The notes beneath the pieces are model-generated. The model did no database searches, was not told the origin of the DNA, and saw nothing but the letters and a program-made list of their open reading frames with translations. A stretch of 64,000 nt of DNA from Selenomonadales bacterium (GTDB lineage Bacteria > Bacillota > Negativicutes > Sporomusales > UBA7701), in contig JARKPR010000092.1 of the NCBI GenBank assembly GCA_029975165.1, positions 1-64,000 on the forward strand. The letters are read 5' to 3'. The translations under genes were made by a program, and so were the position numbers. Shown here piece by piece: positions 1 through 64,000 of the stretch; position 1 is the stretch's first letter, and the number at the start of each line of letters is the position of its first letter.

Positions 1-1
1 G

Positions 2-280
2 GCGGCCGCCGACAAGACGATCGCCGAGCTTACGGCGCTGGGCTTCGATAAGACGCCCATCTGCATGGCTAAGACGCAGTACTCGCTTTCCGACGACGCG
101 GCCAAGACGGGCCGGCCGGCCGGGTTTACGGTGACGGTGCGCGAGGTGAGGGTGTCGGCCGGGGCGGGGTTCCTGGTGGCGATCACCGGCGAGATCATGA
201 CTATGCCCGGCCTGCCGAGGAAGCCGGCCGCCGAGGCGATGGATATCGATAATTCCGGCAGGATCGTCGGCCTGTTTTAG
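2..280 (+). CDS. fhs: Formate-tetrahydrofolate ligase, C-terminal end (5' part outside window)
   Basis: The frame is open from base 2 and ends at the TAG at 278-280, giving the last 92 residues of a protein whose start lies outside the window. The sequence [19 protein letters not shown] followed by [26 protein letters not shown] and a terminal GRIVGLF is the hallmark C-terminus of formyl-THF synthetase. The enzyme makes 10-formyl-THF from formate, THF and ATP in the methyl branch of the Wood-Ljungdahl pathway or one-carbon metabolism. It is cytoplasmic and normally about 555 residues. A predicted formate/oxalate-type carrier follows 43 bases later, so co-expression is possible. Confidence 0.95.
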
Positions 281-323
281 GCAAGCCACCAGTTTATGAG
301 CTATAAAAGAGGTGCGGTAAATC

Positions 324-1631
324 ATGGCGCCGGAAGCGAAAAACATCCCTAACCGCTGGCTGATAGCCTTTATGGGTACCTTGCTGCAGCTTGCCCTCGG
401 TACCGTTTACGCGTGGAGCTATTTCCAGCAGCCGGTGATGGCCGCTGGCAACTGGACTAATGCCCAGGCCGCCTGGGCATTCAGTCTGGCCATCTTCTTC
501 CTTGGCCTGGCGGCAGCTTGGGGCGGCATCAACCTGCCCCGGTTTGGCCCCCGCAAGCTGGCAATGCTCGGGGGCTTCTTATTCGGGCTCGGCTATTTGA
601 TCGCCGCCTACGCGCTTTATGCGAAAAGTCTGCCGGTACTGTACGCCGGCTACGGAGTTATCGGCGGCCTGGGCCTGGGGCTTGGCTACGTAACCCCGGT
701 GGCGACCGTTGCCAAGTGGTTTCCCGACAAAAAGGGCCTCCTCACCGGCCTGGTCGTCATGGGCTTCGGCTTCGGCGCCCTTATCATGGCTAAAGCCCTT
801 GCCCCCTTCCTGATGTCCATGACCGGCGACGACCTTGTCCAGGTATTTTCTTGCGTCGGCGTCGTAATGCTCATCACCACCCTGGCGGCCGGCTACGCTT
901 TGGTCGACCCGCCGGCCGGTTATCTGCCGGACGGCTACGCGCCGCCCCCGGAGTCCGGCGCGGTTCTTCCCTCCCAAGACGCCGGCACTGTTAAACAATA
1001 TATCTTCTCCGGCAAGTTTCTCATGATGTGGACCGTTTTCTTCTTCAACATCATTGCCGGCATAATGTTTATCAGCTTCCAGTCGCCGCTGCTGCAGGAC
1101 CTTTTAAAGAAGACCATGGACCCGGCAACGCTGGGAGATCCCCGGGTGATCGCCGGCCTTGCCGCCGCCGGCGCAACCCTTATCGCCTTCAGCTCCATCT
1201 TCAACGGCATCGGCCGGTTCTTCTGGGGCGGACTATCCGACAAAATCGGCCGCGTAGAAACCTTCCGCCTTATCCTCGGCAGTCAACTCGTCATTTTCAT
1301 CGCCATGTTGTTTGTCGACAGGCCAATCATATTCGGCATCCTTGTCTGCTATATCCTGATGTGTTACGGTGGCGGCTTTGGCTCCATGCCCTCGTTCGTC
1401 CTCGATGTTTTCGGCCAGAAAATGATGCCTGTCGTCTACGGCGCCGTTCTTACCGCCTGGGGCTGCGCCGGCATCGTCGGGCCGCAGATCGTAGCCTTCT
1501 TGAAGGACAACTTCGCCCAGCAGGCGGCCCAGTATACTTTCGCAGCGGCGGCCGCGCTCCTGTTGTGCGGGCTGATAATCACCTTTGCCCTGGATAATAG
1601 AAGATTCGTTCCCGGCAAACAAAATACCTAA
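324..1631 (+). CDS. OFA-family major facilitator (oxalate/formate antiporter-like)
   Basis: This 435-residue protein has about 12 hydrophobic membrane segments and the usual MFS length. The N-terminus (WLIAFMGTLLQLALGTVYAW, residues about 12-31) and the loop AKWFPDKKGLLTG (about 131-143) are typical of the oxalate/formate antiporter (OFA) branch. A GAGGTG ribosome site sits 10 bases before the ATG. The substrate is not visible in the sequence; OFA members move monocarboxylates or dicarboxylates, sometimes in exchange. The gene lies just after fhs and before an IclR regulator that probably controls it, so formate, oxalate or another small carboxylate is a reasonable guess only. Confidence 0.85.
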   Translation: MAPEAKNIPNRWLIAFMGTLLQLALGTVYAWSYFQQPVMAAGNWTNAQAAWAFSLAIFFLGLAAAWGGINLPRFGPRKLAMLGGFLFGLGYLIAAYALYAKSLPVLYAGYGVIGGLGLGLGYVTPVATVAKWFPDKKGLLTGLVVMGFGFGALIMAKALAPFLMSMTGDDLVQVFSCVGVVMLITTLAAGYALVDPPAGYLPDGYAPPPESGAVLPSQDAGTVKQYIFSGKFLMMWTVFFFNIIAGIMFISFQSPLLQDLLKKTMDPATLGDPRVIAGLAAAGATLIAFSSIFNGIGRFFWGGLSDKIGRVETFRLILGSQLVIFIAMLFVDRPIIFGILVCYILMCYGGGFGSMPSFVLDVFGQKMMPVVYGAVLTAWGCAGIVGPQIVAFLKDNFAQQAAQYTFAAAAALLLCGLIITFALDNRRFVPGKQNT

Positions 1632-1684
1632 GCCGGCTTATTGGCAAAGCCAAAACGCATTGTCGACGTAAAGGCGAGGATAAT

Positions 1685-2443
1685 ATGAACAACACCGTGA
1701 TCCAATCCCTGGTCAGAGCCATAGACATCATCAGATGCTTCGAAGATGCCGAAGAGCTGGGGGTAACGGAGATCAGCAAAAAAACCGCCTTGCATAAAAG
1801 CACGGTTTTCAATATTATCTCCACCCTGGAGCGCCACTCCTATCTGGAAAAAAGCGAAGCCACCGGAAAATACCGGCTGGGGCTCGAACTTTTCCGGATG
1901 GGGACAAAGGTCAAATTCGATTTGCGGCAAATCGTTCAGCCTTATTTGGAAGAGCTTGTCGCCCAATTCAAGGAAACCGTCAACCTAATGACAATGGAGG
2001 GCAATAACGTAATCTACCTGGAAAAGATCGAAAGCCCCCATTCCATGCGCATCAGCACCGCCGTAGGCGGGCGCCTGCCCGTCAACGCCACCGCCGGCGG
2101 CAAGGCCATCCTCTCCGCGCTTCCCGACAACAAATTGCAGGCAATAACCGCCGCGTTGCCGGCAATCCAATTCACCGCAAACACCATCTGCAACAAAGAA
2201 CAGCTGCTGGCAAACATCAAAGGCGTAAGAATAAACGGCTATGCCGAAGACATCGAAGAACTGGAAATCGGGCTGACATGCGTCGCCGCGCCGATATTCG
2301 ACCACGCCGGCACGGCGATAGCCGCCATCAGCATTTCCGGGCCGGCTTCCAGGATGCACGAGGAAATACGCCAAAAAGTGGGTAAATCGTTGGTCGAAAC
2401 CACAACGCAAATTTCCCATAAGCTCGGCTACCACCCCAAATAA
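1685..2443 (+). CDS. IclR-family transcriptional regulator
   Basis: This 252-residue protein has an N-terminal winged helix-turn-helix (about residues 5-65, including TEISKKTALHKSTVFNIIST) and a C-terminal IclR effector domain. The motif GGRLPVNATAGGKAILSALP (about 120-139) and the later ISGPASRM block are characteristic. Members bind small carboxylates or aromatic metabolites and repress or activate neighbouring catabolic or transport genes. It starts 53 bases after the OFA carrier on the same strand, behind AAAGGCGAGGATAAT, so the pair is probably one transcription unit. A strong intrinsic terminator follows the stop. Confidence 0.9.
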   Translation: MNNTVIQSLVRAIDIIRCFEDAEELGVTEISKKTALHKSTVFNIISTLERHSYLEKSEATGKYRLGLELFRMGTKVKFDLRQIVQPYLEELVAQFKETVNLMTMEGNNVIYLEKIESPHSMRISTAVGGRLPVNATAGGKAILSALPDNKLQAITAALPAIQFTANTICNKEQLLANIKGVRINGYAEDIEELEIGLTCVAAPIFDHAGTAIAAISISGPASRMHEEIRQKVGKSLVETTTQISHKLGYHPK

Positions 2444-2474
2444 CCCCACCCTGCATTGCCGCGGTTACGTGCAG

Positions 2475-2517
2475 AAAAAGCCTTATCTTTGCCGGCGGCA
2501 AAGATAAGGCTTTTTTT
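2475..2517 (+). terminator. Intrinsic terminator after the IclR gene
   Basis: A perfect stem of 19 base pairs (2475-2493 with 2497-2515) has a three-base loop and is followed by a run of T. The A-run on the 5' arm means it can also work on the minus strand, ending transcription of the convergent membrane gene at 2586-3773. Confidence 0.92.
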
Positions 2518-2585
2518 ATTACCGCCTGCGGACGGCAGCCATGCTTTTTGCCGCCTTGATGAAAACTATATTCGAGACTCGTAGA

Positions 2586-3773
2586 CTACGCGGCCTTCAG
2601 CTTCTCCAAAACGGCCAGGATGTGCAGCAGATACAGAAGGACGCCGCCGTTGGCGGCCAGGATGACGCCGGTGACCAGCCCGGGAATAAGCCAGGGAACG
2701 AACATGGATGCGCCGAACAGTATCGACAGCAAATTCAAGACCAGTTGGGTAACGAACAGCTTATTCAGGATGGGAGGCACGGCGCCGGCCGGCTGCTGCG
2801 GTTTTCGCAGGCGGGACAGGCAGGTCTTTCCCAGCGCGATGGCCCCGCCCAGGATATTGAGCAGCCCGACGAGCAGCGTGAGCGCGGGAACCAGCACCGC
2901 CGGGACGATGCAAGACACGATGCCCAGCGCCGCAAACAAAAGCCCGCAGCCGATCATCAGCCACGTCCGGCGGAAGGGGCCGAGCGGCGTATTGCCGGCC
3001 GCCAGCATCTGCACCGCGAACATCACCATCAAAAGCCCCAACTGCGCGCCGGCCGCAAAGGGCAGCAGTCCCAGATTCACCGGGATAAGCAGCATTCCCA
3101 GCAGCAGCATGAAAACCCCCATCACCATCAGCATCGCCTGCTCCGGGGAAAGCTCCACATCTCCCGGGCGGGGGTTCGCCGCCTCCGGGTACGCGCGGTA
3201 GATAACCCGGAGAACCCAGGCCAGATACAGGATCGCCGCGCCATAAACCAGAACGACCGTCGCCGCCAGCGGCGCCGTCAGCAGGCTTTGCCGCCAGACG
3301 AGCAGGCCGATCAGCACCGACAGCCCATAGACCGCCGCACAGCCGGCGATCAGCTGCCGGAAAATCCCCCCGTATTTCAGCCAGGCCGGCAGCCTGTCCT
3401 TGGCCAAGCACATCTGCAGCAGCAGCAGAAACCCGCCCGGGCTGAAACACGCGAAAAGCAGCAGGCGGGGCAGCCGGCCGAAAATGTCCGGGATAAAAGA
3501 AATCACGATGCCCGCCGACGCGATCGCCACCCCGGCGGCGAACAGCGGCTTCGAGCGGCGCAGGTCGCCGAACGGCGTCCGTCCCAGCGTGATCGTCTGC
3601 AAGGCGAATATGACCATGAGCAGGCCGTACAAACCGTTTTCATAGTAAGGGAGCGCGCCCGCAGCCACCGGGAAAAGCGCACCGCCGGCAATCAGCATCG
3701 TCATGCCGGCAATCAGCAGTATCACCACCGCAAACGGCAAATCCGCCTCTTTCAGCATCCTATATGCCGCCAC
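2586..3773 (-). CDS. Polytopic membrane protein with an internal duplication, function unknown
   Basis: This 395-residue protein is almost entirely hydrophobic, with about 10-12 membrane segments. It is built from two related halves: GLLMVIFALQTITLGRTPFG followed by RR near residue 50-75 is mirrored by GLLMVMFAVQMLAAGNTPLG plus RR near 240-265, each followed by two more membrane segments. No transporter or enzyme motif is recognised. The gene stands alone on the minus strand between two terminators. The start is uncertain: the ATG six codons downstream (MLKEADLPF) is an alternative. It may be a small-membrane-repeat family of the HdeD/DUF308 kind, but that is a guess. Confidence 0.7.
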   Translation of the reverse strand: MAAYRMLKEADLPFAVVILLIAGMTMLIAGGALFPVAAGALPYYENGLYGLLMVIFALQTITLGRTPFGDLRRSKPLFAAGVAIASAGIVISFIPDIFGRLPRLLLFACFSPGGFLLLLQMCLAKDRLPAWLKYGGIFRQLIAGCAAVYGLSVLIGLLVWRQSLLTAPLAATVVLVYGAAILYLAWVLRVIYRAYPEAANPRPGDVELSPEQAMLMVMGVFMLLLGMLLIPVNLGLLPFAAGAQLGLLMVMFAVQMLAAGNTPLGPFRRTWLMIGCGLLFAALGIVSCIVPAVLVPALTLLVGLLNILGGAIALGKTCLSRLRKPQQPAGAVPPILNKLFVTQLVLNLLSILFGASMFVPWLIPGLVTGVILAANGGVLLYLLHILAVLEKLKAA

Positions 3774-3970
3774 ATCGACAAAACACCTTCTCCGGTTCGA
3801 TACCCATATACCTATGCCTCCGCCGTTCGGCTCGGACGCCGCATACTTCTATGGCAAACTTTTCTTCTCATTGCTATTCTATTTGTACCGACAAATACCT
3901 TCATTTTCCAAAAAGGTCCACCCCCGGCCGACACGACACAACAGCGGCGCGGCCTTCTATCCGCCGGCAA

Positions 3971-4024
3971 AAATGACAAAACGACCAAAGCGGCTGCACC
4001 TTGCCGGTGTCCTCTTTGGTCGTT
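3971..4024 (-). terminator. Intrinsic terminator after the methyltransferase gene
   Basis: An 11-base perfect inverted repeat (AACGACCAAAG at 3980-3990 with its complement at 4014-4024) encloses an inner CACC/GGTG stem. Read on the minus strand it is followed by TTGTC and a T-rich stretch. It ends the operon that runs from the TonB receptor through the methyltransferase. The rest of 3774-4098 holds no gene that I can support; the part next to 3773 must carry the promoter of the membrane protein. Confidence 0.75.
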
Positions 4025-4098
4025 ATCGTATCTGAGTACGCCCCCGGCCGCCGCCAAAGCCGCCGCGTTCGGCAGGCGGCCGGCGTTGCCTCCGCCGA

Positions 4099-4695
4099 TT
4101 ATTCCTTGCGAAATTGCAGGATGTAATATTCCTGGCTGTTTTCGACAAACTCCGCCTGGCAGCCGGCCGCCATCCCCAGGCGGCGCATCTCGCCGTCATC
4201 GGGGAGCTGATCCTGGGACACGAAGCTTTTCAGGCTGTGGTGAAAATGATTGATGTGCTCGCGGCCTTCGCTGTGGGCGACGAAGATCGATCCCGCCGGC
4301 TTGAGAACGCGGGCCATCTCCCGCAGCGCCGCCAGCTTATCGAGGAAGTGGGGAAAAGCGGAATAACAGACCACCCTGTCGAAGGTCCCGTCCTCGAAGG
4401 GCAGCGCCGCCACATCCGCCGTTTGCAGCCTGGCCAGGCCGGCATACTTCTCGCTGGCCCTGGCGATCATCCTGTCCGCGATGTCGACGGCGACCAAGGT
4501 CCCGTCCGGACCGATCCCCTCCCGCAAGAAGGGCAGCAGAACGCCCGTTCCCGTGCCGACATCGAGCACGGCCTGCCCCGGCTGCAGCTGCAGCCGGGCG
4601 GCGATGTGCGCCAATTTTTTTTGATCAGGCTTCGGCATGTTGTCCCACTCCGCCGCCAGATTGTTGAAGAACGTCTTATGATCCACGGCTTCCAC
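4099..4695 (-). CDS. Class I SAM-dependent methyltransferase
   Basis: This 198-residue protein is of the UbiE/Methyltransf_11 type. Motif I is VLDVGTGTGVLLPFL (about residues 44-58), followed by the acidic motif VAVDIADRM and the motif around PFEDGTFDRVVC (about 100-111). The acceptor is unknown. Its ATG lies inside the last 20 bases of the ECF S-component gene, so the two are translationally coupled. Position downstream of a TonB receptor and an S component suggests it modifies the imported cofactor or metallophore, or detoxifies a metal or metalloid, but neither is shown. Confidence 0.85.
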   Translation of the reverse strand: MEAVDHKTFFNNLAAEWDNMPKPDQKKLAHIAARLQLQPGQAVLDVGTGTGVLLPFLREGIGPDGTLVAVDIADRMIARASEKYAGLARLQTADVAALPFEDGTFDRVVCYSAFPHFLDKLAALREMARVLKPAGSIFVAHSEGREHINHFHHSLKSFVSQDQLPDDGEMRRLGMAAGCQAEFVENSQEYYILQFRKE

Positions 4696-5200
4696 CTGCC
4701 TGGTTGTATTTCTCCCATGCCTTCACCAGCACGGGGATGATAAACAATTGGACGACGATTCCCGGGATTCCTTTCACGATGCCGCCGGAAATAAAGGCCC
4801 ACACCGGTATATGGAAGCCAAGGAACAGGGTTCCCAGGTACAGGACTACGCCGGTGCCGATCCTGCCGACAATCATCGCGCCGATCAGCGCGGCGTAAAT
4901 ATTGCGCCCGCCGCGATACAGCATGCCGGCAGCAAGGCCGTAACACGCCAATTCCACGATCATCATCGGCAGCATCGGCGGCGACAGGGGCGGCATGCCG
5001 GTAAACAGGTGGCTCAATATCGGCGTCAACAGCCCCACCAGCAGCCCGTACCTGCCGCCCAGAATGAAGCCGGCCAGCAGAACGGGAATATGCATCGGCA
5101 AAAAGACGACGCCGCCGAATTGCAGCAGATGAAAACCGATGGGCAGGACAACGCCCAGGGCTACAAAAAAGCTCCCGTAAATAACCTTCGCTACCTGCAT
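4676..5200 (-). CDS. ECF transporter S component (substrate-binding membrane subunit)
   Basis: This 174-residue hydrophobic protein has about six membrane segments, the normal size of an energy-coupling-factor S component. The block LPMHIPVLLAGFILGGRYGL (about 35-54) followed by GLLTPILSHLFTGMPP is typical of the family: loop 1, helix 2 and the proline-rich loop before helix 4. A GGAGGGACGC ribosome site precedes the ATG. The substrate is not identifiable; vitamins or transition metals are usual. It lies 30 bases downstream of the TonB receptor stop and overlaps the methyltransferase, so the three form one operon. It may share the EcfA/EcfT encoded at 10.0-12.5 kb. Confidence 0.82.
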   Translation of the reverse strand: MQVAKVIYGSFFVALGVVLPIGFHLLQFGGVVFLPMHIPVLLAGFILGGRYGLLVGLLTPILSHLFTGMPPLSPPMLPMMIVELACYGLAAGMLYRGGRNIYAALIGAMIVGRIGTGVVLYLGTLFLGFHIPVWAFISGGIVKGIPGIVVQLFIIPVLVKAWEKYNQAGGSRGS

Positions 5201-5230
5201 GCGTCCCTCCCTCCCGGCCTGCCGTCCCGG

Positions 5231-7219
5231 TCAGATCTTTTGCTTGAGGCTTACGTAGTAGCAGCGGCCGGGCAGGGGATAGCCGAGCTGCTCGACATAG
5301 CGTTTGGCGAAGATGTTGTCGACGTACAGGCTGACCGACCTCGTATCGTCCAGCTGGCGGGTCAGGGAGAAATTGTGGACGGTGTAGCCGCCCATGTAGC
5401 TGGCCGTACCGGATGTGCCGTCCCTTTGCCGTCCGGCGTAATTGATGCTGTATTGGGCCTGCCACGGCTTGGCGTCATACAGGTAAGCCAGGCCGACCTT
5501 GTGCCGGGGCCGGTAATCGAGGTCGGCGTTGCCCTGGGTGGCGTGTTCGTTGGTGTAGTTGACCAGCAAGCTGTTGCGGGCATCGAACCTGATGTCGTTT
5601 TCCCACTCGATCCCCCATATTTTCGCCTGGTCGATGTTGTAGCAGTAGAAGGGGTAATTATGGGCAAAGTTGATGTAGTCGTCGATCTTCTGGTAGTATA
5701 CCGTCAGCTTGCTGGTATATTTCCCGCTGAAGCGGTGCTGGCCGCCGATTTCGTAGCTGTACCCGGACTCGGGCTTCAACGCGGCGTGAAAACCCGGGTT
5801 GGCCCCGCCTGTGTCATAATTGCGCGCCCACCAGTAGAATTCGGCCATGGACGGGGCGCGCCACAGGCGGTTGACCGACAGGAAGGTGGTGGTGCTGTCG
5901 TTGTTTTTGAACGCGAAATTCAGCTTGGGCGACAGGCTGCTGTATTTTTGGCCGAACGTTCGGTTATCGGCATGCCCGGTATCGTCCCTGCCGCCCAGGA
6001 AGTGGTCGTAGCGCAGGCCGACGTACCCGGTCCAGCGTTTGTCAAGCTGCCACGTCCTGTCCACGTAGGCGCCGAACAAATCGACTTTCTGCGAAGGATA
6101 GATATCGTGCGGGTCCGGCTGGGGCCAATCCTGCCAGCCGTAGCCGTAGCGCAGCCGTTTGTATTCCGCGCCGTAGCCGTACTTGGCGCCGTCGACCGTC
6201 TTGTCGCCGCTGAATTTGATACTGTCCGATTTGTCGGCGATAACGGTGCGGTCCAAGGCCACGGTGCCAGCGGCGTTATAAACGACCTCGCGGCGGCGTT
6301 CGTCGTTCCGCCAGTAGGCCAACGCCCATTGGCCGTCCTTTATCTGCCGGCGGTAGGTAAAGTCGTAGTAGTCGTTAATCTTCTCCCAGTAAGACCCCGG
6401 CTGCAAGGTTACGCCCATCACTCCGGGGGAGAGCGCTTCGCCGGCGCTTGCGGGATACCGCGGGTCGTAGTCGGGCGCTCCCGGAGTGTTGGCGAGGATA
6501 AAGCCCCGTCTGCTCTTGGTATGGTTTACGCCGAATTCCAGATTATCTTTGCCGGTTACGTCGTAGTTCAGCCGCAGGCCGTACTGGTCGGCGTCGTAAA
6601 AATTGTTCCGCAGAAAAGCGTCGGCGCCGGTCTGGTTGGCGGTGATCTGATAATGGAGCTTGGCGGCATTGCCGCTGTATTGGAACATATAATCGTACCG
6701 GCCGTTGCTGCCGCCGAGAATATTGATCTCCCCGCCGTCGGCGCCCTTGCTCCGCGTGACGATGTTGATCGTGCCGCCGAGGGTATTGCCGTCGCTGGCC
6801 AGTTTCCCGCCCTTCACGATCTGGATTTTCTCCACCGTATTCAGGGGGATGGTCGTCCAGTCGATATACTGGCCGCCCATAACGCCGGCGGTGTTTATCG
6901 GGCGGCCGTTCAGCATGACGGTAAAGCGGCGGGCGTCGAAACCGCGCAGCTTGACCGTCCCGTCCTGGTTGTCGCCGGCCACGGCGCGCTGCTGGATATC
7001 GATGCCGGCGGACATCCGCAATATCTCGGGGATGGTGGACGCTTTCCCCGGACTGACGACCTTGACGTTCACGGTGCTGCTGTCCACCGGCAACCGGTAG
7101 GCGTCGGCCTGAATGATTATTTCCTCCAGGGTGAAGCTGGGCGTTACCTCGGCGACAGCCGCCGGGGCATTCGCCAACAAACCTATGAATATGGCAACAG
7201 CCACAAAGTGTTTACGCAT
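5231..7219 (-). CDS. TonB-dependent outer-membrane receptor
   Basis: The chosen start at 7219 gives 662 residues beginning with a signal peptide (MRKHFVAVAIFIGLLANAP, cleavage near AVA). A longer frame to 7420 exists but would run through a terminator hairpin and lacks a signal at its start. A plug domain follows (PEILRMSAGIDIQQRAV, then VKLRGFDARRFTVMLNGRPI and GTINIVTRSK), then a 22-strand-type barrel rich in aromatic residues. Receptors of this kind import metal chelates or cofactors using TonB. The neighbours (CooT-type nickel protein, S component) point to a nickel, cobalt or related chelate, by inference. It sits behind a long leader with two terminator-like hairpins. Confidence 0.93.
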   Translation of the reverse strand: MRKHFVAVAIFIGLLANAPAAVAEVTPSFTLEEIIIQADAYRLPVDSSTVNVKVVSPGKASTIPEILRMSAGIDIQQRAVAGDNQDGTVKLRGFDARRFTVMLNGRPINTAGVMGGQYIDWTTIPLNTVEKIQIVKGGKLASDGNTLGGTINIVTRSKGADGGEINILGGSNGRYDYMFQYSGNAAKLHYQITANQTGADAFLRNNFYDADQYGLRLNYDVTGKDNLEFGVNHTKSRRGFILANTPGAPDYDPRYPASAGEALSPGVMGVTLQPGSYWEKINDYYDFTYRRQIKDGQWALAYWRNDERRREVVYNAAGTVALDRTVIADKSDSIKFSGDKTVDGAKYGYGAEYKRLRYGYGWQDWPQPDPHDIYPSQKVDLFGAYVDRTWQLDKRWTGYVGLRYDHFLGGRDDTGHADNRTFGQKYSSLSPKLNFAFKNNDSTTTFLSVNRLWRAPSMAEFYWWARNYDTGGANPGFHAALKPESGYSYEIGGQHRFSGKYTSKLTVYYQKIDDYINFAHNYPFYCYNIDQAKIWGIEWENDIRFDARNSLLVNYTNEHATQGNADLDYRPRHKVGLAYLYDAKPWQAQYSINYAGRQRDGTSGTASYMGGYTVHNFSLTRQLDDTRSVSLYVDNIFAKRYVEQLGYPLPGRCYYVSLKQKI

Positions 7220-7287
7220 ATCCGGAATTCTCCTTATACTGTTTTTCTCCAGGCAGCGAGAGCGTTTATATCCGGCATCCCCCCCAA

Positions 7288-7340
7288 AACAAAAACCACC
7301 AAGGGCATCGTAAATTCGTTTACGCAGCCCTTCGTGGTTG
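7288..7340 (-). terminator. Long hairpin with U-tract in the TonB-receptor leader
   Basis: On the minus strand the sequence from about 7338 to 7288 folds into a long stem (ACCAC, AAGGGC and CGTAAA pairing with TTTACG, GCCCTT and GTGGT) followed by TTTTTGTTTT. It lies between leader RNA B and the receptor start at 7219. Its 5' side, GGTTCAAATGGCAACCACG, resembles the 3' portion of leader elements A and B, so it may be a third, shortened copy of the element's expression platform. Confidence 0.75.
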
Positions 7341-7410
7341 CCATTTGAACCATATGCGTTTTTCCGCCCGGACGGTTTATCCGTCGTCCGCCCAGCCGCG
7401 TTCAGGCAAC

Positions 7411-7587
7411 AAAAAACCACGCAAGCCTCCCTTGGTGGGAGTCGGCCTTCGCGGCAACCGTCCTGAATGTGCGGTTTTAGACTGCGGGGACAATTTCCAA
7501 GCCTTCTGGCAGGGGCAAACGTCTTGTTCGCCGTTGTAAGCTTTCTCAGCTTTTGGAGATTAATTCGCTTTCAGGGGCAATATTCCT
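7411..7587 (-). ncRNA. Structured leader RNA, copy B (candidate riboswitch, class unknown)
   Basis: The minus-strand leader of the TonB-receptor gene contains a 177-base element that matches copy A (8331-8508) block by block at nearly identical spacing: AGGAATA near the 5' end, CCAGAAGG in the middle (7502-7509), a TCAGGA block (7461-7466), GCGAAGG, and a terminal hairpin ending GCGTGGTTTTTTGTTG. The terminal stem plus U-tract is an intrinsic terminator, as expected of a riboswitch expression platform. It lacks the GCCACTG box of cobalamin riboswitches and I could not place it in another known class. Confidence 0.6.
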
Positions 7588-7643
7588 CCCCCAGAAAGGC
7601 CATTTTTGAAAATATTTATCGCCGCCTCCGCAGCGGACAGGCT

Positions 7644-7838
7644 TTATTTCGGCAACCGCTCCAGAATGATGCGGTGGTCGACAAGCTGCAATTCCTTGAT
7701 CCGCCCCGCCACCGTCTTGCGCTGATCGAAGATGTTCCGCAGAAACACCTCGCCGGCGTTGGCGACAACCTCATCGACGCTTTCCAGCACCAGCACCTCC
7801 CGGCCGTCTTCATACAGATACGCGTTGGCTTCGCACAT
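7644..7838 (-). CDS. CooT-family nickel-binding protein
   Basis: The ATG at 7838 gives a 64-residue protein starting MCEANAYLYEDGREVLVLES, followed by FLRNIFDQRKTVAGRIKEL and VDHRIILE. This is the conserved pattern of the CooT family, small SH3-like proteins whose second-residue cysteine binds Ni(II); in Rhodospirillum CooT serves carbon monoxide dehydrogenase maturation. Cys2 is present. A longer frame to 7934 is rejected because it runs over the DUF3842 gene. The gene starts 2 bases after the DUF3842 stop, so the two are one unit. A nickel role for the whole locus is an inference from this gene. Confidence 0.88.
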   Translation of the reverse strand: MCEANAYLYEDGREVLVLESVDEVVANAGEVFLRNIFDQRKTVAGRIKELQLVDHRIILERLPK

Positions 7839-7840
7839 CC

Positions 7841-8257
7841 CTAATCCCTCCAGCTTTCTTTGATTTGCGCCAGCAAGGCGTCGATCAGATGGGGCAGCGG
7901 CTCGGTGCCGGCACCGATGACCGTTATGCCGCACCGGTTGATCGGCAGGAGCAGCTTCCTCGCCTTGCTGCGGCCAACAGCCTCCGCCATCGCCGGCGTA
8001 AGCTCGCCCAGCATCGAATGGGCGACGACTACGCCGATGGTGCCGACGATGATGTCCATCGCGGCCATATTCTGGACGATCGCGTTTTCGCCGGTAGCGC
8101 CTTCATTGGCTCCGGCCCTGAGCATCGCCGACGTTGCCAGAGCGTTGGTGCCGAAAGCGAAAATCTCCAGATTTTCGCCGAACTCTTTCCGCAGTCTTTC
8201 CGTGACGACCTTGCCGATGCCGCCGCCCTGCCCGTCAACAACAGCCACCTTCAACAA
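7841..8257 (-). CDS. DUF3842 family protein
   Basis: This 138-residue protein starts at a TTG behind a GGGAGTGGG ribosome site. It has an N-terminal dinucleotide-fold-like motif (VAVVDGQGGGIGKVVTERL, residues 4-22) and conserved blocks FGTNALATSAMLRAGAN and a C-terminal LPINRCGITVIGAG. The family is recognised as DUF3842; its function is unknown, although the glycine-rich start suggests nucleotide or cofactor binding. It is followed immediately by the CooT gene and preceded by leader RNA A, which suggests control by a ligand related to the metal or cofactor handled here. Confidence 0.85.
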   Translation of the reverse strand: MLKVAVVDGQGGGIGKVVTERLRKEFGENLEIFAFGTNALATSAMLRAGANEGATGENAIVQNMAAMDIIVGTIGVVVAHSMLGELTPAMAEAVGRSKARKLLLPINRCGITVIGAGTEPLPHLIDALLAQIKESWRD

Positions 8258-8330
8258 TACCCACTCCCACCCTCGTCTTCTACCCCGCCCTCACAGGCTT
8301 CAGCCGCTGCGAAGCCCGGAAAAACCCAAC

Positions 8331-8508
8331 AAAAAACCACGCACGGTTCCCTGCCTGCGGAAAACCTTCGTGGCCTCCATCCTGAAATATGCATTTATTA
8401 CCCGGGAATTACCCTCGAACCTTCTGGTCGTCACGGGCGCCGTCCTGCGGCTGCCGGCCATTCTTTGGCCTTTGGGTGAAAATGTTCTCTTTAAAGGCCG
8501 GTATTCCT
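8331..8508 (-). ncRNA. Structured leader RNA, copy A (candidate riboswitch, class unknown)
   Basis: This 178-base minus-strand element lies just upstream of DUF3842-cooT. It shares with copy B the blocks AGGAATA (5' end), CCAGAAGG (8420-8427), TTTCAGGATGG (around 8380-8388) and CCACGAAGG, and ends in an intrinsic terminator: CCACG..AGGTT pairing with GGAACC..CGTGG followed by TTTTTTG. Matching blocks fall within one or two bases of the same offsets in both copies. The region 8258-8330 between it and the gene has only the ribosome site and a second weak hairpin. Confidence 0.6.
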
Positions 8509-8575
8509 GCCGGGCCTGCAGAATATTTTTCTTGCCCCGCTCCGCAGCGCCGGCCCAAGCGGGTACATATGAACA

Positions 8576-10006
8576 CTACCGGGACCCGGACTTTTGCCAC
8601 AGCCACAGCCGGTAACCGCCGATGATCGATCCGTCGTCCAACTGCAACGGCGCCTCGATGCCGGCCACCAGCCGTTCGTCCGGGCTTACGGCCACCGCTG
8701 CGCACGGGCCGGCGGTGGCCAGCTTCTCCACCGCCGCCGCGTTCGGCATATCGAGCACATAAATCCCATGAACGCCGGGGTCCTTGGTCTTGGTGTTGCG
8801 GCCGACGGCAACGGCAATCAGCCGGCCGCCCGCGAACGCCATCTCCTCGATGCCGCCGCCCGCCCGCCACTTGGCCGTAAACTCCCCGCCGATAGTGAAA
8901 ACGAACAGACTGTTGCTGCCGGGGTGCTCCACCGGCGTCGGCAGCTGCCAGTTGGCGTTGTTGTAAGTATTTATCGTGGTGAAGACGGCATAATCGCCCA
9001 GTATGTAGGCATCGCGGCCGACGGCGTTCAGATAGACCCCGGCGATCTTTTGCGGCGCGCTGAGATGCCGGCGCCAAAGCTCCCGGCCGTCGGCAGCGAA
9101 CAGAAATGCCCGGCCGTCGCTGGCCATAGCGGCGACATAACCGCCGTCGGCGGCTATGTTCGGGCTGCCCCGCATAATGGTCCGCTGGAAAGGCGGCGTC
9201 GGCTCGACGGCGGCGCTCCACGCCTCCGCGCCGCGGACGGCGTCGAGGCAATAGACGTTTTTCGCGTAGCGGTAACGCCTGTCGGTATCGAAGTTGGCCG
9301 TCCCGAACACGAGCCGCCGGCCTTGCGCGTCGGCGCCCATCCAGTTCACCCAGGCGTCCATGGCCTCGCCGGCCGGATATTGCCATATCGCCCCGCCTTC
9401 CGGGCTCAGGCAGAATATTTTCCCGCGGTAAACGCTCTCGCCGGCGGCCGAGCGGTCGTAGCGCTGCGCCAGGGCGAAGACCCAGCCGGCCTGGTCGGCG
9501 AGGATCCTGATGACGCCGGGATGGCTCTTGCGCTTGATATCAACGCCCAGTTCGGCGGCCAGGCCGCTTTTCCACCGCTCGCGCCCGCTGGCGGCGTCCA
9601 GGCAGTACATGTTGCCGTCGGCGCTGGTTTCGCCCACGTACAGGGCGGCGCCGTCGGGGGAAAACTCCAGCGCCGTGACCTTGCCCAGGCCGGCCGGCCG
9701 CCGCCACAGCACCTCGCCGGCCCGCGACAGCATGATGACCTGGCCGGTCTCCGTCCCCACGGCCAGCCGGCCGCTGTCGGGCGAAAACCGCAGGATGCCC
9801 CGGGTGAACCCCATCCACTGATAGTTCTTCACCTCGACCTGGCCGAGGGATAACTGGGCAACCTGCCGGTAAGTCCCGCTGCCGGCTTCCTGGCCCGCCG
9901 TCCGCCGCGCCCCCGCATCGGCCCCGAACACATACCAGCCCAGGGCGGCCAGGCTGGCAGCGAAGACAAGCACCACCGACCAGCGCCATAAATCGCTTGC
10001 TCTCAT
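8576..10006 (-). CDS. Membrane-anchored beta-propeller (PQQ/WD-like repeats)
   Basis: The start at 10006, behind GAGGGGTGG, gives 476 residues and leaves 10 bases after the EcfT stop. Residues about 8-27 form one membrane anchor (WSVVLVFAASLAALGWYVFG), so the rest is outside the inner membrane. The body holds repeated blades such as LRFSPDSGRLAVGTETGQVI, LEFSPDGAALYVGE, MYCLDAASGRERW and LFAADGRELWRRH. No catalytic residue is evident. As the last gene of a cobalamin-riboswitch operon encoding an ECF importer it might act as a periplasmic scaffold or chaperone for the ligand between TonB receptor and importer. That role is inference. Confidence 0.78.
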   Translation of the reverse strand: MRASDLWRWSVVLVFAASLAALGWYVFGADAGARRTAGQEAGSGTYRQVAQLSLGQVEVKNYQWMGFTRGILRFSPDSGRLAVGTETGQVIMLSRAGEVLWRRPAGLGKVTALEFSPDGAALYVGETSADGNMYCLDAASGRERWKSGLAAELGVDIKRKSHPGVIRILADQAGWVFALAQRYDRSAAGESVYRGKIFCLSPEGGAIWQYPAGEAMDAWVNWMGADAQGRRLVFGTANFDTDRRYRYAKNVYCLDAVRGAEAWSAAVEPTPPFQRTIMRGSPNIAADGGYVAAMASDGRAFLFAADGRELWRRHLSAPQKIAGVYLNAVGRDAYILGDYAVFTTINTYNNANWQLPTPVEHPGSNSLFVFTIGGEFTAKWRAGGGIEEMAFAGGRLIAVAVGRNTKTKDPGVHGIYVLDMPNAAAVEKLATAGPCAAVAVSPDERLVAGIEAPLQLDDGSIIGGYRLWLWQKSGSR

Positions 10007-10016
10007 CGGCCACCCC

Positions 10017-10910
10017 TCACAGCCACTGCCGGGCGAAATCGTAGACAAGCCGGCACGCGGCGAAATGCGCCCAGCCGTTAAACTGAAAAACATACAGCAA
10101 CTTGGCGGCGCCCGCCAGCACGACGGCGGCCAGGCACCCGGCCAGCGCCGCCTTGCCCCCCGCCGTCAGCGGCGGCATCGCGGCCAGCCGCCAGCCGCTG
10201 CCGAAGCCCCGGCTTTCCACCGACATCGCCAGCGTCACCGCCCGCCTGAGCGACCGCGCCAGCACCGGCCACAGCGTCCGGAAGGCTGTCCCGACCGCTC
10301 CGGCCGGCGACATGGCCCGGGTGGCGGCCAAGCCACGCAGCCGCTGGGCTGTGATCACCGTCGCCGTCTCGCTCAGCACCACCGGCAGGAAACGGAGGCC
10401 GGTGACCGCCATGAAGGACAGCTCGTACGGCAGCCGCCAGAACACCAGGCCGCGCAGCAGTTCCCGCGGCTCGGTCGTCCAGCACAGCAGGAACCCGTAC
10501 GCCAGCATGGTGCACGACCGCATGGCCTGTACCGCGCCGTAGGCCAGGCCTTCCTGATAGATGTAGACGCCGCCTGTCAGCGGCCCGAGGACCGGGGCCG
10601 CCGGCGCGACCAGGCAAACGAGCGGGCTGCGCGGCTCCTGATTGTAAAACATCGCCTGGCTGACCATCGAGCCCCAGATGGCGACCAGCAGGAACACCGC
10701 CAGCAGCGTCCAACGGCGCAGCGAAGTCCTCGCCGCCAGATGCCCCGCCAGCGTCGCCGCCAGCAGCAGAAACAGCGTCCGCGGGCTGTCGATCAGGATG
10801 ACCCCCGTGCCCAGGACGGCCAGCAGCACAAGCTTGACCCGGCCGTCGAGCCTATGGACAAGCGTGCGGCCCGCTTCCGCTTCCCACAAATGCCTGCTGA
10901 ACACCGGCAA
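10017..10910 (-). CDS. ECF transporter transmembrane component (EcfT/CbiQ family)
   Basis: This 297-residue protein has about five or six membrane segments and starts HLWEAEAGRTLVHRLDGRVKL, the usual CbiQ/EcfT opening (HRLDPRVK-like). The two cytoplasmic coupling motifs of the family are visible: RGLAATRAM in the middle (about residue 193) and AVTLAMSVESRGFGSG (about 227-242). It couples EcfA ATP hydrolysis to S-component movement. Its start overlaps the ATPase gene by 59 bases, showing tight translational coupling. The unusually long tail ends in an extra membrane segment. Confidence 0.9.
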   Translation of the reverse strand: MPVFSRHLWEAEAGRTLVHRLDGRVKLVLLAVLGTGVILIDSPRTLFLLLAATLAGHLAARTSLRRWTLLAVFLLVAIWGSMVSQAMFYNQEPRSPLVCLVAPAAPVLGPLTGGVYIYQEGLAYGAVQAMRSCTMLAYGFLLCWTTEPRELLRGLVFWRLPYELSFMAVTGLRFLPVVLSETATVITAQRLRGLAATRAMSPAGAVGTAFRTLWPVLARSLRRAVTLAMSVESRGFGSGWRLAAMPPLTAGGKAALAGCLAAVVLAGAAKLLYVFQFNGWAHFAACRLVYDFARQWL

Positions 10911-12540
10911 CCACCTCCTCAGCCGACAACGTCGTCCTGGCCAGCAGCGCCTCGCCGATGGCCGCCGCCGGCGGCGGCCTCACGCCGGCGGTCGCCAGCA
11001 GCCCGCCCCGGGCAAAAACCTGCCTTGGCCCGCCGTCCAGCAGCAGCCGGCCCTCTTTCATGACCAGCACCCTGCTCGCGTAGCCGGCGGCGAGCTCCGC
11101 GTCGTGGGTGCAAAAGACCACCACGCCGCCGGCGGCGGCAAAATCGCCGGCCAGCCCGGCGATCGCGCCGATATGGGCGTAGTCCTGGCCGGTGGTCGGC
11201 TCGTCCAGCAGCAGCACCGCCGGCCGGCAGGCCAACACAGCGGCCAGCGCCGTCCTCAGCCGCTGCCCCCGGCTGAGGGCCAGCGGGAAATCCCCGGCCT
11301 GAGCCTCCAGCCCCAGCCTTGCCAGCAAGTCGGCGACGATTTGCCGGTCGGCGGCCCCGAAGGCTATTTCGCGCTCGACCGTAGGGCAGAACAGCATAAG
11401 GTCGGGATTCTGCATCACCTGGCCCACCTGGCCCCGGCCGGCCAGGGGGCGGCCGCCGCGCACCCGCACCTCGCCGGCCCGCGGGACGAGCAGGCCGTTC
11501 AGCAGTTGGAGCAGCGTGCTCTTGCCGGCGCCGTTCGCGCCCATGACGGCGACGACCTCGCCCCGGCGGACGGTGAGCGAAACCCCGCCAAGCACGTCGG
11601 CACTCCGTTCGTTGTAGCGGAAATACACGTCCCGCAGGCTTATCAGCTCCTCGTTGGCCGCCGGCCGCGCAGTCGTCGCCGGCGCGGCGGCCGCCGCCGG
11701 TTTCAGCCGCGGCATGGCCGCCCTTATCTTGGCGACCGTTTCCTCGATCGACGTCGCCGGCGGCAAAAGGCCGAGGCCCAGGCAGACCGCCACCGGCTGG
11801 GGCAGGCGCAGCCCCCTGTCCAGCAGCAGCCGCGGCGTGCTGAAAAGGTCGGCCGCCGCCCCGTCCCAGGCAATCCGGCCGGCGTCCATCAGGACTATCC
11901 GCCGGCATACGGCGGCCACCTCCTGCAGCCGGTGCTCGACGATGACAACCGTGAGCCCCTTCTCCCGGTTGAGGCGCAACAGGAGCTCGAGCAGCGCGGA
12001 CGCTCCCAGGGGGTCGACCTGGCTGATCGGCTCGTCGAGTACGATCGCCCGCGGCCTGGCCGCCAGCACGGCCGCCAGCGCCAGCCGCTGCTTCTGGCCG
12101 CCCGACAGGGTGTGGACGCTGTCGTCTTCCTTGCCGGCCAGGCCGACATCCCGCAGGGTTTCCTTCACCCGGGCAGCGATAATCCCGGAATCCAGGCCGG
12201 CATTTTCCAGCACGAAGGCTACCTCGTCATAGACCCTGGTGGCGAAGATCTGGTCCTCGGGATTCTGGAACACCAGGCCCACCGACCGGCTCAGCTCCTG
12301 CACCGTCAGCTCCCGCGTGTCCCGGCCGCCAAGGCGGACGCGGCCGGTCATCGCGCCGCCGCTCTCGTGGGGGATCAGCCCGTTGAGGGCCTTGAGCAGC
12401 GTGCTCTTGCCGCAGCCCGTCCGGCCGGTTATCAGGACGAATTCGCCCTCGTCCACCGTCAGCGTTATGCCGGCGATGGTCGGCGAAGACCGACTGCCGT
12501 AGGTAAAGGTAAGCTTATCAATTTCGATCAGCGGCGCCAT
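10852..12540 (-). CDS. Double ECF ABC ATPase (two fused EcfA domains)
   Basis: The ATG at 12540 overlaps the TGA of the upstream gene and gives 562 residues. Two complete ABC ATPase domains are present. The first has Walker A GRTGCGKST (about 39-47), signature LSGGQKQRLAL and Walker B AIVLDEP. The second, after a proline/alanine linker, has GANGAGKST, a variant signature LSRGQRLRTAL and VLLLDEPTTGQD. This fused layout is known from YkoD-like ECF systems. It energises the EcfT encoded next to it. A longer frame upstream of 12540 is a shadow of the preceding gene. Confidence 0.93.
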   Translation of the reverse strand: MAPLIEIDKLTFTYGSRSSPTIAGITLTVDEGEFVLITGRTGCGKSTLLKALNGLIPHESGGAMTGRVRLGGRDTRELTVQELSRSVGLVFQNPEDQIFATRVYDEVAFVLENAGLDSGIIAARVKETLRDVGLAGKEDDSVHTLSGGQKQRLALAAVLAARPRAIVLDEPISQVDPLGASALLELLLRLNREKGLTVVIVEHRLQEVAAVCRRIVLMDAGRIAWDGAAADLFSTPRLLLDRGLRLPQPVAVCLGLGLLPPATSIEETVAKIRAAMPRLKPAAAAAPATTARPAANEELISLRDVYFRYNERSADVLGGVSLTVRRGEVVAVMGANGAGKSTLLQLLNGLLVPRAGEVRVRGGRPLAGRGQVGQVMQNPDLMLFCPTVEREIAFGAADRQIVADLLARLGLEAQAGDFPLALSRGQRLRTALAAVLACRPAVLLLDEPTTGQDYAHIGAIAGLAGDFAAAGGVVVFCTHDAELAAGYASRVLVMKEGRLLLDGGPRQVFARGGLLATAGVRPPPAAAIGEALLARTTLSAEEVVAGVQQAFVGSGSGPHACP

Positions 12541-14171
12541 CAGTCGCTCCCCACCGTCCGCAATTTTCGGCCGAGCACCACGCCGCAGAAACCGCCGATG
12601 CCCGAGTACAGGACGCCGTTCACGGCCACGACGGCATAGATGTACCAGTCCGCGTAGAAAACCCGGTACAGAAAAGACAGCGCGTGCAAGTTGAGATAAG
12701 TGCTCATCCCGTCGGCGGCGCTGCAGGCCAGCGCCACCGGCAGGCAGCGCTGCCAGCCGCCCGCCGTTTCGCCGCCGCTCCGGGCGGCCGTTATTCCCGC
12801 CAAATACAACAAGCCTTCCAGCAGCACGGCCTGAGTGCCGCACAGCAGCAGCGCCACCGGCGACGCATGGCCGAAAGCCAGCAGCCCCAGGAGCATCCGC
12901 ACCGCAAACAGCAACGCTGCGACTCCCGGCCGCGGGATGAGCACCACCAGGGCGGCCACCAGCATATAGAGGACCACGCCGTGGAACATGCCGGTGGCCA
13001 GAAAGGCCAGCGGCCCCATGAGCACGTGCAGCACCTCGCCCAGCAGGGTCGCCGGCACGTTCACCGCCGCGAAACAGACGGCCCCGAACAGCGTAATCGT
13101 TATCAGCCAGCGGGTTTTCAGGCCGGCGAATAACAGGCGCCGGCAGCGGGCGGCGACAACCAGCCCGCCAAGCACCATAACGGCGGCCGTCAGCGTCAGC
13201 GCCGCCGCCTTGCCGTCGCGGGCGACCACCGTGACCCCCCGCTCGGCCACGGCCACCGGTCGGCCGGCCTCCCGCGCCTCGACGCGGAGGACATACCGGC
13301 CGCCTTTCACCACATTTTCGTCGATATAAACCGGCAGCCTCACCGTCTGGCCGACCTCGCCGGACAAGGCGATGAACGCCGCCGTTTCCTCCCGGCTGCC
13401 GGCAAAGCCGCTGTTCTCCCGGTCGTCCGCGCCGGCTGCCGGCGTGAACATGCCCGGCACCGCCCGGCCCTCGCCGTCGAGCAGGCGCGAAACTACGGTC
13501 AGCAGCTTCTCGTCGCCGTCCGGGTTCACGAACTCGACGTTCATGCTTGTCAGGGGATGCACCGCTTCGGCCGCCTCATTGTATGCGCCCCGGCCCCGCA
13601 GGACGTTTTTATAGTAATCCAGCATTTGGTCGCGGAGAACGAGCGTCCCCGGGCTCAGGCGCTCGTCGGGATTGCCGGCATGGTCCACCGGCAGCACGAC
13701 CCTGGCGATCGACAACCCTTTGCCGCCAGCCTTGCTTTGCGGCCCGACCGTAATTTTTCTGGTTATCGTCCGCCGCCAGTCGCCGCAGGAAACCGTGACC
13801 GCCACCGCATGCTCGCCGGCCGCCAGCCCGCCGGTGTCGAACGCCAGCAGGTCGAACCACTGTCCGTATCCCCCTGGCAGGCGGACAACGCCGGCCATCC
13901 CGTCCGTCTCCGCCCGCCAGCCGTCCGGGAGCCTTGCCGGCGTCAGCCCCGTCGGCAGGGCGATCGCGATATGCACCTCCTTGTCGGCCGGCCCGGTATT
14001 CTCTACGGAAACGAGCCCTTTCAGGAGCGAGCCGCCGCGGCTTTCGCCGGCTCCGGCCGCAAAGCTGTAGGGAATATCCGCGGTGAAGGATATATCCTCC
14101 CGGTGCGCCATCGCCTGGCCGTGGCAGAAAAGGATCAGCCCGAGGGCAAAAGCGGTTATGCGGTTTCTCAT
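12540..14171 (-). CDS. Secreted NEW3-like domain fused to an ECF S-component-like membrane domain
   Basis: This 543-residue protein starts with a signal peptide (MRNRITAFALGLILFCHGQA). Residues about 25-320 form extracytoplasmic beta-domains with phrases such as GLVSVENTGPADKEVHIAI, resembling NEW3/CARDB-type domains. From about residue 335 there are six or seven membrane segments containing LIPRPGVAALLFAVRMLLG and CSAADGMSTYL, reminiscent of the YkoE/HmpT kind of S component. The stop overlaps the ATPase start (TGATG), and EcfT follows, so this is probably the substrate-binding subunit with an unusual periplasmic part. The cobalamin riboswitch upstream suggests a corrinoid ligand. The S-component call is inference from topology and context. 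Confidence 0.7.
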   Translation of the reverse strand: MRNRITAFALGLILFCHGQAMAHREDISFTADIPYSFAAGAGESRGGSLLKGLVSVENTGPADKEVHIAIALPTGLTPARLPDGWRAETDGMAGVVRLPGGYGQWFDLLAFDTGGLAAGEHAVAVTVSCGDWRRTITRKITVGPQSKAGGKGLSIARVVLPVDHAGNPDERLSPGTLVLRDQMLDYYKNVLRGRGAYNEAAEAVHPLTSMNVEFVNPDGDEKLLTVVSRLLDGEGRAVPGMFTPAAGADDRENSGFAGSREETAAFIALSGEVGQTVRLPVYIDENVVKGGRYVLRVEAREAGRPVAVAERGVTVVARDGKAAALTLTAAVMVLGGLVVAARCRRLLFAGLKTRWLITITLFGAVCFAAVNVPATLLGEVLHVLMGPLAFLATGMFHGVVLYMLVAALVVLIPRPGVAALLFAVRMLLGLLAFGHASPVALLLCGTQAVLLEGLLYLAGITAARSGGETAGGWQRCLPVALACSAADGMSTYLNLHALSFLYRVFYADWYIYAVVAVNGVLYSGIGGFCGVVLGRKLRTVGSD

Positions 14172-14212
14172 GGCCGGTCCTTTCTGCGCCTCTTGTCTGG
14201 GGCAAATTACGT

Positions 14213-16108
14213 TTAAAACCTTTGGGTCACGCCGAAGTAATAGGTCCGCGGCAACGCCCGGTAGAAGGACGAGCCGTTGGACACGATGTCGTTGCGGTCG
14301 AGCACGTTCTCCATCCGCAGCTTCAACTCGGTATCCTGCGTAGCCAGATACTTGATCTCGGCATTCACCGGCAGGGTCGGCTTAAGGTCGTCCTTGCGGT
14401 CGCCGAGGTAAGACGCGCTGACGTTGACCGCCCATTTTTCGCAGGCGTACCGGATGCCGCTGGTAAGCTGCAGCCTGGCGAAGGAAAGCTTCCAGTCCGT
14501 GTCGCCCGCCTTTTCCTGCGGATTGCTGACGCTCACGCCCAGCGTATATGTCCAGCGCTTGCTCAGCATATGCTCGTAGCCGGCTTCGACGCCCATATTG
14601 CGGAACTCGGTGTTATACGGCAGATAATTGCCGGTGGTGACTTGTTTCCATTGGATATAGTTGGTGAAATCCATGCGGTAAACGGCCACTTTCAACGAAC
14701 TGCGGTCGTTGACCCGTTTCCAGCCTATTTCGTAATTGTAGCCGTACTCGGGGGCCAGGTCGGGATTGGCCGTCTTTCGCCACGTCGACCCGTACATATC
14801 GGACAGTCCGGGCATCCGGAAAGCCCGGCCGGCGTTGACATACCACGACTGCTCCGCGTTGATGGACGTAATGAGCTGAACTTGCGGACAGAATTCGTCG
14901 TAATTCTTGGCGCCCTCTTGCCGGACGAACTCCTGTCTGGCGCCGACGATCAGGTTGGTCTTCGCGCTGAGCGGATGGTTGACCTGGCCGAAAAGCGAGA
15001 TAAAATCCCGTTGTTTCAAGGACACGTAAGAGCTCGAGGTGGCCGGCGGAGCCATGCTGTCGTCGCATTTGAACCAGTCCTTTTGCCACGCCATCCCGGC
15101 TACGTATTGCCCGAAAGGCGTCGCCCAGTTCGTCTGGCTGTCCAGGCCGTAGGTGCCGAATTCGGTGTCGGTGTCGGTGTTCTTGACGCCGGCCGGACTG
15201 TACTTCATGTAGCCCCGTACAAGCGTGTTATTGTAAAGATTGCTGACCCACGATCCATGCTTTATCCTTAGGATCATCGAATCCTTGGTTTCCTTCTGGC
15301 CGATTTTCTCGTCCAGAGCGTTGCCGGCTTCTTTCAGGCGGTCGACTTTGAAATCGTCCACGTCGTGCTGATGGGTGAAAGTAATCTTGTCGCTCACCGC
15401 CCACGACCAGCGCACGAAGTCGCGACTGTCGCCCCGGAACGCGGTGTACTTGCGGTCAAGCCCGGTGCTCGACCAGGGGTCGCTTATCTGCCCGACGTCG
15501 CCTGTTCCGCTGTGGCCGAACGTCAGCGCCAGCTTGCCGGCCTGGAGGGACAGCGTCTGGCGATTGACACCGAAGCTCCCCTGCTCAAGCTCGATGCTGT
15601 TTTCCACCTGCTTCTTGGTGATGATGTTGATCACCCCGCCCATCGCCGCCGTGCCGTACAGCACCGAGGAGGCGCCTTTGACAACCTCGACTCGTTCGAT
15701 ATTGCTCAGCGGGATGCGTTCGAGGGAATAATAGCCGGACAGGTTGGTCGGCACGCCGTCCAGCAGGATGACCGTGCCGCGGTCCATGCCTCGGATGACG
15801 ACCTTGGCGATCATCGAGCTGTAGAGATGTCCCTGGATGCCGTAGCCGTCATAGGTGATGCCCTCGGTGTACTTAAGCGCGTCGAGCAGGTTGGTCGCCC
15901 CGGTGGCCTTGAGCTTTTCCTGATCGTAAACGTTGACATACGCAGGCGTTTTCAGGTCGGTGGACTCTTCCCGCATGGCCGTGACGATCACCGGATCGAA
16001 CTTGTACTCTGTCCTCTCCTCGGCCAGGGCCGGGCCGGCGAGCGACATGCCGAGGCCAATGGCCAGAGCTGAGCAGATCGCCTGCCGCAATTTTTTCCTC
16101 TTGAACAT
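14213..16108 (-). CDS. TonB-dependent receptor, BtuB-like
   Basis: This 631-residue receptor has a signal peptide (cleavage near ALAEE, about residue 29), a plug domain with FDPVIVTAMREESTD (TonB-box-like region), VVIRGMDRGTVILLDGVPTN and YGTAAMGGVINIITKKQ, and a barrel ending in the canonical aromatic residue (GVTQRF). It is the first gene after a cobalamin riboswitch, so a corrinoid ligand is likely. The next gene starts 41 bases later. The receptor, ATPase, EcfT and S-like protein together would carry a cofactor across both membranes. Confidence 0.93.
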   Translation of the reverse strand: MFKRKKLRQAICSALAIGLGMSLAGPALAEERTEYKFDPVIVTAMREESTDLKTPAYVNVYDQEKLKATGATNLLDALKYTEGITYDGYGIQGHLYSSMIAKVVIRGMDRGTVILLDGVPTNLSGYYSLERIPLSNIERVEVVKGASSVLYGTAAMGGVINIITKKQVENSIELEQGSFGVNRQTLSLQAGKLALTFGHSGTGDVGQISDPWSSTGLDRKYTAFRGDSRDFVRWSWAVSDKITFTHQHDVDDFKVDRLKEAGNALDEKIGQKETKDSMILRIKHGSWVSNLYNNTLVRGYMKYSPAGVKNTDTDTEFGTYGLDSQTNWATPFGQYVAGMAWQKDWFKCDDSMAPPATSSSYVSLKQRDFISLFGQVNHPLSAKTNLIVGARQEFVRQEGAKNYDEFCPQVQLITSINAEQSWYVNAGRAFRMPGLSDMYGSTWRKTANPDLAPEYGYNYEIGWKRVNDRSSLKVAVYRMDFTNYIQWKQVTTGNYLPYNTEFRNMGVEAGYEHMLSKRWTYTLGVSVSNPQEKAGDTDWKLSFARLQLTSGIRYACEKWAVNVSASYLGDRKDDLKPTLPVNAEIKYLATQDTELKLRMENVLDRNDIVSNGSSFYRALPRTYYFGVTQRF

Positions 16109-16186
16109 ACAACCACCCCTTCGCTTCTTCTACCCGACAAAAATAGAGCCTCCCTAAACGGTTGAAGGCTCTCATGACGGCAACAC

Positions 16187-16215
16187 CAACAAAAATCCCG
16201 GCAAAAATGCCGGGA
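16187..16215 (-). terminator. Terminator of the cobalamin riboswitch
   Basis: CCCGGC at 16197-16202 pairs with GCCGGG at 16209-16214; read on the minus strand the stem is followed by ATTTTTGTTGG. It lies between the aptamer and the receptor gene, as expected for transcriptional control by a cobalamin riboswitch. Confidence 0.8.
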
Positions 16216-16280
16216 AGGATTCAGCGCAAAGCTTGCGTCGAGAATCTCCTCCCCATCGTTCGTGGGTAATAACGGTGATT

Positions 16281-16442
16281 GTCAGACAGGCAGTTCTCCT
16301 GGCTCTGGATCATCGCTCCCCCGAACCTTCCCAAGACTCTCGTCCCAGTGGCGTACACTCGGGTTTGCTCCCCAATACAGTGGCGGGACCGCGCCGGCGT
16401 TTGACCGGACTTCCCTATTAAGCCCCGTAGGGCACCTATCCC
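16281..16442 (-). promoter_or_regulatory. Cobalamin (B12) riboswitch
   Basis: On the minus strand the region carries the class hallmarks in order: GGGAAGTCCGGT, CGCGGTCCCGCCACTGTA (the GCCACTG box), GCCACTGGGACGAGAG, GGGAAGG and finally AGCCAGGAGAACTGCCTGTC (the B12 box, near 16282-16305). It is followed by an intrinsic terminator and then the TonB receptor. Binding of a cobalamin should switch off the receptor/ECF operon from 16.1 to 8.6 kb. Confidence 0.95.
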
Positions 16443-16492
16443 ACATATTAAGTTGTCCTGATATTGGAATATTCCAGGTAAATAATACCATA

Positions 16493-16894
16493 GCAGTCCC
16501 CGCCGGTCAATACCTTTGCTTCTGCCGCCGCGGCAATTTCCCCGCCTGTTTCGGAAAGGATTTTACCCTGCCGAAGCGGCATCGACGGCCATGGTCGAAA
16601 TCAATGCCTCCTACCCGGTGGCCATGGTCGATACCAAGAGCAACCTGCTCGCCGCCGTTCAGCGTGCCGGCCGCCGGCTGCATTTGCTTCGTACCGCTTA
16701 CCGGTACGCCGGGCCATTATCGACGACGCGAAAAGCCTCCTCCTCCGCGCAAATAACCCTCGCCGCAAAGCCGCTTCACCCTGGGCCACTCTCGCAAATT
16801 CAATAAATAAAAAAAACGCCTCTCTAAAGAACCCACTTAAAACAACGGCCTACACTTGGCGGGACGCTTAGCCTGGCGGGCGCCGGACAGTTAT
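16493..16894. other. Intergenic stretch without a supported gene
   Basis: About 400 bases between the cobalamin riboswitch and the diguanylate cyclase promoter. Short open frames exist on both strands but lack a ribosome site or recognisable similarity. A 12-base direct repeat, GGCCATGGTCGA, occurs near 16588 and 16619. It may be decayed coding sequence; nothing can be assigned. Confidence 0.4.
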
Positions 16895-16924
16895 TTGAAA
16901 TAAGATATAGTAATATTTTATATA
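16895..16924 (+). promoter_or_regulatory. Possible promoter of the diguanylate cyclase gene
   Basis: TTGAAA at 16895-16900 is followed after 18 bases by TATATT at 16919-16924, in an A+T-rich stretch about 60 bases before the TTG start codon. It was found by eye only. Confidence 0.4.
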
Positions 16925-16986
16925 TTATGCTATCATGCGGAGAGAAATAATTGAGGGAAGCATATTTAATAACCGGGGTGGGCTAG

Positions 16987-18156
16987 TTGGCTTTACTAGA
17001 TACGTTTACGATCTATTTTCTTACGTTTTTAGGCACTCTTGTTATGTTCCTGATGTTGATCATATTTGCTAAAACTACCGGCTTTGATGATTTGATGCGC
17101 TACTATATATACGGAAAGCTGCTGCAAGCCATAGGCGCTGCCCTGAGTCTTTTCAGGGGGCCGGTGCCGGTTGATATTTCTATTATCTTGGGCAACAGCT
17201 TTGTTTTTCTCGGGATCGCCTTGGAAATCTATTGTATCGTTCATGTCGGCAAAGTGCCGCTCAAAGGCACGGCGCAACGGTGGATACTGGTAGTAGCCGC
17301 AATAATCTTGGGGTTTACGCTGCTTTATTTGGCAGGAGCGAATATGGGCCTCAGGGTTTTTGTGTGTGCTATGATTCTAGCGATCTATTCGTTTGCGGCA
17401 GCGGCCGGACTTTTCTTCCGCAGCGATACAACTAATTTACGAAAAATAATGGCGCTGTTTTTTACGATTTTAGCCGCTTACCAGGTCATCCGGGCTCTGG
17501 ACGCATTACCGCGGGGCGATAGTTATACATTATTTACGGCATCTTCCCTACAGACGATTTCGTTTATAAGCATATATGTACATATGCTGGTAAGCACAAT
17601 GGCCTATCTGCTAATGAGCCGTGAGGTTATCGACATAAAACTGAAAGAAGCAGCTACCAAAGACTTTCTGACGGGTATTTATAACCGCATGCAATTCTTG
17701 CAGCTATCGGAAAAACTCCTTTCACTAATGATCCGTCAGCAACAACCAGCCACAATATTTATGATTGACTTCGATTATTTCAAGGTTATTAACGATACAT
17801 ATGGACATACGGTCGGCGACAGCGTATTGGCGCATTTTAGCCGCGAGACGCAAGCCGCTATCCGTGCCGAGGATTTACTTGGCCGATATGGCGGTGAAGA
17901 ATTTATTATCCTCGCCCCCAATACCACGGCCGAAGATGCACTCATCATCGGGCAAAAGCTCAAATCAAAAATAGCGCTAAGTACCGCCAATAATGCAACT
18001 ATTCCTAAGTATACCGTCAGTATTGGCACGGCCACCATGGTGCCGGCGACACTAACGGATATGGACAAATTAATTAAGCGGGCGGACCAAGCCTTGCTAC
18101 AGGCAAAAAGAAATGGGCGGGATCAAATCGTTCAGGCGGATGTTGCCCAGCGATAA
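16987..18156 (+). CDS. Membrane diguanylate cyclase (GGDEF domain)
   Basis: This 389-residue protein starts at TTG behind GGGGTGGG. The N-terminal half has about seven membrane segments (residues 8-215). The C-terminal GGDEF domain (about 222-385) contains DFLTGIYNR, IDFDYFKVINDTYGH and the active-site loop GRYGGEEF. An intact RxxD inhibitory site (RAED) lies just before it, so product inhibition is expected. It makes c-di-GMP from two GTP. A c-di-GMP-I riboswitch lies 5 kb away upstream of the PAS-PucR gene, and a chemoreceptor is next door. The input signal of the membrane part is unknown. Confidence 0.93.
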   Translation: MALLDTFTIYFLTFLGTLVMFLMLIIFAKTTGFDDLMRYYIYGKLLQAIGAALSLFRGPVPVDISIILGNSFVFLGIALEIYCIVHVGKVPLKGTAQRWILVVAAIILGFTLLYLAGANMGLRVFVCAMILAIYSFAAAAGLFFRSDTTNLRKIMALFFTILAAYQVIRALDALPRGDSYTLFTASSLQTISFISIYVHMLVSTMAYLLMSREVIDIKLKEAATKDFLTGIYNRMQFLQLSEKLLSLMIRQQQPATIFMIDFDYFKVINDTYGHTVGDSVLAHFSRETQAAIRAEDLLGRYGGEEFIILAPNTTAEDALIIGQKLKSKIALSTANNATIPKYTVSIGTATMVPATLTDMDKLIKRADQALLQAKRNGRDQIVQADVAQR

Positions 18157-18197
18157 AACACAAAAGGCTGGCACCAAAATTTGATAAATGACGTGTT

Positions 18198-20231
18198 CTA
18201 TATCTTGAATTTACTGACGGCGTGCGTTAACTCTGTTGCCATTTGCGCCAGGCTCTGGCTTGAAGCTGCGATTTCCTGCATGGATGCGGACTGTTCTTCA
18301 GTCGCGCTAGAAATTGACTGTGATTGTGCCGCCGATGTTCTGCCCGCAGCCTCAACTTCCCTGATGGCGGCGAACAGAGTTTGATTGCCTTCAGCCATAT
18401 GGTTTATAGCTCCAGCGATATCTTTGATTTGTTCCGATAATTTGAGAATTGATTCGACGATATGCTTAAAGGTTTCTCCCGAGTTATGAACCATTTGAAT
18501 GCCTGATTTTATACCTTCGGCTCCGGTCTGGGAAGCGGAAACGGCGCGATCCATATTGATTTGATTTTGCTGGATAAGCTTGCCGATCTTTTGCGTGGCC
18601 TGATTCGATTCTTCAGCAAGCTTACGAACTTCTTCGGCGACAACTGCAAAGCCTCGTCCGGCCTCCCCGGCCCGCGCCGCTTCAATAGCGGCATTAAGGG
18701 CCAGCAAGTTGGTCTGAGTGGAAATAGTGGAAATTAAGGTAACAATTTTGCTGATTTCGTTAGAGCCTTTACCTAATTCAATAATCGCAGATTCAAGCGC
18801 GGCCGATTCTTTACCGATTTCACTCATCTGTTCCTCAGTCCGATCTACAGCATTGCGGCCTTCTTCCGCTGCCCGTACTGCAGAATTGGCAATTAAGGAT
18901 ACTTCTTGGGCGGCATGAGAAATTTGCTCTGTTTTCCCCGACAATTCTTGCGCTACTTTGACAACTTGCCCGGCCGCTGCCGCCTGTTGCTCGGAGCCAG
19001 TAGCGATTTCGGCAACGGAACTGGCTATCTGGCTGGAAATCTCGGCCGATTGGTGGGCGCTGGCCGTTAACTGTTCACTGGATGCGGCCAACTGTTGAGC
19101 CTGAGATAATACTTTTGCGACGAGAGTGTGTAGATTGGCTCGCATTTCTTGGAAACCGTTGGTTAATTGCCCGATCTCATCATAAGCGACAATATTTATT
19201 GGACGCTCTCGCAGATCGCCTTGCGCCAACTGTACGCATTCATTCCGAACCAACATGATAGGAGCCGCAATCCGGGTGCTTATAATGAATATGAATACGA
19301 TGGCCAGCAAAATGCACACTAATGCTCCCCAAAGCATGGCCTGTGCCAATGCGCTTAATGCATGAATTGCTTCGGCCTCCGGCGCTGTAACCATCATAAA
19401 CCAGCGCTGTCCGCCTATTAGGCTGATAGGGGTAATCGTCCCGATCCTGTCAATGCCGTCAACAAATCGATATTGGCCGCGCACCGTCTTTCCTGAAGCA
19501 ACAGCATCTTGAACCAGTTTCACCAGGCGGTCGTCCAGTTCGGCTTGCTGCAGCTTCAATTCAGGATTGATTTTCTTCTGGCCGAGATTGAGCTTGCCCT
19601 GCATCTCGGGGAAGCGGGGATGTACGATGACCGTGCCATTGGAGTCCAGTACCAATGCATACCCGGTATCCTGGAATTTGGCTTCTTTGACCAAGGCGGT
19701 CATTTTATCTATCGAGATAGAACCGGTCAGTACGCCGGTTAATTTTCCATCATAAAGCACCGGAACAGCAACATTTATTCCTGCTTTTCCGGTTGTTCTG
19801 CTCATCTGAACATCGGAAACAGCCGGCTTTTTAGTTGCAATCACTTGTTTGAAATATCCGCGGTCGCCAAGGTTGACCGTGCTGCCGTCCGGTCGCAGCG
19901 CTTCACCATTGGGCGCAATATAAGTTACGTTCTCCAAAACGTCAAGCCGTTTGCTGCAATCAGCCAAAGCCTCTTTAAGTGCTTGGCTGTCGGAAGGATC
20001 GTAAATTCGCTTGAGACCGGCAAAGGATTCTAGTTGAATCTTGGCCCCGTACACTTGACCTGCAATACGGGAGGCGTAATCCGAACTTACTGCCGCGGCC
20101 GTTTCATCGACGCTTTGACTTAGAGCCTGCTGGGATAAATAGTAACTAATTCCGACCAATGCTCCAAAAGATAGAATAAAAAATGGCAATAAGATGATGA
20201 GTAATCTCGTTTTCATACTGGTGATTTTCAT
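18198..20231 (-). CDS. Methyl-accepting chemotaxis protein with extracellular Cache domain
   Basis: This 677-residue receptor has an N-terminal membrane segment ([20 protein letters not shown], about 10-29), a periplasmic double-Cache-like domain (about 35-280, including [20 protein letters not shown] and [12 protein letters not shown]), a second membrane segment (about 285-310), a HAMP domain and a cytoplasmic signalling domain with the hairpin tip region [20 protein letters not shown] and [20 protein letters not shown]. The ribosome site GGAGATGG precedes the start. Double-Cache receptors commonly bind amino or organic acids; the ligand here is unknown. It is convergent with the diguanylate cyclase gene. 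Confidence 0.95.
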
Positions 20232-20431
20232 AGATCAGCCATCTCCGTTTAGTAAAATTTTTGCCTATATTCGGCCGGTACTCTTTTCCAGCTTACAAGA
20301 TCGGTTATACGAAAGCGCGGGAGGGGTTCGCACATTTGCCGCAATAAAAAAGTCATCGCTAAACATCTGCAAAAAAAATTTACAAGAGGTAACCAGGCAG
20401 TCATTCGTAAAGAATCAGCTCTAGGTGCCGG

Positions 20432-20563
20432 TTATTCCGCAGCTTGCTCTTCCACGCAACTAAGAATCTCAATGATTTTGCCGCCGCATTTAGCGCAAGG
20501 CTGCTCTGAAAAACAAGCTGAGAACCATTCTGTCCCGCAATTTAAACAAAGCAATGTCTTCAC
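20432..20563 (-). CDS. Small zinc-ribbon-like protein (43 aa)
   Basis: A GTG at 20563, behind a good GAGGAG ribosome site, opens a 43-codon frame ending at TAA 20432-20434. The product has two cysteine pairs, CLNCG near residue 6-10 and CAKCGG near 23-28, spaced as in a zinc or rubredoxin-like knuckle, followed by a short acidic tail. It stands alone between the chemoreceptor and the PAS regulator. No family is recognised. The start, ribosome site and paired CxxC motifs together make it a likely real gene; it could be a metal-binding accessory or a redox micro-protein. Confidence 0.6.
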   Translation of the reverse strand: MKTLLCLNCGTEWFSACFSEQPCAKCGGKIIEILSCVEEQAAE

Positions 20564-20692
20564 TTTACTCCTCTTAGTATTAGATGACTGTCACTATAAT
20601 AACCGTAATGAGAAATACATTTATCTAATACTTATTCTATTATCGCACACCGAAATTCACGTCACTATTCCTACAATTTGATAATAATCAGC

Positions 20693-20744
20693 AACAAAAC
20701 GCCCGGCTTGCTATCCAAATGGATAGCAAGCCGGGCGTTTTGTT
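20693..20744 (-). terminator. Strong bidirectional intrinsic terminator
   Basis: A perfect 24-base-pair stem (20693-20716 with 20721-20744) has an AAAT loop and is flanked by A- and T-rich arms (AACAAAAC and GTTTTGTT). It lies just after the stop of the PAS-PucR gene. Confidence 0.92.
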
Positions 20745-20760
20745 GAACTTGTGTTAACAG

Positions 20761-23160
20761 TTATTTAAGTTTATGTAATTGGATGGCTAACCCCAACGCC
20801 AACTTGGTTTGGTAGTCGCTAAGATCAACGTTCAGCATTTTCGCGATGCTCTTCTGGCGGAAAACTACGCTCTTAGGATGAAGATGATGCTTCATTGCCG
20901 TTTCCCGTATGCTCACGCCGCGCAGAAGGTCCTCTAAAGTCTCCAAATAATTTGTTTGTTTTGCCCGGTCATACGCCAGCAACTTGCCGATGTGTTGTTC
21001 AATATATTCTTTGGCAGCGCTGCCCCGTAAAGAAGGGGGAATAAACTGAAATAGGCCGGCTTCCCGGTAATGGAGGATCTCTACTCCCTCCCTCGCCCTG
21101 CTGCGGGCGGCGAGCGCCGCACTCAGCGCTTGCCGGCAGCCCTTTTTCAGTCCTCCCATCCCCATATGCATGTCGCTGACACCCACGAACACTGTCATTC
21201 CCGAGTCGTATTCCGACAATTTACCCCTGATAAGCAAAGCTATTTCCTTGCTGCGCGCCCACTCATTATTTCCCGATGCGGCATGGCATAAAACACAAAT
21301 ACCGTCCCGACAATCCCAGGCTATACAGTCCGGGATTTCGCTCAATGCCACTATTACCTCGTCTTTGACTTTCTGAACATCATTGATCTTGGCAATTTGG
21401 GGATTTTCATCATCAAAATCAAATTTATCACTCACTATCCGGCATACAAACATGGGTAAGCTTATATCGATTCCCAGCCTGCCGGAAGTATAAGCAAAAC
21501 TTTCGTCATTATCAACCCTGCCATCAAGGATATCGTTAATAATATCACTTCTGCGCCGCAGGTCATAGGTCATTTGCAACATTTTTTCCGTTCTACGTTG
21601 TTCCGTAATATCGGCAGCAATAACTGCTGCCGTCCTTTTGCCGTCGACCGTATAACTGAGTGGTACCGTACGCCCCGAGAAATAGCGCTTTTCCGTAGCG
21701 AACCGCATTTCACGAAAGCTTTTTCGCTGCCTTCCAGAGGCAATTGCCTGTCGTACTTCATTTAAGACGAAATCGGCGGCGTCTTTGGGCAACACCTGAT
21801 GAGCGGTCTTTCCCAAAAACTCTTTCTTAGGTATATGAAACATTTTTTCGTCGCCGAACACTTCCAGATAGCGGCCGCCTTCGTCAATAATGAAGCTTAT
21901 GTCAGGCACGGCCTCGGCAAAATCCCGCAGCCGTTTCTCGCTTTCCAGATATAGTTCTTCCGTACGCTTGCTATTGGTAATGTCGATATTAACTCCGGTC
22001 CAGCGTATAGGCCGCCCGGCCTGATCACGGCTAACCTTTCCGTAGGTGAGAATCCATCGGTAAGTGCCGTCCTTGTGCCGGAGCCGGTATTCGATCTCAT
22101 ACTTATCGGTCTTACCCGCCAAATAATTTTCCATCGCGCGTTGAATTTTGCCGGCATCTTCCGGATGCCACCGGCTTGTCCATAGGTCGGCGTCCCCGCT
22201 CAGCTCATCCTCCTCATAGCCTAAAATCACCTTCCATTGCTTATCGTGGAATACCCGTTGCGTCTGCATGTCCCAATCCCAGATACCGGCTTTAGCCCCC
22301 TGGACGACCAGGGAAAGCCGTTCGTTGCTTTCCCGCAAATCCGCCTCGGCTCTTTTTTGCGCGGTAACGTCGATAATGATGGAATGAAGCCGTACTTGCC
22401 CCTTCAGCTTGACAGGACCGGAATATACCTCCACATCCCTAATGCACCCGTCTTTCAATTTGTGCCGGAACGATATCGCCTTACAATATTTCTTGCTTAC
22501 TTTTACCATAAATTCTTTTATTTCTTCACCCGGTGCAATATTGATCTTGAATATGGTCATTGATTGTAATTCTTCAAGAGTATAGCCATAGTAGTCCATC
22601 GCCGCCTGATTGGCATCAAGAATATTTCCCGTATCCGGATCGATAATAAGCCTGACCGCAGGACTGTCCCGAAAGATCTGCCGGTAGCCGGCTTCAATTT
22701 CCCGCATAACTTGTTCGTGCTGCTTGCGATCGCTTATATCCCTTGATACTGTCAGCAATTCAACAACTGAACCGCCAGAGTCGACCACAGGAGTTGTCTG
22801 CGTCTGGAGCCAGGTGTAGCCACCGTCTTTCTTTCTAAATCTATATTCGATCCTGGTTTCCACCGTCATGCTTTTCAAAGCGCGGGCGTGCGATCCGTTT
22901 CTGATTTTATCGCTATCCTCCGGATGAAAATATTGATATGGAGAAGTACCTATCAGTTCTTCGGGATCATAACCCAGGATTGATTTCACCGAAGGCGCGA
23001 CATATCTATAAAGGCCGTCAGGGTCATGAAGGCAAATGATGTCACTCATATTATTTTCGATCCGTCGCAGTAACGCTAAGTTTGCTGCCTCAGTTACTTC
23101 GTCGCCACTATTTTTTGCTGCCAAGCCAAATTCACCGTCCATGCAAAAAAAATAAAACAT
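20761..23160 (-). CDS. Multi-PAS sensory regulator with PucR/CdaR-type C-terminal HTH
   Basis: The start at 23160 gives 799 residues; an ATG at 23142 (MDGEFG) is an alternative. The frame is open to 23259, but that part lies inside a c-di-GMP riboswitch. At least four PAS/PAC modules follow one another (about residues 25-520), with phrases such as RFRKKDGGYTWLQTQ, YRLRHKDGTYRWILTYGKVS and the boundary ITEQRRTEKMLQ. Next is a CdaR GGDEF-like region (about 540-700) and a C-terminal helix-turn-helix (VSIRETAMKHHLHPKSVVFR, about 750-769) of the PucR type. It is a cytoplasmic one-component regulator with unknown ligand and targets, controlled by c-di-GMP. Confidence 0.85.
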   Translation of the reverse strand: MFYFFCMDGEFGLAAKNSGDEVTEAANLALLRRIENNMSDIICLHDPDGLYRYVAPSVKSILGYDPEELIGTSPYQYFHPEDSDKIRNGSHARALKSMTVETRIEYRFRKKDGGYTWLQTQTTPVVDSGGSVVELLTVSRDISDRKQHEQVMREIEAGYRQIFRDSPAVRLIIDPDTGNILDANQAAMDYYGYTLEELQSMTIFKINIAPGEEIKEFMVKVSKKYCKAISFRHKLKDGCIRDVEVYSGPVKLKGQVRLHSIIIDVTAQKRAEADLRESNERLSLVVQGAKAGIWDWDMQTQRVFHDKQWKVILGYEEDELSGDADLWTSRWHPEDAGKIQRAMENYLAGKTDKYEIEYRLRHKDGTYRWILTYGKVSRDQAGRPIRWTGVNIDITNSKRTEELYLESEKRLRDFAEAVPDISFIIDEGGRYLEVFGDEKMFHIPKKEFLGKTAHQVLPKDAADFVLNEVRQAIASGRQRKSFREMRFATEKRYFSGRTVPLSYTVDGKRTAAVIAADITEQRRTEKMLQMTYDLRRRSDIINDILDGRVDNDESFAYTSGRLGIDISLPMFVCRIVSDKFDFDDENPQIAKINDVQKVKDEVIVALSEIPDCIAWDCRDGICVLCHAASGNNEWARSKEIALLIRGKLSEYDSGMTVFVGVSDMHMGMGGLKKGCRQALSAALAARSRAREGVEILHYREAGLFQFIPPSLRGSAAKEYIEQHIGKLLAYDRAKQTNYLETLEDLLRGVSIRETAMKHHLHPKSVVFRQKSIAKMLNVDLSDYQTKLALGLAIQLHKLK

Positions 23161-23249
23161 AGCGCCAATCCCTAAGGCTGAAAGCCGGTAGCCACCTTGT
23201 ATCCCATTTGTATGGCCCAACAAAAAATTGCCGGTAGTGACTGATAATC

Positions 23250-23335
23250 TCAGCCGCAACCTGGCAATCGTAGGCGGAAACCCGCCTTTAGACCCATAGC
23301 TTTGCGCCCTTACCTTTCGGATAAGTTTGCCTCAT
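23250..23335 (-). promoter_or_regulatory. Cyclic di-GMP-I (GEMM) riboswitch
   Basis: Read on the minus strand from 23335 the sequence runs GAGGCAAACTTATCC, GAAAGGTAAGGGCGCAAAGC, TATGGGTCTAAAGG, then CGCCTACGATTGCCAGGTTG. This matches the class consensus: GGCAAACC-type start, GNAA tetraloop (CGAAAG), the conserved GACGCAAAGC-like core, the GGTCTAAA joining strand, and the receptor helix ending in a GCC-GGTTG segment. It precedes the PAS-PucR gene by about 90 bases, so that gene should respond to c-di-GMP, possibly made by the neighbouring diguanylate cyclase. Confidence 0.88.
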
Positions 23336-23483
23336 CATGACATTAGCTCCTGAAATTCGCTATTTGCCTGATAATTCCTGCATCCAATCATTCTTAGATA
23401 ATAGTTTATTTTTGTTTTTTAAATACCGCAGCTCGTCTTCACTGCTGGAAACCCTTTTACACCCACGTCTAACGTGGTTTTCT

Positions 23484-23523
23484 CATAAAAAAGGCGGCGT
23501 TTCAGATTATACTGAAACGCCGC
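23484..23523 (-). terminator. Intrinsic terminator after katG
   Basis: GCGGCGTTTCAG at 23494-23505 pairs with its complement at 23512-23523; on the minus strand it is followed by a CCTTTTTTAT tract. The rest of 23336-23568 holds nothing that I can assign except the promoter region of the c-di-GMP riboswitch. Confidence 0.88.
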
Positions 23524-23568
23524 GCTCATATGTTTGCCTATAGCTGCCCTAAAACGTTCTTCCCAGGC

Positions 23569-26218
<2,650 letters not shown>

Positions 26219-26240
26219 GTACTACTTCTTTCTCACAGGG

Positions 26241-26272
26241 AAATAATTATTCTAAGCTTAGAATCATTATAA
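26241..26272. promoter_or_regulatory. Probable Per box upstream of perR-katG
   Basis: A perfect 16-base palindrome, ATTCTAAGCTTAGAAT, spans 26249-26264 and is flanked by TTAT and ATTATAAT. It resembles the TTATAATNATTATAA Per-box family and lies just upstream of perR, fitting autoregulation. Confidence 0.65.
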
Positions 26273-26377
26273 TTTCATTTTATTCTTAAAACTATTGGTT
26301 GTCAATTACATAATTGGGATTGTGCCCGCCGTTCCGAATTCAGCCGCGCCCACAAACTGCAAGAGCTTGGCCAGCCC

Positions 26378-28216
26378 TCATATTACCCCGTCTTCCCACG
26401 GCACGCACACTCTCCTGTCGCCTACGGTGCGGACAAGGGCCCGGCGGTAGGCGTCCGCCTCGTTGCCGTTCTGCAAACCCCGGCGCAGGGCCTCGTGTTT
26501 CATGGCGAAGCTCCGCATATCCTCCGCGTCTTCGTTAAAGCGTTGGGCCGCGTGGAAAAGAAGAAACTGGCGGCTTTCCGCCGTGGGGGAGGCAGTCAGG
26601 AGCATGCCGAGATGACGGAGGCAGGCGCCCTGCGAATTGCGGTACTGGCTCCGGCCGGCGCTCCCGCCGAGCAAGCCGGCAAGCTGCGCGATATAATCCT
26701 CCTCGGCCTTGCGGAGCAACTCGCAAACGTGGCAGTTATGGGAGCTTCGCGCCAGCCGCAGCACTTCCGTCCCCGACGGCGCCGCCGCGAGCTCCCTCAG
26801 GCGGCAGGCCAGCTGCTCGGCGAGCGGAGCATACCCGACCGAGGCGCCGTGCGGAGACGAAACCGCCAAGAGCTGCCAGGCATGCAGCGGGCAAAAACCG
26901 TGCATGGCCGCAAACTCCGCCTGCGCCTGTTCGTCGGTGCCGAGCCGGTACTGCCAATGTGTCAAAAAGTCCCACGACTGTTTCGCGAGGTGCCGGCAGA
27001 CCGGGCAGCCTCTCGTCCGTAAATCGGCGGCTATATCGGTCTCCGCCGGACTATGTGGACTTGCTTCGACAGCAGGCGCCGCTTCTGCAGGTACGCCGGG
27101 AGACGGCTCCGCCGCCTCCGCGACGCGGCCTTCCACGATTCGCCGATATATCGCTGCGATCTTCGCCCGGGCCTTTGCAACTGCGTCAACTGCAGACCTC
27201 GCCTCGCGCAACGGTTTCGTGGCCGGCTCCTTTTCCGCATGATCGTCCGCCGCTATGCGCAAAGCCTTGCGGGCGACCGCGGCGAGGAAGGTGGCCGCCT
27301 TCTCCTCGGCCAGAAAGGAAGCCAACGCCTCCTCGAGGGCCTTAAGTCCGCTCCGTTCATAGAGGGTTTCATCGCCGGACGTTTTCGCGGCCAGGCCTTG
27401 GCGGGCCGAGACGGGGAAAACCTTCACCGCTCCGCGCCCCGTCTGCACCTTAATCGTCTCGGCCACGAACCGCACGACTTCGCTCCGTTCCTCATCCGCT
27501 ATGAGATCGGTCTTATTGACCACGAAGAATATCTTGTCCACATACCCTTCGATGTCCTTCAGGAAGGCCAGTTCGGTATTCGTCAACGGGGTGTCCACGC
27601 TCGTCACGAAAAGCACGGCGTCGCACTCCGGCAAGAATCCGTAGGTGGTCGCCGTATTGGCCGTGATCGCGGAACCGACGCCCGGCGTATCCACGAATTC
27701 CACCCCGCGCCGCAGGAACGGCGCCGGCAGCTCCACACCGGCGGTCTTGACCTTTTTTACGTTTGAGGGATTGCCCTGCTCGGTGACGTACTCGGCGAGG
27801 GCGGAGAGCGGCAATTCTTCGGGCAGGGCCCAGCCTTCCCGCTCAACCGCCAACCGCTCCACCGGCCCGTATCTGAGCACCGTGACCGCGGAGGTCAGGG
27901 GCAGCACGCCGGTGGGCAGGAGTTCGCGCCCGACGATAGCGTTCATGAGCGAGCTCTTGCCGCGCTTGAATTGACCGAGAACCGCCAATGTGAAGCGGTC
28001 CTCGGCCAGTTTCACCACCAGCTCGTCGCATTGCCGTTCGGCCGTCTCCCTCCCGAGCGATTTAAGCGCCTGGCGCACAACGCGCAGTTGGCCCGCCAAG
28101 GCCAGCTTCGCCTGGGCGTAAGCGTGCAGTTTTGCCAGGTCCGGCTTAATTTCCGCCTCGGCTGCCGCCCTTCCGGCTTCATATTCGGATGAATGGAGGT
28201 CCTTACGTATTTCCAT
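26378..28216 (-). CDS. Dynamin-like GTPase fused to a C-terminal Cys/His module
   Basis: The start at 28216, behind AGGGAAG, gives 612 residues; an ATG at 28222 is close. The GTPase domain has the P-loop GQFKRGKSS (about 81-89), the switch DTPGVGS and base-recognition NKTD, typical of bacterial dynamin-like proteins. After a proline/alanine-rich linker (about 370-400) comes a module with CPVC (404-407), GFCPLH, CHVC and ACLRH, that is two CxxC...CxxH sets that could bind zinc or another metal. The same arrangement appears in the free-standing proteins at 36837-38257. It is the last gene of a fluoride-riboswitch operon, overlapping the MutS-like gene by 14 bases. Its role is unknown. Confidence 0.82.
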   Translation of the reverse strand: MEIRKDLHSSEYEAGRAAAEAEIKPDLAKLHAYAQAKLALAGQLRVVRQALKSLGRETAERQCDELVVKLAEDRFTLAVLGQFKRGKSSLMNAIVGRELLPTGVLPLTSAVTVLRYGPVERLAVEREGWALPEELPLSALAEYVTEQGNPSNVKKVKTAGVELPAPFLRRGVEFVDTPGVGSAITANTATTYGFLPECDAVLFVTSVDTPLTNTELAFLKDIEGYVDKIFFVVNKTDLIADEERSEVVRFVAETIKVQTGRGAVKVFPVSARQGLAAKTSGDETLYERSGLKALEEALASFLAEEKAATFLAAVARKALRIAADDHAEKEPATKPLREARSAVDAVAKARAKIAAIYRRIVEGRVAEAAEPSPGVPAEAAPAVEASPHSPAETDIAADLRTRGCPVCRHLAKQSWDFLTHWQYRLGTDEQAQAEFAAMHGFCPLHAWQLLAVSSPHGASVGYAPLAEQLACRLRELAAAPSGTEVLRLARSSHNCHVCELLRKAEEDYIAQLAGLLGGSAGRSQYRNSQGACLRHLGMLLTASPTAESRQFLLFHAAQRFNEDAEDMRSFAMKHEALRRGLQNGNEADAYRRALVRTVGDRRVCVPWEDGVI

Positions 28217-29726
28217 GCGCATCTTCCCTGAAAATTTTGTTGTACAAATCGTCGCCGAAACTGGTCTGCAGCGGTTCGCCCGGAAACAGCTTGAACGTCC
28301 GGTCCCCGTCCGGCTGTCTTTCGGCCAGCAGGAAGATCGCGTTCGCCATCTTTTGCGTGTACATGCCGTGGGCGAACTCATAAAGATGGGTGACGAAGAA
28401 TACCTTGACACCTTGTTCCAGCAAGGCGCAGACGATCTGCCGGGCAATCTCCGCGCCCTCCCGCTCGTTGGTCGCGGCAAACGATTCGTTGAACAGCACC
28501 AGGGAATTGGCTCGCAGATGATCGACGATCCCGCTCATCCTGCCCAATTCCTCGTCAAGCTTGCCGCTGTTCATAGCTGCGTCTTCTTCCCGCTTGTAGT
28601 GCGTGAAAAGGCCGTCGCAAACGGCGGCGCGGAAAGATTCGGCCGGCGCAAACATCCCGCTCTGCATCATCAGTTGAGCCAAGCCAATGCTCCGCAGAAA
28701 GGTCGATTTGCCTCCTTGGTTGGCACCGGTGATGATTACGAGGTCTTTGCCATCGCCGGCGAAATCGTTGCCCACCACCCTCTCCGCCATCGTCAGGGCC
28801 AGGCAGACATCGTACAACCCCGCAAAGGAGTGCCGGCGCTCTCCGGGAGCCAGGGGCGCGGGGAAGCACACCGGCTCCCCCAGCGGGGCGAGCAGCCTGT
28901 GCAAGTTCAGGCAGCCGACGTAAAAGGCCAGCTCGGTCCGCAACATGGTAAAAAAACTCAGGATGTGGTCGTTGGCTTGGGCCAGCGCGTTGGCGACCAG
29001 GTTGATGCCCCTGTTCTTCAGGTCCGACAGCGCCCTGGCGCCGGCTTCGTCGCGTTCGTGGATGACGATCGTATAAGCGTCCTTTTTCGGGGCGAACAAC
29101 CGTTTCAGCCAGCGCATATTGTCGTGCCGTTCGGCGTCCGGCGGAGCGCGGAGGACATATTCCGCCCCTTTGTTGCCCTGCCCCAGGGCGGCGCTGATCA
29201 GGACGCCTTCGGGAAACTTCAGGTCGCGCAGGTGTTCTTGTATATGGGCGAAATATTCGTCGGTCAGTTCTCTGTCGAGCATTGCGAAAAGGGTCCGGAA
29301 CCCCTCCGACGCGAAATCGCCGCCATGCTCGTCGGCCGTATCCCGCAGCTTTCTCAACATCCCCGCGAACATGCGCAAAACGTCCAGCGAGCGGCTGAGT
29401 ACCCAGGACGGGTACTTGTTGAGCAGGCCGAAGTAGTGCTTCTTCTCCCCCTCGACCGCCTCCACCGCAATCCTGTACATATCCCTGACGACGCCGGGGT
29501 TCCGCAGGCAATCCTGAAGAATATCCTGGCGGTAGCGTATCGCGCCGGGATCGTCCATGCCGCACAAAACGGCCGTCTTGGCCACTTCGTAGAGAAATTT
29601 GTCGTCCTGCGCCATGGCGCTGAACAGCGTGCCCAGCTCAAGGTCTTGCACCAGGGCCTCCGCTTTGGCCGGCAGCTTCTCCTGGGGGTCGAAATCCCGG
29701 TCGCTGTGCATCAGAAAAGCTTTCAT
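28203..29726 (-). CDS. MutS-like ATPase (second of a tandem pair)
   Basis: This 507-residue protein has a helical clamp-like region (about 30-320) and a MutS domain V ATPase. Walker A is GANQGGKST (about 334-342), followed by the MutS-specific TRFEREED-like stretch THYKREEDAAMNSGKLDEEL, a Walker B region LVLFNESFAATN and the VFFVTHLYEF switch. It lacks the mismatch-reading N-terminal domains of MutS and the Smr nuclease of MutS2. Walker B has NE in place of DE. It begins 4 bases inside the previous gene (ATGA overlap) and probably forms a heterodimer with it. Fluoride control is seen from the riboswitch; its substrate, DNA or otherwise, is unknown. Confidence 0.82.
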   Translation of the reverse strand: MKAFLMHSDRDFDPQEKLPAKAEALVQDLELGTLFSAMAQDDKFLYEVAKTAVLCGMDDPGAIRYRQDILQDCLRNPGVVRDMYRIAVEAVEGEKKHYFGLLNKYPSWVLSRSLDVLRMFAGMLRKLRDTADEHGGDFASEGFRTLFAMLDRELTDEYFAHIQEHLRDLKFPEGVLISAALGQGNKGAEYVLRAPPDAERHDNMRWLKRLFAPKKDAYTIVIHERDEAGARALSDLKNRGINLVANALAQANDHILSFFTMLRTELAFYVGCLNLHRLLAPLGEPVCFPAPLAPGERRHSFAGLYDVCLALTMAERVVGNDFAGDGKDLVIITGANQGGKSTFLRSIGLAQLMMQSGMFAPAESFRAAVCDGLFTHYKREEDAAMNSGKLDEELGRMSGIVDHLRANSLVLFNESFAATNEREGAEIARQIVCALLEQGVKVFFVTHLYEFAHGMYTQKMANAIFLLAERQPDGDRTFKLFPGEPLQTSFGDDLYNKIFREDAHGNT

Positions 29727-31258
29727 GTCCGCATGCGCTCCTTCAGGCAGCCGTATGTGAGCCGGTACTTCTCGGCGACCGAAATCGCGTGGGCGAGCCC
29801 GTCGGCCGGCCTCCTCACAATCTTGTACGTCCGCTCCGCCGGGTTTCCGGGAACAACCGTGCTCGCCACGCTGACGGTCTTTTCTCCCAATGTGGCCAAT
29901 TCATCGATGAATGTTACGCAAACACCCAGCGAATCCAGGGCGATTATCTTCTCCATGATCCGCTTCCCCAAAAGAACGGCATCCCCCAGCGTTGTCGACG
30001 TGAAGATCTCGTTGATTATGATAATGCTGTCCGCGGTGGCCTGGCCGAGGATGCCGCGTATGCGCACCAGTTCGTCCTGCAGCTTGCCGTGCAGGTTGGC
30101 GATATCCTCTTCCCGTTCGAAATGGGTGAACAGCCGGTCGAACAGAAACAGGCGCGCTTCCCGGCCCGGGACCGGCAAACCGAGGCTGGCGAGGTAATGC
30201 AGTTGACCGAAGGTGCGGGCGAAGGTCGTTTTACCGCCCTGGTTAGGGCCGGTAACCACGAAGATTCGCTCTCGCCCTTGCAGGTAAAAGTCGTTGCCGA
30301 CGATGGGCGAATGCTCTGTGGAGAGCTTATGGGCCAATGCCATGTCGAACCCTTCGTTGTCGTATATTTCCTTGTCTGCCGTACAAATTTGCGGATAGCA
30401 GAACTTGAGGCCCGCCCGCCTGAGCCTTGCAACCTGCTCCAGATAAGCGGTGTAGAACTGCACCTCCCGGTCGAACCGCGCGATCGTCCGATCGAGATAA
30501 TCGACGTTGGCGGCGCAATACTGTTCGAGGCTGGAAAAAAGCTCGGGGTGCAGCTTGGCTACCAGCTCCAGGATCGCGGCTTCGATGTGGTTCATGTCCG
30601 GGTACTCGCAATACCTGACAAGGTAATTCTTCGCCGCGCCCTGCTTGAAATTCGCGAACCGTTCCTCGACTACGGCGCTGTAGTCGACCCCCGGTTCGTA
30701 TCTGCGCACCCTGATGGTGTTGTCCTTGACCAGCAGGCTGTACCGCACGGCCGCCAGCTCGGCTTGCAGCTTCTTCGTCGCCGTACGGAGCGACGTATAT
30801 CCGGTTGATCGCGTGTAGTCCAGCATGTATTCGTTCAAGGCCAGGAATCCGGGCGATTCGACAGCTGCCCCCGCCAAGTCGCCGGCCAGGGAATCGACGG
30901 CGTCGCAGTAGATTGCCACCGCGTCGAGAAACCATCTTTCCTTCTGGTGCTCGTACCGAAGCTTGTCAGCCTGGGCGATATGCTCGCGCATCGCCCGCAT
31001 TCTCTGCCCGAACGCCTTTATCCGGCCGCACAGGTCCGCATTCTCCAGGTCCCGCATTATTTCCTGACGATAGATGATCGCCGCCGTATCGTGCAAGGGC
31101 ATGAAGAAAAACGGTTTCAGGTCGTATTCCTCCCTGCCTGCGGTGACGGCGCCGACAATCTGGTCGAGGTTCAAATCGGTGAAAAATGCCGGTTCTTCAC
31201 GCGTTTCTGCCTTGGGGTAATCAGTTTCCGATGTGAACAGGATGCTGTAAAAGCTCAC
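29723..31258 (-). CDS. MutS-like ATPase (first of a tandem pair), fluoride-controlled
   Basis: The GTG at 31258, behind GGAGGAGG, opens a 511-residue protein. Residues about 60-320 are helical (clamp/lever-like) and the C-terminal part is a MutS domain V ATPase: Walker A GPNQGGKTT (about 337-345), FTHFEREEDIANLHGKLQDE, Walker B SIIIINEIFTSTT and VTFIDELATL. Mismatch recognition and Smr domains are absent. It is the first gene behind a fluoride riboswitch. MutS-type genes have been listed among fluoride-riboswitch-associated genes, but their job there has not been explained. The tandem pairing with a 4-base overlap suggests an obligate heterodimer. Confidence 0.85.
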   Translation of the reverse strand: MSFYSILFTSETDYPKAETREEPAFFTDLNLDQIVGAVTAGREEYDLKPFFFMPLHDTAAIIYRQEIMRDLENADLCGRIKAFGQRMRAMREHIAQADKLRYEHQKERWFLDAVAIYCDAVDSLAGDLAGAAVESPGFLALNEYMLDYTRSTGYTSLRTATKKLQAELAAVRYSLLVKDNTIRVRRYEPGVDYSAVVEERFANFKQGAAKNYLVRYCEYPDMNHIEAAILELVAKLHPELFSSLEQYCAANVDYLDRTIARFDREVQFYTAYLEQVARLRRAGLKFCYPQICTADKEIYDNEGFDMALAHKLSTEHSPIVGNDFYLQGRERIFVVTGPNQGGKTTFARTFGQLHYLASLGLPVPGREARLFLFDRLFTHFEREEDIANLHGKLQDELVRIRGILGQATADSIIIINEIFTSTTLGDAVLLGKRIMEKIIALDSLGVCVTFIDELATLGEKTVSVASTVVPGNPAERTYKIVRRPADGLAHAISVAEKYRLTYGCLKERMRT

Positions 31259-31330
31259 GGCGGAAGCACCTCCTCCCGATAATCGTCAAACTCCGACGTT
31301 GCATAGCGGTCTTGCGCCCGCAAAACACAA

Positions 31331-31401
31331 ACTCCTACCAACGAGTGTTGGTAGGAGTCATTACCTGCCGGCGCAGGATGCGGCGAACTCCATCGCCCTG
31401 T
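31331..31401 (-). promoter_or_regulatory. Fluoride riboswitch (crcB motif) upstream of the MutS-like genes
   Basis: On the minus strand the sequence reads GGGCGATGGAGTTCGCC, then CTGCGCCGGCAGGTAATGAC and CTCCTACC, the fluoride-aptamer consensus (GGCGATGGNGTTCGCC, then ...TAATGACTCCTACC). The CTCCTACCAAC strand then pairs with GTTGGTAGGAG to form an intrinsic terminator ending TTTGTGTTTT. Fluoride binding should prevent termination and turn on the leftward operon. Confidence 0.95.
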
Positions 31402-31415
31402 ATTAAAGTACTTAA

Positions 31416-31444
31416 ATTATAATCTCTGCTGCGGAAACCGTCAA
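31416..31444 (-). promoter_or_regulatory. Sigma-70-type promoter of the leftward fluoride operon
   Basis: On the minus strand TTGACG (31444-31439) is separated by 17 bases from TATAAT (31421-31416), just before the fluoride aptamer. It is back-to-back with the rightward promoter at 31472-31500, 27 bases away. Confidence 0.88.
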
Positions 31445-31471
31445 GGCTGAACCGGTTTGCGCCGGCAGCAA

Positions 31472-31500
31472 TTGACTATCGGCCCGCTTCTTGCTACAAT
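31472..31500 (+). promoter_or_regulatory. Sigma-70-type promoter of the enolase unit
   Basis: TTGACT (31472-31477), 17-base spacer, TACAAT (31495-31500), immediately before the second fluoride aptamer. Confidence 0.88.
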
Positions 31501-31512
31501 TGAACCAAGTGA

Positions 31513-31600
31513 AAAGAGCGATGGGGTTCGCTCATCAAAAACCTGGTTTTCAGGGTAATGACTCCTACATCAAGGTGTGGGATTCGTTACCCCTTTTAAT
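31513..31600 (+). promoter_or_regulatory. Fluoride riboswitch upstream of enolase
   Basis: AGAGCGATGGGGTTCGCTC (from 31514) is followed by an ACCT/AGGG-type stem and GGTAATGACTCCTAC (31554-31568), the fluoride-aptamer consensus. GGGTAATGA and CTACA then pair with TGTGG and CGTTACCC (to about 31593), followed by CTTTT, to form the terminator. This copy's terminator reuses the aptamer strand, so binding and termination are mutually exclusive. Confidence 0.92.
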
Positions 31601-31605
31601 TTCCG

Positions 31606-33185
<1,580 letters not shown>

Positions 33186-33194
33186 ACAAGTGGA

Positions 33195-33224
33195 TTGACG
33201 TTCTTTCCCTCCGTCTGCTATAAT
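33195..33224 (+). promoter_or_regulatory. Promoter of the third fluoride unit
   Basis: TTGACG (33195-33200), 18-base spacer, TATAAT (33219-33224), only 10 bases after the enolase stop and just before the aptamer. Confidence 0.85.
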
Positions 33225-33236
33225 TGTGACATCCCG

Positions 33237-33320
33237 AATAGCAGAGGCGATGGAGTTCGCCGTAAGTCCGCCGCTGGCGGTAATGACTCCTACCAGGAAA
33301 ACTGGTAGGAGTCATTTTAT
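33237..33320 (+). promoter_or_regulatory. Fluoride riboswitch upstream of the GTPase-antiporter operon
   Basis: GAGGCGATGGAGTTCGCC (33243-33260), a CCGCC/GGCGG stem and GGTAATGACTCCTACC (33279-33294) match the fluoride-aptamer consensus. ATGACTCCTACCAG (33283-33296) pairs perfectly with CTGGTAGGAGTCAT (33302-33315), followed by TTTATTT: an intrinsic terminator that overlaps the aptamer's last strand. A further GC-rich hairpin lies at 33322-33341 before the ribosome site. Confidence 0.95.
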
Positions 33321-33357
33321 TTGCCGCCGCAGGCGGCGGCAGCCACGGGAGGCTATC

Positions 33358-35163
33358 ATGGACGCAATCGGCCGCAAAGTCGAAAATTTGCCCCGGTCCG
33401 CCGGCGCGGTCATCGGCGGCGTAATCCGGCAGGCCATACAGAGCTTGGGGAGCCTCGGGCCGCAGTTTGACCAGGACCGCGGCAAGCTGGAGGAACTCCT
33501 GGCCAGGCTTGGGGAAGAACGCTTCCACCTGGCTGTGCTGGGGCAGTTCAAGCGGGGCAAGAGCAGCCTCATCAACGCCCTGCTCGGCGAGGCCGTCCTC
33601 CCCACCGCCGTGATCCCCCTCACGGCGATACCGACATTCATCCGTGCCGGCGACCGGCGCGAGGCCCGGGTATCCTTCGGCGGCGACAGCCACGAGGAAA
33701 GTTTTGTGGCCGAACGGAACGAAGATCTGGTCGCTTTTCTCGCCCGCTATGTGTCGGAAACGGAAAATCCGAAAAACCGCCGCGGCGTCGCTCTTGTCGA
33801 GGTATTCCACCCGGCGGCCCTCCTCCGCCATGGCGTCGTCCTCATCGATACCCCCGGCATCGGTTCAACCTTCAGACATAATACCGCGGCGACCCTTAAC
33901 TTCCTTGTCCAGTGCGACGCCGCCCTGTTCGTCAGCTCAGCCGACCCGCCGATAACCGAGGTCGAGGTATCTTTCCTGAAGGACATCCGCAATAAGATAC
34001 CCCACCTGATCTTTCTGTTCAACAAGGCTGACTACCTCGACGAAAATGATAAGCACAGCGCCCTGGCTTTTTTCCGCATCGTCTTGGCGGAAGAAGCGGG
34101 ACTTGACGGCGTGCCGGTCTACTGCGTGTCCGCCCGCCGCGGGCTTGAGGCCAGGCGCGAGAACGATGCGGCCAAGTGGGAGGCGAGCGGGCTCGGGCCA
34201 TTCACGCGACACCTGGTGGACTTTCTCGTCCACGACAAGGCCGAAACCTTCAACAGGGCGCTGACGCGGAAAACGGCTGCCGTGCTTTCCGGCATCGGGA
34301 TGCAGATAAATATCGTGATCCGGTCGCTTAAGATGCCCATCGCCAACCTCGAACAATGCCGCGCGACGCTCGACCAGAGGCTGGCGGACATCGAACGCCA
34401 GCGGCCCGCCGCGCAGGATCTGCTGACAGGCGATCAGCGGCGCACGGCCGAATACCTGGAAAAGCAAGCCGAAGATTTGCGGCAGAAAGCCCGCCGCCAG
34501 TTGATGAACATCCTGCGCGAGCATTGCCCTGCAGACGGAGCGGAAATGCCCGACCAGGAGGCGGTGGAGCAAGCGATGGCCGCCGCCATACCCGGTCTCT
34601 TCGAACACGAATTGGGCGAAATGTCGCGCACCTTCGACCGCTACGTCGGCGAAGTCCTGCAGCCCCACCGGCAGAGGGCCGAGGAACTTATAAGCGGGAT
34701 ACGCCGGACGGCGGCGGATTTGTTCGCCATCCCCTATCATGCGCCGGAAGCGGCGGGTGTCTTCCAGATGAAACGCCGGCCTTACTGGGTCGCTCACAAA
34801 TGGCCGTCAGCCCTCAATCCAATCCCGCTGGAATGGACCGAGCGCCTGCTGCCCCGGGGGCTGCGGCGGGCAAGGCTTATCAGCCGGCTGGAAAACCAGG
34901 TCGACGAGCTTGTAACCCGCAACGTCGAAAACCTGCGCTGGGCCACGCTGCAAAACCTCAACGCCACGTTCAGGCAATTCTCTTCGGAACTGAACGAGCA
35001 GCTTGCCCTAACGCTGGCGGCAACCCAGGGCGCCATCCGGACGGCCTGGGAGAAACGCCGGACCCAGGCGGACGCGGTCGCGGGCGAGATAAATAAATAC
35101 AAGGAGGCGTTGGGCCGCTTCGCCGGACTGGCGGAAGAATTAGCCGCGCTTGAATCGTCGTAA
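33358..35163 (+). CDS. Dynamin-like GTPase, fluoride-controlled
   Basis: The ATG at 33358, behind GGGAGG, gives 601 residues. The GTPase domain has P-loop GQFKRGKSS (62-70), the switch-I threonines in VIPLTAIPTFI, DTPGIGS and FNKADYLDE. The remaining 300 residues are long amphipathic helices and coiled coil (for example QRRTAEYLEKQAEDLRQKA) as in bacterial dynamins; no true membrane segment is seen. The start of the G domain is nearly identical to that of the GTPase at 26378-28216 (HLAVLGQFKRGKSSLINA versus TLAVLGQFKRGKSSLMNA), but this copy has no Cys/His tail. It is the first gene after the third fluoride riboswitch. Membrane repair or remodelling under fluoride stress is a hypothesis. Confidence 0.85.
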   Translation: MDAIGRKVENLPRSAGAVIGGVIRQAIQSLGSLGPQFDQDRGKLEELLARLGEERFHLAVLGQFKRGKSSLINALLGEAVLPTAVIPLTAIPTFIRAGDRREARVSFGGDSHEESFVAERNEDLVAFLARYVSETENPKNRRGVALVEVFHPAALLRHGVVLIDTPGIGSTFRHNTAATLNFLVQCDAALFVSSADPPITEVEVSFLKDIRNKIPHLIFLFNKADYLDENDKHSALAFFRIVLAEEAGLDGVPVYCVSARRGLEARRENDAAKWEASGLGPFTRHLVDFLVHDKAETFNRALTRKTAAVLSGIGMQINIVIRSLKMPIANLEQCRATLDQRLADIERQRPAAQDLLTGDQRRTAEYLEKQAEDLRQKARRQLMNILREHCPADGAEMPDQEAVEQAMAAAIPGLFEHELGEMSRTFDRYVGEVLQPHRQRAEELISGIRRTAADLFAIPYHAPEAAGVFQMKRRPYWVAHKWPSALNPIPLEWTERLLPRGLRRARLISRLENQVDELVTRNVENLRWATLQNLNATFRQFSSELNEQLALTLAATQGAIRTAWEKRRTQADAVAGEINKYKEALGRFAGLAEELAALESS

Positions 35164-35207
35164 GGCACGAAGACCGATCGTGCAAATAAACATGGGAGAG
35201 ATGCAAC

Positions 35208-36386
35208 ATGGACCAGACTTATTTCGCATTGGCCGAATGGTTGCTGCTGGCGCTGGCGGCAAGCCTGCTGTCGATCAGGCTGGGCATATCCGTCGCGCTG
35301 ATGGAAATCGCGGTCGGCATTATCGGCGGCAATGCCCTGCGCCTCGAAATCACGCCGTGGGTAAATTTCTTGGCGAGCTTCGGGGCGGTCATCCTCACTT
35401 TCCTGGCCGGGGCGGAGATCGACCCCGCGAGCCTGAAGGAAAACCTCAAGGAAAGCCTGGTGATAGGCTTCCTGTCGTTTCTCCTGCCGTTTTTCGGCGG
35501 CATGGCGTTCGCCCACTACTATTTCGGCTGGGACGTCAACGCTTCCAAGATAGCCGGCATAGCCCTGTCGACAACCTCGGTGGCCGTGGTCTACGCGGTG
35601 ATGGTCGAAAGCGGCCTGTCGTCCAGCAGGCTCGGGCAGGCGATACTGGCGGCCTGCTTCGTCACCGACCTAGGCACGGTCGTAGCCCTGGGCGTCATGT
35701 TCTCCGGCTTCTCCATCAAATTGGTCGAGTTCGCGGTCGTGCTGGTTATCGCCCTATTGCTGGCCACGCCGGCGGCGAAAAAGCTGTTCGCCGCGTACGG
35801 CGGCCGGGTAAGCGAACCGGAGATCAAGTTCGTCTTCCTGATACTGGCGGTGCTGGCTTACTTCGCTGTCATCAGCGGCAGCGAAGCGGTGCTGCCCGCC
35901 TATCTCATCGGCATGGCGATGGCCGGCTTTTTCAACAAATTCAAAGAAACGCTGCACAAAATACGGGCCGTCATATTCGTCGCCTTCACGCCGTTCTACT
36001 TCATCAAGGCCGGGGCGCTCGTATCGGCGTCGGCGCTATACACCATGGCCGGCGCGATAGGCATTTTCCTGCTGGTGAAGATGGCGACGAAATTCATCGG
36101 CGTTCTGCCTGCGACCTATTACTTCAAATACGGCACCCGCACCGGCATGTACACCACGCTGCTGATGAGCACCGGCCTCACCTTCGGCACGATATCCTCC
36201 CTGTACGGCCTTACCAACAATTATATTAACAGCAGCCAATACAGCGTGCTGGTCGCTACCGTCATCCTGAGCGCGATCGTCCCGACGGTCATCGCCCAGA
36301 AGTATTTCTTCCCCATTCCCGCAGAAGAACGCGAAGACGCCAATGACACTCAAACGACGATGGTTGAAAGGAGAAGTGAATCATGA
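35208..36386 (+). CDS. CPA2-family cation/proton antiporter
   Basis: This 392-residue protein has about 12 membrane segments and no C-terminal RCK domain. Features of Kef/NapA-type antiporters are visible: GIIGGNALRL (about 38-47), FLAGAEIDPASLKENLKESL (about 65-84), STTSVAVVYAVM (about 123-134) and CFVTDLGTVVALGVM (about 152-166) with the conserved TD pair. CPA2 members exchange sodium or potassium for protons. Antiporters of this kind are found behind fluoride riboswitches, where they may expel fluoride or restore cytoplasmic pH after HF entry. It follows the GTPase by 44 bases, with a GGGAGAG ribosome site. Confidence 0.9.
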   Translation: MDQTYFALAEWLLLALAASLLSIRLGISVALMEIAVGIIGGNALRLEITPWVNFLASFGAVILTFLAGAEIDPASLKENLKESLVIGFLSFLLPFFGGMAFAHYYFGWDVNASKIAGIALSTTSVAVVYAVMVESGLSSSRLGQAILAACFVTDLGTVVALGVMFSGFSIKLVEFAVVLVIALLLATPAAKKLFAAYGGRVSEPEIKFVFLILAVLAYFAVISGSEAVLPAYLIGMAMAGFFNKFKETLHKIRAVIFVAFTPFYFIKAGALVSASALYTMAGAIGIFLLVKMATKFIGVLPATYYFKYGTRTGMYTTLLMSTGLTFGTISSLYGLTNNYINSSQYSVLVATVILSAIVPTVIAQKYFFPIPAEEREDANDTQTTMVERRSES

Positions 36387-36808
36387 TTCTGAAGAAAATC
36401 CTGTTCGCTTTCGACGGCTCCAAAGGAAGCTGGAAAGCCCTGGAATGGTCTGTCGGCCTGGCCAAGATGGTCGACGCGGAAATCGTGGCCGTGACTGTGG
36501 TGAAGCCACCGGAGTTCAGCCCGAGCATCAGCGAAATCGACGAATTCTTCGAAGACGCGGAAAAAAGCTTTGCCCCGGAGGTTGAAAAACTCCGGGGGTA
36601 TGGAGAGCGCAACGGTATCGGGATCGAAACGGTCTTCCTGCGGGGCCACCCTGCGGAAAGCATCGTCAAGCACGCTTATGAGAAAAAATTCGACCTCATC
36701 GTCATGGGCACGCGCGGCCTCGGCGGGTTCAAGCAGATGATCATCGGCAGCGTCGCCCAGAAAGTGACCAGCTACTCCAAGGTCCCCGTCACGATTATCA
36801 GGGAATAA
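36383..36808 (+). CDS. Universal stress protein (UspA family)
   Basis: This 141-residue single-domain protein starts ILKKILFAFDGSKGSWKALE and contains the ATP-binding motif GTRGLGGFKQMIIGSVAQKV (about 107-126), matching the GxxG-9-GS pattern of nucleotide-binding Usp proteins. It overlaps the antiporter stop by 4 bases (ATGA), with AAAGGAG upstream. Usp proteins often sit beside antiporters and may regulate them through nucleotide binding. It is cytoplasmic and belongs to the third fluoride operon. Confidence 0.93.
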   Translation: MILKKILFAFDGSKGSWKALEWSVGLAKMVDAEIVAVTVVKPPEFSPSISEIDEFFEDAEKSFAPEVEKLRGYGERNGIGIETVFLRGHPAESIVKHAYEKKFDLIVMGTRGLGGFKQMIIGSVAQKVTSYSKVPVTIIRE

Positions 36809-36836
36809 CTCCGGCGCTTTTATCGGGAGGGATACC

Positions 36837-37535
36837 ATGCCCGTTTCACGGCATTCCCTATCGCTGGATGTAGGACTGTGCCTGCGCGAAAGCCGCTGCC
36901 CGGTGTGTGCGGCCGCTGAAAATGGCCTGCAAGGGTTTTTCGCCTGGTTCGCGATAGAGACTTACGCCGACCCGGGCCTTATGCGGCGTTTGAGCCGGGG
37001 CGGCTTTTGCCCGGACCACACCGTGGTTGTCGAAAAAATGGGGCCCATGGTTTCCCGCACATTTGAGTCTGTGATCGCGTCCCGCCGTCACCGGCTTGAG
37101 CTTATCCTGGATGAAGCCGGCAAGATGGCGCGAACTCGTCCGGGATGGCTTTTTTTGTTAGCGCGGAAACTAGCCATGACAAAAGCTCTGGCGAAAATAA
37201 AGACAAGTGAACCCTGTCCGGCCTGCGAATCGGCTAAAGGCGCCGCCAGCTTCGCAGCCTACGAAGTCGCGGCTTTTTTATCCGCCGAGACGAATCGCAG
37301 CTTGTACGCTTCGGCCCCCACGCTATGCTGGCCGCATCTTACCGCTGTCGTTAAGGTGTCATCACCGGCCCTGTCCCTTTTTCTCGCCGGCTGCCACTTG
37401 CGGCAGATGCGGATTTGGCATACCGAATGCCGCGAATACTTCCGCAAGAGCAGTTACCAATACCGGCAAGAGCCCAGGGGGCCGGAGCAGTATACGTGGC
37501 TCCAGGCGCTTCGGTTCTTCTGTGGTCTTAAATAG
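36837..37535 (+). CDS. Cys/His-module protein (DUF6062-like), copy 1
   Basis: This 232-residue protein contains two related halves. The first has CPVC (21-24) followed by GGFCPDH (56-61); the second has CPAC (near 125) followed by LCWPH (near 164-168). The four-Cys/two-His spacing suggests metal binding or a redox centre. Between them lie amphipathic helices. The arrangement recurs in the next gene and in the tail of the GTPase at 26378-28216. A GGGAGGG ribosome site precedes the ATG, 28 bases after the Usp stop. It resembles the DUF6062 type by motif memory only. Function unknown. Confidence 0.78.
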   Translation: MPVSRHSLSLDVGLCLRESRCPVCAAAENGLQGFFAWFAIETYADPGLMRRLSRGGFCPDHTVVVEKMGPMVSRTFESVIASRRHRLELILDEAGKMARTRPGWLFLLARKLAMTKALAKIKTSEPCPACESAKGAASFAAYEVAAFLSAETNRSLYASAPTLCWPHLTAVVKVSSPALSLFLAGCHLRQMRIWHTECREYFRKSSYQYRQEPRGPEQYTWLQALRFFCGLK

Positions 37536-37546
37536 CCGCCGGGGGG

Positions 37547-38257
37547 ATGGGTATGGACTATTTGCTCAGGGGTATCGAACGATATGTGGCCGCCGGAGAG
37601 TGCCCTGTCTGCCGCGAAATGTGGGAAGCCGAGGAAGCCTTTTACCGCTGGTTTGATATCGAATATTACGGCTCGCTCTCCTTGTTCGAGCAAGTCAGCA
37701 GGGGGGGCTTTTGCGCCGGGCACGGAAAGAAGCTTGCCGCATACGGGCCGCTGCTGACCGGGATGTATCAGTTTGTCCTTGGCGGCCGCCTGAAGCTTTT
37801 GGATAATTATCGTATGAGGCTTGGCATATTGCTCATGTCCGTCTGGCGAAAGCTCTCTTTCTTATTGCGTTTTCTTCATCGCCGCCTGGATAAAATGTTG
37901 GCCGCCGACAAGCTTTGCCCGGTATGCGAGGACCGGGAAAGCGCCAGGAAACTGTGCCTCATAATGCTCCATCGCTATCTCGCCGCCCCCGGCAATCGTG
38001 CCAAATACGGGCCAAATCCCTGCTTATGCTGGGATCATCTTGTCGATATGCTGGCAACATCGCAAGATTTCGCGGAAACCATCTTCTTGGTCGAAGTCCA
38101 CCTCGGTCAATTGCGCGATTGGGAAAAACAGTTCAGCGAATACTTCCGAAAGCTTGACTACCGCTTTGCCGCCGAAGCAAAAGGCCAAGAGCAGCACGTC
38201 TGGCATAAAGCGCTTCGTTTCTCCGTAAACCAGGCCAAAGTAGCCAAGGAGGAGTGA
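37547..38257 (+). CDS. Cys/His-module protein (DUF6062-like), copy 2
   Basis: This 236-residue paralogue of the preceding gene starts 11 bases after it. It repeats the pattern CPVC (about 19-22), GGFCAGH (about 59-65), CPVC (about 124-127) and LCWDH. Shared phrases with copy 1 include the C-terminal RxxExYFRK, then Y-RxxxE-xGxEQ-W-xALRF, showing tandem duplication. The second ATG (MDYLLRG, 37553) is an alternative start. Tandem retention suggests the two form a complex. The stop overlaps the start region of the DUF190 gene. Confidence 0.78.
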   Translation: MGMDYLLRGIERYVAAGECPVCREMWEAEEAFYRWFDIEYYGSLSLFEQVSRGGFCAGHGKKLAAYGPLLTGMYQFVLGGRLKLLDNYRMRLGILLMSVWRKLSFLLRFLHRRLDKMLAADKLCPVCEDRESARKLCLIMLHRYLAAPGNRAKYGPNPCLCWDHLVDMLATSQDFAETIFLVEVHLGQLRDWEKQFSEYFRKLDYRFAAEAKGQEQHVWHKALRFSVNQAKVAKEE

Positions 38258-38259
38258 GA

Positions 38260-38622
38260 ATGCCCAAGATCACCGGCAAGGCAAAACGGGTCAGGATATA
38301 TCTGTGCCAGACGGACCGCTCACGGCGAAGCACGCTATACGAATTGATCGTAAGGAAGGCCAAAGAACTCGATGTGGCCGGCGCGTCTGTTTTTCGGGGC
38401 ATCGAAGGCTACGGCGCGAACTGCCGGATACACGGAGCCGGCCGGTTTAGTCTGGCCTGCGACGCCCCAATTGTGATCGAAATCGTTGACAGCGAGGATT
38501 ACATCGCAAAATTGTTGCCGGTAATAGACGGTCTTGTCGAGGAAGGTCTGGTGACTATCGACGATGTGGACATCGTCATGTATGGCACCCGCCGCCCAAG
38601 AAACACCTTTATACAAATATAA
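38260..38622 (+). CDS. DUF190 (PII-like) protein
   Basis: The ATG at 38260 is the better start, placed 6 bases after AAGGAGGAG; a GTG at 38254 overlaps the previous stop. The 120-residue product starts PKITGKAKRVRIYLCQTDRS and contains AKELDVAGASVFRGIEGYG, then PIVIEIVDSEDYI, the pattern of DUF190 proteins with a ferredoxin-like PII fold. DUF190 genes are frequently adjacent to the fluoride channel gene crcB/fluC in other genomes, which strengthens the fluoride reading of this operon. No crcB is present in the window. It is probably a small regulatory trimer. Confidence 0.87.
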   Translation: MPKITGKAKRVRIYLCQTDRSRRSTLYELIVRKAKELDVAGASVFRGIEGYGANCRIHGAGRFSLACDAPIVIEIVDSEDYIAKLLPVIDGLVEEGLVTIDDVDIVMYGTRRPRNTFIQI

Positions 38623-39010
38623 AAAGGGCTGCCTTCCGCATCAAGAAGGCGAGTGACAAAATCGCCAAGTTCTGCGATATTTCCAAATACATCATTTATA
38701 ATTATCTCGAAAGAAAAACCTGCATTTAATTCCAGCACCGGGGACAAGGGGCAAAAGCGTCTCCTTGCTCTTGCCCTGCAGGCCGTGCTCGGCCGTCGAG
38801 AGAACCACTCCTCCCACCGGCCTTATCCCGGTGGACGAGGCTTGCCATGATTTCGCGGTCATTTTTAGTGGGATTTGGATGGACTTGTAGTGCACCTTGG
38901 CAACCATTTGGGGCAGAGGTTAACTGGCTGATCCGAAATTCGGCAAACCCCCACTAAGCCCCGAATACTAACGCCACTTTCGTGCTAACCAAAAGGGGGG
39001 GTGATAAACC
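38623..39010. other. Intergenic stretch without a supported gene
   Basis: About 390 bases between the fluoride island and the catabolic island. A 71-codon minus frame (38692-38907) has no ribosome site or recognisable domain. A run of seven G lies near 38995. No terminator with a clear U-tract was found. The stretch may be the scar of an insertion boundary. Confidence 0.4.
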
Positions 39011-39724
39011 TTAGCAAAAAATAGATTCGCCTGGTTTGAGGATGCGAGTAACTGCTTTCGGATTTAAACGAAACAATTCCTTGCGGAAAGCTTCCGGCTC
39101 TTCACTTCCCGGAGGATAGTGAATCGGCACCGCTGTTTCCACATTAAAGAAGCTGGCAGCCAATGCTCCCTCCCTGCCATCCATCTCATAGGCATACCCG
39201 GGCAGGCCACTGATCCCAAAGAAGCCGATTTTCACCGGATACAGTTCCCCGAATAATTTCATATCACTGAAAATTGAAGTGTCGCCGCTAAAATAGATGC
39301 CGGTTCCATCCTCCAGGCGAATAATGAAACTCAGCGGCACACCCGATACTTTCATATTGTCATAGCTAAAATGCGATATATGCTTAGCCTCTACCGCCCT
39401 AATCTCGATGTTGTCCTGTTTTATCATTGTTCCCCAAATCATTACCCGTGTTGTCTCTCTCTTCACGCCGCTGAAAATCGCATAGTTAACAACCGCGATA
39501 TCAGAATACAGAATGGCTCCTGTCCGGCGTGCGATGTCAAAAGCATCGCCCAGGTGATCAAACGCCCCATGCGATACAAGAATCGCGTCAATGTCCTTTA
39601 ACTCTTCCGGTTTTACGCAGGCAGACTTATTTTCGCTCAAATATGGATCGATTAAAATTTTTTTCCCTTCGACGCTTTCAATCAAAATACTGGAATGCCC
39701 TAAGTATTTTATTGCATAAGTCAT
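39011..39724 (-). CDS. MBL-fold metal-dependent hydrolase (UPF0173-like)
   Basis: This 237-residue protein starts IKYLGHSSILIES and has the metallo-beta-lactamase fold motifs ILIDPYLSEN, SHGAFDHLGD (about 51-60), IYFSGDTSIF (about 148-157) and a late AVPIHYPPG. The usual HxHxDH motif reads HGAFDH, so the second histidine is replaced by alanine; related UPF0173/UlaG-like proteins may tolerate this with a single metal. Such enzymes open lactones or cleave phosphoesters. It is the last gene of the TRAP operon, 33 bases after dctM, and may act on the imported substrate. Confidence 0.82.
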   Translation of the reverse strand: MTYAIKYLGHSSILIESVEGKKILIDPYLSENKSACVKPEELKDIDAILVSHGAFDHLGDAFDIARRTGAILYSDIAVVNYAIFSGVKRETTRVMIWGTMIKQDNIEIRAVEAKHISHFSYDNMKVSGVPLSFIIRLEDGTGIYFSGDTSIFSDMKLFGELYPVKIGFFGISGLPGYAYEMDGREGALAASFFNVETAVPIHYPPGSEEPEAFRKELFRLNPKAVTRILKPGESIFC

Positions 39725-39757
39725 TTTTTCCCCTCCCGATAGTTTATACTGCGGTTG

Positions 39758-41050
39758 CTACATTAAAAAGGTTGCCAACTGTGGAAACGCAGTCAAAATA
39801 GCTACCATCAAAAACATGAGGAATATATAGGGGATAACGCCACGGATAACTTCCGTCAGATTACTTTCCGGATCAATTCCTTTGATAACAAATAGGTTTA
39901 TACCAACAGGCGGAGTTATTTGCCCCAATTCGATTAATACAACTAAAACCACCCCGAACCAGATAGGATCGACACCATAGGCTTTAAGGATAGGAAACAG
40001 GACAGGTATGGTTAAATATTGCATCGAATTGCTTTCCACAAAACAACCCAAAACAAGATAGAGACAATAGATCATTATTAAAAGCGTTAAAGTTGCCAGC
40101 CCTAATCCCGTTACCCACGTAACCATTCCCCTGGTTGCGCCGCTTATTGCCAGGGCATAAGAAAGCGTCTGGGCGCCAACCATTATGAAAAGCAACATAC
40201 TGGTATTGCGAATTGATTTGAGAAGGGCTTCCTTATATTTTTTGAAATCAATTTCCCCGAACACCTTGGCAATGACAATAGATGCCGTGACCCCGGCAGC
40301 GGCTGCTTCCGTTGGCGTCATAACCGCTGTGTAAATCCCGCCTAGAACTATAACGATAAGGAGAAATAAGGGAAGAATTCCTTTCAGGGCCACAGCATAG
40401 CTTATATCGTCGGCTTGACCATAATCGACATTAGCAAAATCCTTTTTATTAATGATGCTATTGAAAAAAATATAAATCATGTAAATAGCCGCAAGTACAA
40501 GTCCCGGGACCATGGCGGCAGTAAATAATTTCGCAACCGAAGTCGTCGTGAGGGCGCCATAAATAATCAAAGCGATACTGGGAGGAATAAGAATTCCCAA
40601 AGTTCCACCAGCCGCCAATGATCCATAAATATATTCTTTCTTATAATTTCGCTTTTTTTCGTCCGGAATAGCAACCGAGCCAATAGCTGCAGCGGTTGCA
40701 ACGCTGGAACCACTGATAGCGGAAAAAATTGCGCACGCCAGAATATTGGAATGGAGCAAGCCGCCGGGAACTTTTCGCAAGAATTTGGCAATGCCGTTGT
40801 AAAAATTAGTGCTTACATTACTGATAAGAATGATTTCACCCATCAATAGAAACAACGGGATGGAAGTCAAGGCAAAATCATTCGCTGTATTCCAGGTAAT
40901 GTTGCCAATAACTTGCACCATATTGCCATGGCCGGTAATCAGCAGGCCTATTGCACCGACAATCCCTAGAGAACAAGCAATTGATAAACCTGAGAAAATA
41001 AAAACCAGGATCAGCAACAAAAGCAAAATAAAGATAGCCGCCCAACTCAT
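39758..41050 (-). CDS. dctM: TRAP transporter large permease (DctM)
   Basis: This 430-residue protein has about 12 membrane segments. Typical DctM stretches are seen: LTSIPLFLLMGEIILIS (about 60-76), AISGSSVATAAAIGSVAIP (about 112-130), GGTLGILIPPSIALIIYGAL (about 148-167), and the late PVGINLFVIKGI. With DctQ and DctP it imports an organic acid using the sodium gradient. Its start overlaps the dctQ stop by 4 bases. The gene is richer in A+T than the flanking islands. Confidence 0.95.
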   Translation of the reverse strand: MSWAAIFILLLLLILVFIFSGLSIACSLGIVGAIGLLITGHGNMVQVIGNITWNTANDFALTSIPLFLLMGEIILISNVSTNFYNGIAKFLRKVPGGLLHSNILACAIFSAISGSSVATAAAIGSVAIPDEKKRNYKKEYIYGSLAAGGTLGILIPPSIALIIYGALTTTSVAKLFTAAMVPGLVLAAIYMIYIFFNSIINKKDFANVDYGQADDISYAVALKGILPLFLLIVIVLGGIYTAVMTPTEAAAAGVTASIVIAKVFGEIDFKKYKEALLKSIRNTSMLLFIMVGAQTLSYALAISGATRGMVTWVTGLGLATLTLLIMIYCLYLVLGCFVESNSMQYLTIPVLFPILKAYGVDPIWFGVVLVVLIELGQITPPVGINLFVIKGIDPESNLTEVIRGVIPYIFLMFLMVAILTAFPQLATFLM

Positions 41051-41538
41051 TGCAGCTTGCCCTCCTTATTGGCAACGTGTAGATAGAAATCTATCAACAA
41101 ATATATTTCCAATAATATAAGGCCTACCAGCAAAATTGCTTTCGGATATAACAAGGGCGTTCTTAAAACAGAATTCGACACTGTCCCATGTATATAAGCC
41201 GATACAACTGATTTGTAAGTGAAAAACGTCATTATTCCCACAAAAACGACCAGAATTATCTCGAAAATCGCATCAGCAATCCGCTTGACACGCGGACCGT
41301 ATTTGTCATAAAACACATCAACTCTGACAAAATTATCGTTTTCAATAGCCAATATAGCTCCCCAATAGGCAACGAATACCATGAAATAAGCAGCCAACTC
41401 ATCCGCTATTAGCAAAGAAACGTTCGTAATGAATCGAACAAGAATCTCAAGCGTGATAAGAAGAAACATAATCGTTAAACTGATTGCCGAAATGGCAAAG
41501 CATGTTCTATATAGATTCTTTTTTATTGAAATAAGCAT
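41047..41538 (-). CDS. dctQ: TRAP transporter small permease (DctQ)
   Basis: This 163-residue protein has four membrane segments with the DctQ phrases LADELAAYFMVFVAYWGAIL-like (residues about 43-62) and VRVDVFYDKYGP. It fits the usual length and stands between dctP and dctM. A hairpin separates it from dctP. AAGGAGGG precedes the start. Confidence 0.92.
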   Translation of the reverse strand: MLISIKKNLYRTCFAISAISLTIMFLLITLEILVRFITNVSLLIADELAAYFMVFVAYWGAILAIENDNFVRVDVFYDKYGPRVKRIADAIFEIILVVFVGIMTFFTYKSVVSAYIHGTVSNSVLRTPLLYPKAILLVGLILLEIYLLIDFYLHVANKEGKLQ

Positions 41539-41558
41539 TTAAACCCCCCGCCCTCCTT

Positions 41559-41597
41559 GCCGTTCCGGGCGGAGGAGCAGGTCCCGCCCGGAACGGC
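41559..41597 (-). other. Intercistronic hairpin between dctP and dctQ
   Basis: A perfect 14-base-pair stem (GCCGTTCCGGGCGG at 41559-41572 with 41584-41597) without a U-tract. It probably stabilises the dctP message or partly attenuates dctQM, allowing the binding protein to be made in excess. Confidence 0.7.
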
Positions 41598-41609
41598 ATT
41601 ACTACTGTA

Positions 41610-42662
41610 TTAACGTATAGCCTTAAGGACAGTATTCAAATCTTCGACCGTTGTACCACCTTTTTTCTTTGCCCATTCACGCCAATAGTTTTCTACGTCT
41701 ATATCAGCCAGGATCTTCTTCTTTTCCGCATCAGGCAGGGAAACGAAGGTTATTTTATGAACATTTTTCAGCGTCTCAAAGGCTTTATCTTCCTCCGCCT
41801 TCAATTGCTTGGGATACACTTCGCGAACGTATCTATCCGCAGTGTCTAAGAGAATTTTCTTGAGATCGGGGGGTAATTCATTGAGGGCATTTTGGTTAAT
41901 TACAATATAGGAAGGGACAGCCTGCAGATTGGCCAAATAACACCATTTCGCATACTCATACCAGCCATTGCCGGTCATGCTCATACCGGCGGTAATCAAA
42001 CCATCGGCAACACCTCGCCCGAGAGCAGTGGCAACTTCGGCTGAAGTAATGCTCACCGGAGAAATACCCATTTTTCTTAATACTTCAGACTGCTCGGACC
42101 CCTGCGACCTTATCTTCAAACCTTTCAAATCGGCACTTGACGAAGGCACCTTGCCGGAGCCCCAAATTTGCTGCTGCGGATAACTAAAATACATCAACAA
42201 TTGGACACCATATTTCCCGAACTCGGCATTTGTCTGATTTTTGATCGAATCCATCGCCTTCGCAAGTTTTGCATTGTCGTCGATCAAAAACGGCAAAGAA
42301 ACAATTGCCCCGCTCTTCAGGTCGCCGCTCACGGTACCGGCGTCGCAAGTGCCCATTTGAACACTTCCCTCGCCGACGACTCTGATATATTCGGTAGTAG
42401 CGAAAGGCAGCTCACCCATTGCCCGCGGAGTAATTTTCAAGCGTCCGTTCGTAAGCTTATTAATTTCCTCGGTAAATTGTTTGCCGACAATAAAGACCGG
42501 ATGGTCGGGTCCATTCGGAAAGACCCAGTTCCATTCATATACTTTATTGGCAGCGCCGCTTTCTTTTGTATTGCCTGTGGAACTATTGCCGCAACCAGCG
42601 AGGACAAGTGCCAATAACAAACAACAAAGCACCACGGAACCGAGAATTCTGTTCTTCCCCAT
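41610..42662 (-). CDS. dctP: TRAP transporter substrate-binding lipoprotein (DctP)
   Basis: This 350-residue protein has a lipoprotein signal (VVLCCLLLALVLAGCGNSS, Cys about residue 24). The family pattern is present: FTEEINKLTNGRLKI (about 67-81), the LKGLKIRSQGSEQSEVLRKM block (about 178-197) with the conserved arginine, and a late AADRYVREVYPKQLKAEED-like helix. DctP proteins bind carboxylates or sulfonates through that arginine. The specificity cannot be read, but the genes around it suggest a polyol or sugar acid, branched acid or sulfonate. It lies anchored outside the inner membrane. Confidence 0.93.
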   Translation of the reverse strand: MGKNRILGSVVLCCLLLALVLAGCGNSSTGNTKESGAANKVYEWNWVFPNGPDHPVFIVGKQFTEEINKLTNGRLKITPRAMGELPFATTEYIRVVGEGSVQMGTCDAGTVSGDLKSGAIVSLPFLIDDNAKLAKAMDSIKNQTNAEFGKYGVQLLMYFSYPQQQIWGSGKVPSSSADLKGLKIRSQGSEQSEVLRKMGISPVSITSAEVATALGRGVADGLITAGMSMTGNGWYEYAKWCYLANLQAVPSYIVINQNALNELPPDLKKILLDTADRYVREVYPKQLKAEEDKAFETLKNVHKITFVSLPDAEKKKILADIDVENYWREWAKKKGGTTVEDLNTVLKAIR

Positions 42663-42797
42663 AGTTCATTCCCCTCTCCAATAATCGAATAACCAGTTGC
42701 CATGCTCGAGTGTAATATTCGTAGCTGTCTTTATTAAGTTATACCACCTCCAGCCAATTTCGGGATGATAAACGAATACCTGCGGCAACATTTCTAT

Positions 42798-43796
42798 CTA
42801 TAACTTGACAACAATATTCTCGCGCTGTGATTTGAGGATAGCGTGCGAAACCTTCAACGCGGCCAAGCCGTCATCGCCACTGGCGGCCGGTTCGGTTCCT
42901 TTCAGAATGCACTCGACAAAATGGCGGTTTTCTTCAACATAAGCACGATTGTCGAAGTGATCATTGATATTATAAACTGTTTCACACTCCATATCGGCAG
43001 TCTTCACTCTTAGCCGCTGGAATTCCCATAAATTATCGCCTTCAATAAAAGCACTGCCCCTAGAGCCGATTACGCCAATCGTGCGTAGCCCCAAATGCGA
43101 CATCCAACTGGCATGGAGGACGCCGACCGCTCCGCTGGCAAAAGTAAACGCAACACCGGCGTTGTTGTCAAACTGCGGCAATTCCGGCAAAGTGCCCAGG
43201 GTGACGGCCCGTACATCAGCCATTTCTCCGGCCAGACCACGCAGCATGTCGATGTCATGGGAGAGTGACTCGATCGTCATGCCGCATACAAGCCGGGGAT
43301 CCTTTCGCCAGTTCTGGCCTGTCTTATAGCCGGGGAATCCGGTGCCTACACCCAGCCGATATACAAAGCAATTGATGATATCGCCCAAGGTCCCCGTATG
43401 GACCAAATCCGCCAAGCGCACATACCCAGCACGAAATCGATGACTAAAGCCAACTAAGAGGGGGACGCGGTTTACTTTGGCCGCCCGAATCATTTCCCTG
43501 GCATCCGCTTCGTCGATCGCCATCGGTTTTTCGACCAAAACAGGCACTTTAGAATTGACCGCTTTAAGAACATACTCTTTATGAGTAGAAGGCGGGGTGA
43601 GAATATGGATCATATCCACTTTATCCAGAATGTCCTCGATTTTCCCGATCACTCTGGAATTGCACTTAGCGGCTATTCTTTGCGCGTTTTCATTATTGAA
43701 GTCCAAAACCCCGATTACCTCTACATTGCCCAACGTATTCAGCGCCTGTACATGCGAGTGGGCAATGGCCCCGGCACCGATAATAGCTGTTTTCAC
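42798..43796 (-). CDS. Gfo/Idh/MocA-family oxidoreductase
   Basis: This 332-residue protein has an N-terminal Rossmann domain (TAIIGAGAIAHSHVQALNTL, residues 3-22), the family motif VLVEKPMAIDEADAREMI (about 90-107, including the conserved EKP lysine) and a C-terminal beta-sheet domain. Family members oxidise or reduce sugars, inositols and related polyols with NAD(P). It lies between the TRAP genes and the alcohol dehydrogenase on the same strand, so the transported compound may be a polyhydroxylated molecule. Confidence 0.9.
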   Translation of the reverse strand: MKTAIIGAGAIAHSHVQALNTLGNVEVIGVLDFNNENAQRIAAKCNSRVIGKIEDILDKVDMIHILTPPSTHKEYVLKAVNSKVPVLVEKPMAIDEADAREMIRAAKVNRVPLLVGFSHRFRAGYVRLADLVHTGTLGDIINCFVYRLGVGTGFPGYKTGQNWRKDPRLVCGMTIESLSHDIDMLRGLAGEMADVRAVTLGTLPELPQFDNNAGVAFTFASGAVGVLHASWMSHLGLRTIGVIGSRGSAFIEGDNLWEFQRLRVKTADMECETVYNINDHFDNRAYVEENRHFVECILKGTEPAASGDDGLAALKVSHAILKSQRENIVVKL

Positions 43797-43872
43797 TATA
43801 ACCCCGCCTCCGTGCCTCTAAACTGACTTCATTTTAGTAGCCCAAAACCACATAGGCCTTTAGGACGGCTTT

Positions 43873-44976
43873 TCACTTTAATAAACTGTTACGGTAAATC
43901 CTCAGTACCTCTTCCTTACCGGCCGGCTCGGGATGCCTCTTAAACCTGTGTTTCTGCGCGGCGAAATCCGTCGCGTACTCTTCAATCTCTGCTTCAGTGA
44001 CCTTTATATCCAATTGCAGCATATCATCGATAAAACTCCCGAAAGCATCCAGGCTCGCAAAACCTGTCAGGTCCATAATTCTGTTTATCTTGGTCTTGTC
44101 TTTGAAGATGGCAAGATATTCTTTGATAAGCAAACCGCAAGCAAGCCCATGGGGTATCTTCTTGAAATGAGTCAAGCAATAACTCATCCCGTGAGGCAGG
44201 CAAGAGCCTGTCTGCGTATTGACAATTCCGCCGATGGTCGATATCAGCAACTGCTTTTCCCTTATCTCATAAGTATAGTTTCCAGCTCTCATATTGGAGA
44301 CGCATTCACTAAATGTTCTGAAGCCTATTTCGGCGATATTCCTGCTCAGAAAACTGCTTGCCGTTGACACATAAGATTCTATGCAGTGACAAAGCGCATC
44401 GATAGCCGTAGCCCGGGTTATCCGCTCCGGCATGCCCATAAGATATTTTGCATCCAAAAAAGCTATTGCCGGGAAAATTCTCGGGCTTATAGCCTGCTTC
44501 GTATGTATATCGTTGCGTGTCAAAACCGAAAAGTGGGCAACTTCCGCCCCCGTGCCCGCAGTCGTCGGCACGGCGAATATTGGAACTGAACGCAAATTCG
44601 CATCCTGGAATAAATCCATTCCTTTACTAGAAGGATTTTTGATGAGAACGCCTACGGCCTTGGCGGCATCGATCGGCGATCCCCCGCCTATACCCACGAC
44701 AAAGTCAATATTTTTCGCCCGGCCGATCTCTGCAACGCGTTCAACCGTCTCCGTCGACGGATTTTCCTCTATCTCGGTACATACGGAATACTCGATACCT
44801 TCTTCCTCCAGAACGCCTGTTACATCATCCAGAGCATAATGTCTTCCCGGAATCTGATATGTAATAATGAACGCCTTTTTCCCATACCGCGCAAATATAT
44901 CCTTATTCTTCCGTATACAATCTTTGCCGTATATTATTTCCGTCGGCATGTAAAACCGGAAATCTTCCACTGCCAT
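43873..44976 (-). CDS. Iron-containing alcohol dehydrogenase
   Basis: The start at 44976 (MAVEDFRFYMPTEIIYGKDC) gives 367 residues; an ATG at 45030 overlapping the previous gene is possible. Typical features are GGGSPIDAAKAVGVL (about 92-106), the PTTAGTGAEVAHFSVL block (about 134-149), and the metal ligands in AIDALCHCIESYVS and LPHGMSYCLTHFKKIPHGLA. It interconverts an alcohol and an aldehyde with NAD(H). Close to an acylating aldehyde dehydrogenase, it may remove or supply an aldehyde intermediate. Confidence 0.92.
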   Translation of the reverse strand: MAVEDFRFYMPTEIIYGKDCIRKNKDIFARYGKKAFIITYQIPGRHYALDDVTGVLEEEGIEYSVCTEIEENPSTETVERVAEIGRAKNIDFVVGIGGGSPIDAAKAVGVLIKNPSSKGMDLFQDANLRSVPIFAVPTTAGTGAEVAHFSVLTRNDIHTKQAISPRIFPAIAFLDAKYLMGMPERITRATAIDALCHCIESYVSTASSFLSRNIAEIGFRTFSECVSNMRAGNYTYEIREKQLLISTIGGIVNTQTGSCLPHGMSYCLTHFKKIPHGLACGLLIKEYLAIFKDKTKINRIMDLTGFASLDAFGSFIDDMLQLDIKVTEAEIEEYATDFAAQKHRFKRHPEPAGKEEVLRIYRNSLLK

Positions 44977-45014
44977 ATCCCCAAACGCTTTAGATTTTTC
45001 GCAGAATATTTCCC

Positions 45015-45935
45015 TCAAACAACATTGCATAAATCGCTGTTTTTACCCGCTTTCAGGATAAAGCTGCCTGTCTCATGGCCGATATACTCTTTCACCTTTT
45101 TAGCGGTCAATATTGCTTTATCAATATCTACGCCTGTTTCTACGCCCATTTCTTCACACATATGGAGAATATCTTCGGTAGCGATGTTGCCGGTTGCCCC
45201 CGGCGCAAACGGGCAGCCGCCGAGGCCGGCGAAGCTGGCGTCGAATCGGCAAACACCTGCCTGCATCCCCGCTAGTACATTAGCAAAGCCTAAGCCTCGC
45301 GTATTATGAAAATGCAAATTCCATTCCACCTGCGGGAATCTTTCCCTTGCGATCCTGCAATAATCATACACCTGCCGGGGGTTCGCCATCCCTGTCGTAT
45401 CCGACAAGGATAATTCCTTTACACCCATTTTTACGTACGCTTCAATTATGGGTATAATCTTCTCGAGCTCTATCCTGCCCTCGAAAGGACAGCCGAAGGA
45501 TGTAGCGATGGCTCCGGAAAGCGTAATATCCTTGCTAACGGCATACTCCATAATCTCATTGAGCCGTCTCATCGCCTCCAGAGGTGTCGCGTTGGCATTT
45601 TTCAATGAATGAGATTCGCTGGCAGATACCGTCAGTTTTGCCCTTTTTAATCCGCACTCGTAAGCTCTAACCAGCCCTTTCATATTCATGATAAGGGCCC
45701 TGTACTCCACATCATCCCTTCTTTTTATCCTCTTGACGACTTCATCCGTCTCGGCCAGCTTTGGCACGGCCTTGGGGCTTACGAAAGAACCCACCTCGAT
45801 TAACTTTATTCCCGAATCCTGGACCATTTCAATGAGCATAACCTTTTGGTCGACAGACAGCGGAACTTTTTCATTTTGCAGACCGTCCCGCGGCCCTACT
45901 TCACATATTGTAACTCTTTTCGACAGTTTCATCAC
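45015..45935 (-). CDS. Hydroxymethylglutaryl-CoA lyase-like enzyme
   Basis: This 306-residue TIM-barrel protein begins RVTICEVGPRDGLQNEKV (about 6-23), with LIEVGSFVSPKAVPKLAET (about 40-58), the histidine pair in WNLHFHNTRGLGFAN and the catalytic cysteine loop GLGGCPFAPGATGN (about 236-249). These match HMG-CoA lyase, which cleaves 3-hydroxy-3-methylglutaryl-CoA to acetyl-CoA and acetoacetate. Related lyases cleave other 3-hydroxy-3-methyl-acyl-CoA compounds. Its company with an acylating aldehyde dehydrogenase suggests cleavage of a CoA thioester made in the same pathway. The exact substrate is open. Confidence 0.88.
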   Translation of the reverse strand: MMKLSKRVTICEVGPRDGLQNEKVPLSVDQKVMLIEMVQDSGIKLIEVGSFVSPKAVPKLAETDEVVKRIKRRDDVEYRALIMNMKGLVRAYECGLKRAKLTVSASESHSLKNANATPLEAMRRLNEIMEYAVSKDITLSGAIATSFGCPFEGRIELEKIIPIIEAYVKMGVKELSLSDTTGMANPRQVYDYCRIARERFPQVEWNLHFHNTRGLGFANVLAGMQAGVCRFDASFAGLGGCPFAPGATGNIATEDILHMCEEMGVETGVDIDKAILTAKKVKEYIGHETGSFILKAGKNSDLCNVV

Positions 45936-45950
45936 TTTCGCCCCGGTTTT

Positions 45951-45983
45951 CCCCGAATATCCCGTCAGCCGGGATATTCGGGG
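45951..45983 (-). other. Intercistronic hairpin between the aldehyde dehydrogenase and lyase genes
   Basis: CCCCGAATATCCC at 45951-45963 pairs with GGGATATTCGGGG at 45971-45983, with no U-tract. The second such element in this operon; probably message processing or stability. Confidence 0.7.
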
Positions 45984-45992
45984 CTATAATTT

Positions 45993-47414
45993 CTATCTAT
46001 CCAGCTCCGGGTCATAAAAGTCCCCGAACAACCACTCGTCACTCGGCTTGTCTTCCGGTATCGTCCTCGATACCCAGGTAGTATTCATATAATGTTTCAA
46101 GCAAATATTTTCGGAGATTATATTGCCGCCCCAAGTACCGCAGCCAAGCGAAGAGGTCATGGGCATTCCGTTGTTATACGCGCCGGCATTGGCTTTCGAC
46201 TGCGGCTGCCGAACCATAATCCTGCTCACAGGTGCAGCCAGCGCCAGCCGGTGAATATGCTCGTCGTTAAAGGAGTAAATACCGCATGAATGCCCTTTCC
46301 CGCCGACTTCGTATATGCCTCTCATCATATCAAGCGCATTCTCGAATTCGCCTTCATATTTATAGAGAGCCAGCAAAGTCGTTAATTTTTCGCTCGAGAA
46401 AAAATGTTCCTTACCTATCCCTTCGCCCATCACCATGATAAACTTCCTGTCGGCGGGAATCGTGAAACCGGCGGCCTTGGCGAGCTGTTGCGGCGCAATG
46501 GCGACGGTATCCGAAAGCCTGTGGCCCTCATTGTCCCACATCACTTTTTTCAACCGGGCCCGCTCTTGGTCGTCGGCAAGATAGCCCCCCTCCCGCTGGA
46601 GTTCAGCCACCATCGCGTCGAAAACTTTATCGCTGATGATAAGATTGCCGTCTGCCGAGCATCCCGAACCGAAATCTGATGTCTTGCTGAGCATGGTATT
46701 ATGGGCGGCTTCTTTGACGTCGGCGGTCTCATCTATTATCATGGTCGAATTTCCCGCGCCCGACCCGTAGGCAGGAGTTCCCGAGCTATACGCCGCTTTA
46801 ACCATCGGTCTGCCGCCGGTGGCGATAACGAGATTGACCCTGGCCATCAGCGCTTGCGTCATTGCGATGCTCGGATTGGTTATGCACTGCAGAATATCCG
46901 CGGGCGCGCCTTCCTTTTCCAGAGCTTCGCGCATTATCCTAACCGTTTCAAAAGTCGTTTTCTTCGACCGGGGATGGGGCGAAAAGATAACGACATCCCT
47001 GGCCTTAATAGCGTAAACTGCCTGACCGCCGGGCGTCAGATCCGGATTGGTCGTCGGCACCAGTGATGCTATGATCCCGACCGGCTTAGCGTATTTTACG
47101 ATTCCCTTCTCCGGGATTTCCTCAATTATGCCGACACTCTTTTCCCGTAGCGCGTCGCGCAGAATTCCTCTGATTTTGAACCGCTTTCCTTGCCTTGATA
47201 CCGGATCGCCGAGACCGCTTTCGGCGATCCCCATATCGACCAATTTAAGAAATGTCTGTTTATTGGTTACCGCCCAGGCGACGGTCTGGCATAACCGGTC
47301 CACTCTTGCCTGGTCGTAAGTGGCGATTATCTCAGCCGACTTGCCTGCTTTCGCCAGCAACTCCTCAAGCTCTTTGCTCTGGTCACTTGTCAGTTCTTTG
47401 GCCACTGTTTTCAC
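45993..47414 (-). CDS. CoA-acylating aldehyde dehydrogenase (EutE/SauS-like)
   Basis: This 473-residue protein has the acylating ALDH architecture: Rossmann segment VGIIASLVPTTNPDLTPGG (about 112-130), LVIATGGRPMVKAAYSSGTP (about 197-216), and the catalytic cysteine in KTSDFGSGCSADGN (about 248-261). Such enzymes convert an aldehyde, NAD(P) and CoA to an acyl-CoA. Close relatives include acetaldehyde (EutE/PduP) and sulfoacetaldehyde (SauS) dehydrogenases; the sequence alone does not decide. It is the first gene of the leftward catabolic operon, divergent from a LysR gene and behind a large inverted repeat. Confidence 0.88.
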   Translation of the reverse strand: MKTVAKELTSDQSKELEELLAKAGKSAEIIATYDQARVDRLCQTVAWAVTNKQTFLKLVDMGIAESGLGDPVSRQGKRFKIRGILRDALREKSVGIIEEIPEKGIVKYAKPVGIIASLVPTTNPDLTPGGQAVYAIKARDVVIFSPHPRSKKTTFETVRIMREALEKEGAPADILQCITNPSIAMTQALMARVNLVIATGGRPMVKAAYSSGTPAYGSGAGNSTMIIDETADVKEAAHNTMLSKTSDFGSGCSADGNLIISDKVFDAMVAELQREGGYLADDQERARLKKVMWDNEGHRLSDTVAIAPQQLAKAAGFTIPADRKFIMVMGEGIGKEHFFSSEKLTTLLALYKYEGEFENALDMMRGIYEVGGKGHSCGIYSFNDEHIHRLALAAPVSRIMVRQPQSKANAGAYNNGMPMTSSLGCGTWGGNIISENICLKHYMNTTWVSRTIPEDKPSDEWLFGDFYDPELDR

Positions 47415-47423
47415 ACTCCCTGA

Positions 47424-47490
47424 TATATTCGGTATTTTGACTCAATTTAATCTTACTAGCGGAAGCCGTTTATTAAAAATACCGAATATA
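47424..47490. promoter_or_regulatory. Paired inverted repeat in the divergent ald/LysR intergenic region
   Basis: TATATTCGGTATTTT (47424-47438) and its exact complement AAAATACCGAATATA (47476-47490) are centred 52 bases apart, about five helical turns. The placement between a LysR gene and its divergent target fits a looped operator bound by a LysR tetramer. Confidence 0.6.
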
Positions 47491-47577
47491 AATCAAAATG
47501 ATAGATACAGTTTATAGTCCTAGCAGTATAATGGGAGTGATAAAGTTTCTAAGCAAGCAGCAACGGGGGATGATTGC

Positions 47578-48480
47578 ATGACCTTGCAGCAGCTTCAATA
47601 CTTCCGTACTCTGGCCAAGATTCAGCACTATACTAGAGCTGCAGAAACCCTGTTGATATCCCAGCCAAGTTTGAGTTACTCCATGGCGGAATTAGAAAAG
47701 GAGCTTAACATTTCCTTGTTTTTGAAACAGGGCAAGAAGATAAAACTCAGCTTTTATGGTGAACTTTTTCTAAATTATGTCGAACGCTCGCTAGATCTTT
47801 TGGACGAAGGGAAAAAAGCTCTCGAAATATTTGCGGACCCTCTAAAAGGACGCATAAACCTTGGATATCTGTATAGCCTAAGCTCCTCTCTGATACCGAA
47901 CATAATAGAATCCCTCTATAAAAATACTGAGAATAAAGCCATAACCTTCAATTTTGTTCAGAATCTCAACAACCTTCTGATCGATGACTTAAAAGACGGT
48001 AAAATCGATCTGGCATTTTGCGTCAAACCATCTAAAGAGACCCGGTTTGTGCCGATTCTAGAGCAAGAACTCTTTGTAGTAGTGCCTAATAATCACCCAT
48101 TTGCCAGACGGAAAGAAATCAGTCTTAGCGAGCTTGAGAACGAGCCATTTGTATTCCTCAACAAAAATAGCGGCTTGCGCGAAATGCTTGACGATATATT
48201 CAGGAATCTCGGGATCAAACCCAATATCGTCTTTGAAGTCGAGGAGTGCAATGCCGTTATGACATTCGTCTCCCTGAACTTCGGCATCTCAATCATCCCT
48301 AAAGTACCTGCCTTGGATAATAGTGACTTATCTGTCCTCAAAATCGTCCATCCCAAGTGTTCGCGTACGGTTTATATGGCTTGGATGGAAAACAGATATA
48401 TGACACCTCCCGTGAAAAAAATCAAAGAATTTATAATAAACGGATACGGTTTAGCCCCCGTTACAACAATGACTAATTAA
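47578..48480 (+). CDS. LysR-family transcriptional regulator (first)
   Basis: This 300-residue protein has the N-terminal helix-turn-helix (LQQLQYFRTLAKIQHYTRAA, then ISQPSLSYSMAELEKELN) and a periplasmic-binding-like effector domain. It is divergent from the aldehyde dehydrogenase operon, which it most likely controls through the inverted repeat between them. Its 3' end overlaps the convergent reductase gene by 8 bases. Confidence 0.93.
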   Translation: MTLQQLQYFRTLAKIQHYTRAAETLLISQPSLSYSMAELEKELNISLFLKQGKKIKLSFYGELFLNYVERSLDLLDEGKKALEIFADPLKGRINLGYLYSLSSSLIPNIIESLYKNTENKAITFNFVQNLNNLLIDDLKDGKIDLAFCVKPSKETRFVPILEQELFVVVPNNHPFARRKEISLSELENEPFVFLNKNSGLREMLDDIFRNLGIKPNIVFEVEECNAVMTFVSLNFGISIIPKVPALDNSDLSVLKIVHPKCSRTVYMAWMENRYMTPPVKKIKEFIINGYGLAPVTTMTN

Positions 48481-49381
48481 ACTGCGTAGTCTCGCTTTTT
48501 TGGACGATTACGTTTGCCAAGTCTTCATAAAGTTTGATAATTGCGGAAGAGTCTTCGATAGTCACGCCTTTTGCGTCGGCTATCTTATATAGCTCCCGGA
48601 CCACCGTCGCCAGGAAAACCGGCGCTTTTACACTGTCAGCCGTACGCACTGCGATATCCGTGTCTTTAAATTGTATGCCCAGCGTGCTGCGCACGGAAAA
48701 GTCCCGGTTGATGACCGACGGGGCCCTGTTTTCGAATACCCGTGAATTGCCTGCGCTGTTTTTGATAACACGATATAAAACAACAGGATCGAGGCCGCAT
48801 TTTGCGCCCAAAACCATCGCCTCGGCCATTGCCACCATATGTACGCCGAACAAAAGCTGGTTAACCGCCTTCATTGCCTGGCCCTGGCCGACTTCATAGC
48901 CAACCTTGACCAGATTTGACCCCAGGCATTTGAGAACCGGCAGGCACTCTTCATAAACCTCGTCCTTACCGCCGATCATCAACGTGAGCGAGCCGTCGGC
49001 CGCCCCTTTGGTGCCGCCGCTGACCGGCGAATCAAGCACCTCTACGCCCTTGTCGCCGCAGTAGGCGGCTACTTTTTTTACCTCATCGGGAGCAATAGTA
49101 CTAGTGACAATCAGCGTGCCGCCCGTCAGTCCCGTCAACAGGCCGGTCGTTCCCAACAAGCAATCCTCGCATTGTTTATAATTTTGCACCATGAGAAAAA
49201 CGATATCGGCGCTGGCACCTACCTCCCGCGGGCAATCAGCCTTTTGTGCCCCCAGGCGGGCCAATCTGTCTACCGCCTCAGGCCTTATATCATAAACGCT
49301 CAACCGGTAGCCGGCTTTGAGAATATTCTTGGCCATATGGAAGCCCATCGCCCCAAGACCGATAATGCCTATCTGCTTCAT
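48473..49381 (-). CDS. 3-hydroxyisobutyrate dehydrogenase-family reductase
   Basis: This 302-residue protein begins KQIGIIGLGAMGFHMAKNIL (NAD(P)-binding, residues 2-21), and has the substrate motif DSPVSGGTKGAADGSLTLM (about 118-136) and the catalytic lysine region GQGQAMKAVNQLLFG (about 162-176). Family members act on 3-hydroxyisobutyrate, tartronate semialdehyde, sulfolactaldehyde and similar beta-hydroxyacids. It starts 4 bases before the stop of the transketolase C-half and so ends that operon. A reductive or oxidative role on a C3 or C4 acid is inferred. Confidence 0.9.
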   Translation of the reverse strand: MKQIGIIGLGAMGFHMAKNILKAGYRLSVYDIRPEAVDRLARLGAQKADCPREVGASADIVFLMVQNYKQCEDCLLGTTGLLTGLTGGTLIVTSTIAPDEVKKVAAYCGDKGVEVLDSPVSGGTKGAADGSLTLMIGGKDEVYEECLPVLKCLGSNLVKVGYEVGQGQAMKAVNQLLFGVHMVAMAEAMVLGAKCGLDPVVLYRVIKNSAGNSRVFENRAPSVINRDFSVRSTLGIQFKDTDIAVRTADSVKAPVFLATVVRELYKIADAKGVTIEDSSAIIKLYEDLANVIVQKSETTQFN

Positions 49382-50322
49382 AAGGTATTTGACTTCTCTC
49401 CCGTAAGATTTTGCGCCGCAGCAACGATATCATCAACTGACATGCCATGTTTTTTATAAAGCAATTCGGGAGCGCCCGACTCGCCGAACGCATCCTTGAT
49501 GCCGATTCGCCGCATTCTCACCGGGCATTTCTCGCCGAGAACCTCGGCCACAGCCGATCCGAGGCCACCGTAGATAGTATGATCCTCGGCGGTAACCACT
49601 GCACCGGTCACTCTGGCCGCTTCGACAACTGTATTTTCGTCAAGCGGTTTGATGGTGGGGACGTCGACCACCTTTGCCTTAATCCCCAAGGTCTGCAGTT
49701 TTTCCGCCGCTTCGAGCGCTTTGCCCACCATGACGCCGGTGGCGATGATGGTCACGTCATTGCCGTTATCCCGTAGTACTTTCGCTTTACCAATCTCAAA
49801 ACTGTAAGTAGCCTCATCGTAAATATCCTCCACAGGATCGCGCATCAGCCTGATATACAGCGGTCCCTCAAAATCAACAGCAGCTCTGGCCGCCGCTCGA
49901 GCCGAGACGGCGTCGGAAGGATGAATGATGGTCATGTTCGGAAACGAGCGCATAATGCTTATATCCTCGGTAGCCATGTGAGTGGCCCCGTCAGGCCCTA
50001 CCTGCAGCCCCCCGTGACTGCAAATAAGCGCGACATTAAGATTCGGATAACATACAAAAGTGCGGACCTGTTCGCAGGCGCGCATGCTGGCGAACACGGC
50101 GTAAGTGGTGGCAAATACCTTGTGACCGCAACTGGCGATGCCGGCGGCAATGCCGATCAAGTTTTGCTCAGCTATGCCGACGTTGTACTCGCGTCCCGGA
50201 TAAAGCTTGCCGAAATTCTCGATGCCGCAGGCCTTCGTATCAGCGCTGAGGAGCATAAAATCCCTGGTTTTCGCTATCTCAATAAGCTCTTTGCCAAATT
50301 CCATCCTGGTAGCCAGGCTCAT
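49378..50322 (-). CDS. Transketolase, C-terminal subunit
   Basis: This 314-residue protein corresponds to the pyrimidine-binding and C-terminal domains of transketolase. It contains VGIAEQNLIGIAAGIASCG (about 48-66, with the catalytic glutamate), LICSHGGLQVGPDGATHMA (about 98-116) and FPNMTIIHPSDAVSARAA. Its start touches the stop of the N-terminal subunit gene at 50322. Split transketolases are common in anaerobes and, when encoded inside a catabolic cluster, are often dedicated to an unusual ketol donor or acceptor. Confidence 0.93.
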   Translation of the reverse strand: MSLATRMEFGKELIEIAKTRDFMLLSADTKACGIENFGKLYPGREYNVGIAEQNLIGIAAGIASCGHKVFATTYAVFASMRACEQVRTFVCYPNLNVALICSHGGLQVGPDGATHMATEDISIMRSFPNMTIIHPSDAVSARAAARAAVDFEGPLYIRLMRDPVEDIYDEATYSFEIGKAKVLRDNGNDVTIIATGVMVGKALEAAEKLQTLGIKAKVVDVPTIKPLDENTVVEAARVTGAVVTAEDHTIYGGLGSAVAEVLGEKCPVRMRRIGIKDAFGESGAPELLYKKHGMSVDDIVAAAQNLTGEKSNTL

Positions 50323-51170
50323 TATTTACCACCCCGCTTCGACAGTTCAGCGAGCGCCGAGTCTGCCTGCTCGCCGTTGGGCGCTTTGCCATGCCATTCG
50401 CACATGTTTTCCATGAACGAAATCCCTTTGCCCTTGACCGTGTGGGCGATAATAGCCACCGGTCCTCGCATCTTGTCAGTCTTTTGGAAAGCTCCCAAAA
50501 TTTCCCTCATATTGTGACCGTCGATCTCCATAGTCGACCAGTTGAAGGCCCGCCACTTATCCGGCAGCGGATTGAGCTTCATGATGTCGTTGACCCAGCC
50601 GTTGATCTGCAGGCCGTTGTAATCAACGACAGCTACGAGATTGTCCAGGCCGAAGTGGGCTGCGGCCATCGCCGCTTCCCAGACCATGCCCTCCTGGCTT
50701 TCACCGTCGCCGAGCATGACATATACCTTGTAATTCTTGTTCTTCCATTTGGCAGCCAGCGCCATACCAACACCTACCGACAGGCCATTGCCCAGTGAAC
50801 CGGAAGTCATATCAACCCCGGGCGTCTTGTTCATATCAGGATGGCCTTGCAGGATCGAGCCAAACTTTCGCAGTGTAGCTAGCTCCTCAAGGGCAAAATA
50901 ACCCCGCTCCGCCAGGGCGGCATACATAACCGGACAAGTATGGCCCTTCGAAAGGACAAATCGATCCCGTTCCTCCCAGCGTGGCCTTGTCGGATCAATA
51001 TTCATGACAAAAAAGTACAGCGCGGCGACAATATCGGCCGCCGACAAAGAACCGCCCGGGTGCCCGGCCTTCGCGGCGCAAATCATGCGGATCACGTCTT
51101 TACGAATATCGTTTGCTTTGTCTTCGAGAAACTTTATATCATCATCGGAAAAGCATTTCATCATTTTCAC
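50322..51170 (-). CDS. Transketolase, N-terminal subunit
   Basis: This 282-residue protein is the thiamine-diphosphate-binding half. It has AAKAGHPGGSLSAADIVAAL (about 32-51), HTCPVMYAALAERG, and the cofactor motif GDGESQEGMVWEA ending in VVDYNGLQINGW (about 154-190). It pairs with the following gene to form a complete heteromeric transketolase that transfers a two-carbon ketol unit. It is divergent from a second LysR gene, which probably regulates it. Confidence 0.94.
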   Translation of the reverse strand: MKMMKCFSDDDIKFLEDKANDIRKDVIRMICAAKAGHPGGSLSAADIVAALYFFVMNIDPTRPRWEERDRFVLSKGHTCPVMYAALAERGYFALEELATLRKFGSILQGHPDMNKTPGVDMTSGSLGNGLSVGVGMALAAKWKNKNYKVYVMLGDGESQEGMVWEAAMAAAHFGLDNLVAVVDYNGLQINGWVNDIMKLNPLPDKWRAFNWSTMEIDGHNMREILGAFQKTDKMRGPVAIIAHTVKGKGISFMENMCEWHGKAPNGEQADSALAELSKRGGK

Positions 51171-51628
51171 CCCTTCGACAGCAGCGACTATCTTGCCATA
51201 CTTTTCGCTTTTTTGAGAATTGTTTGAACCTTGCCCTTAACCAAAGATTAAATCATACGATTAATTACTGCAAACGATAGTATCGATTACAACAATCTCC
51301 GATAACGATTGTTCATTTCTTCACTTTATATTCATCTTTTGCAAAAACCCAACAATTTAACAATAGAAAGTTATAGTATTAACTTTATTGATAATCAAAA
51401 GCGCCAGAACGTTTTTGCCCTTATGCAATCTTCTTGTCCATCAAACGAGAGTTATCTTCTTTCTGGCAAATAAAAAAATCGCCAGACGGCCACGAACTCA
51501 TGTCAGTACTGGCTATACTGGCTTTCTTATGCCTCCTACGGCCGAATATACAATAGAAAATGCTCGTTTTAATGTGTAAAATAGATATAGAAGCTTTCGG
51601 CAATAAAGATGTAAAAGGTGAAATATTT
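51171..51628. promoter_or_regulatory. Divergent promoter region between transketolase and second LysR gene
   Basis: This A+T-rich stretch of about 460 bases holds no supported gene. It contains dyads suited to LysR binding: ACAATC and GATTGT flanking nine bases near 51291-51311, and AAAGTT and AACTTT near 51367-51386. No promoter hexamers could be assigned with confidence. Confidence 0.45.
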
Positions 51629-52531
51629 ATGGAACTTCATCAATTGCAGTATGTTGTCGCCGTTGCCAAACATAGACATTTTACTAATGCGGCTGAAGAT
51701 TTGAATGTAGGGCAATCCTCTTTATCACAGCAAATTGCCAAGTTGGAAACCGAATTTGGCATAAAAATATTTGATCGTTCGAGCCGTACCGTTTCTCTTA
51801 CGCCTGCCGGAATAGAATTTATCGAATACGCGCGCGAAATATTAGCCAAGGTGGAGACAGCAAAGCAATGCATTAATGCTCACGCAGGACTGCTTAAAGG
51901 CACCATCAGCATCGGTACCATAACCACATTACCAAAGATTGATTTCGGAAGAATGATTGCGTCATTTTACAGCAACTACCCTGGTCTTACGTTAAATATT
52001 ATCCAAGAGGGGAGCATTAAACTGATTGATCTGCTCAGAGCAGGGGATATTGATGTAGCCTTTGTCACCTTACCACCAATGACATTCGAGGATCTTGATT
52101 TTTACCATCTCTCTAAAGACGAATATGTTTTGGTAACTTCAACGAACCACCCTTTCGCGAAAAAGAAAATTGTTGACTTGGCCGAGGCTCGCAATGAAAA
52201 CTTTATTTTTCACAAGAAAACGCAAAGTATGTATAGTATTTGCATGCAGGCATGCATAAAAGCTGGCTTTGAGCCGAAAATCTTCTGCTACAGCAGCGGC
52301 GCATCTATTAGCTTTGGCATGATCCGCGCCGGCCTTGGTATAGGCTTTTTCCCGACCGAAGATATGCGGGCCTTTCGCATTTCCGGTCTCGCATCAGTTA
52401 AGCTTCGCGAACCTCTTATCAAATATGTCGTATTAGCAATCCAGAAAAAACCTAAGTCTCCTCCTGTAAAGGTGCTCTATCAACACGTCATCGAATGGGT
52501 GGGCAGTATAAATAGCTCATCCAACAATTAG
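51629..52531 (+). CDS. LysR-family transcriptional regulator (second)
   Basis: The ATG at 51629, behind AAAGGTGAAAT, gives 300 residues; a longer frame from 51560 adds no typical sequence. The helix-turn-helix has LHQLQYVVAVAKHRHFTNAA and GQSSLSQQIAKLETEFG; the effector domain includes GTISIGTITTLPKIDFGR. It resembles the OxyR/CynR-like branch in its N-terminus. It is divergent from the transketolase operon and likely controls it. Transposase remnants follow it. Confidence 0.93.
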   Translation: MELHQLQYVVAVAKHRHFTNAAEDLNVGQSSLSQQIAKLETEFGIKIFDRSSRTVSLTPAGIEFIEYAREILAKVETAKQCINAHAGLLKGTISIGTITTLPKIDFGRMIASFYSNYPGLTLNIIQEGSIKLIDLLRAGDIDVAFVTLPPMTFEDLDFYHLSKDEYVLVTSTNHPFAKKKIVDLAEARNENFIFHKKTQSMYSICMQACIKAGFEPKIFCYSSGASISFGMIRAGLGIGFFPTEDMRAFRISGLASVKLREPLIKYVVLAIQKKPKSPPVKVLYQHVIEWVGSINSSSNN

Positions 52532-52636
52532 GCCGCAGGTAATAATTAAAAATTTGCCACGGTCACAAAACAGTACTGGAAATGGTACAATAATCTGGAC
52601 ATCAAGTTAAGAACAAATGAGAAAGGTTGGCAAGAT

Positions 52637-52903
52637 TAAACGAAGCGAGTAGTCTATGACAAGCAGTTCAAAAAACGGCAGCAGTGAAACACGTCCAAAA
52701 CGTGGGCCAGTCTGTCAATGAACTAGGAAAGAGTTGGGCGTCAGCGGTACACTCTGCGCCGTTGGATAAACGAATATGACGAATATAGGGAAAGTGCGTT
52801 TCCGGGTCACGGGAACGCACTTTCAACACTACATATGAGACAAAAAGCTTCAAAAGCAGATTGAAGAACTAAAAGTGGCGAATGAGATATTAAAAGAATT
52901 CCC
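52637..52903 (+). pseudogene. IS3-family OrfA transposase remnant
   Basis: Pieces in different frames line up as a typical IS3 OrfA: YDKQFKK near the start, then VKHVQNVGQSVNELGK, ELGVSG, LRRWINEYDEYRESAFPGHG and KLQKQIEELKVANEILKE (helix-turn-helix and leucine zipper). At least three frameshifts and an in-frame stop separate them, so the gene is dead. The OrfB catalytic part is missing. Confidence 0.8.
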
Positions 52904-52910
52904 GCCTTCT

Positions 52911-53126
52911 TGAAGCAAAGGAATGATAACGGCCACTACACCCGAAAACTCGTGACCAAGGCCGGCGAAGTCAGCCTCCAAGTTCCCAAACTGCGCAAAC
53001 TGACCTTTGAAACATCGATCATCGAACGTTACAAGTGCGCCGGGAAGCATCTGTTGAGGGAGCTCTCATCGAGATGTATCTGGCCGGTGTATCGGTGCGC
53101 CGGGTGGAAGATGTAACGGAAGCCTA
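52911..53126 (+). pseudogene. IS256/mutator-type transposase remnant
   Basis: A fragment reading NGHYTRKLVTKAGEVSLQVP, KLRKLTFETSIIERYK and, after a frameshift, ALIEMYLAGVSVRRVEDVTE matches the N-terminal region of IS256-type transposases. It ends with TAA at the junction with the glycosyltransferase stop codon. The catalytic DDE part is absent. It abuts the IS3 remnant, so two elements landed here. Confidence 0.78.
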
Positions 53127-54248
53127 AGCGGCGTGGGGCGCATTCCCGAGAATAATATCCGCTATGTCTGCGGCGCCGCTTATCGGTACATGCTTATTTT
53201 CACGGGCAAAACCGGCGGTTTCGCCTGCGGTGATTTCCAGTATCCGCCGGCAGGCTGCGGCCGGCGTGGCGCAGTAATAGCCAAGGTTGTTTTGGCAGAC
53301 GTAATTGATATTGCCGCTTTCCTGGATACCAACCGCACCGGTGACAATCAAGGGGCGGCCGACAGTAACGGCTTCCATGATCGTTCCCGGGCCGGCTTTG
53401 GTGATGACGATGTCGCTGGCGGCCATAAGCTTTTCCATGTTATCGGCAAAACCGAGCACCTTTAGCCTGTCGGCAGGAGGATTCGTCGCGTTCAGCTTCG
53501 CATACAGGGTTTTGTTGTTGCCGGTGACGACGATGAGCTGGCAGTGGCTGCACCTGGCCTGCAGTACGGTTACCCAATCCAGCATGTTCCCGGCGCCTAC
53601 GCCGCCGCCGGTGAGCAATATGGTGAAGCGGTCCGGCGCGATGCCGAGTTCCTGCCGGTACTGCTGCCGGTCCGGCTGATACCCGAATTTGGGGTGGACG
53701 GGAAAGCCGCTCAGAACGATCTTGGCGGCCGGGACGCCGAATTTTTTCAGCGCCTGCACCGCGTTATCGGTGGGGGCGAGGTACAGGTCGGCGCCCGGCG
53801 TTGCCCAGGAGGCGTGCAGGGTAACGAGGTCGGTCACGACGGTGATGATCGGCCAGCTCATCCGGAGCCTGTCGCGGGCTTTACAAAGGAGGCCGGTTAC
53901 CAACGGATGGACGGAAACCGCCATATCGGGCTGAGCCAGCGTCAGTTCGCGGTCGATATAAGGACGGGCCCGCAAATCGACCATGGCGGTCATGTTGGCG
54001 ATGCTGCTGACGCTGTTGGTTCTCAGGAAAAAGAAGTTGTTCAGCCACAGGTGATGCCTTGAGCAATAGTCGTAAATTTCCGGCGCCTGTTTCAACCCAG
54101 GAACATTGGTCGCCCGCAGCAGGTCGACGATGTCGCACTTGTGGTCGCCCCGCTTTCTCAGAGCGGCGATAATGGCCTGCGCGGCGCTGCGGTGGCCTCC
54201 TCCGGTGTCGGAGATCGCGAACAAGACCGATTTGCTGCTTCCCGCCAT
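53124..54248 (-). CDS. MGDG-synthase-like glycosyltransferase (GT28 type)
   Basis: The ATG at 54248, behind AGGAGG, gives 374 residues. The N-terminus SVLFAISDTGGGHRSAAQAI (about 6-25) is the monogalactosyldiacylglycerol-synthase signature, and the C-terminal part has ILLTGGGVGAGNMLDWV and the nucleotide-sugar site ASDIVITKAGPGTIMEAV-like (about 290-307). Members transfer sugars from UDP-sugars to diacylglycerol or related lipids on the inner face of the membrane. The stop codon lies exactly at the edge of a transposase remnant, so the tail may have been altered by the insertion. Confidence 0.88.
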   Translation of the reverse strand: MAGSSKSVLFAISDTGGGHRSAAQAIIAALRKRGDHKCDIVDLLRATNVPGLKQAPEIYDYCSRHHLWLNNFFFLRTNSVSSIANMTAMVDLRARPYIDRELTLAQPDMAVSVHPLVTGLLCKARDRLRMSWPIITVVTDLVTLHASWATPGADLYLAPTDNAVQALKKFGVPAAKIVLSGFPVHPKFGYQPDRQQYRQELGIAPDRFTILLTGGGVGAGNMLDWVTVLQARCSHCQLIVVTGNNKTLYAKLNATNPPADRLKVLGFADNMEKLMAASDIVITKAGPGTIMEAVTVGRPLIVTGAVGIQESGNINYVCQNNLGYYCATPAAACRRILEITAGETAGFARENKHVPISGAADIADIILGNAPHAA

Positions 54249-54384
54249 GATGTACCTCCTTGGGGTCTTTTGCAAGTTATCTCGCTAAATTCGCCTAATC
54301 TAATTGTACGGCATGTGAGGGAGCGATAAGTTAAGGAATTGTAAATAAGTGGTTAATAATATGGGAACCGTGCTTATCCGCAGT

Positions 54385-54422
54385 CCGCACAAATAGCCGG
54401 CGGATGCCGGCTATTTGTGCGG
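54385..54422. terminator. Strong hairpin between the glycosyltransferase and small-protein genes
   Basis: A perfect 17-base-pair stem (CCGCACAAATAGCCGGC and its complement, loop GGAT). There is no long U-tract on either side, but it follows the stop of the minus-strand gene at 54452 and is the likely transcription end. Confidence 0.65.
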
Positions 54423-54451
54423 TGCATAAATTTGGCTGTCCGTTCGCGGAC

Positions 54452-54709
54452 TTACTCGCCGACAGCCGCCTTTTGGGGCTTCCGGGCGGCCTTCTTGCGT
54501 TTCATGCTGTCCTCGGCCTTCTTGTCCGATTTCAGTTTTTTGGCCGCTCGCGCAGCCGATTCGTTATATTCGCGGATGATTCTCTTCGCGCCGAGGTAGT
54601 CGGCAATGACCTTCCGCGCCACCAGGGCATAATTTTCGTCAATACCGGTTTTCGAAGCTATCACCAGCGCAAGGGATTCGACGGTTTTCTTGTCGATTTC
54701 AGTACCCAT
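54452..54709 (-). CDS. Small basic protein of unknown function
   Basis: The ATG at 54709, placed after TGGAGG, gives 85 residues; a start at 54724 adds five. Residues 1-50 look folded and helical (KKTVESLALVIASKTGIDE, then ALVARKVIADYLGAKR); the last 35 are rich in lysine, arginine and alanine, as in nucleic-acid-binding tails. No family is recognised. It ends the minus-strand signalling block, 39 bases after the CheX-like gene. It might bind DNA or RNA, or be a partner of the upstream signalling proteins. Confidence 0.6.
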   Translation of the reverse strand: MGTEIDKKTVESLALVIASKTGIDENYALVARKVIADYLGAKRIIREYNESAARAAKKLKSDKKAEDSMKRKKAARKPQKAAVGE

Positions 54710-54748
54710 GGGACCAACCTCCATTCTAATTTTCCTTGAGGTCTATAT

Positions 54749-55645
54749 TCAAGAGCGTTCCGCCGGCACTGACAACAGCACGTCTATCCGGCCGAAGGAC
54801 AGCCCAATAGCGACACGGTACCCCGTTTCGTCATTCCGCTCCACGGTTTTGCTAATGTGTTGCGGCTCCAGATCGACCGCTATACCGAGCTCGGAAAGAT
54901 TGCCGCCGAAGACGCCGTTATGGACGTTGAGAAATTCGGCTACGCAGTCGGTAGCCATTTCGTCGGCTTGGCGAATGGTCTCGCCGCTGAAGCGCGAAGC
55001 CACTTCTAGCAGTACGGATTCCCTCATCGCCAGTCCTGTAGCAATGGTGACATCCCCGGCCACGACCTGCGTCACCAGCCAATCATCGGCATTAGCATCT
55101 TTTTGCGGCGGCGGCCAGAGGATAACCGGGGTGTCGTTCAGGAAGCGGACGATGTTGCGAAAGAGGAGCGCTATGTAATCGTAGTAGGTGTCCGCCAGGC
55201 TGCCGGCCGGGGAGAAATCGGCCAGCAGCCTGATGATCTTCTCGGTATCGACCGGCTGACTGGCTCTCCATTCTTGGATTGTCAGTTCATTTTCCAGCCG
55301 GAAGGCCGCTAAATGCACCGCCAACTGCTCAAGCGACAGGTAATCTTTATCTACCACTGCCTGCATGACCGGCAGGTGCCCCTGCTTCTGGGTTTCCAGC
55401 AAGCCGGCCAACTGCTCGTCAGTAAGAAAGCCTTTCTCGACAGCCAGGGCACCGAATTGTTTATCCCGGCTGCGCTGCAGGCGGTGTACCTCCTCTACCT
55501 GGGCGGCGGTCATAAGGCCGGCGTTTATCGCCAGTAACCCCAGCCTGACCCGCACCGCCCGCTCGTATGCCAGCACATCATGGACCTGCCGGTGGGTGAG
55601 AATCCCTTTGTTAAGGAGGTAGTGGATGAAATATTGGTCAAGCAT
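54749..55645 (-). CDS. Protein with GspE-N/MshEN-like repeats and a CheX-like domain
   Basis: The ATG at 55645, behind AAGGAGC, gives 298 residues; the longer frame to 55738 overlaps cheY. The N-terminal third has three tandem helical repeats: LLNKGILTHRQVHDVLAYER, INAGLMTAAQVEEVHRLQRS and VEKGFLTDEQLAGLLETQKQ, similar to MshEN/GspE-N modules that in some proteins bind c-di-GMP. The C-terminal part (about 170-298) resembles CheX/CheC phosphatases (ADEMATDCVAEFLNVHNGVF). It lies next to a CheY and a CheA-like sensor, so it may dephosphorylate the response regulator. The pairing of domains is unusual. Confidence 0.7.
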   Translation of the reverse strand: MLDQYFIHYLLNKGILTHRQVHDVLAYERAVRVRLGLLAINAGLMTAAQVEEVHRLQRSRDKQFGALAVEKGFLTDEQLAGLLETQKQGHLPVMQAVVDKDYLSLEQLAVHLAAFRLENELTIQEWRASQPVDTEKIIRLLADFSPAGSLADTYYDYIALLFRNIVRFLNDTPVILWPPPQKDANADDWLVTQVVAGDVTIATGLAMRESVLLEVASRFSGETIRQADEMATDCVAEFLNVHNGVFGGNLSELGIAVDLEPQHISKTVERNDETGYRVAIGLSFGRIDVLLSVPAERS

Positions 55646-55713
55646 GCCTTTGCTCCTTTGCACCGTCGATTTCATTGCCATGCCGAGTCGGCGGTTGTGT
55701 ACGCCGCCGGCAG

Positions 55714-56109
55714 TTAGGCGGGAGTGGGCGAATCGCACGAATGGGTCAGAACCATATTGACAACCGCCAACAGTTTGTCTTCCGTTATAGGTTTCAAGAT
55801 GTAATTTTTCGCCCCGTTTTGCAGGGCTTCAAAGATGATATGCTTTTGTCCCAGGGCGCTGACGATGACGACATTCGCATCCGGATCAATTTCCCGCAGC
55901 TTTTTAATTACTTCGGTCCCGTTCATGCCGGGCATGGTGATGTCAAGAGTGACCAAGTCCGGGCGGTGGTTGGCGTAGTACATTATCGCCTGGTCGCCGT
56001 TGGCCGCTTCGGCGGTAACTATGTGGCCGGCCCGTTGGAGGATGGTGCGGAGCGTTTTCCGCATCATCATTGAGTCGTCGACAATCAAAATTCGCGCCAT
56101 TGCTGTCAT
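55714..56109 (-). CDS. CheY-like response regulator
   Basis: This 131-residue single receiver domain has the acidic pair in ARILIVDDSMMMRKTL (about 4-19), the phosphorylated aspartate in LVTLDITMPGMNG, the switch threonine/serine in VVIVSALGQ and the conserved lysine in YILKPITEDK. The start may be 56109 or 56100. There is no output domain. It follows the CheA-like sensor by 12 bases and is probably its phosphorylation partner, with the CheX-like protein as phosphatase. Confidence 0.94.
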   Translation of the reverse strand: MTAMARILIVDDSMMMRKTLRTILQRAGHIVTAEAANGDQAIMYYANHRPDLVTLDITMPGMNGTEVIKKLREIDPDANVVIVSALGQKHIIFEALQNGAKNYILKPITEDKLLAVVNMVLTHSCDSPTPA

Positions 56110-56121
56110 CCTTTCGTCCTT

Positions 56122-59100
56122 TTAATATAGCAGGCTTAAATTGATCCGTCCCGGCCCGGCGGCGAGCGTCCATGTCAGTGCCGCCGCCTGCGGATACTTG
56201 GCGGAAGCATCTTCAGCCAGGATTGTGATCAGCGCCTCCGCCCGGACGGCGTCAACCCAGCGCGGCACCCGCGATAGGGCTTCAGTGATTATTTTGCCGG
56301 CCGATTGGGCGAGCACGCCTTCCATCCATTTATCCTCCGCCAGCGGAACGGCGCTGTCGCCGGCGGCGGCCAGCCGCCTCACTACCGCCTCGTCGGCGCT
56401 CACCACGAGTTTGCCGCTAACAACCCCCTTAATATCGACGAATGTCGTGATCTTGCGCAACGGCAGTTTGCCTTCCGCCGGGCTGTCGGTATGAGCCCAC
56501 TCCCCAACGGCCAGGCCGGTATTTCTTACCAGGAAATCCTTGGCCGCCTCCAGGAGCGGTTTGGCCACGGCCAGCAAACTATCCGCCTCAGGGATCTCCC
56601 AGTTCGGCAACGGCAGATAAAAGCGGAATTCCGTGCCGCGCCCCACCGCTGTGTCGATTTTAAGGGAACCGCCCAGCTTGGCGAGTTCGGATCGCACTGC
56701 CGACAGTCCGACCCCGCGTCCGGCCAGCTCGTCGACCTCGTCCGCCCCGGAGAAGCCGTCGGCAAAAATGAGTTCCATCGCCGCCGCGTCTGAGAGGGAC
56801 GCAGCGGCTTGTTTGTCGCATATCCCCTTATCAACGGCGATCGCCCGTATGCGATCCGGGTCGATTCCCCGGCCGTCGTCGGCGATTATCACCATCAGGC
56901 CGTCGACCTGTTCAAGGATCCGGCAGTGTACGCTGCCGTTCTCGACTTTACCGGCCGCCAGGCGTTCGTCCGGGGTTTCCAGGCCGTGGATGGCGGCGTT
57001 GCGGAATACATGGCCCAGGGCTTTGGCAAAATGGCTGTACTTAAAGGGATCGACAGGCGTTTCGCCGCCCTCGACGGCAACCTGGTTTATCATCTTGCCG
57101 TATTTGTCGGCCAAGCTCATTACATACTCGGGATACGCCTGCAGCATTTCCGCGAACGGCTTATACCGCAAACTCTGCAGCGCCGGAATGAGCTGGCGGC
57201 ATTCGGCCGGCGCCAGAAGACGTTCCATTTTTTCTTCGATAGCCCGCAGTTTGGCGCCATCGACGACCAGGGTATTTTCCTGGGCGAAAAAAGCGTCGCC
57301 GAGGGTGTCTTTCAGGGTAGCCATATCTTCGTCCAGCCAGCCCAGCATCTTTTCCGGCGTATAGGGGGCGAACAGCAGGGGCAAAACGTCGTCGCCGCGA
57401 ACCGCGGTCCCTTCGGCGCTGATTTTGGTCAGAAAGCCTTCCAGCGCGTGCAGTTCCTGCACGGCGTTGCGCAGCCCCAACTGCCCGAAGGTTCCCTTGA
57501 AGGTGTGAGTGACCCGGAATATCGTGGCGAGCTTGTCTTCGGCCGGACTGGCGCTGCTTAACAGGCCGGGTATTTCCTCCCGGCAGAAAGCCGTATATTG
57601 CCGCAGGGTGGTGAAAAAGTCCCCGGCATGGGTAACTACCCGCACAACCATCGCGAGGACTTCCTTTTCTTCTTGCATTTCGGCTTCCAATGCCCTCTGC
57701 TGCGTCCTGTCGGTTAGGATAAGCATGATTTCCTGGCCGTCACGGGCTCCCGGGTTGCTGATAGTTTTATATGTGACCCCGATGTAGCTTCCCTCTATGA
57801 TCAGTTCATCCGGCAGCAAGGTAAAATACGTATCCCGCAGGAGGGCGTCCTGCTCGGTAAAAATCTTGCGGAACAGTGCTTCCAGGAATGTCTGCTGCTT
57901 GCCGTCGTCAGGATAAAAAAGTGCCGCCACCGCTGTCCCGGCAATCTCCCGCTTGAAAATCGCCACGCATTCGGCGCTGTATTCGCCGGAAACCCGCAAA
58001 TCCTCGCCAAACGACAGGAAGCCCTGACCGGCGTGGTCAAGCAGGTTGCGCATGGAGGCGGTTCGCTCGGCCACCTTCATTTCCAGCTCCTGGTTCAAGA
58101 GCTCCAGCCGGTCTCTGGATTCCCGCACTTCTTCGTACATGGTCTCCAGCGACTGCAGCATGCTGTTGATAGACCGCGTCAAGGAGCCGAGCTCGTCGCG
58201 CGACTGGACGGCGCCCCTTGCGGCCAGATCGCCTTTCGCGGCCGAATCCATCAAGGTGTTAAGCTGGTATACCCCTTTGCGCACCGACATATCGAAGGCG
58301 AGAAAAAGGTAGCACACCAGCAAGAGGACGCCCACGGTGAAGCCGGCGACGATGTTCCGGTCGCGCGAATAGCGGGCAACGCGCTGATCGATAAGTTGTT
58401 CGATGGCGTTCAGTTCGTCGTTGTACAAGGCCAGCGTGGCGGCGATCGCCCGGCTGCCGGCGCCGGTCAGAAGCTGCCGCGGGATGTTGAGTCCTTGCGC
58501 CCCGTCCGTCTTTTGTTCGAAGTTCCAGACGAAAATGGGCACAGAGTCGTTCACCGCGTCGGTGAGCCCCTTTAAGCCGCTTTTCACCCGTTCGTTGCGC
58601 CGGAAAACGGTTTGCGCGTTCTGGTCGGCTTGCTGCAAGGTGGAGCGGATGAGTCCGGCCACCGCCAGAAAACGGTCTTTGTCGGCAGGCGAGGCGTTCC
58701 CGTCGGTCAATTGCTCCGCCAGGCCCTCGGCCTGTCCCAGCGCATCGATTAGCAGGGGAAGTTTGCGCAACACCGCGTCGCTGAGGTAGGCGGTGTCCAG
58801 ATCGGCGTCCAGCGCCAGGTTCGACGCATAGCCGGCATGCTGCATGAGGGCGATTATCTGTCCCAGCCACCGGGTATGAAGCTCGAAAGCGACATTGGCG
58901 CGGTCGGGTCCGAACTGGGCGGTTTCCTGCTTGCGGGCATCCCATTCGCTGCGCAGCACTTGCAGCTTCCAGGTCGTGTCCAGCTCCTGGCCGACGGTCC
59001 GGTCCACGGCCGTAACCGCTTCCAGCGCGGCATCTACCCTGGCCTGCTTTTCCCGGATGGCCGCTTCCCCGGCCGCAAGATTCCCCAAGGCATAGGAATA

Positions 59101-59331
59101 CTGGAGACTGCGGTAGCCCTGCGCTTCGTTGAGCAGGACGACAAGAGTGCGGTTATAAACCAGACCCAGCCGCTCCCGGGCGGCGAAGTCGATATTTTTG
59201 TTCAGTTCCGCCGTCAGCAGATAGATGAGAACCGCCGCCTGGATGACGATCAGGAAACCTATGAGCGCAAACTTGTACACATATTTGAACCGATTCATCA
59301 TCCGGACCGCGGGGTCGAGCAGAAAGCGCAC
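56122..59331 (-). CDS. Membrane CheA-like histidine kinase with HPt, ATPase and CheX-like C-terminal domain
   Basis: This 1069-residue protein has a membrane segment (FALIGFLIVIQAAVLIYLLT, about 21-40), a large helical extracytoplasmic sensor (about 45-330), a second membrane segment (AGFTVGVLLLVCYLFLAF, about 333-350), HAMP and coiled coil, a PAS-like region (about 430-540), an HPt domain with phospho-acceptor His in FRVTHTFKGTFGQLG (about 600-614), and a CheA-like ATPase with HVFRNAAIHGLETPDER and IADDGRGIDPDRI. The last 170 residues contain a CheX/CheC-like fold region. It probably phosphorylates the adjacent CheY. No CheW domain is evident, so it acts apart from a chemotaxis array. Signal unknown. 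Confidence 0.85.
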   Translation of the reverse strand: MRFLLDPAVRMMNRFKYVYKFALIGFLIVIQAAVLIYLLTAELNKNIDFAARERLGLVYNRTLVVLLNEAQGYRSLQYSYALGNLAAGEAAIREKQARVDAALEAVTAVDRTVGQELDTTWKLQVLRSEWDARKQETAQFGPDRANVAFELHTRWLGQIIALMQHAGYASNLALDADLDTAYLSDAVLRKLPLLIDALGQAEGLAEQLTDGNASPADKDRFLAVAGLIRSTLQQADQNAQTVFRRNERVKSGLKGLTDAVNDSVPIFVWNFEQKTDGAQGLNIPRQLLTGAGSRAIAATLALYNDELNAIEQLIDQRVARYSRDRNIVAGFTVGVLLLVCYLFLAFDMSVRKGVYQLNTLMDSAAKGDLAARGAVQSRDELGSLTRSINSMLQSLETMYEEVRESRDRLELLNQELEMKVAERTASMRNLLDHAGQGFLSFGEDLRVSGEYSAECVAIFKREIAGTAVAALFYPDDGKQQTFLEALFRKIFTEQDALLRDTYFTLLPDELIIEGSYIGVTYKTISNPGARDGQEIMLILTDRTQQRALEAEMQEEKEVLAMVVRVVTHAGDFFTTLRQYTAFCREEIPGLLSSASPAEDKLATIFRVTHTFKGTFGQLGLRNAVQELHALEGFLTKISAEGTAVRGDDVLPLLFAPYTPEKMLGWLDEDMATLKDTLGDAFFAQENTLVVDGAKLRAIEEKMERLLAPAECRQLIPALQSLRYKPFAEMLQAYPEYVMSLADKYGKMINQVAVEGGETPVDPFKYSHFAKALGHVFRNAAIHGLETPDERLAAGKVENGSVHCRILEQVDGLMVIIADDGRGIDPDRIRAIAVDKGICDKQAAASLSDAAAMELIFADGFSGADEVDELAGRGVGLSAVRSELAKLGGSLKIDTAVGRGTEFRFYLPLPNWEIPEADSLLAVAKPLLEAAKDFLVRNTGLAVGEWAHTDSPAEGKLPLRKITTFVDIKGVVSGKLVVSADEAVVRRLAAAGDSAVPLAEDKWMEGVLAQSAGKIITEALSRVPRWVDAVRAEALITILAEDASAKYPQAAALTWTLAAGPGRINLSLLY

Positions 59332-59795
59332 GCCTATTCACCTGCGAGTTGTCGAATTTTGCTATTATAGTTTCATTATAGGAAATTGTCGGACAGGGTT
59401 ATAGGCTGGGAGCGTTAAGGAGAGGTTAATTTTTTATTAAGCAGTCCAGCGCACGGTCCGGCTGGGACCGCTATTTTTTTACAAACACTTAACACCTGCT
59501 TAACCATACGAACGCCGAAAGATTATATGCTATAAGCGAAGGGTTGCCAAGGATGGAGCGCGAAAGCCCTGGCTCATTTGGCGCTGGCGACTGCCGGCCG
59601 TGCGCACAAACCGATTAAGGCGTCGCCGGTTGGCCAGCCGCTGAGATTGACAGCGCGCTTTGGCAAGGAAATTATACGATCTGGTGTGGGAACTGGCGCG
59701 CGAGCGGAAGACCGCCAAACTGACAAAACGACTGTGCGCTTGACATATACAAGTACGCGGTCTTTACGATATCATTACACCTACCTCCTTTCATG
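59332..59795. other. Intergenic stretch without a supported gene
   Basis: About 460 bases upstream of the ATPase gene. It contains TTAAT-rich segments and a TTGACA at 59740-59745 with TACGAT 19 bases further on, which could be the ATPase promoter with poor spacing. Open frames here lack ribosome sites or similarity. Confidence 0.4.
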
Positions 59796-59824
59796 GACCT
59801 CCGGCTTATGGGGGTCATTTTTTT
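59796..59824 (+). terminator. Terminator-like hairpin in the ATPase leader
   Basis: GACCTCC (59796-59802) pairs with GGGGGTC (59810-59816) around GGCTTAT, followed by ATTTTTTTTC. It lies between a possible promoter and the ATPase gene, so it could be an attenuator rather than a simple end. Confidence 0.55.
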
Positions 59825-59935
59825 CTTTCAGGGGGATAGACCGCCCAGCCGGCAACAAACTATGTTCATTGGCCTGCCGATGTTTAGGTCGTCGGCCGTG
59901 AACCGTCCATCTATTTTAGCGGGAGGTACATAGTA

Positions 59936-62900
59936 TTGGTGGCAGCGGTTGCGACAGAGAATTATCGATTGTTGCCGGGAAGGCTGCGGATAGTCGTCGA
60001 CGGACTGCGGCGCAATCCTGCCTATGCGCGGTATCTGGTCTGGCGGATGCGTCAGGTCGAGGGGATCAGGGAGGTGAGCGCCAATCCGCTCACCGGGCGG
60101 GCGTTGGTGTATTTTGCCCCGCAGCGGCTCGGCCTGGCCGGAATACAACAGGAGCTGGGCAGATGCCGGGCGGAGTACGGGCGGGCGATAGCCGCCGCCA
60201 AAGCCAAGGCATCCATACCGGCGGTTGTTAGCGCCGATGGCGAAGCCGCGGCGGCTACCCAGCCCGCCGTAGTCCGGGCGGAAGAGCCGCAGCCGGCGAG
60301 GATGCCGCTGTTGTACACCGCCGCCACCGGCGGCGTCCTGGCGGCCATCCTGGCGAAGCGCCTGCTGATGGGACGGTCGCCGCTGGCCGCATCGCCGCGG
60401 GTCTTTAACCTGGCGGCGATTACGACGCTGGTTTCCGGCTACCCGATTCTGCGGGACGGGTTCGACCAACTGTCCAGGAAAAAGCGGGTCAATTCGGATC
60501 TGCTGATATTCGCCGTGACGCTCGTTCTGCTGGCGATGCGCGAAAGCATCACCGGTCTGTCGGTGCTCTGGATCGTCCATCTCAGCAACCTATTCCGCCA
60601 TGTTATGCAGGCGCGCACCCATAAGGCCATAAGGCACATGCTGCTCGAGGAGTACGGCCACGCCACGCGGTTGCGCGACGGACGGGAAGAGCGGGTGCCG
60701 CTGCGGTCATTGACGGTCGGCGACCTGATCGTTGTCCGCCGGGATGAGATCGTCCCGGTCGACGGCGCAGTTGTCGACGGCGAGGCGACGGTCAGCGCCG
60801 CTGTCTGCGGTAAAGCGGCTGCGGGGACTGCGGCCAAAGGCGGCCTGGTGGCGGCGGGATCGCTGGTCGGCGGCGGACACCTCGTGATAAGCGTTGCCGA
60901 ACCGGGAGCGGCGACCATAGCGCCGAGCCTGGCCAAATTTATCGCCAGGGCGGACAGGAGGATAAAGCCGCTGACGCACACCAGTGACTATTACGCCGAT
61001 AAGCTCGTACCCTGGAGCATCGGCATAGCGGCGCTGACGTTCGCCATTACCCGCGACCCCGCCCGCAGTCTGGCGGTATTGCTGGCCGGCTCCCCGGTGG
61101 CCATCGCCCTTTCCCGGCATGCGGCCCTGGGTTCGGCGCTGGGAGTCGCTCTGGGGGCGGGGATATACGTCAAGGACGCCCGCTACTTCGAAGCCATCGG
61201 CCAAGCCGATACCGTGCTGTTCGACAAGACGGGGACCATTACGGCGGCCGTTCCGGCCGTGACGGAAGTGGCGGTAATCGAGAAGGCTTACGGCCGAGAG
61301 GATGTGGTCGGGTTGGCCGCCTCGGCGGTGGCGGTCACCGGGCATCCGCTTGCCGGTATGCTGAGGAAATACGCGCAAAGTCAGCATCTGGAGATTACGT
61401 TGGCCGAAAACCCGACCGTGTCCGCAGGCGGCGTCACGGCGACGGTAAACGGCGACAGAGTTTACGTAGGCGACGAGCTGTTCATGGCCCAGGAAAAGAT
61501 AAAAACGGTACGGGCCAATCCCCGGGCGCGCCGCATGCGCCACCTGAATCTCGGCGTGGTGTTTGTCGGCGTGAACGGAAGAGTTGTCGGCCTTATCGGC
61601 TACAACGACAGCCCAAGGCCCGAGAGCGGCGAAGCGGTCGGACGGTTGCGGTCGCTGGGCATTCCCCACATAGGGCTGGTTACGGGGGATAGCCAGGCCT
61701 CAACCAAGGCGGCGGTCGGCCGACTGGGCATAAGCGAATATTGGCACGCTGTTCGGCCGGAAGAAAAACTGGCAATCGTGAAGCGGCTGCAGGCGGCCAA
61801 CCGCCGGGTTGTCGCGGTGGGCGACGGGATTGACGATGCCCGGGCCCTCGCGGCGGCCGACGTCGGCGTTGCCTTCGGCTGCCGCGGTCCGAGCGCTCCT
61901 GTCCGTTCGGCCGATGTCATCGTCAGGGGCGACGACCTGCGCAAAATCCCCGACGTCGTCCATTTGAGCAAGTACACCAGCGAAATCATCCGCCAAAACA
62001 TCGCGCTGTCCGCCGGCCTCAGCGTGGCCGGCGTGGCTCTGGCCGTCGGGCGCCTCCTGTCGCCGGTCGCGGCGCTGTTGCTCCTGAACCTCAGTACGGC
62101 AGCGGTGCTGTTGAATTCGGCGCGGGTTCTCAACCATCGGCCGCTGGCAAGACAACCGGCTCTCGATCTGCAACGGTTCAACAGCGGTGGCGATAGTCAC
62201 GCCGCGCCGACACGGCCGCCGGACGATTTGGTCTTTCCGGCCCCAGACGATGGCGCGAGGAGCGACACGCTCACCCTCACGCCCGCTAACGTCTGCGAGC
62301 GTCTCAGGACGTCGGCGCAGGCCGGACTCACCAGCGTGGAGGTAGCCGCGCGCCAGGCAAGATACGGCCTCAATCTTTTGGCAAAAGGGACCAGACCCGG
62401 CTTCTGGCGGCTTTTCCGGAGCCAGTTCAAGGATTTCATGGTCCGGGTGCTTTTAGGCGCCGCCGGCCTGTCGTTCGTGCTGGGCCGCAGCAAAGACGCC
62501 GTACTGACGCTCGCCATCGTTGTCGCCAACGCCATTCTTGGGGTCTTGCAGGAGCAGAAGGCGGAAAAATCCCTCGACGTTCTGCGGAATATGGCCGCGC
62601 CGCAGGCCCAGGTTATCCGCGACGGCCGGCCGGGGAAAATAGCGGCCCAAGAACTGGTGCCCGGGGATGTAATTGTCCTGGAGGCCGGCGATCTGGTGCC
62701 GGCCGACGCCAGATTGCTTACGACCTGGCGGTTTGAGGTGGAGGAAGCCTCGCTGACCGGCGAGACGGTGCCGGCTCTAAAAGAGGCGATGTTTATCGCC
62801 CAGCGTGATTTGCCGCTGGGCGACCGCAAAAACATGGTCTACATGGGAACGTCGGTCACCAGGGGACGGGCGACCGCGGTGGTGGTCGCAACCGGTATGG

Positions 62901-64000
62901 CCACCGAAATGGGCAAGCTGGCCAGCCTCATCCAGGACGCCGACGAGCACGTCACGCCGTTGCAGCGCCGCCTGGAAGAATTGGCCAAGTTCCTGGTGTA
63001 CGGCTGCCTGGCGGTATCCGGATTGGTATTCCTGGTAGGCTTGCTGCGGGGACAGCCGGCGCTGTACATGCTGCAGACCGGCGCCAGCCTGGCGGTCGCC
63101 GCCATTCCCGAGGGCCTGACGGCCATCGTTATCATTGCCCTGGCCATGGGTGTGCAGCGCATGAGCAAAAGAAATATCATCGTCCGCAAGTTATCTTCCC
63201 TGGAAACCTTAGGGTGCGCCACCGTTATTTGCTCCGACAAGACAGGCACGCTGACCAAGAACGAAATGACCGCCCGGCAAATATACACCTATGGCCGCTG
63301 CTGGAAAGTGGGCGGCGAAGGGTATGCGCCAGTGGGTGATTTTCAGCACGCCAACCGGGTCGTCGACCCCAGGACGGACGCCGCGCTCTGGCACACTTTG
63401 CTGACCGGCGCCCTCTGCAACAATGCCAGGCTGATCCATGACCGGCAGGCTTCCGGCAAGAAGATTGTTTCGATGGAAGAGCATAAGGCCGAAGACTGGC
63501 GGGTGGAAGGCGACCCGACCGAAGGCGCCTTGTTGGTGCTTGCCGCCAAGGCCGGCCTCCGTCGCCAGGAGTTGGACAGCTCCCATATCCGCCTGGCGGA
63601 GAATCCGTTCGAGTCCGAACGGCGGATGATGTCGGTCATTTACACCGGCCACGGCAGCAGGTACCTTTACTGCAAGGGGGCGCCCGACAAAATATTGGCG
63701 GCCTGTAAGTACGTTATCAATGACGGCGAGGTAAGCGAACTTGACGATCAGGCAAGGGAGGAGATCCTGGCCGCCAATGACCGTATGGCCGCCGCGGCTT
63801 TGCGGGTCTTGGCCTTTGCCTTCCGCCAGGTCGACGAGAACGCCGGCTGCAGCGAAGACGAGGATATTGAAAACGGGTTGACCTTTTGCGGGCTGGTCGG
63901 CATGATCGATCCGCCGCGGCCGGAGGTGCCCGCCGCTATCGCCAAATGCCAGAAGGCAGGCGTAAAAGTGGTGATGATCACCGGCGACCATCCGAGCACC
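59936..64000 (+). CDS. Fused double P-type ATPase: degenerate P1B-like half plus P2-type half (3' end outside window)
   Basis: A TTG at 59936, ten bases after GGGAGG, opens a frame without a stop to the window end (at least 1355 residues); I followed it codon by codon through the junction. Residues 10-75 resemble a heavy-metal-associated domain without the CxxC. The first ATPase half keeps DKTG (Asp 430), VTGDSQ and GDGIDDA, but its membrane motif is GSP (385-387) instead of CPC and its TGE loop is CGK. A linker (about 740-790) leads to a second, P2-like half with SLTGETVP (about 940), AAIPEGLTAI (PEGL at 1058) and CSDKTGTLTKNE (Asp 1101). The second half should be the active calcium- or divalent-cation-type pump. 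The layout recalls mycobacterial CtpI. Confidence 0.85.
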   Translation, partial: MVAAVATENYRLLPGRLRIVVDGLRRNPAYARYLVWRMRQVEGIREVSANPLTGRALVYFAPQRLGLAGIQQELGRCRAEYGRAIAAAKAKASIPAVVSADGEAAAATQPAVVRAEEPQPARMPLLYTAATGGVLAAILAKRLLMGRSPLAASPRVFNLAAITTLVSGYPILRDGFDQLSRKKRVNSDLLIFAVTLVLLAMRESITGLSVLWIVHLSNLFRHVMQARTHKAIRHMLLEEYGHATRLRDGREERVPLRSLTVGDLIVVRRDEIVPVDGAVVDGEATVSAAVCGKAAAGTAAKGGLVAAGSLVGGGHLVISVAEPGAATIAPSLAKFIARADRRIKPLTHTSDYYADKLVPWSIGIAALTFAITRDPARSLAVLLAGSPVAIALSRHAALGSALGVALGAGIYVKDARYFEAIGQADTVLFDKTGTITAAVPAVTEVAVIEKAYGREDVVGLAASAVAVTGHPLAGMLRKYAQSQHLEITLAENPTVSAGGVTATVNGDRVYVGDELFMAQEKIKTVRANPRARRMRHLNLGVVFVGVNGRVVGLIGYNDSPRPESGEAVGRLRSLGIPHIGLVTGDSQASTKAAVGRLGISEYWHAVRPEEKLAIVKRLQAANRRVVAVGDGIDDARALAAADVGVAFGCRGPSAPVRSADVIVRGDDLRKIPDVVHLSKYTSEIIRQNIALSAGLSVAGVALAVGRLLSPVAALLLLNLSTAAVLLNSARVLNHRPLARQPALDLQRFNSGGDSHAAPTRPPDDLVFPAPDDGARSDTLTLTPANVCERLRTSAQAGLTSVEVAARQARYGLNLLAKGTRPGFWRLFRSQFKDFMVRVLLGAAGLSFVLGRSKDAVLTLAIVVANAILGVLQEQKAEKSLDVLRNMAAPQAQVIRDGRPGKIAAQELVPGDVIVLEAGDLVPADARLLTTWRFEVEEASLTGETVPALKEAMFIAQRDLPLGDRKNMVYMGTSVTRGRATAVVVATGMATEMGKLASLIQDADEHVTPLQRRLEELAKFLVYGCLAVSGLVFLVGLLRGQPALYMLQTGASLAVAAIPEGLTAIVIIALAMGVQRMSKRNIIVRKLSSLETLGCATVICSDKTGTLTKNEMTARQIYTYGRCWKVGGEGYAPVGDFQHANRVVDPRTDAALWHTLLTGALCNNARLIHDRQASGKKIVSMEEHKAEDWRVEGDPTEGALLVLAAKAGLRRQELDSSHIRLAENPFESERRMMSVIYTGHGSRYLYCKGAPDKILAACKYVINDGEVSELDDQAREEILAANDRMAAAALRVLAFAFRQVDENAGCSEDEDIENGLTFCGLVGMIDPPRPEVPAAIAKCQKAGVKVVMITGDHPST

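Follow-up and report, generated by a model that had tools for sequence, protein, structure and literature searches.

Nickel is needed for acetogenesis (CO dehydrogenase/acetyl-CoA synthase), for hydrogenases and for lactate racemase. We know of no nickel regulator in the anaerobes considered here, and a literature search for one gave none. Among described leader RNAs the nickel theme belongs to the NiCo (czcD) riboswitch, a metal-gene leader in which a four-way-junction aptamer switches efflux genes on. Small hairpins with short conserved loops are found in mini-ykkC (guanidine-II), whose pair of ACGR-loop hairpins was at first believed to be bound by protein and later proved to be a riboswitch, and, to judge from its name, in the TwoAYGGAY RNA motif, with a conserved purine-rich loop in each of two hairpins. 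A published account of mini-ykkC described the hairpins as suggestive of protein binding (PMC2864571). In the sites bound by ANTAR proteins, an additional 20 nt in the linker between the hairpins kills antitermination.

Here we describe two leader RNAs, L1 and L2, which we believe, with a probability of roughly 60%, to belong to a new family of leaders that attenuate the transcription of a nickel regulon, and in which an RNA-binding factor antiterminates when nickel is low.

Two leaders and a partial third copy

Both leaders are on the minus strand of the window, by which we mean the whole 64,000-nucleotide stretch of DNA that was analysed, L1 (8331-8508) ahead of the DUF3842-CooT genes and L2 (7411-7587) ahead of a TonB receptor gene. 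The order on this strand is L1, DUF3842, CooT, then L2 and a third, partial copy (L3), followed by the TonB receptor, ECF-S and methyltransferase genes:

8331..8375, minus strand: L1 intrinsic terminator with U6 (sequence, fold, pattern search)
7841..8257, minus strand: DUF3842 gene (Pfam PF12953, E 7e-55)
7644..7838, minus strand: CooT gene, start MCEAN (Pfam PF10133, E 8e-23; PDB 6fan CooT, E 1.4e-13)
7411..7455, minus strand: L2 intrinsic terminator with U6 (sequence, fold, pattern search)
7290..7340, minus strand: L3, third partial copy, CCACGAAGG terminator (sequence, fold, relaxed-pattern genome search)
5231..7219, minus strand: TonB-dependent receptor gene (profile match; ortholog loci in relatives)
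4676..5200, minus strand: ECF transporter substrate-binding component gene (Pfam PF12822; orientation shared with the TonB receptor)
4099..4695, minus strand: class I methyltransferase gene (profile match)

A preliminary description of this DNA had proposed that the two leaders are homologous, that each ends in a terminator and that they belong to no identified class, and this was borne out. Global and local alignment scores of L1 against L2 were above those of all of 1000 dinucleotide shuffles and stayed above all shuffles when the terminators were removed (local score 44, shuffled mean 20, maximum 38); the block order AGGAATA, CCAGAAGG, TTCAGGA, CGAAGG and a GCGTGG-U6 end was confirmed in both, and both close with U6 intrinsic terminators. 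An Rfam 15 scan of the window leaders found nothing at the gathering threshold and nothing notable to E 10. The leaders of relatives had no Rfam 15 match either, guanidine-II and the Moco, NiCo and cobalamin models that the preliminary description had singled out included. The pattern CCRNGAAGG-N10..42-TGGYTTTT, run over the 4.19-Mb genome, gave three matches, which are L1, L2 and L3, and none in the control. The third hairpin pointed out earlier does repeat the 3' part of the leaders; this copy lacks the upstream hairpin, with no (N)NGAA hairpin found upstream of L3.

Several known riboswitches are also present in the window: a cobalamin riboswitch (108 bits; 16272-16454, minus strand) ahead of a second TonB receptor and an ECF-type cluster, a c-di-GMP-I riboswitch (65 bits; 23252-23341, minus strand) and, within 2 kb, three fluoride riboswitches (31345-31406, minus strand; 31508-31574 and 33237-33299, plus strand), two of which are divergent.

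Promoters and hairpins of L1 and L2

The elements of the two leaders are as follows, in the order in which they are read:

8482..8508, minus strand: L1 sigma-H-type promoter AGGA-N17-GAAC, containing block AGGAATA (sequence; spacing count)
8456..8470, minus strand: L1 upstream hairpin H1, GGCCA-[AAGAA]-TGGCC (sequence; covariation with relatives, alignment A6)
8436..8455, minus strand: L1 hairpin GGCaGCCG-[CAGGA]-CGGCGCC (fold; L2 counterpart with other stem)
8416..8430, minus strand: L1 small hairpin ACC-[AGAA]-GGU, block CCAGAAGG (fold; L2 counterpart)
8360..8378, minus strand: L1 last hairpin H2, GGAGGCC-[ACGAA]-GGUUUUC, candidate antiterminator (fold of RNA without the terminator 3' arm)
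7560..7587, minus strand: L2 sigma-H-type promoter AGGA-N17-GAATTAA (sequence; spacing count)
7538..7552, minus strand: L2 upstream hairpin H1, AAGCT-[GAGAA]-AGCTT (sequence, fold, covariation)
7514..7532, minus strand: L2 hairpin GGCGAAC-[AAGAC]-GTTTGCC (hairpin test, fold)
7501..7510, minus strand: L2 small hairpin GCC-[AGAA]-GGC, block CCAGAAGG (fold)
7441..7458, minus strand: L2 last hairpin H2, GUUGCC-[GCGAA]-GGC(C)GAC, candidate antiterminator (sequence, hand-drawn pairing)

The block AGGAATA had been placed within the RNA by the preliminary description. From AGGA to GAA there are exactly 17 nt in both leaders (8508-8485 and 7587-7564), which we take to be the sigma-H (Spo0H) layout RNAGGAWWW-N11-12-RNNGAATWW, and by this spacing the block is part of a sigma-H-type promoter upstream of the transcript; its reading as a structured stem was dropped after the spacing count. 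AGGA-N17-GAA is found in 10 of 70 distinct family leaders, each of the other spacings from 12 to 23 giving 0-3, and the strict promoter pattern matches the two window sites only; about 30 family members have sigma-A-like promoters instead. Because AGGAATA is promoter, the RNA would start near 8475 in L1 and near 7555 in L2 and would be about 145-150 nt long rather than the roughly 178 first given for the leader. Elsewhere in the window's genome, a third AGGA-N17-GAA site (L090, G000:C99:60200-60223) stands before a flavodoxin-like gene with the rest of the leader absent.

Hairpin order is common to L1 and L2, with loops that are alike and stems that differ. The terminator 5' arm, CC[A/G]NGAAGG, is also able to form the last (N)NGAA hairpin, and this combination of H2 and overlapping terminator is present in L1, L2 and L3; judged from sequence, the two structures are mutually exclusive. 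In RNA ending ahead of the terminator 3' arm, H2 of L1, which overlaps the terminator 5' arm, forms with 7 bp. H2 of L2 overlaps the 5' arm likewise and has one bulged base, and it is not part of the minimum-energy structure of the correspondingly shortened L2 RNA. CsrA sites were considered for the CAGGA loops in L1 and set aside, most loops having GAA rather than GGA.

A family with conserved loops

A DNA similarity search with L1 against 200 relatives gave no match because conservation is confined to the loops. The terminator arm recurs at the relatives' TonB receptor and DUF3842 ortholog loci, together with a 5' hairpin whose loop is AAGAA or UGAA. With the pattern CCANGAAGG-N12..42-TGGNTTTTT, 14 of the 28 genomes of the order yielded about 50 matches in all, and the reversed control 1; the same search over 380 genomes of the class yielded more true members among chance matches within genes, and a relaxed pattern found members also in Syntrophomonas-, Desulfallas- and Heliobacteriaceae-type genomes, besides Negativicutes-like ones. 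The leaders are a more widespread phenomenon than first reported. A similar terminator arm, AAGCCACGAAGGC, stands ahead of DUF3842 in a deltaproteobacterial MAG (L072:3707), and the family may extend past Bacillota. We found no earlier description of these leaders in the open-access literature.

For a test of the upstream hairpin, 57 distinct members were picked by the H2 and terminator pattern alone. Of these, 41 carry upstream a hairpin that has 5 bp or more and an NGAA or NNGAA loop (200 shuffles: mean 0.74, maximum 4), and GAA is the top of the 64 loop trinucleotides in upstream hairpins, with 41 occurrences to 8 for the runner-up; the other 16 members have no (N)NGAA H1 of 5 bp. Stems covary strongly across relatives: H1 positions are 92% paired in alignment A4, where 6 of 7 pairs differ at both positions, and 97% paired in alignment A6, which includes L1 and L2 and where 6 of 6 pairs do so (score 0.985 against 0.31 shuffled), figures biased toward structure by the hand-centring of each H1 on its loop, whereas the 57-member test is the unbiased one. 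These are the compensatory changes that the preliminary description had proposed to look for, and its view that the differing sequence between the blocks reflects a structured RNA agrees with them.

The H1 loops are TGAA, AAGAA, ATGAA, AGAA and CGAA, the first three being the commonest, and the H2 loops are ATGAA, ACGAA, GCGAA and AGGAA. Loops have 4 or 5 nt, hairpins number 1-4, and the linker from H1 to H2 is 7-86 nt, mostly 33-68; the Syntrophomonas leaders L068 and L071 have no upstream H1 and carry a hairpin within the terminator instead. The conserved unit is a repeated small (N)NGAA-loop hairpin placed 7-86 nt from the last hairpin. Nothing in the leaders points to a ligand-binding aptamer, and such hairpins look more like protein-binding sites in tandem than like one aptamer fold.

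Genes behind the leaders

The majority of family leaders precede nickel genes, gene class at most loci having been judged by eye. NikA-type binding proteins and NikB/NikC permeases follow leaders L199, L200, L218-L222, L230, L250, L255, L257-L260, L263 and L283; NikM/CbiM follows L223, L248, L249, L290, L291, L297 and L304; FecBCD-type importers follow L251, L253 and L289, and LarC, above the TIGR00299 and NF052512 cut-offs, follows L265. The representative NikA passes the curated cut-off TIGR02294 (725 against 393) and NikB passes NF045470 at L255 and L260, while other NikA-like proteins score under these cut-offs. Further leader-borne genes encode ExbB-ExbD-TonB, TonB receptors, ECF-S with a methyltransferase (a pair found behind leaders in G025 and G004 also) and DUF3842 with or without CooT. 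Orthologs of the window's TonB receptor, at 60-63% identity, sit behind related leaders in other genomes. In Helicobacter, TonB/ExbB/ExbD-energised nickel uptake is known, according to work cited in PMC11247825.

The metal theme of the preliminary description holds, and the gene contexts in relatives point to nickel. Nickel genes as the leader targets are well supported, as is the membership of L1 and L2 in a family of nickel-gene attenuators, of which L3 is a partial member; what the sequences themselves show is the existence of the family, with its hairpins and terminators and the genes that it accompanies. That the leaders are ordinary look-alike terminators without regulation is very unlikely. 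Terminators are common, and L3 consists of the terminator part alone, but generic terminators would not be expected to come with a distinct hairpin upstream whose loop is conserved, with covariation or with this gene context, and the leaders are positioned between promoter and first gene.

NikM/CbiM and the TonB receptors could serve cobalt. At several leader-bearing loci cobalamin riboswitches sit separately, so that cobalt/B12 genes appear to have a separate switch, and cobalt/B12 is the less likely signal for these leaders. Non-nickel targets are a short-chain dehydrogenase (L231), a lactate/malate dehydrogenase (L247) and a porin-like protein (L246); our guess is that they are nickel-sparing substitutes. 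Leader-controlled operons with lactate/malate dehydrogenase and short-chain dehydrogenase are seen at L247, L261 and L231.

Other loci deserve mention. A protein without a Pfam family is encoded at 12540-14171 of the window (minus strand) and shows 30-35% identity to proteins of 594-628 residues that lie behind the leader type of L1 and L2 in G002 (L256) and G016 (L264). Between the tandem leaders L165 and L214 (G022:C70), ahead of a TonB receptor, there are ExbB/ExbD-like remnants that look like what is left of a decayed exbBD-tonB operon. At L145 (G018:C1:642597-643735) the TonB receptor ortholog is split in two, with an in-frame TGA, and may be a pseudogene.

Proposed attenuation and its reader

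We infer that H2 is an antiterminator, that a protein acts on the loops, and that low nickel is the signal, with control in the following direction. The leader RNA would begin at a sigma-H promoter (in the window) or a sigma-A promoter (elsewhere), and at least one short (N)NGAA-loop hairpin (H1) would form first. H2, with its loop [A/G]NGAA, would form last, its 5' half being common to H2 and the terminator. In the default state the stabler terminator would fold and transcription would end. When nickel is scarce, an RNA-binding factor would read the (N)NGAA loops, load on H1 and then hold H2, by which the terminator would be blocked and the uptake or handling gene transcribed. A trans-acting RNA-binding factor would be the simplest reader because the loop is kept while stems, hairpin number and spacing vary, and it should act at low nickel because the targets are uptake genes.

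The hairpins might instead form a direct riboswitch, docking in pairs via their (N)NGAA loops and binding Ni2+ or a nickel cofactor as in guanidine-II. The leaders do have repeated small hairpins with conserved purine-rich loops and nickel genes downstream, and mini-ykkC is a reminder that small hairpins in pairs may turn out to be a riboswitch. We consider it unlikely, however, as hairpin number (1-4) and spacing (7-86 nt) vary widely, loop size varies between 4 and 5 nt, and nickel binding that stabilised H2 would turn uptake on with nickel present, the opposite of the uptake need.

If a protein reads the loops, a two-component ANTAR antiterminator binding the dual loops has to be weighed. 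The plan is like that of EutV targets, where the second of two small hairpins overlaps the terminator (PMC3369931), and 12 of 14 leader-bearing genomes encode ANTAR proteins. The leader loops, though, have 4-5 nt with G before AA where ANTAR targets follow a hexaloop rule (A1, G4), the linkers are mostly 33-68 nt where the rule is 5-12 nt, and the leader-bearing genomes G380 and G381, which may be incomplete, have no ANTAR match. After being tested, this reading was lowered, and it is in our view quite improbable.

The most far-reaching proposal for the reader, which we hold to be less likely than not, is an RNA-binding protein that responds to nickel, DUF3842 or CooT being candidates, and that would read the (N)NGAA loops and antiterminate the whole nickel regulon. 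In its specific form, in which DUF3842 (or CooT) is itself the nickel-responsive RNA-binding antiterminator, also of its own gene, the proposal is doubtful. The leader is found at both types of DUF3842 gene, and every leader-bearing genome tested has DUF3842, linked or unlinked (19 of 19 in a 60-genome set; hypergeometric 4e-6, kinship uncorrected). CooT is a nickel-binding dimer that takes one Ni per dimer with a Kd of 9 nM (PMC6006190). On the other hand, the predicted model of DUF3842 is Rossmann-like, an RNA-binding fold being absent among the matches listed, and DUF3842 is also present in G095 and G137, where the leader search found none. CooT has no match in the leader-bearing genomes G003, G005, G010 and G021, and as sole regulator it was lowered by its absence from such genomes.

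If a nickel-responsive protein does read the loops, uptake genes in several Bacillota classes would be under a nickel sensor that is the first of its kind to work at the level of RNA. The shared RNA signature defines a nickel regulon and makes the sensor findable, and it links DUF3842, the TonB/ECF-S/methyltransferase cluster and a 600-residue membrane protein to nickel.

Comparison with described systems

The NiCo (czcD) riboswitch has the nickel theme and the metal-gene leader in common with L1 and L2, but the leaders here have no match to the NiCo Rfam model. TwoAYGGAY, going by its table entry, has the loop AYGGAY and is not listed as cis-regulatory; the present leaders are without an Rfam match. 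Guanidine-II (mini-ykkC) resembles the leaders in having a pair of small hairpins whose short loop is conserved and differs in that the loop is ACGR and the genes are for guanidine transport, whereas the loop here is (N)NGAA and Rfam gives no match. The ANTAR-target RNAs (EutV, NasR, AmiR) share two conserved-loop hairpins, the second exclusive with the terminator, and antitermination; their hexaloops (A1/G4) and linkers of 5-12 contrast with the 4-5-nt (N)NGAA loops, the linkers of mostly 33-68 and the nickel genes of our leaders. NikR and other nickel repressors also govern nickel uptake, including outer-membrane receptors in Helicobacter, according to references in PMC11247825, but NikR and its kin are DNA-binding repressors, whereas the system described here consists of leader RNAs.
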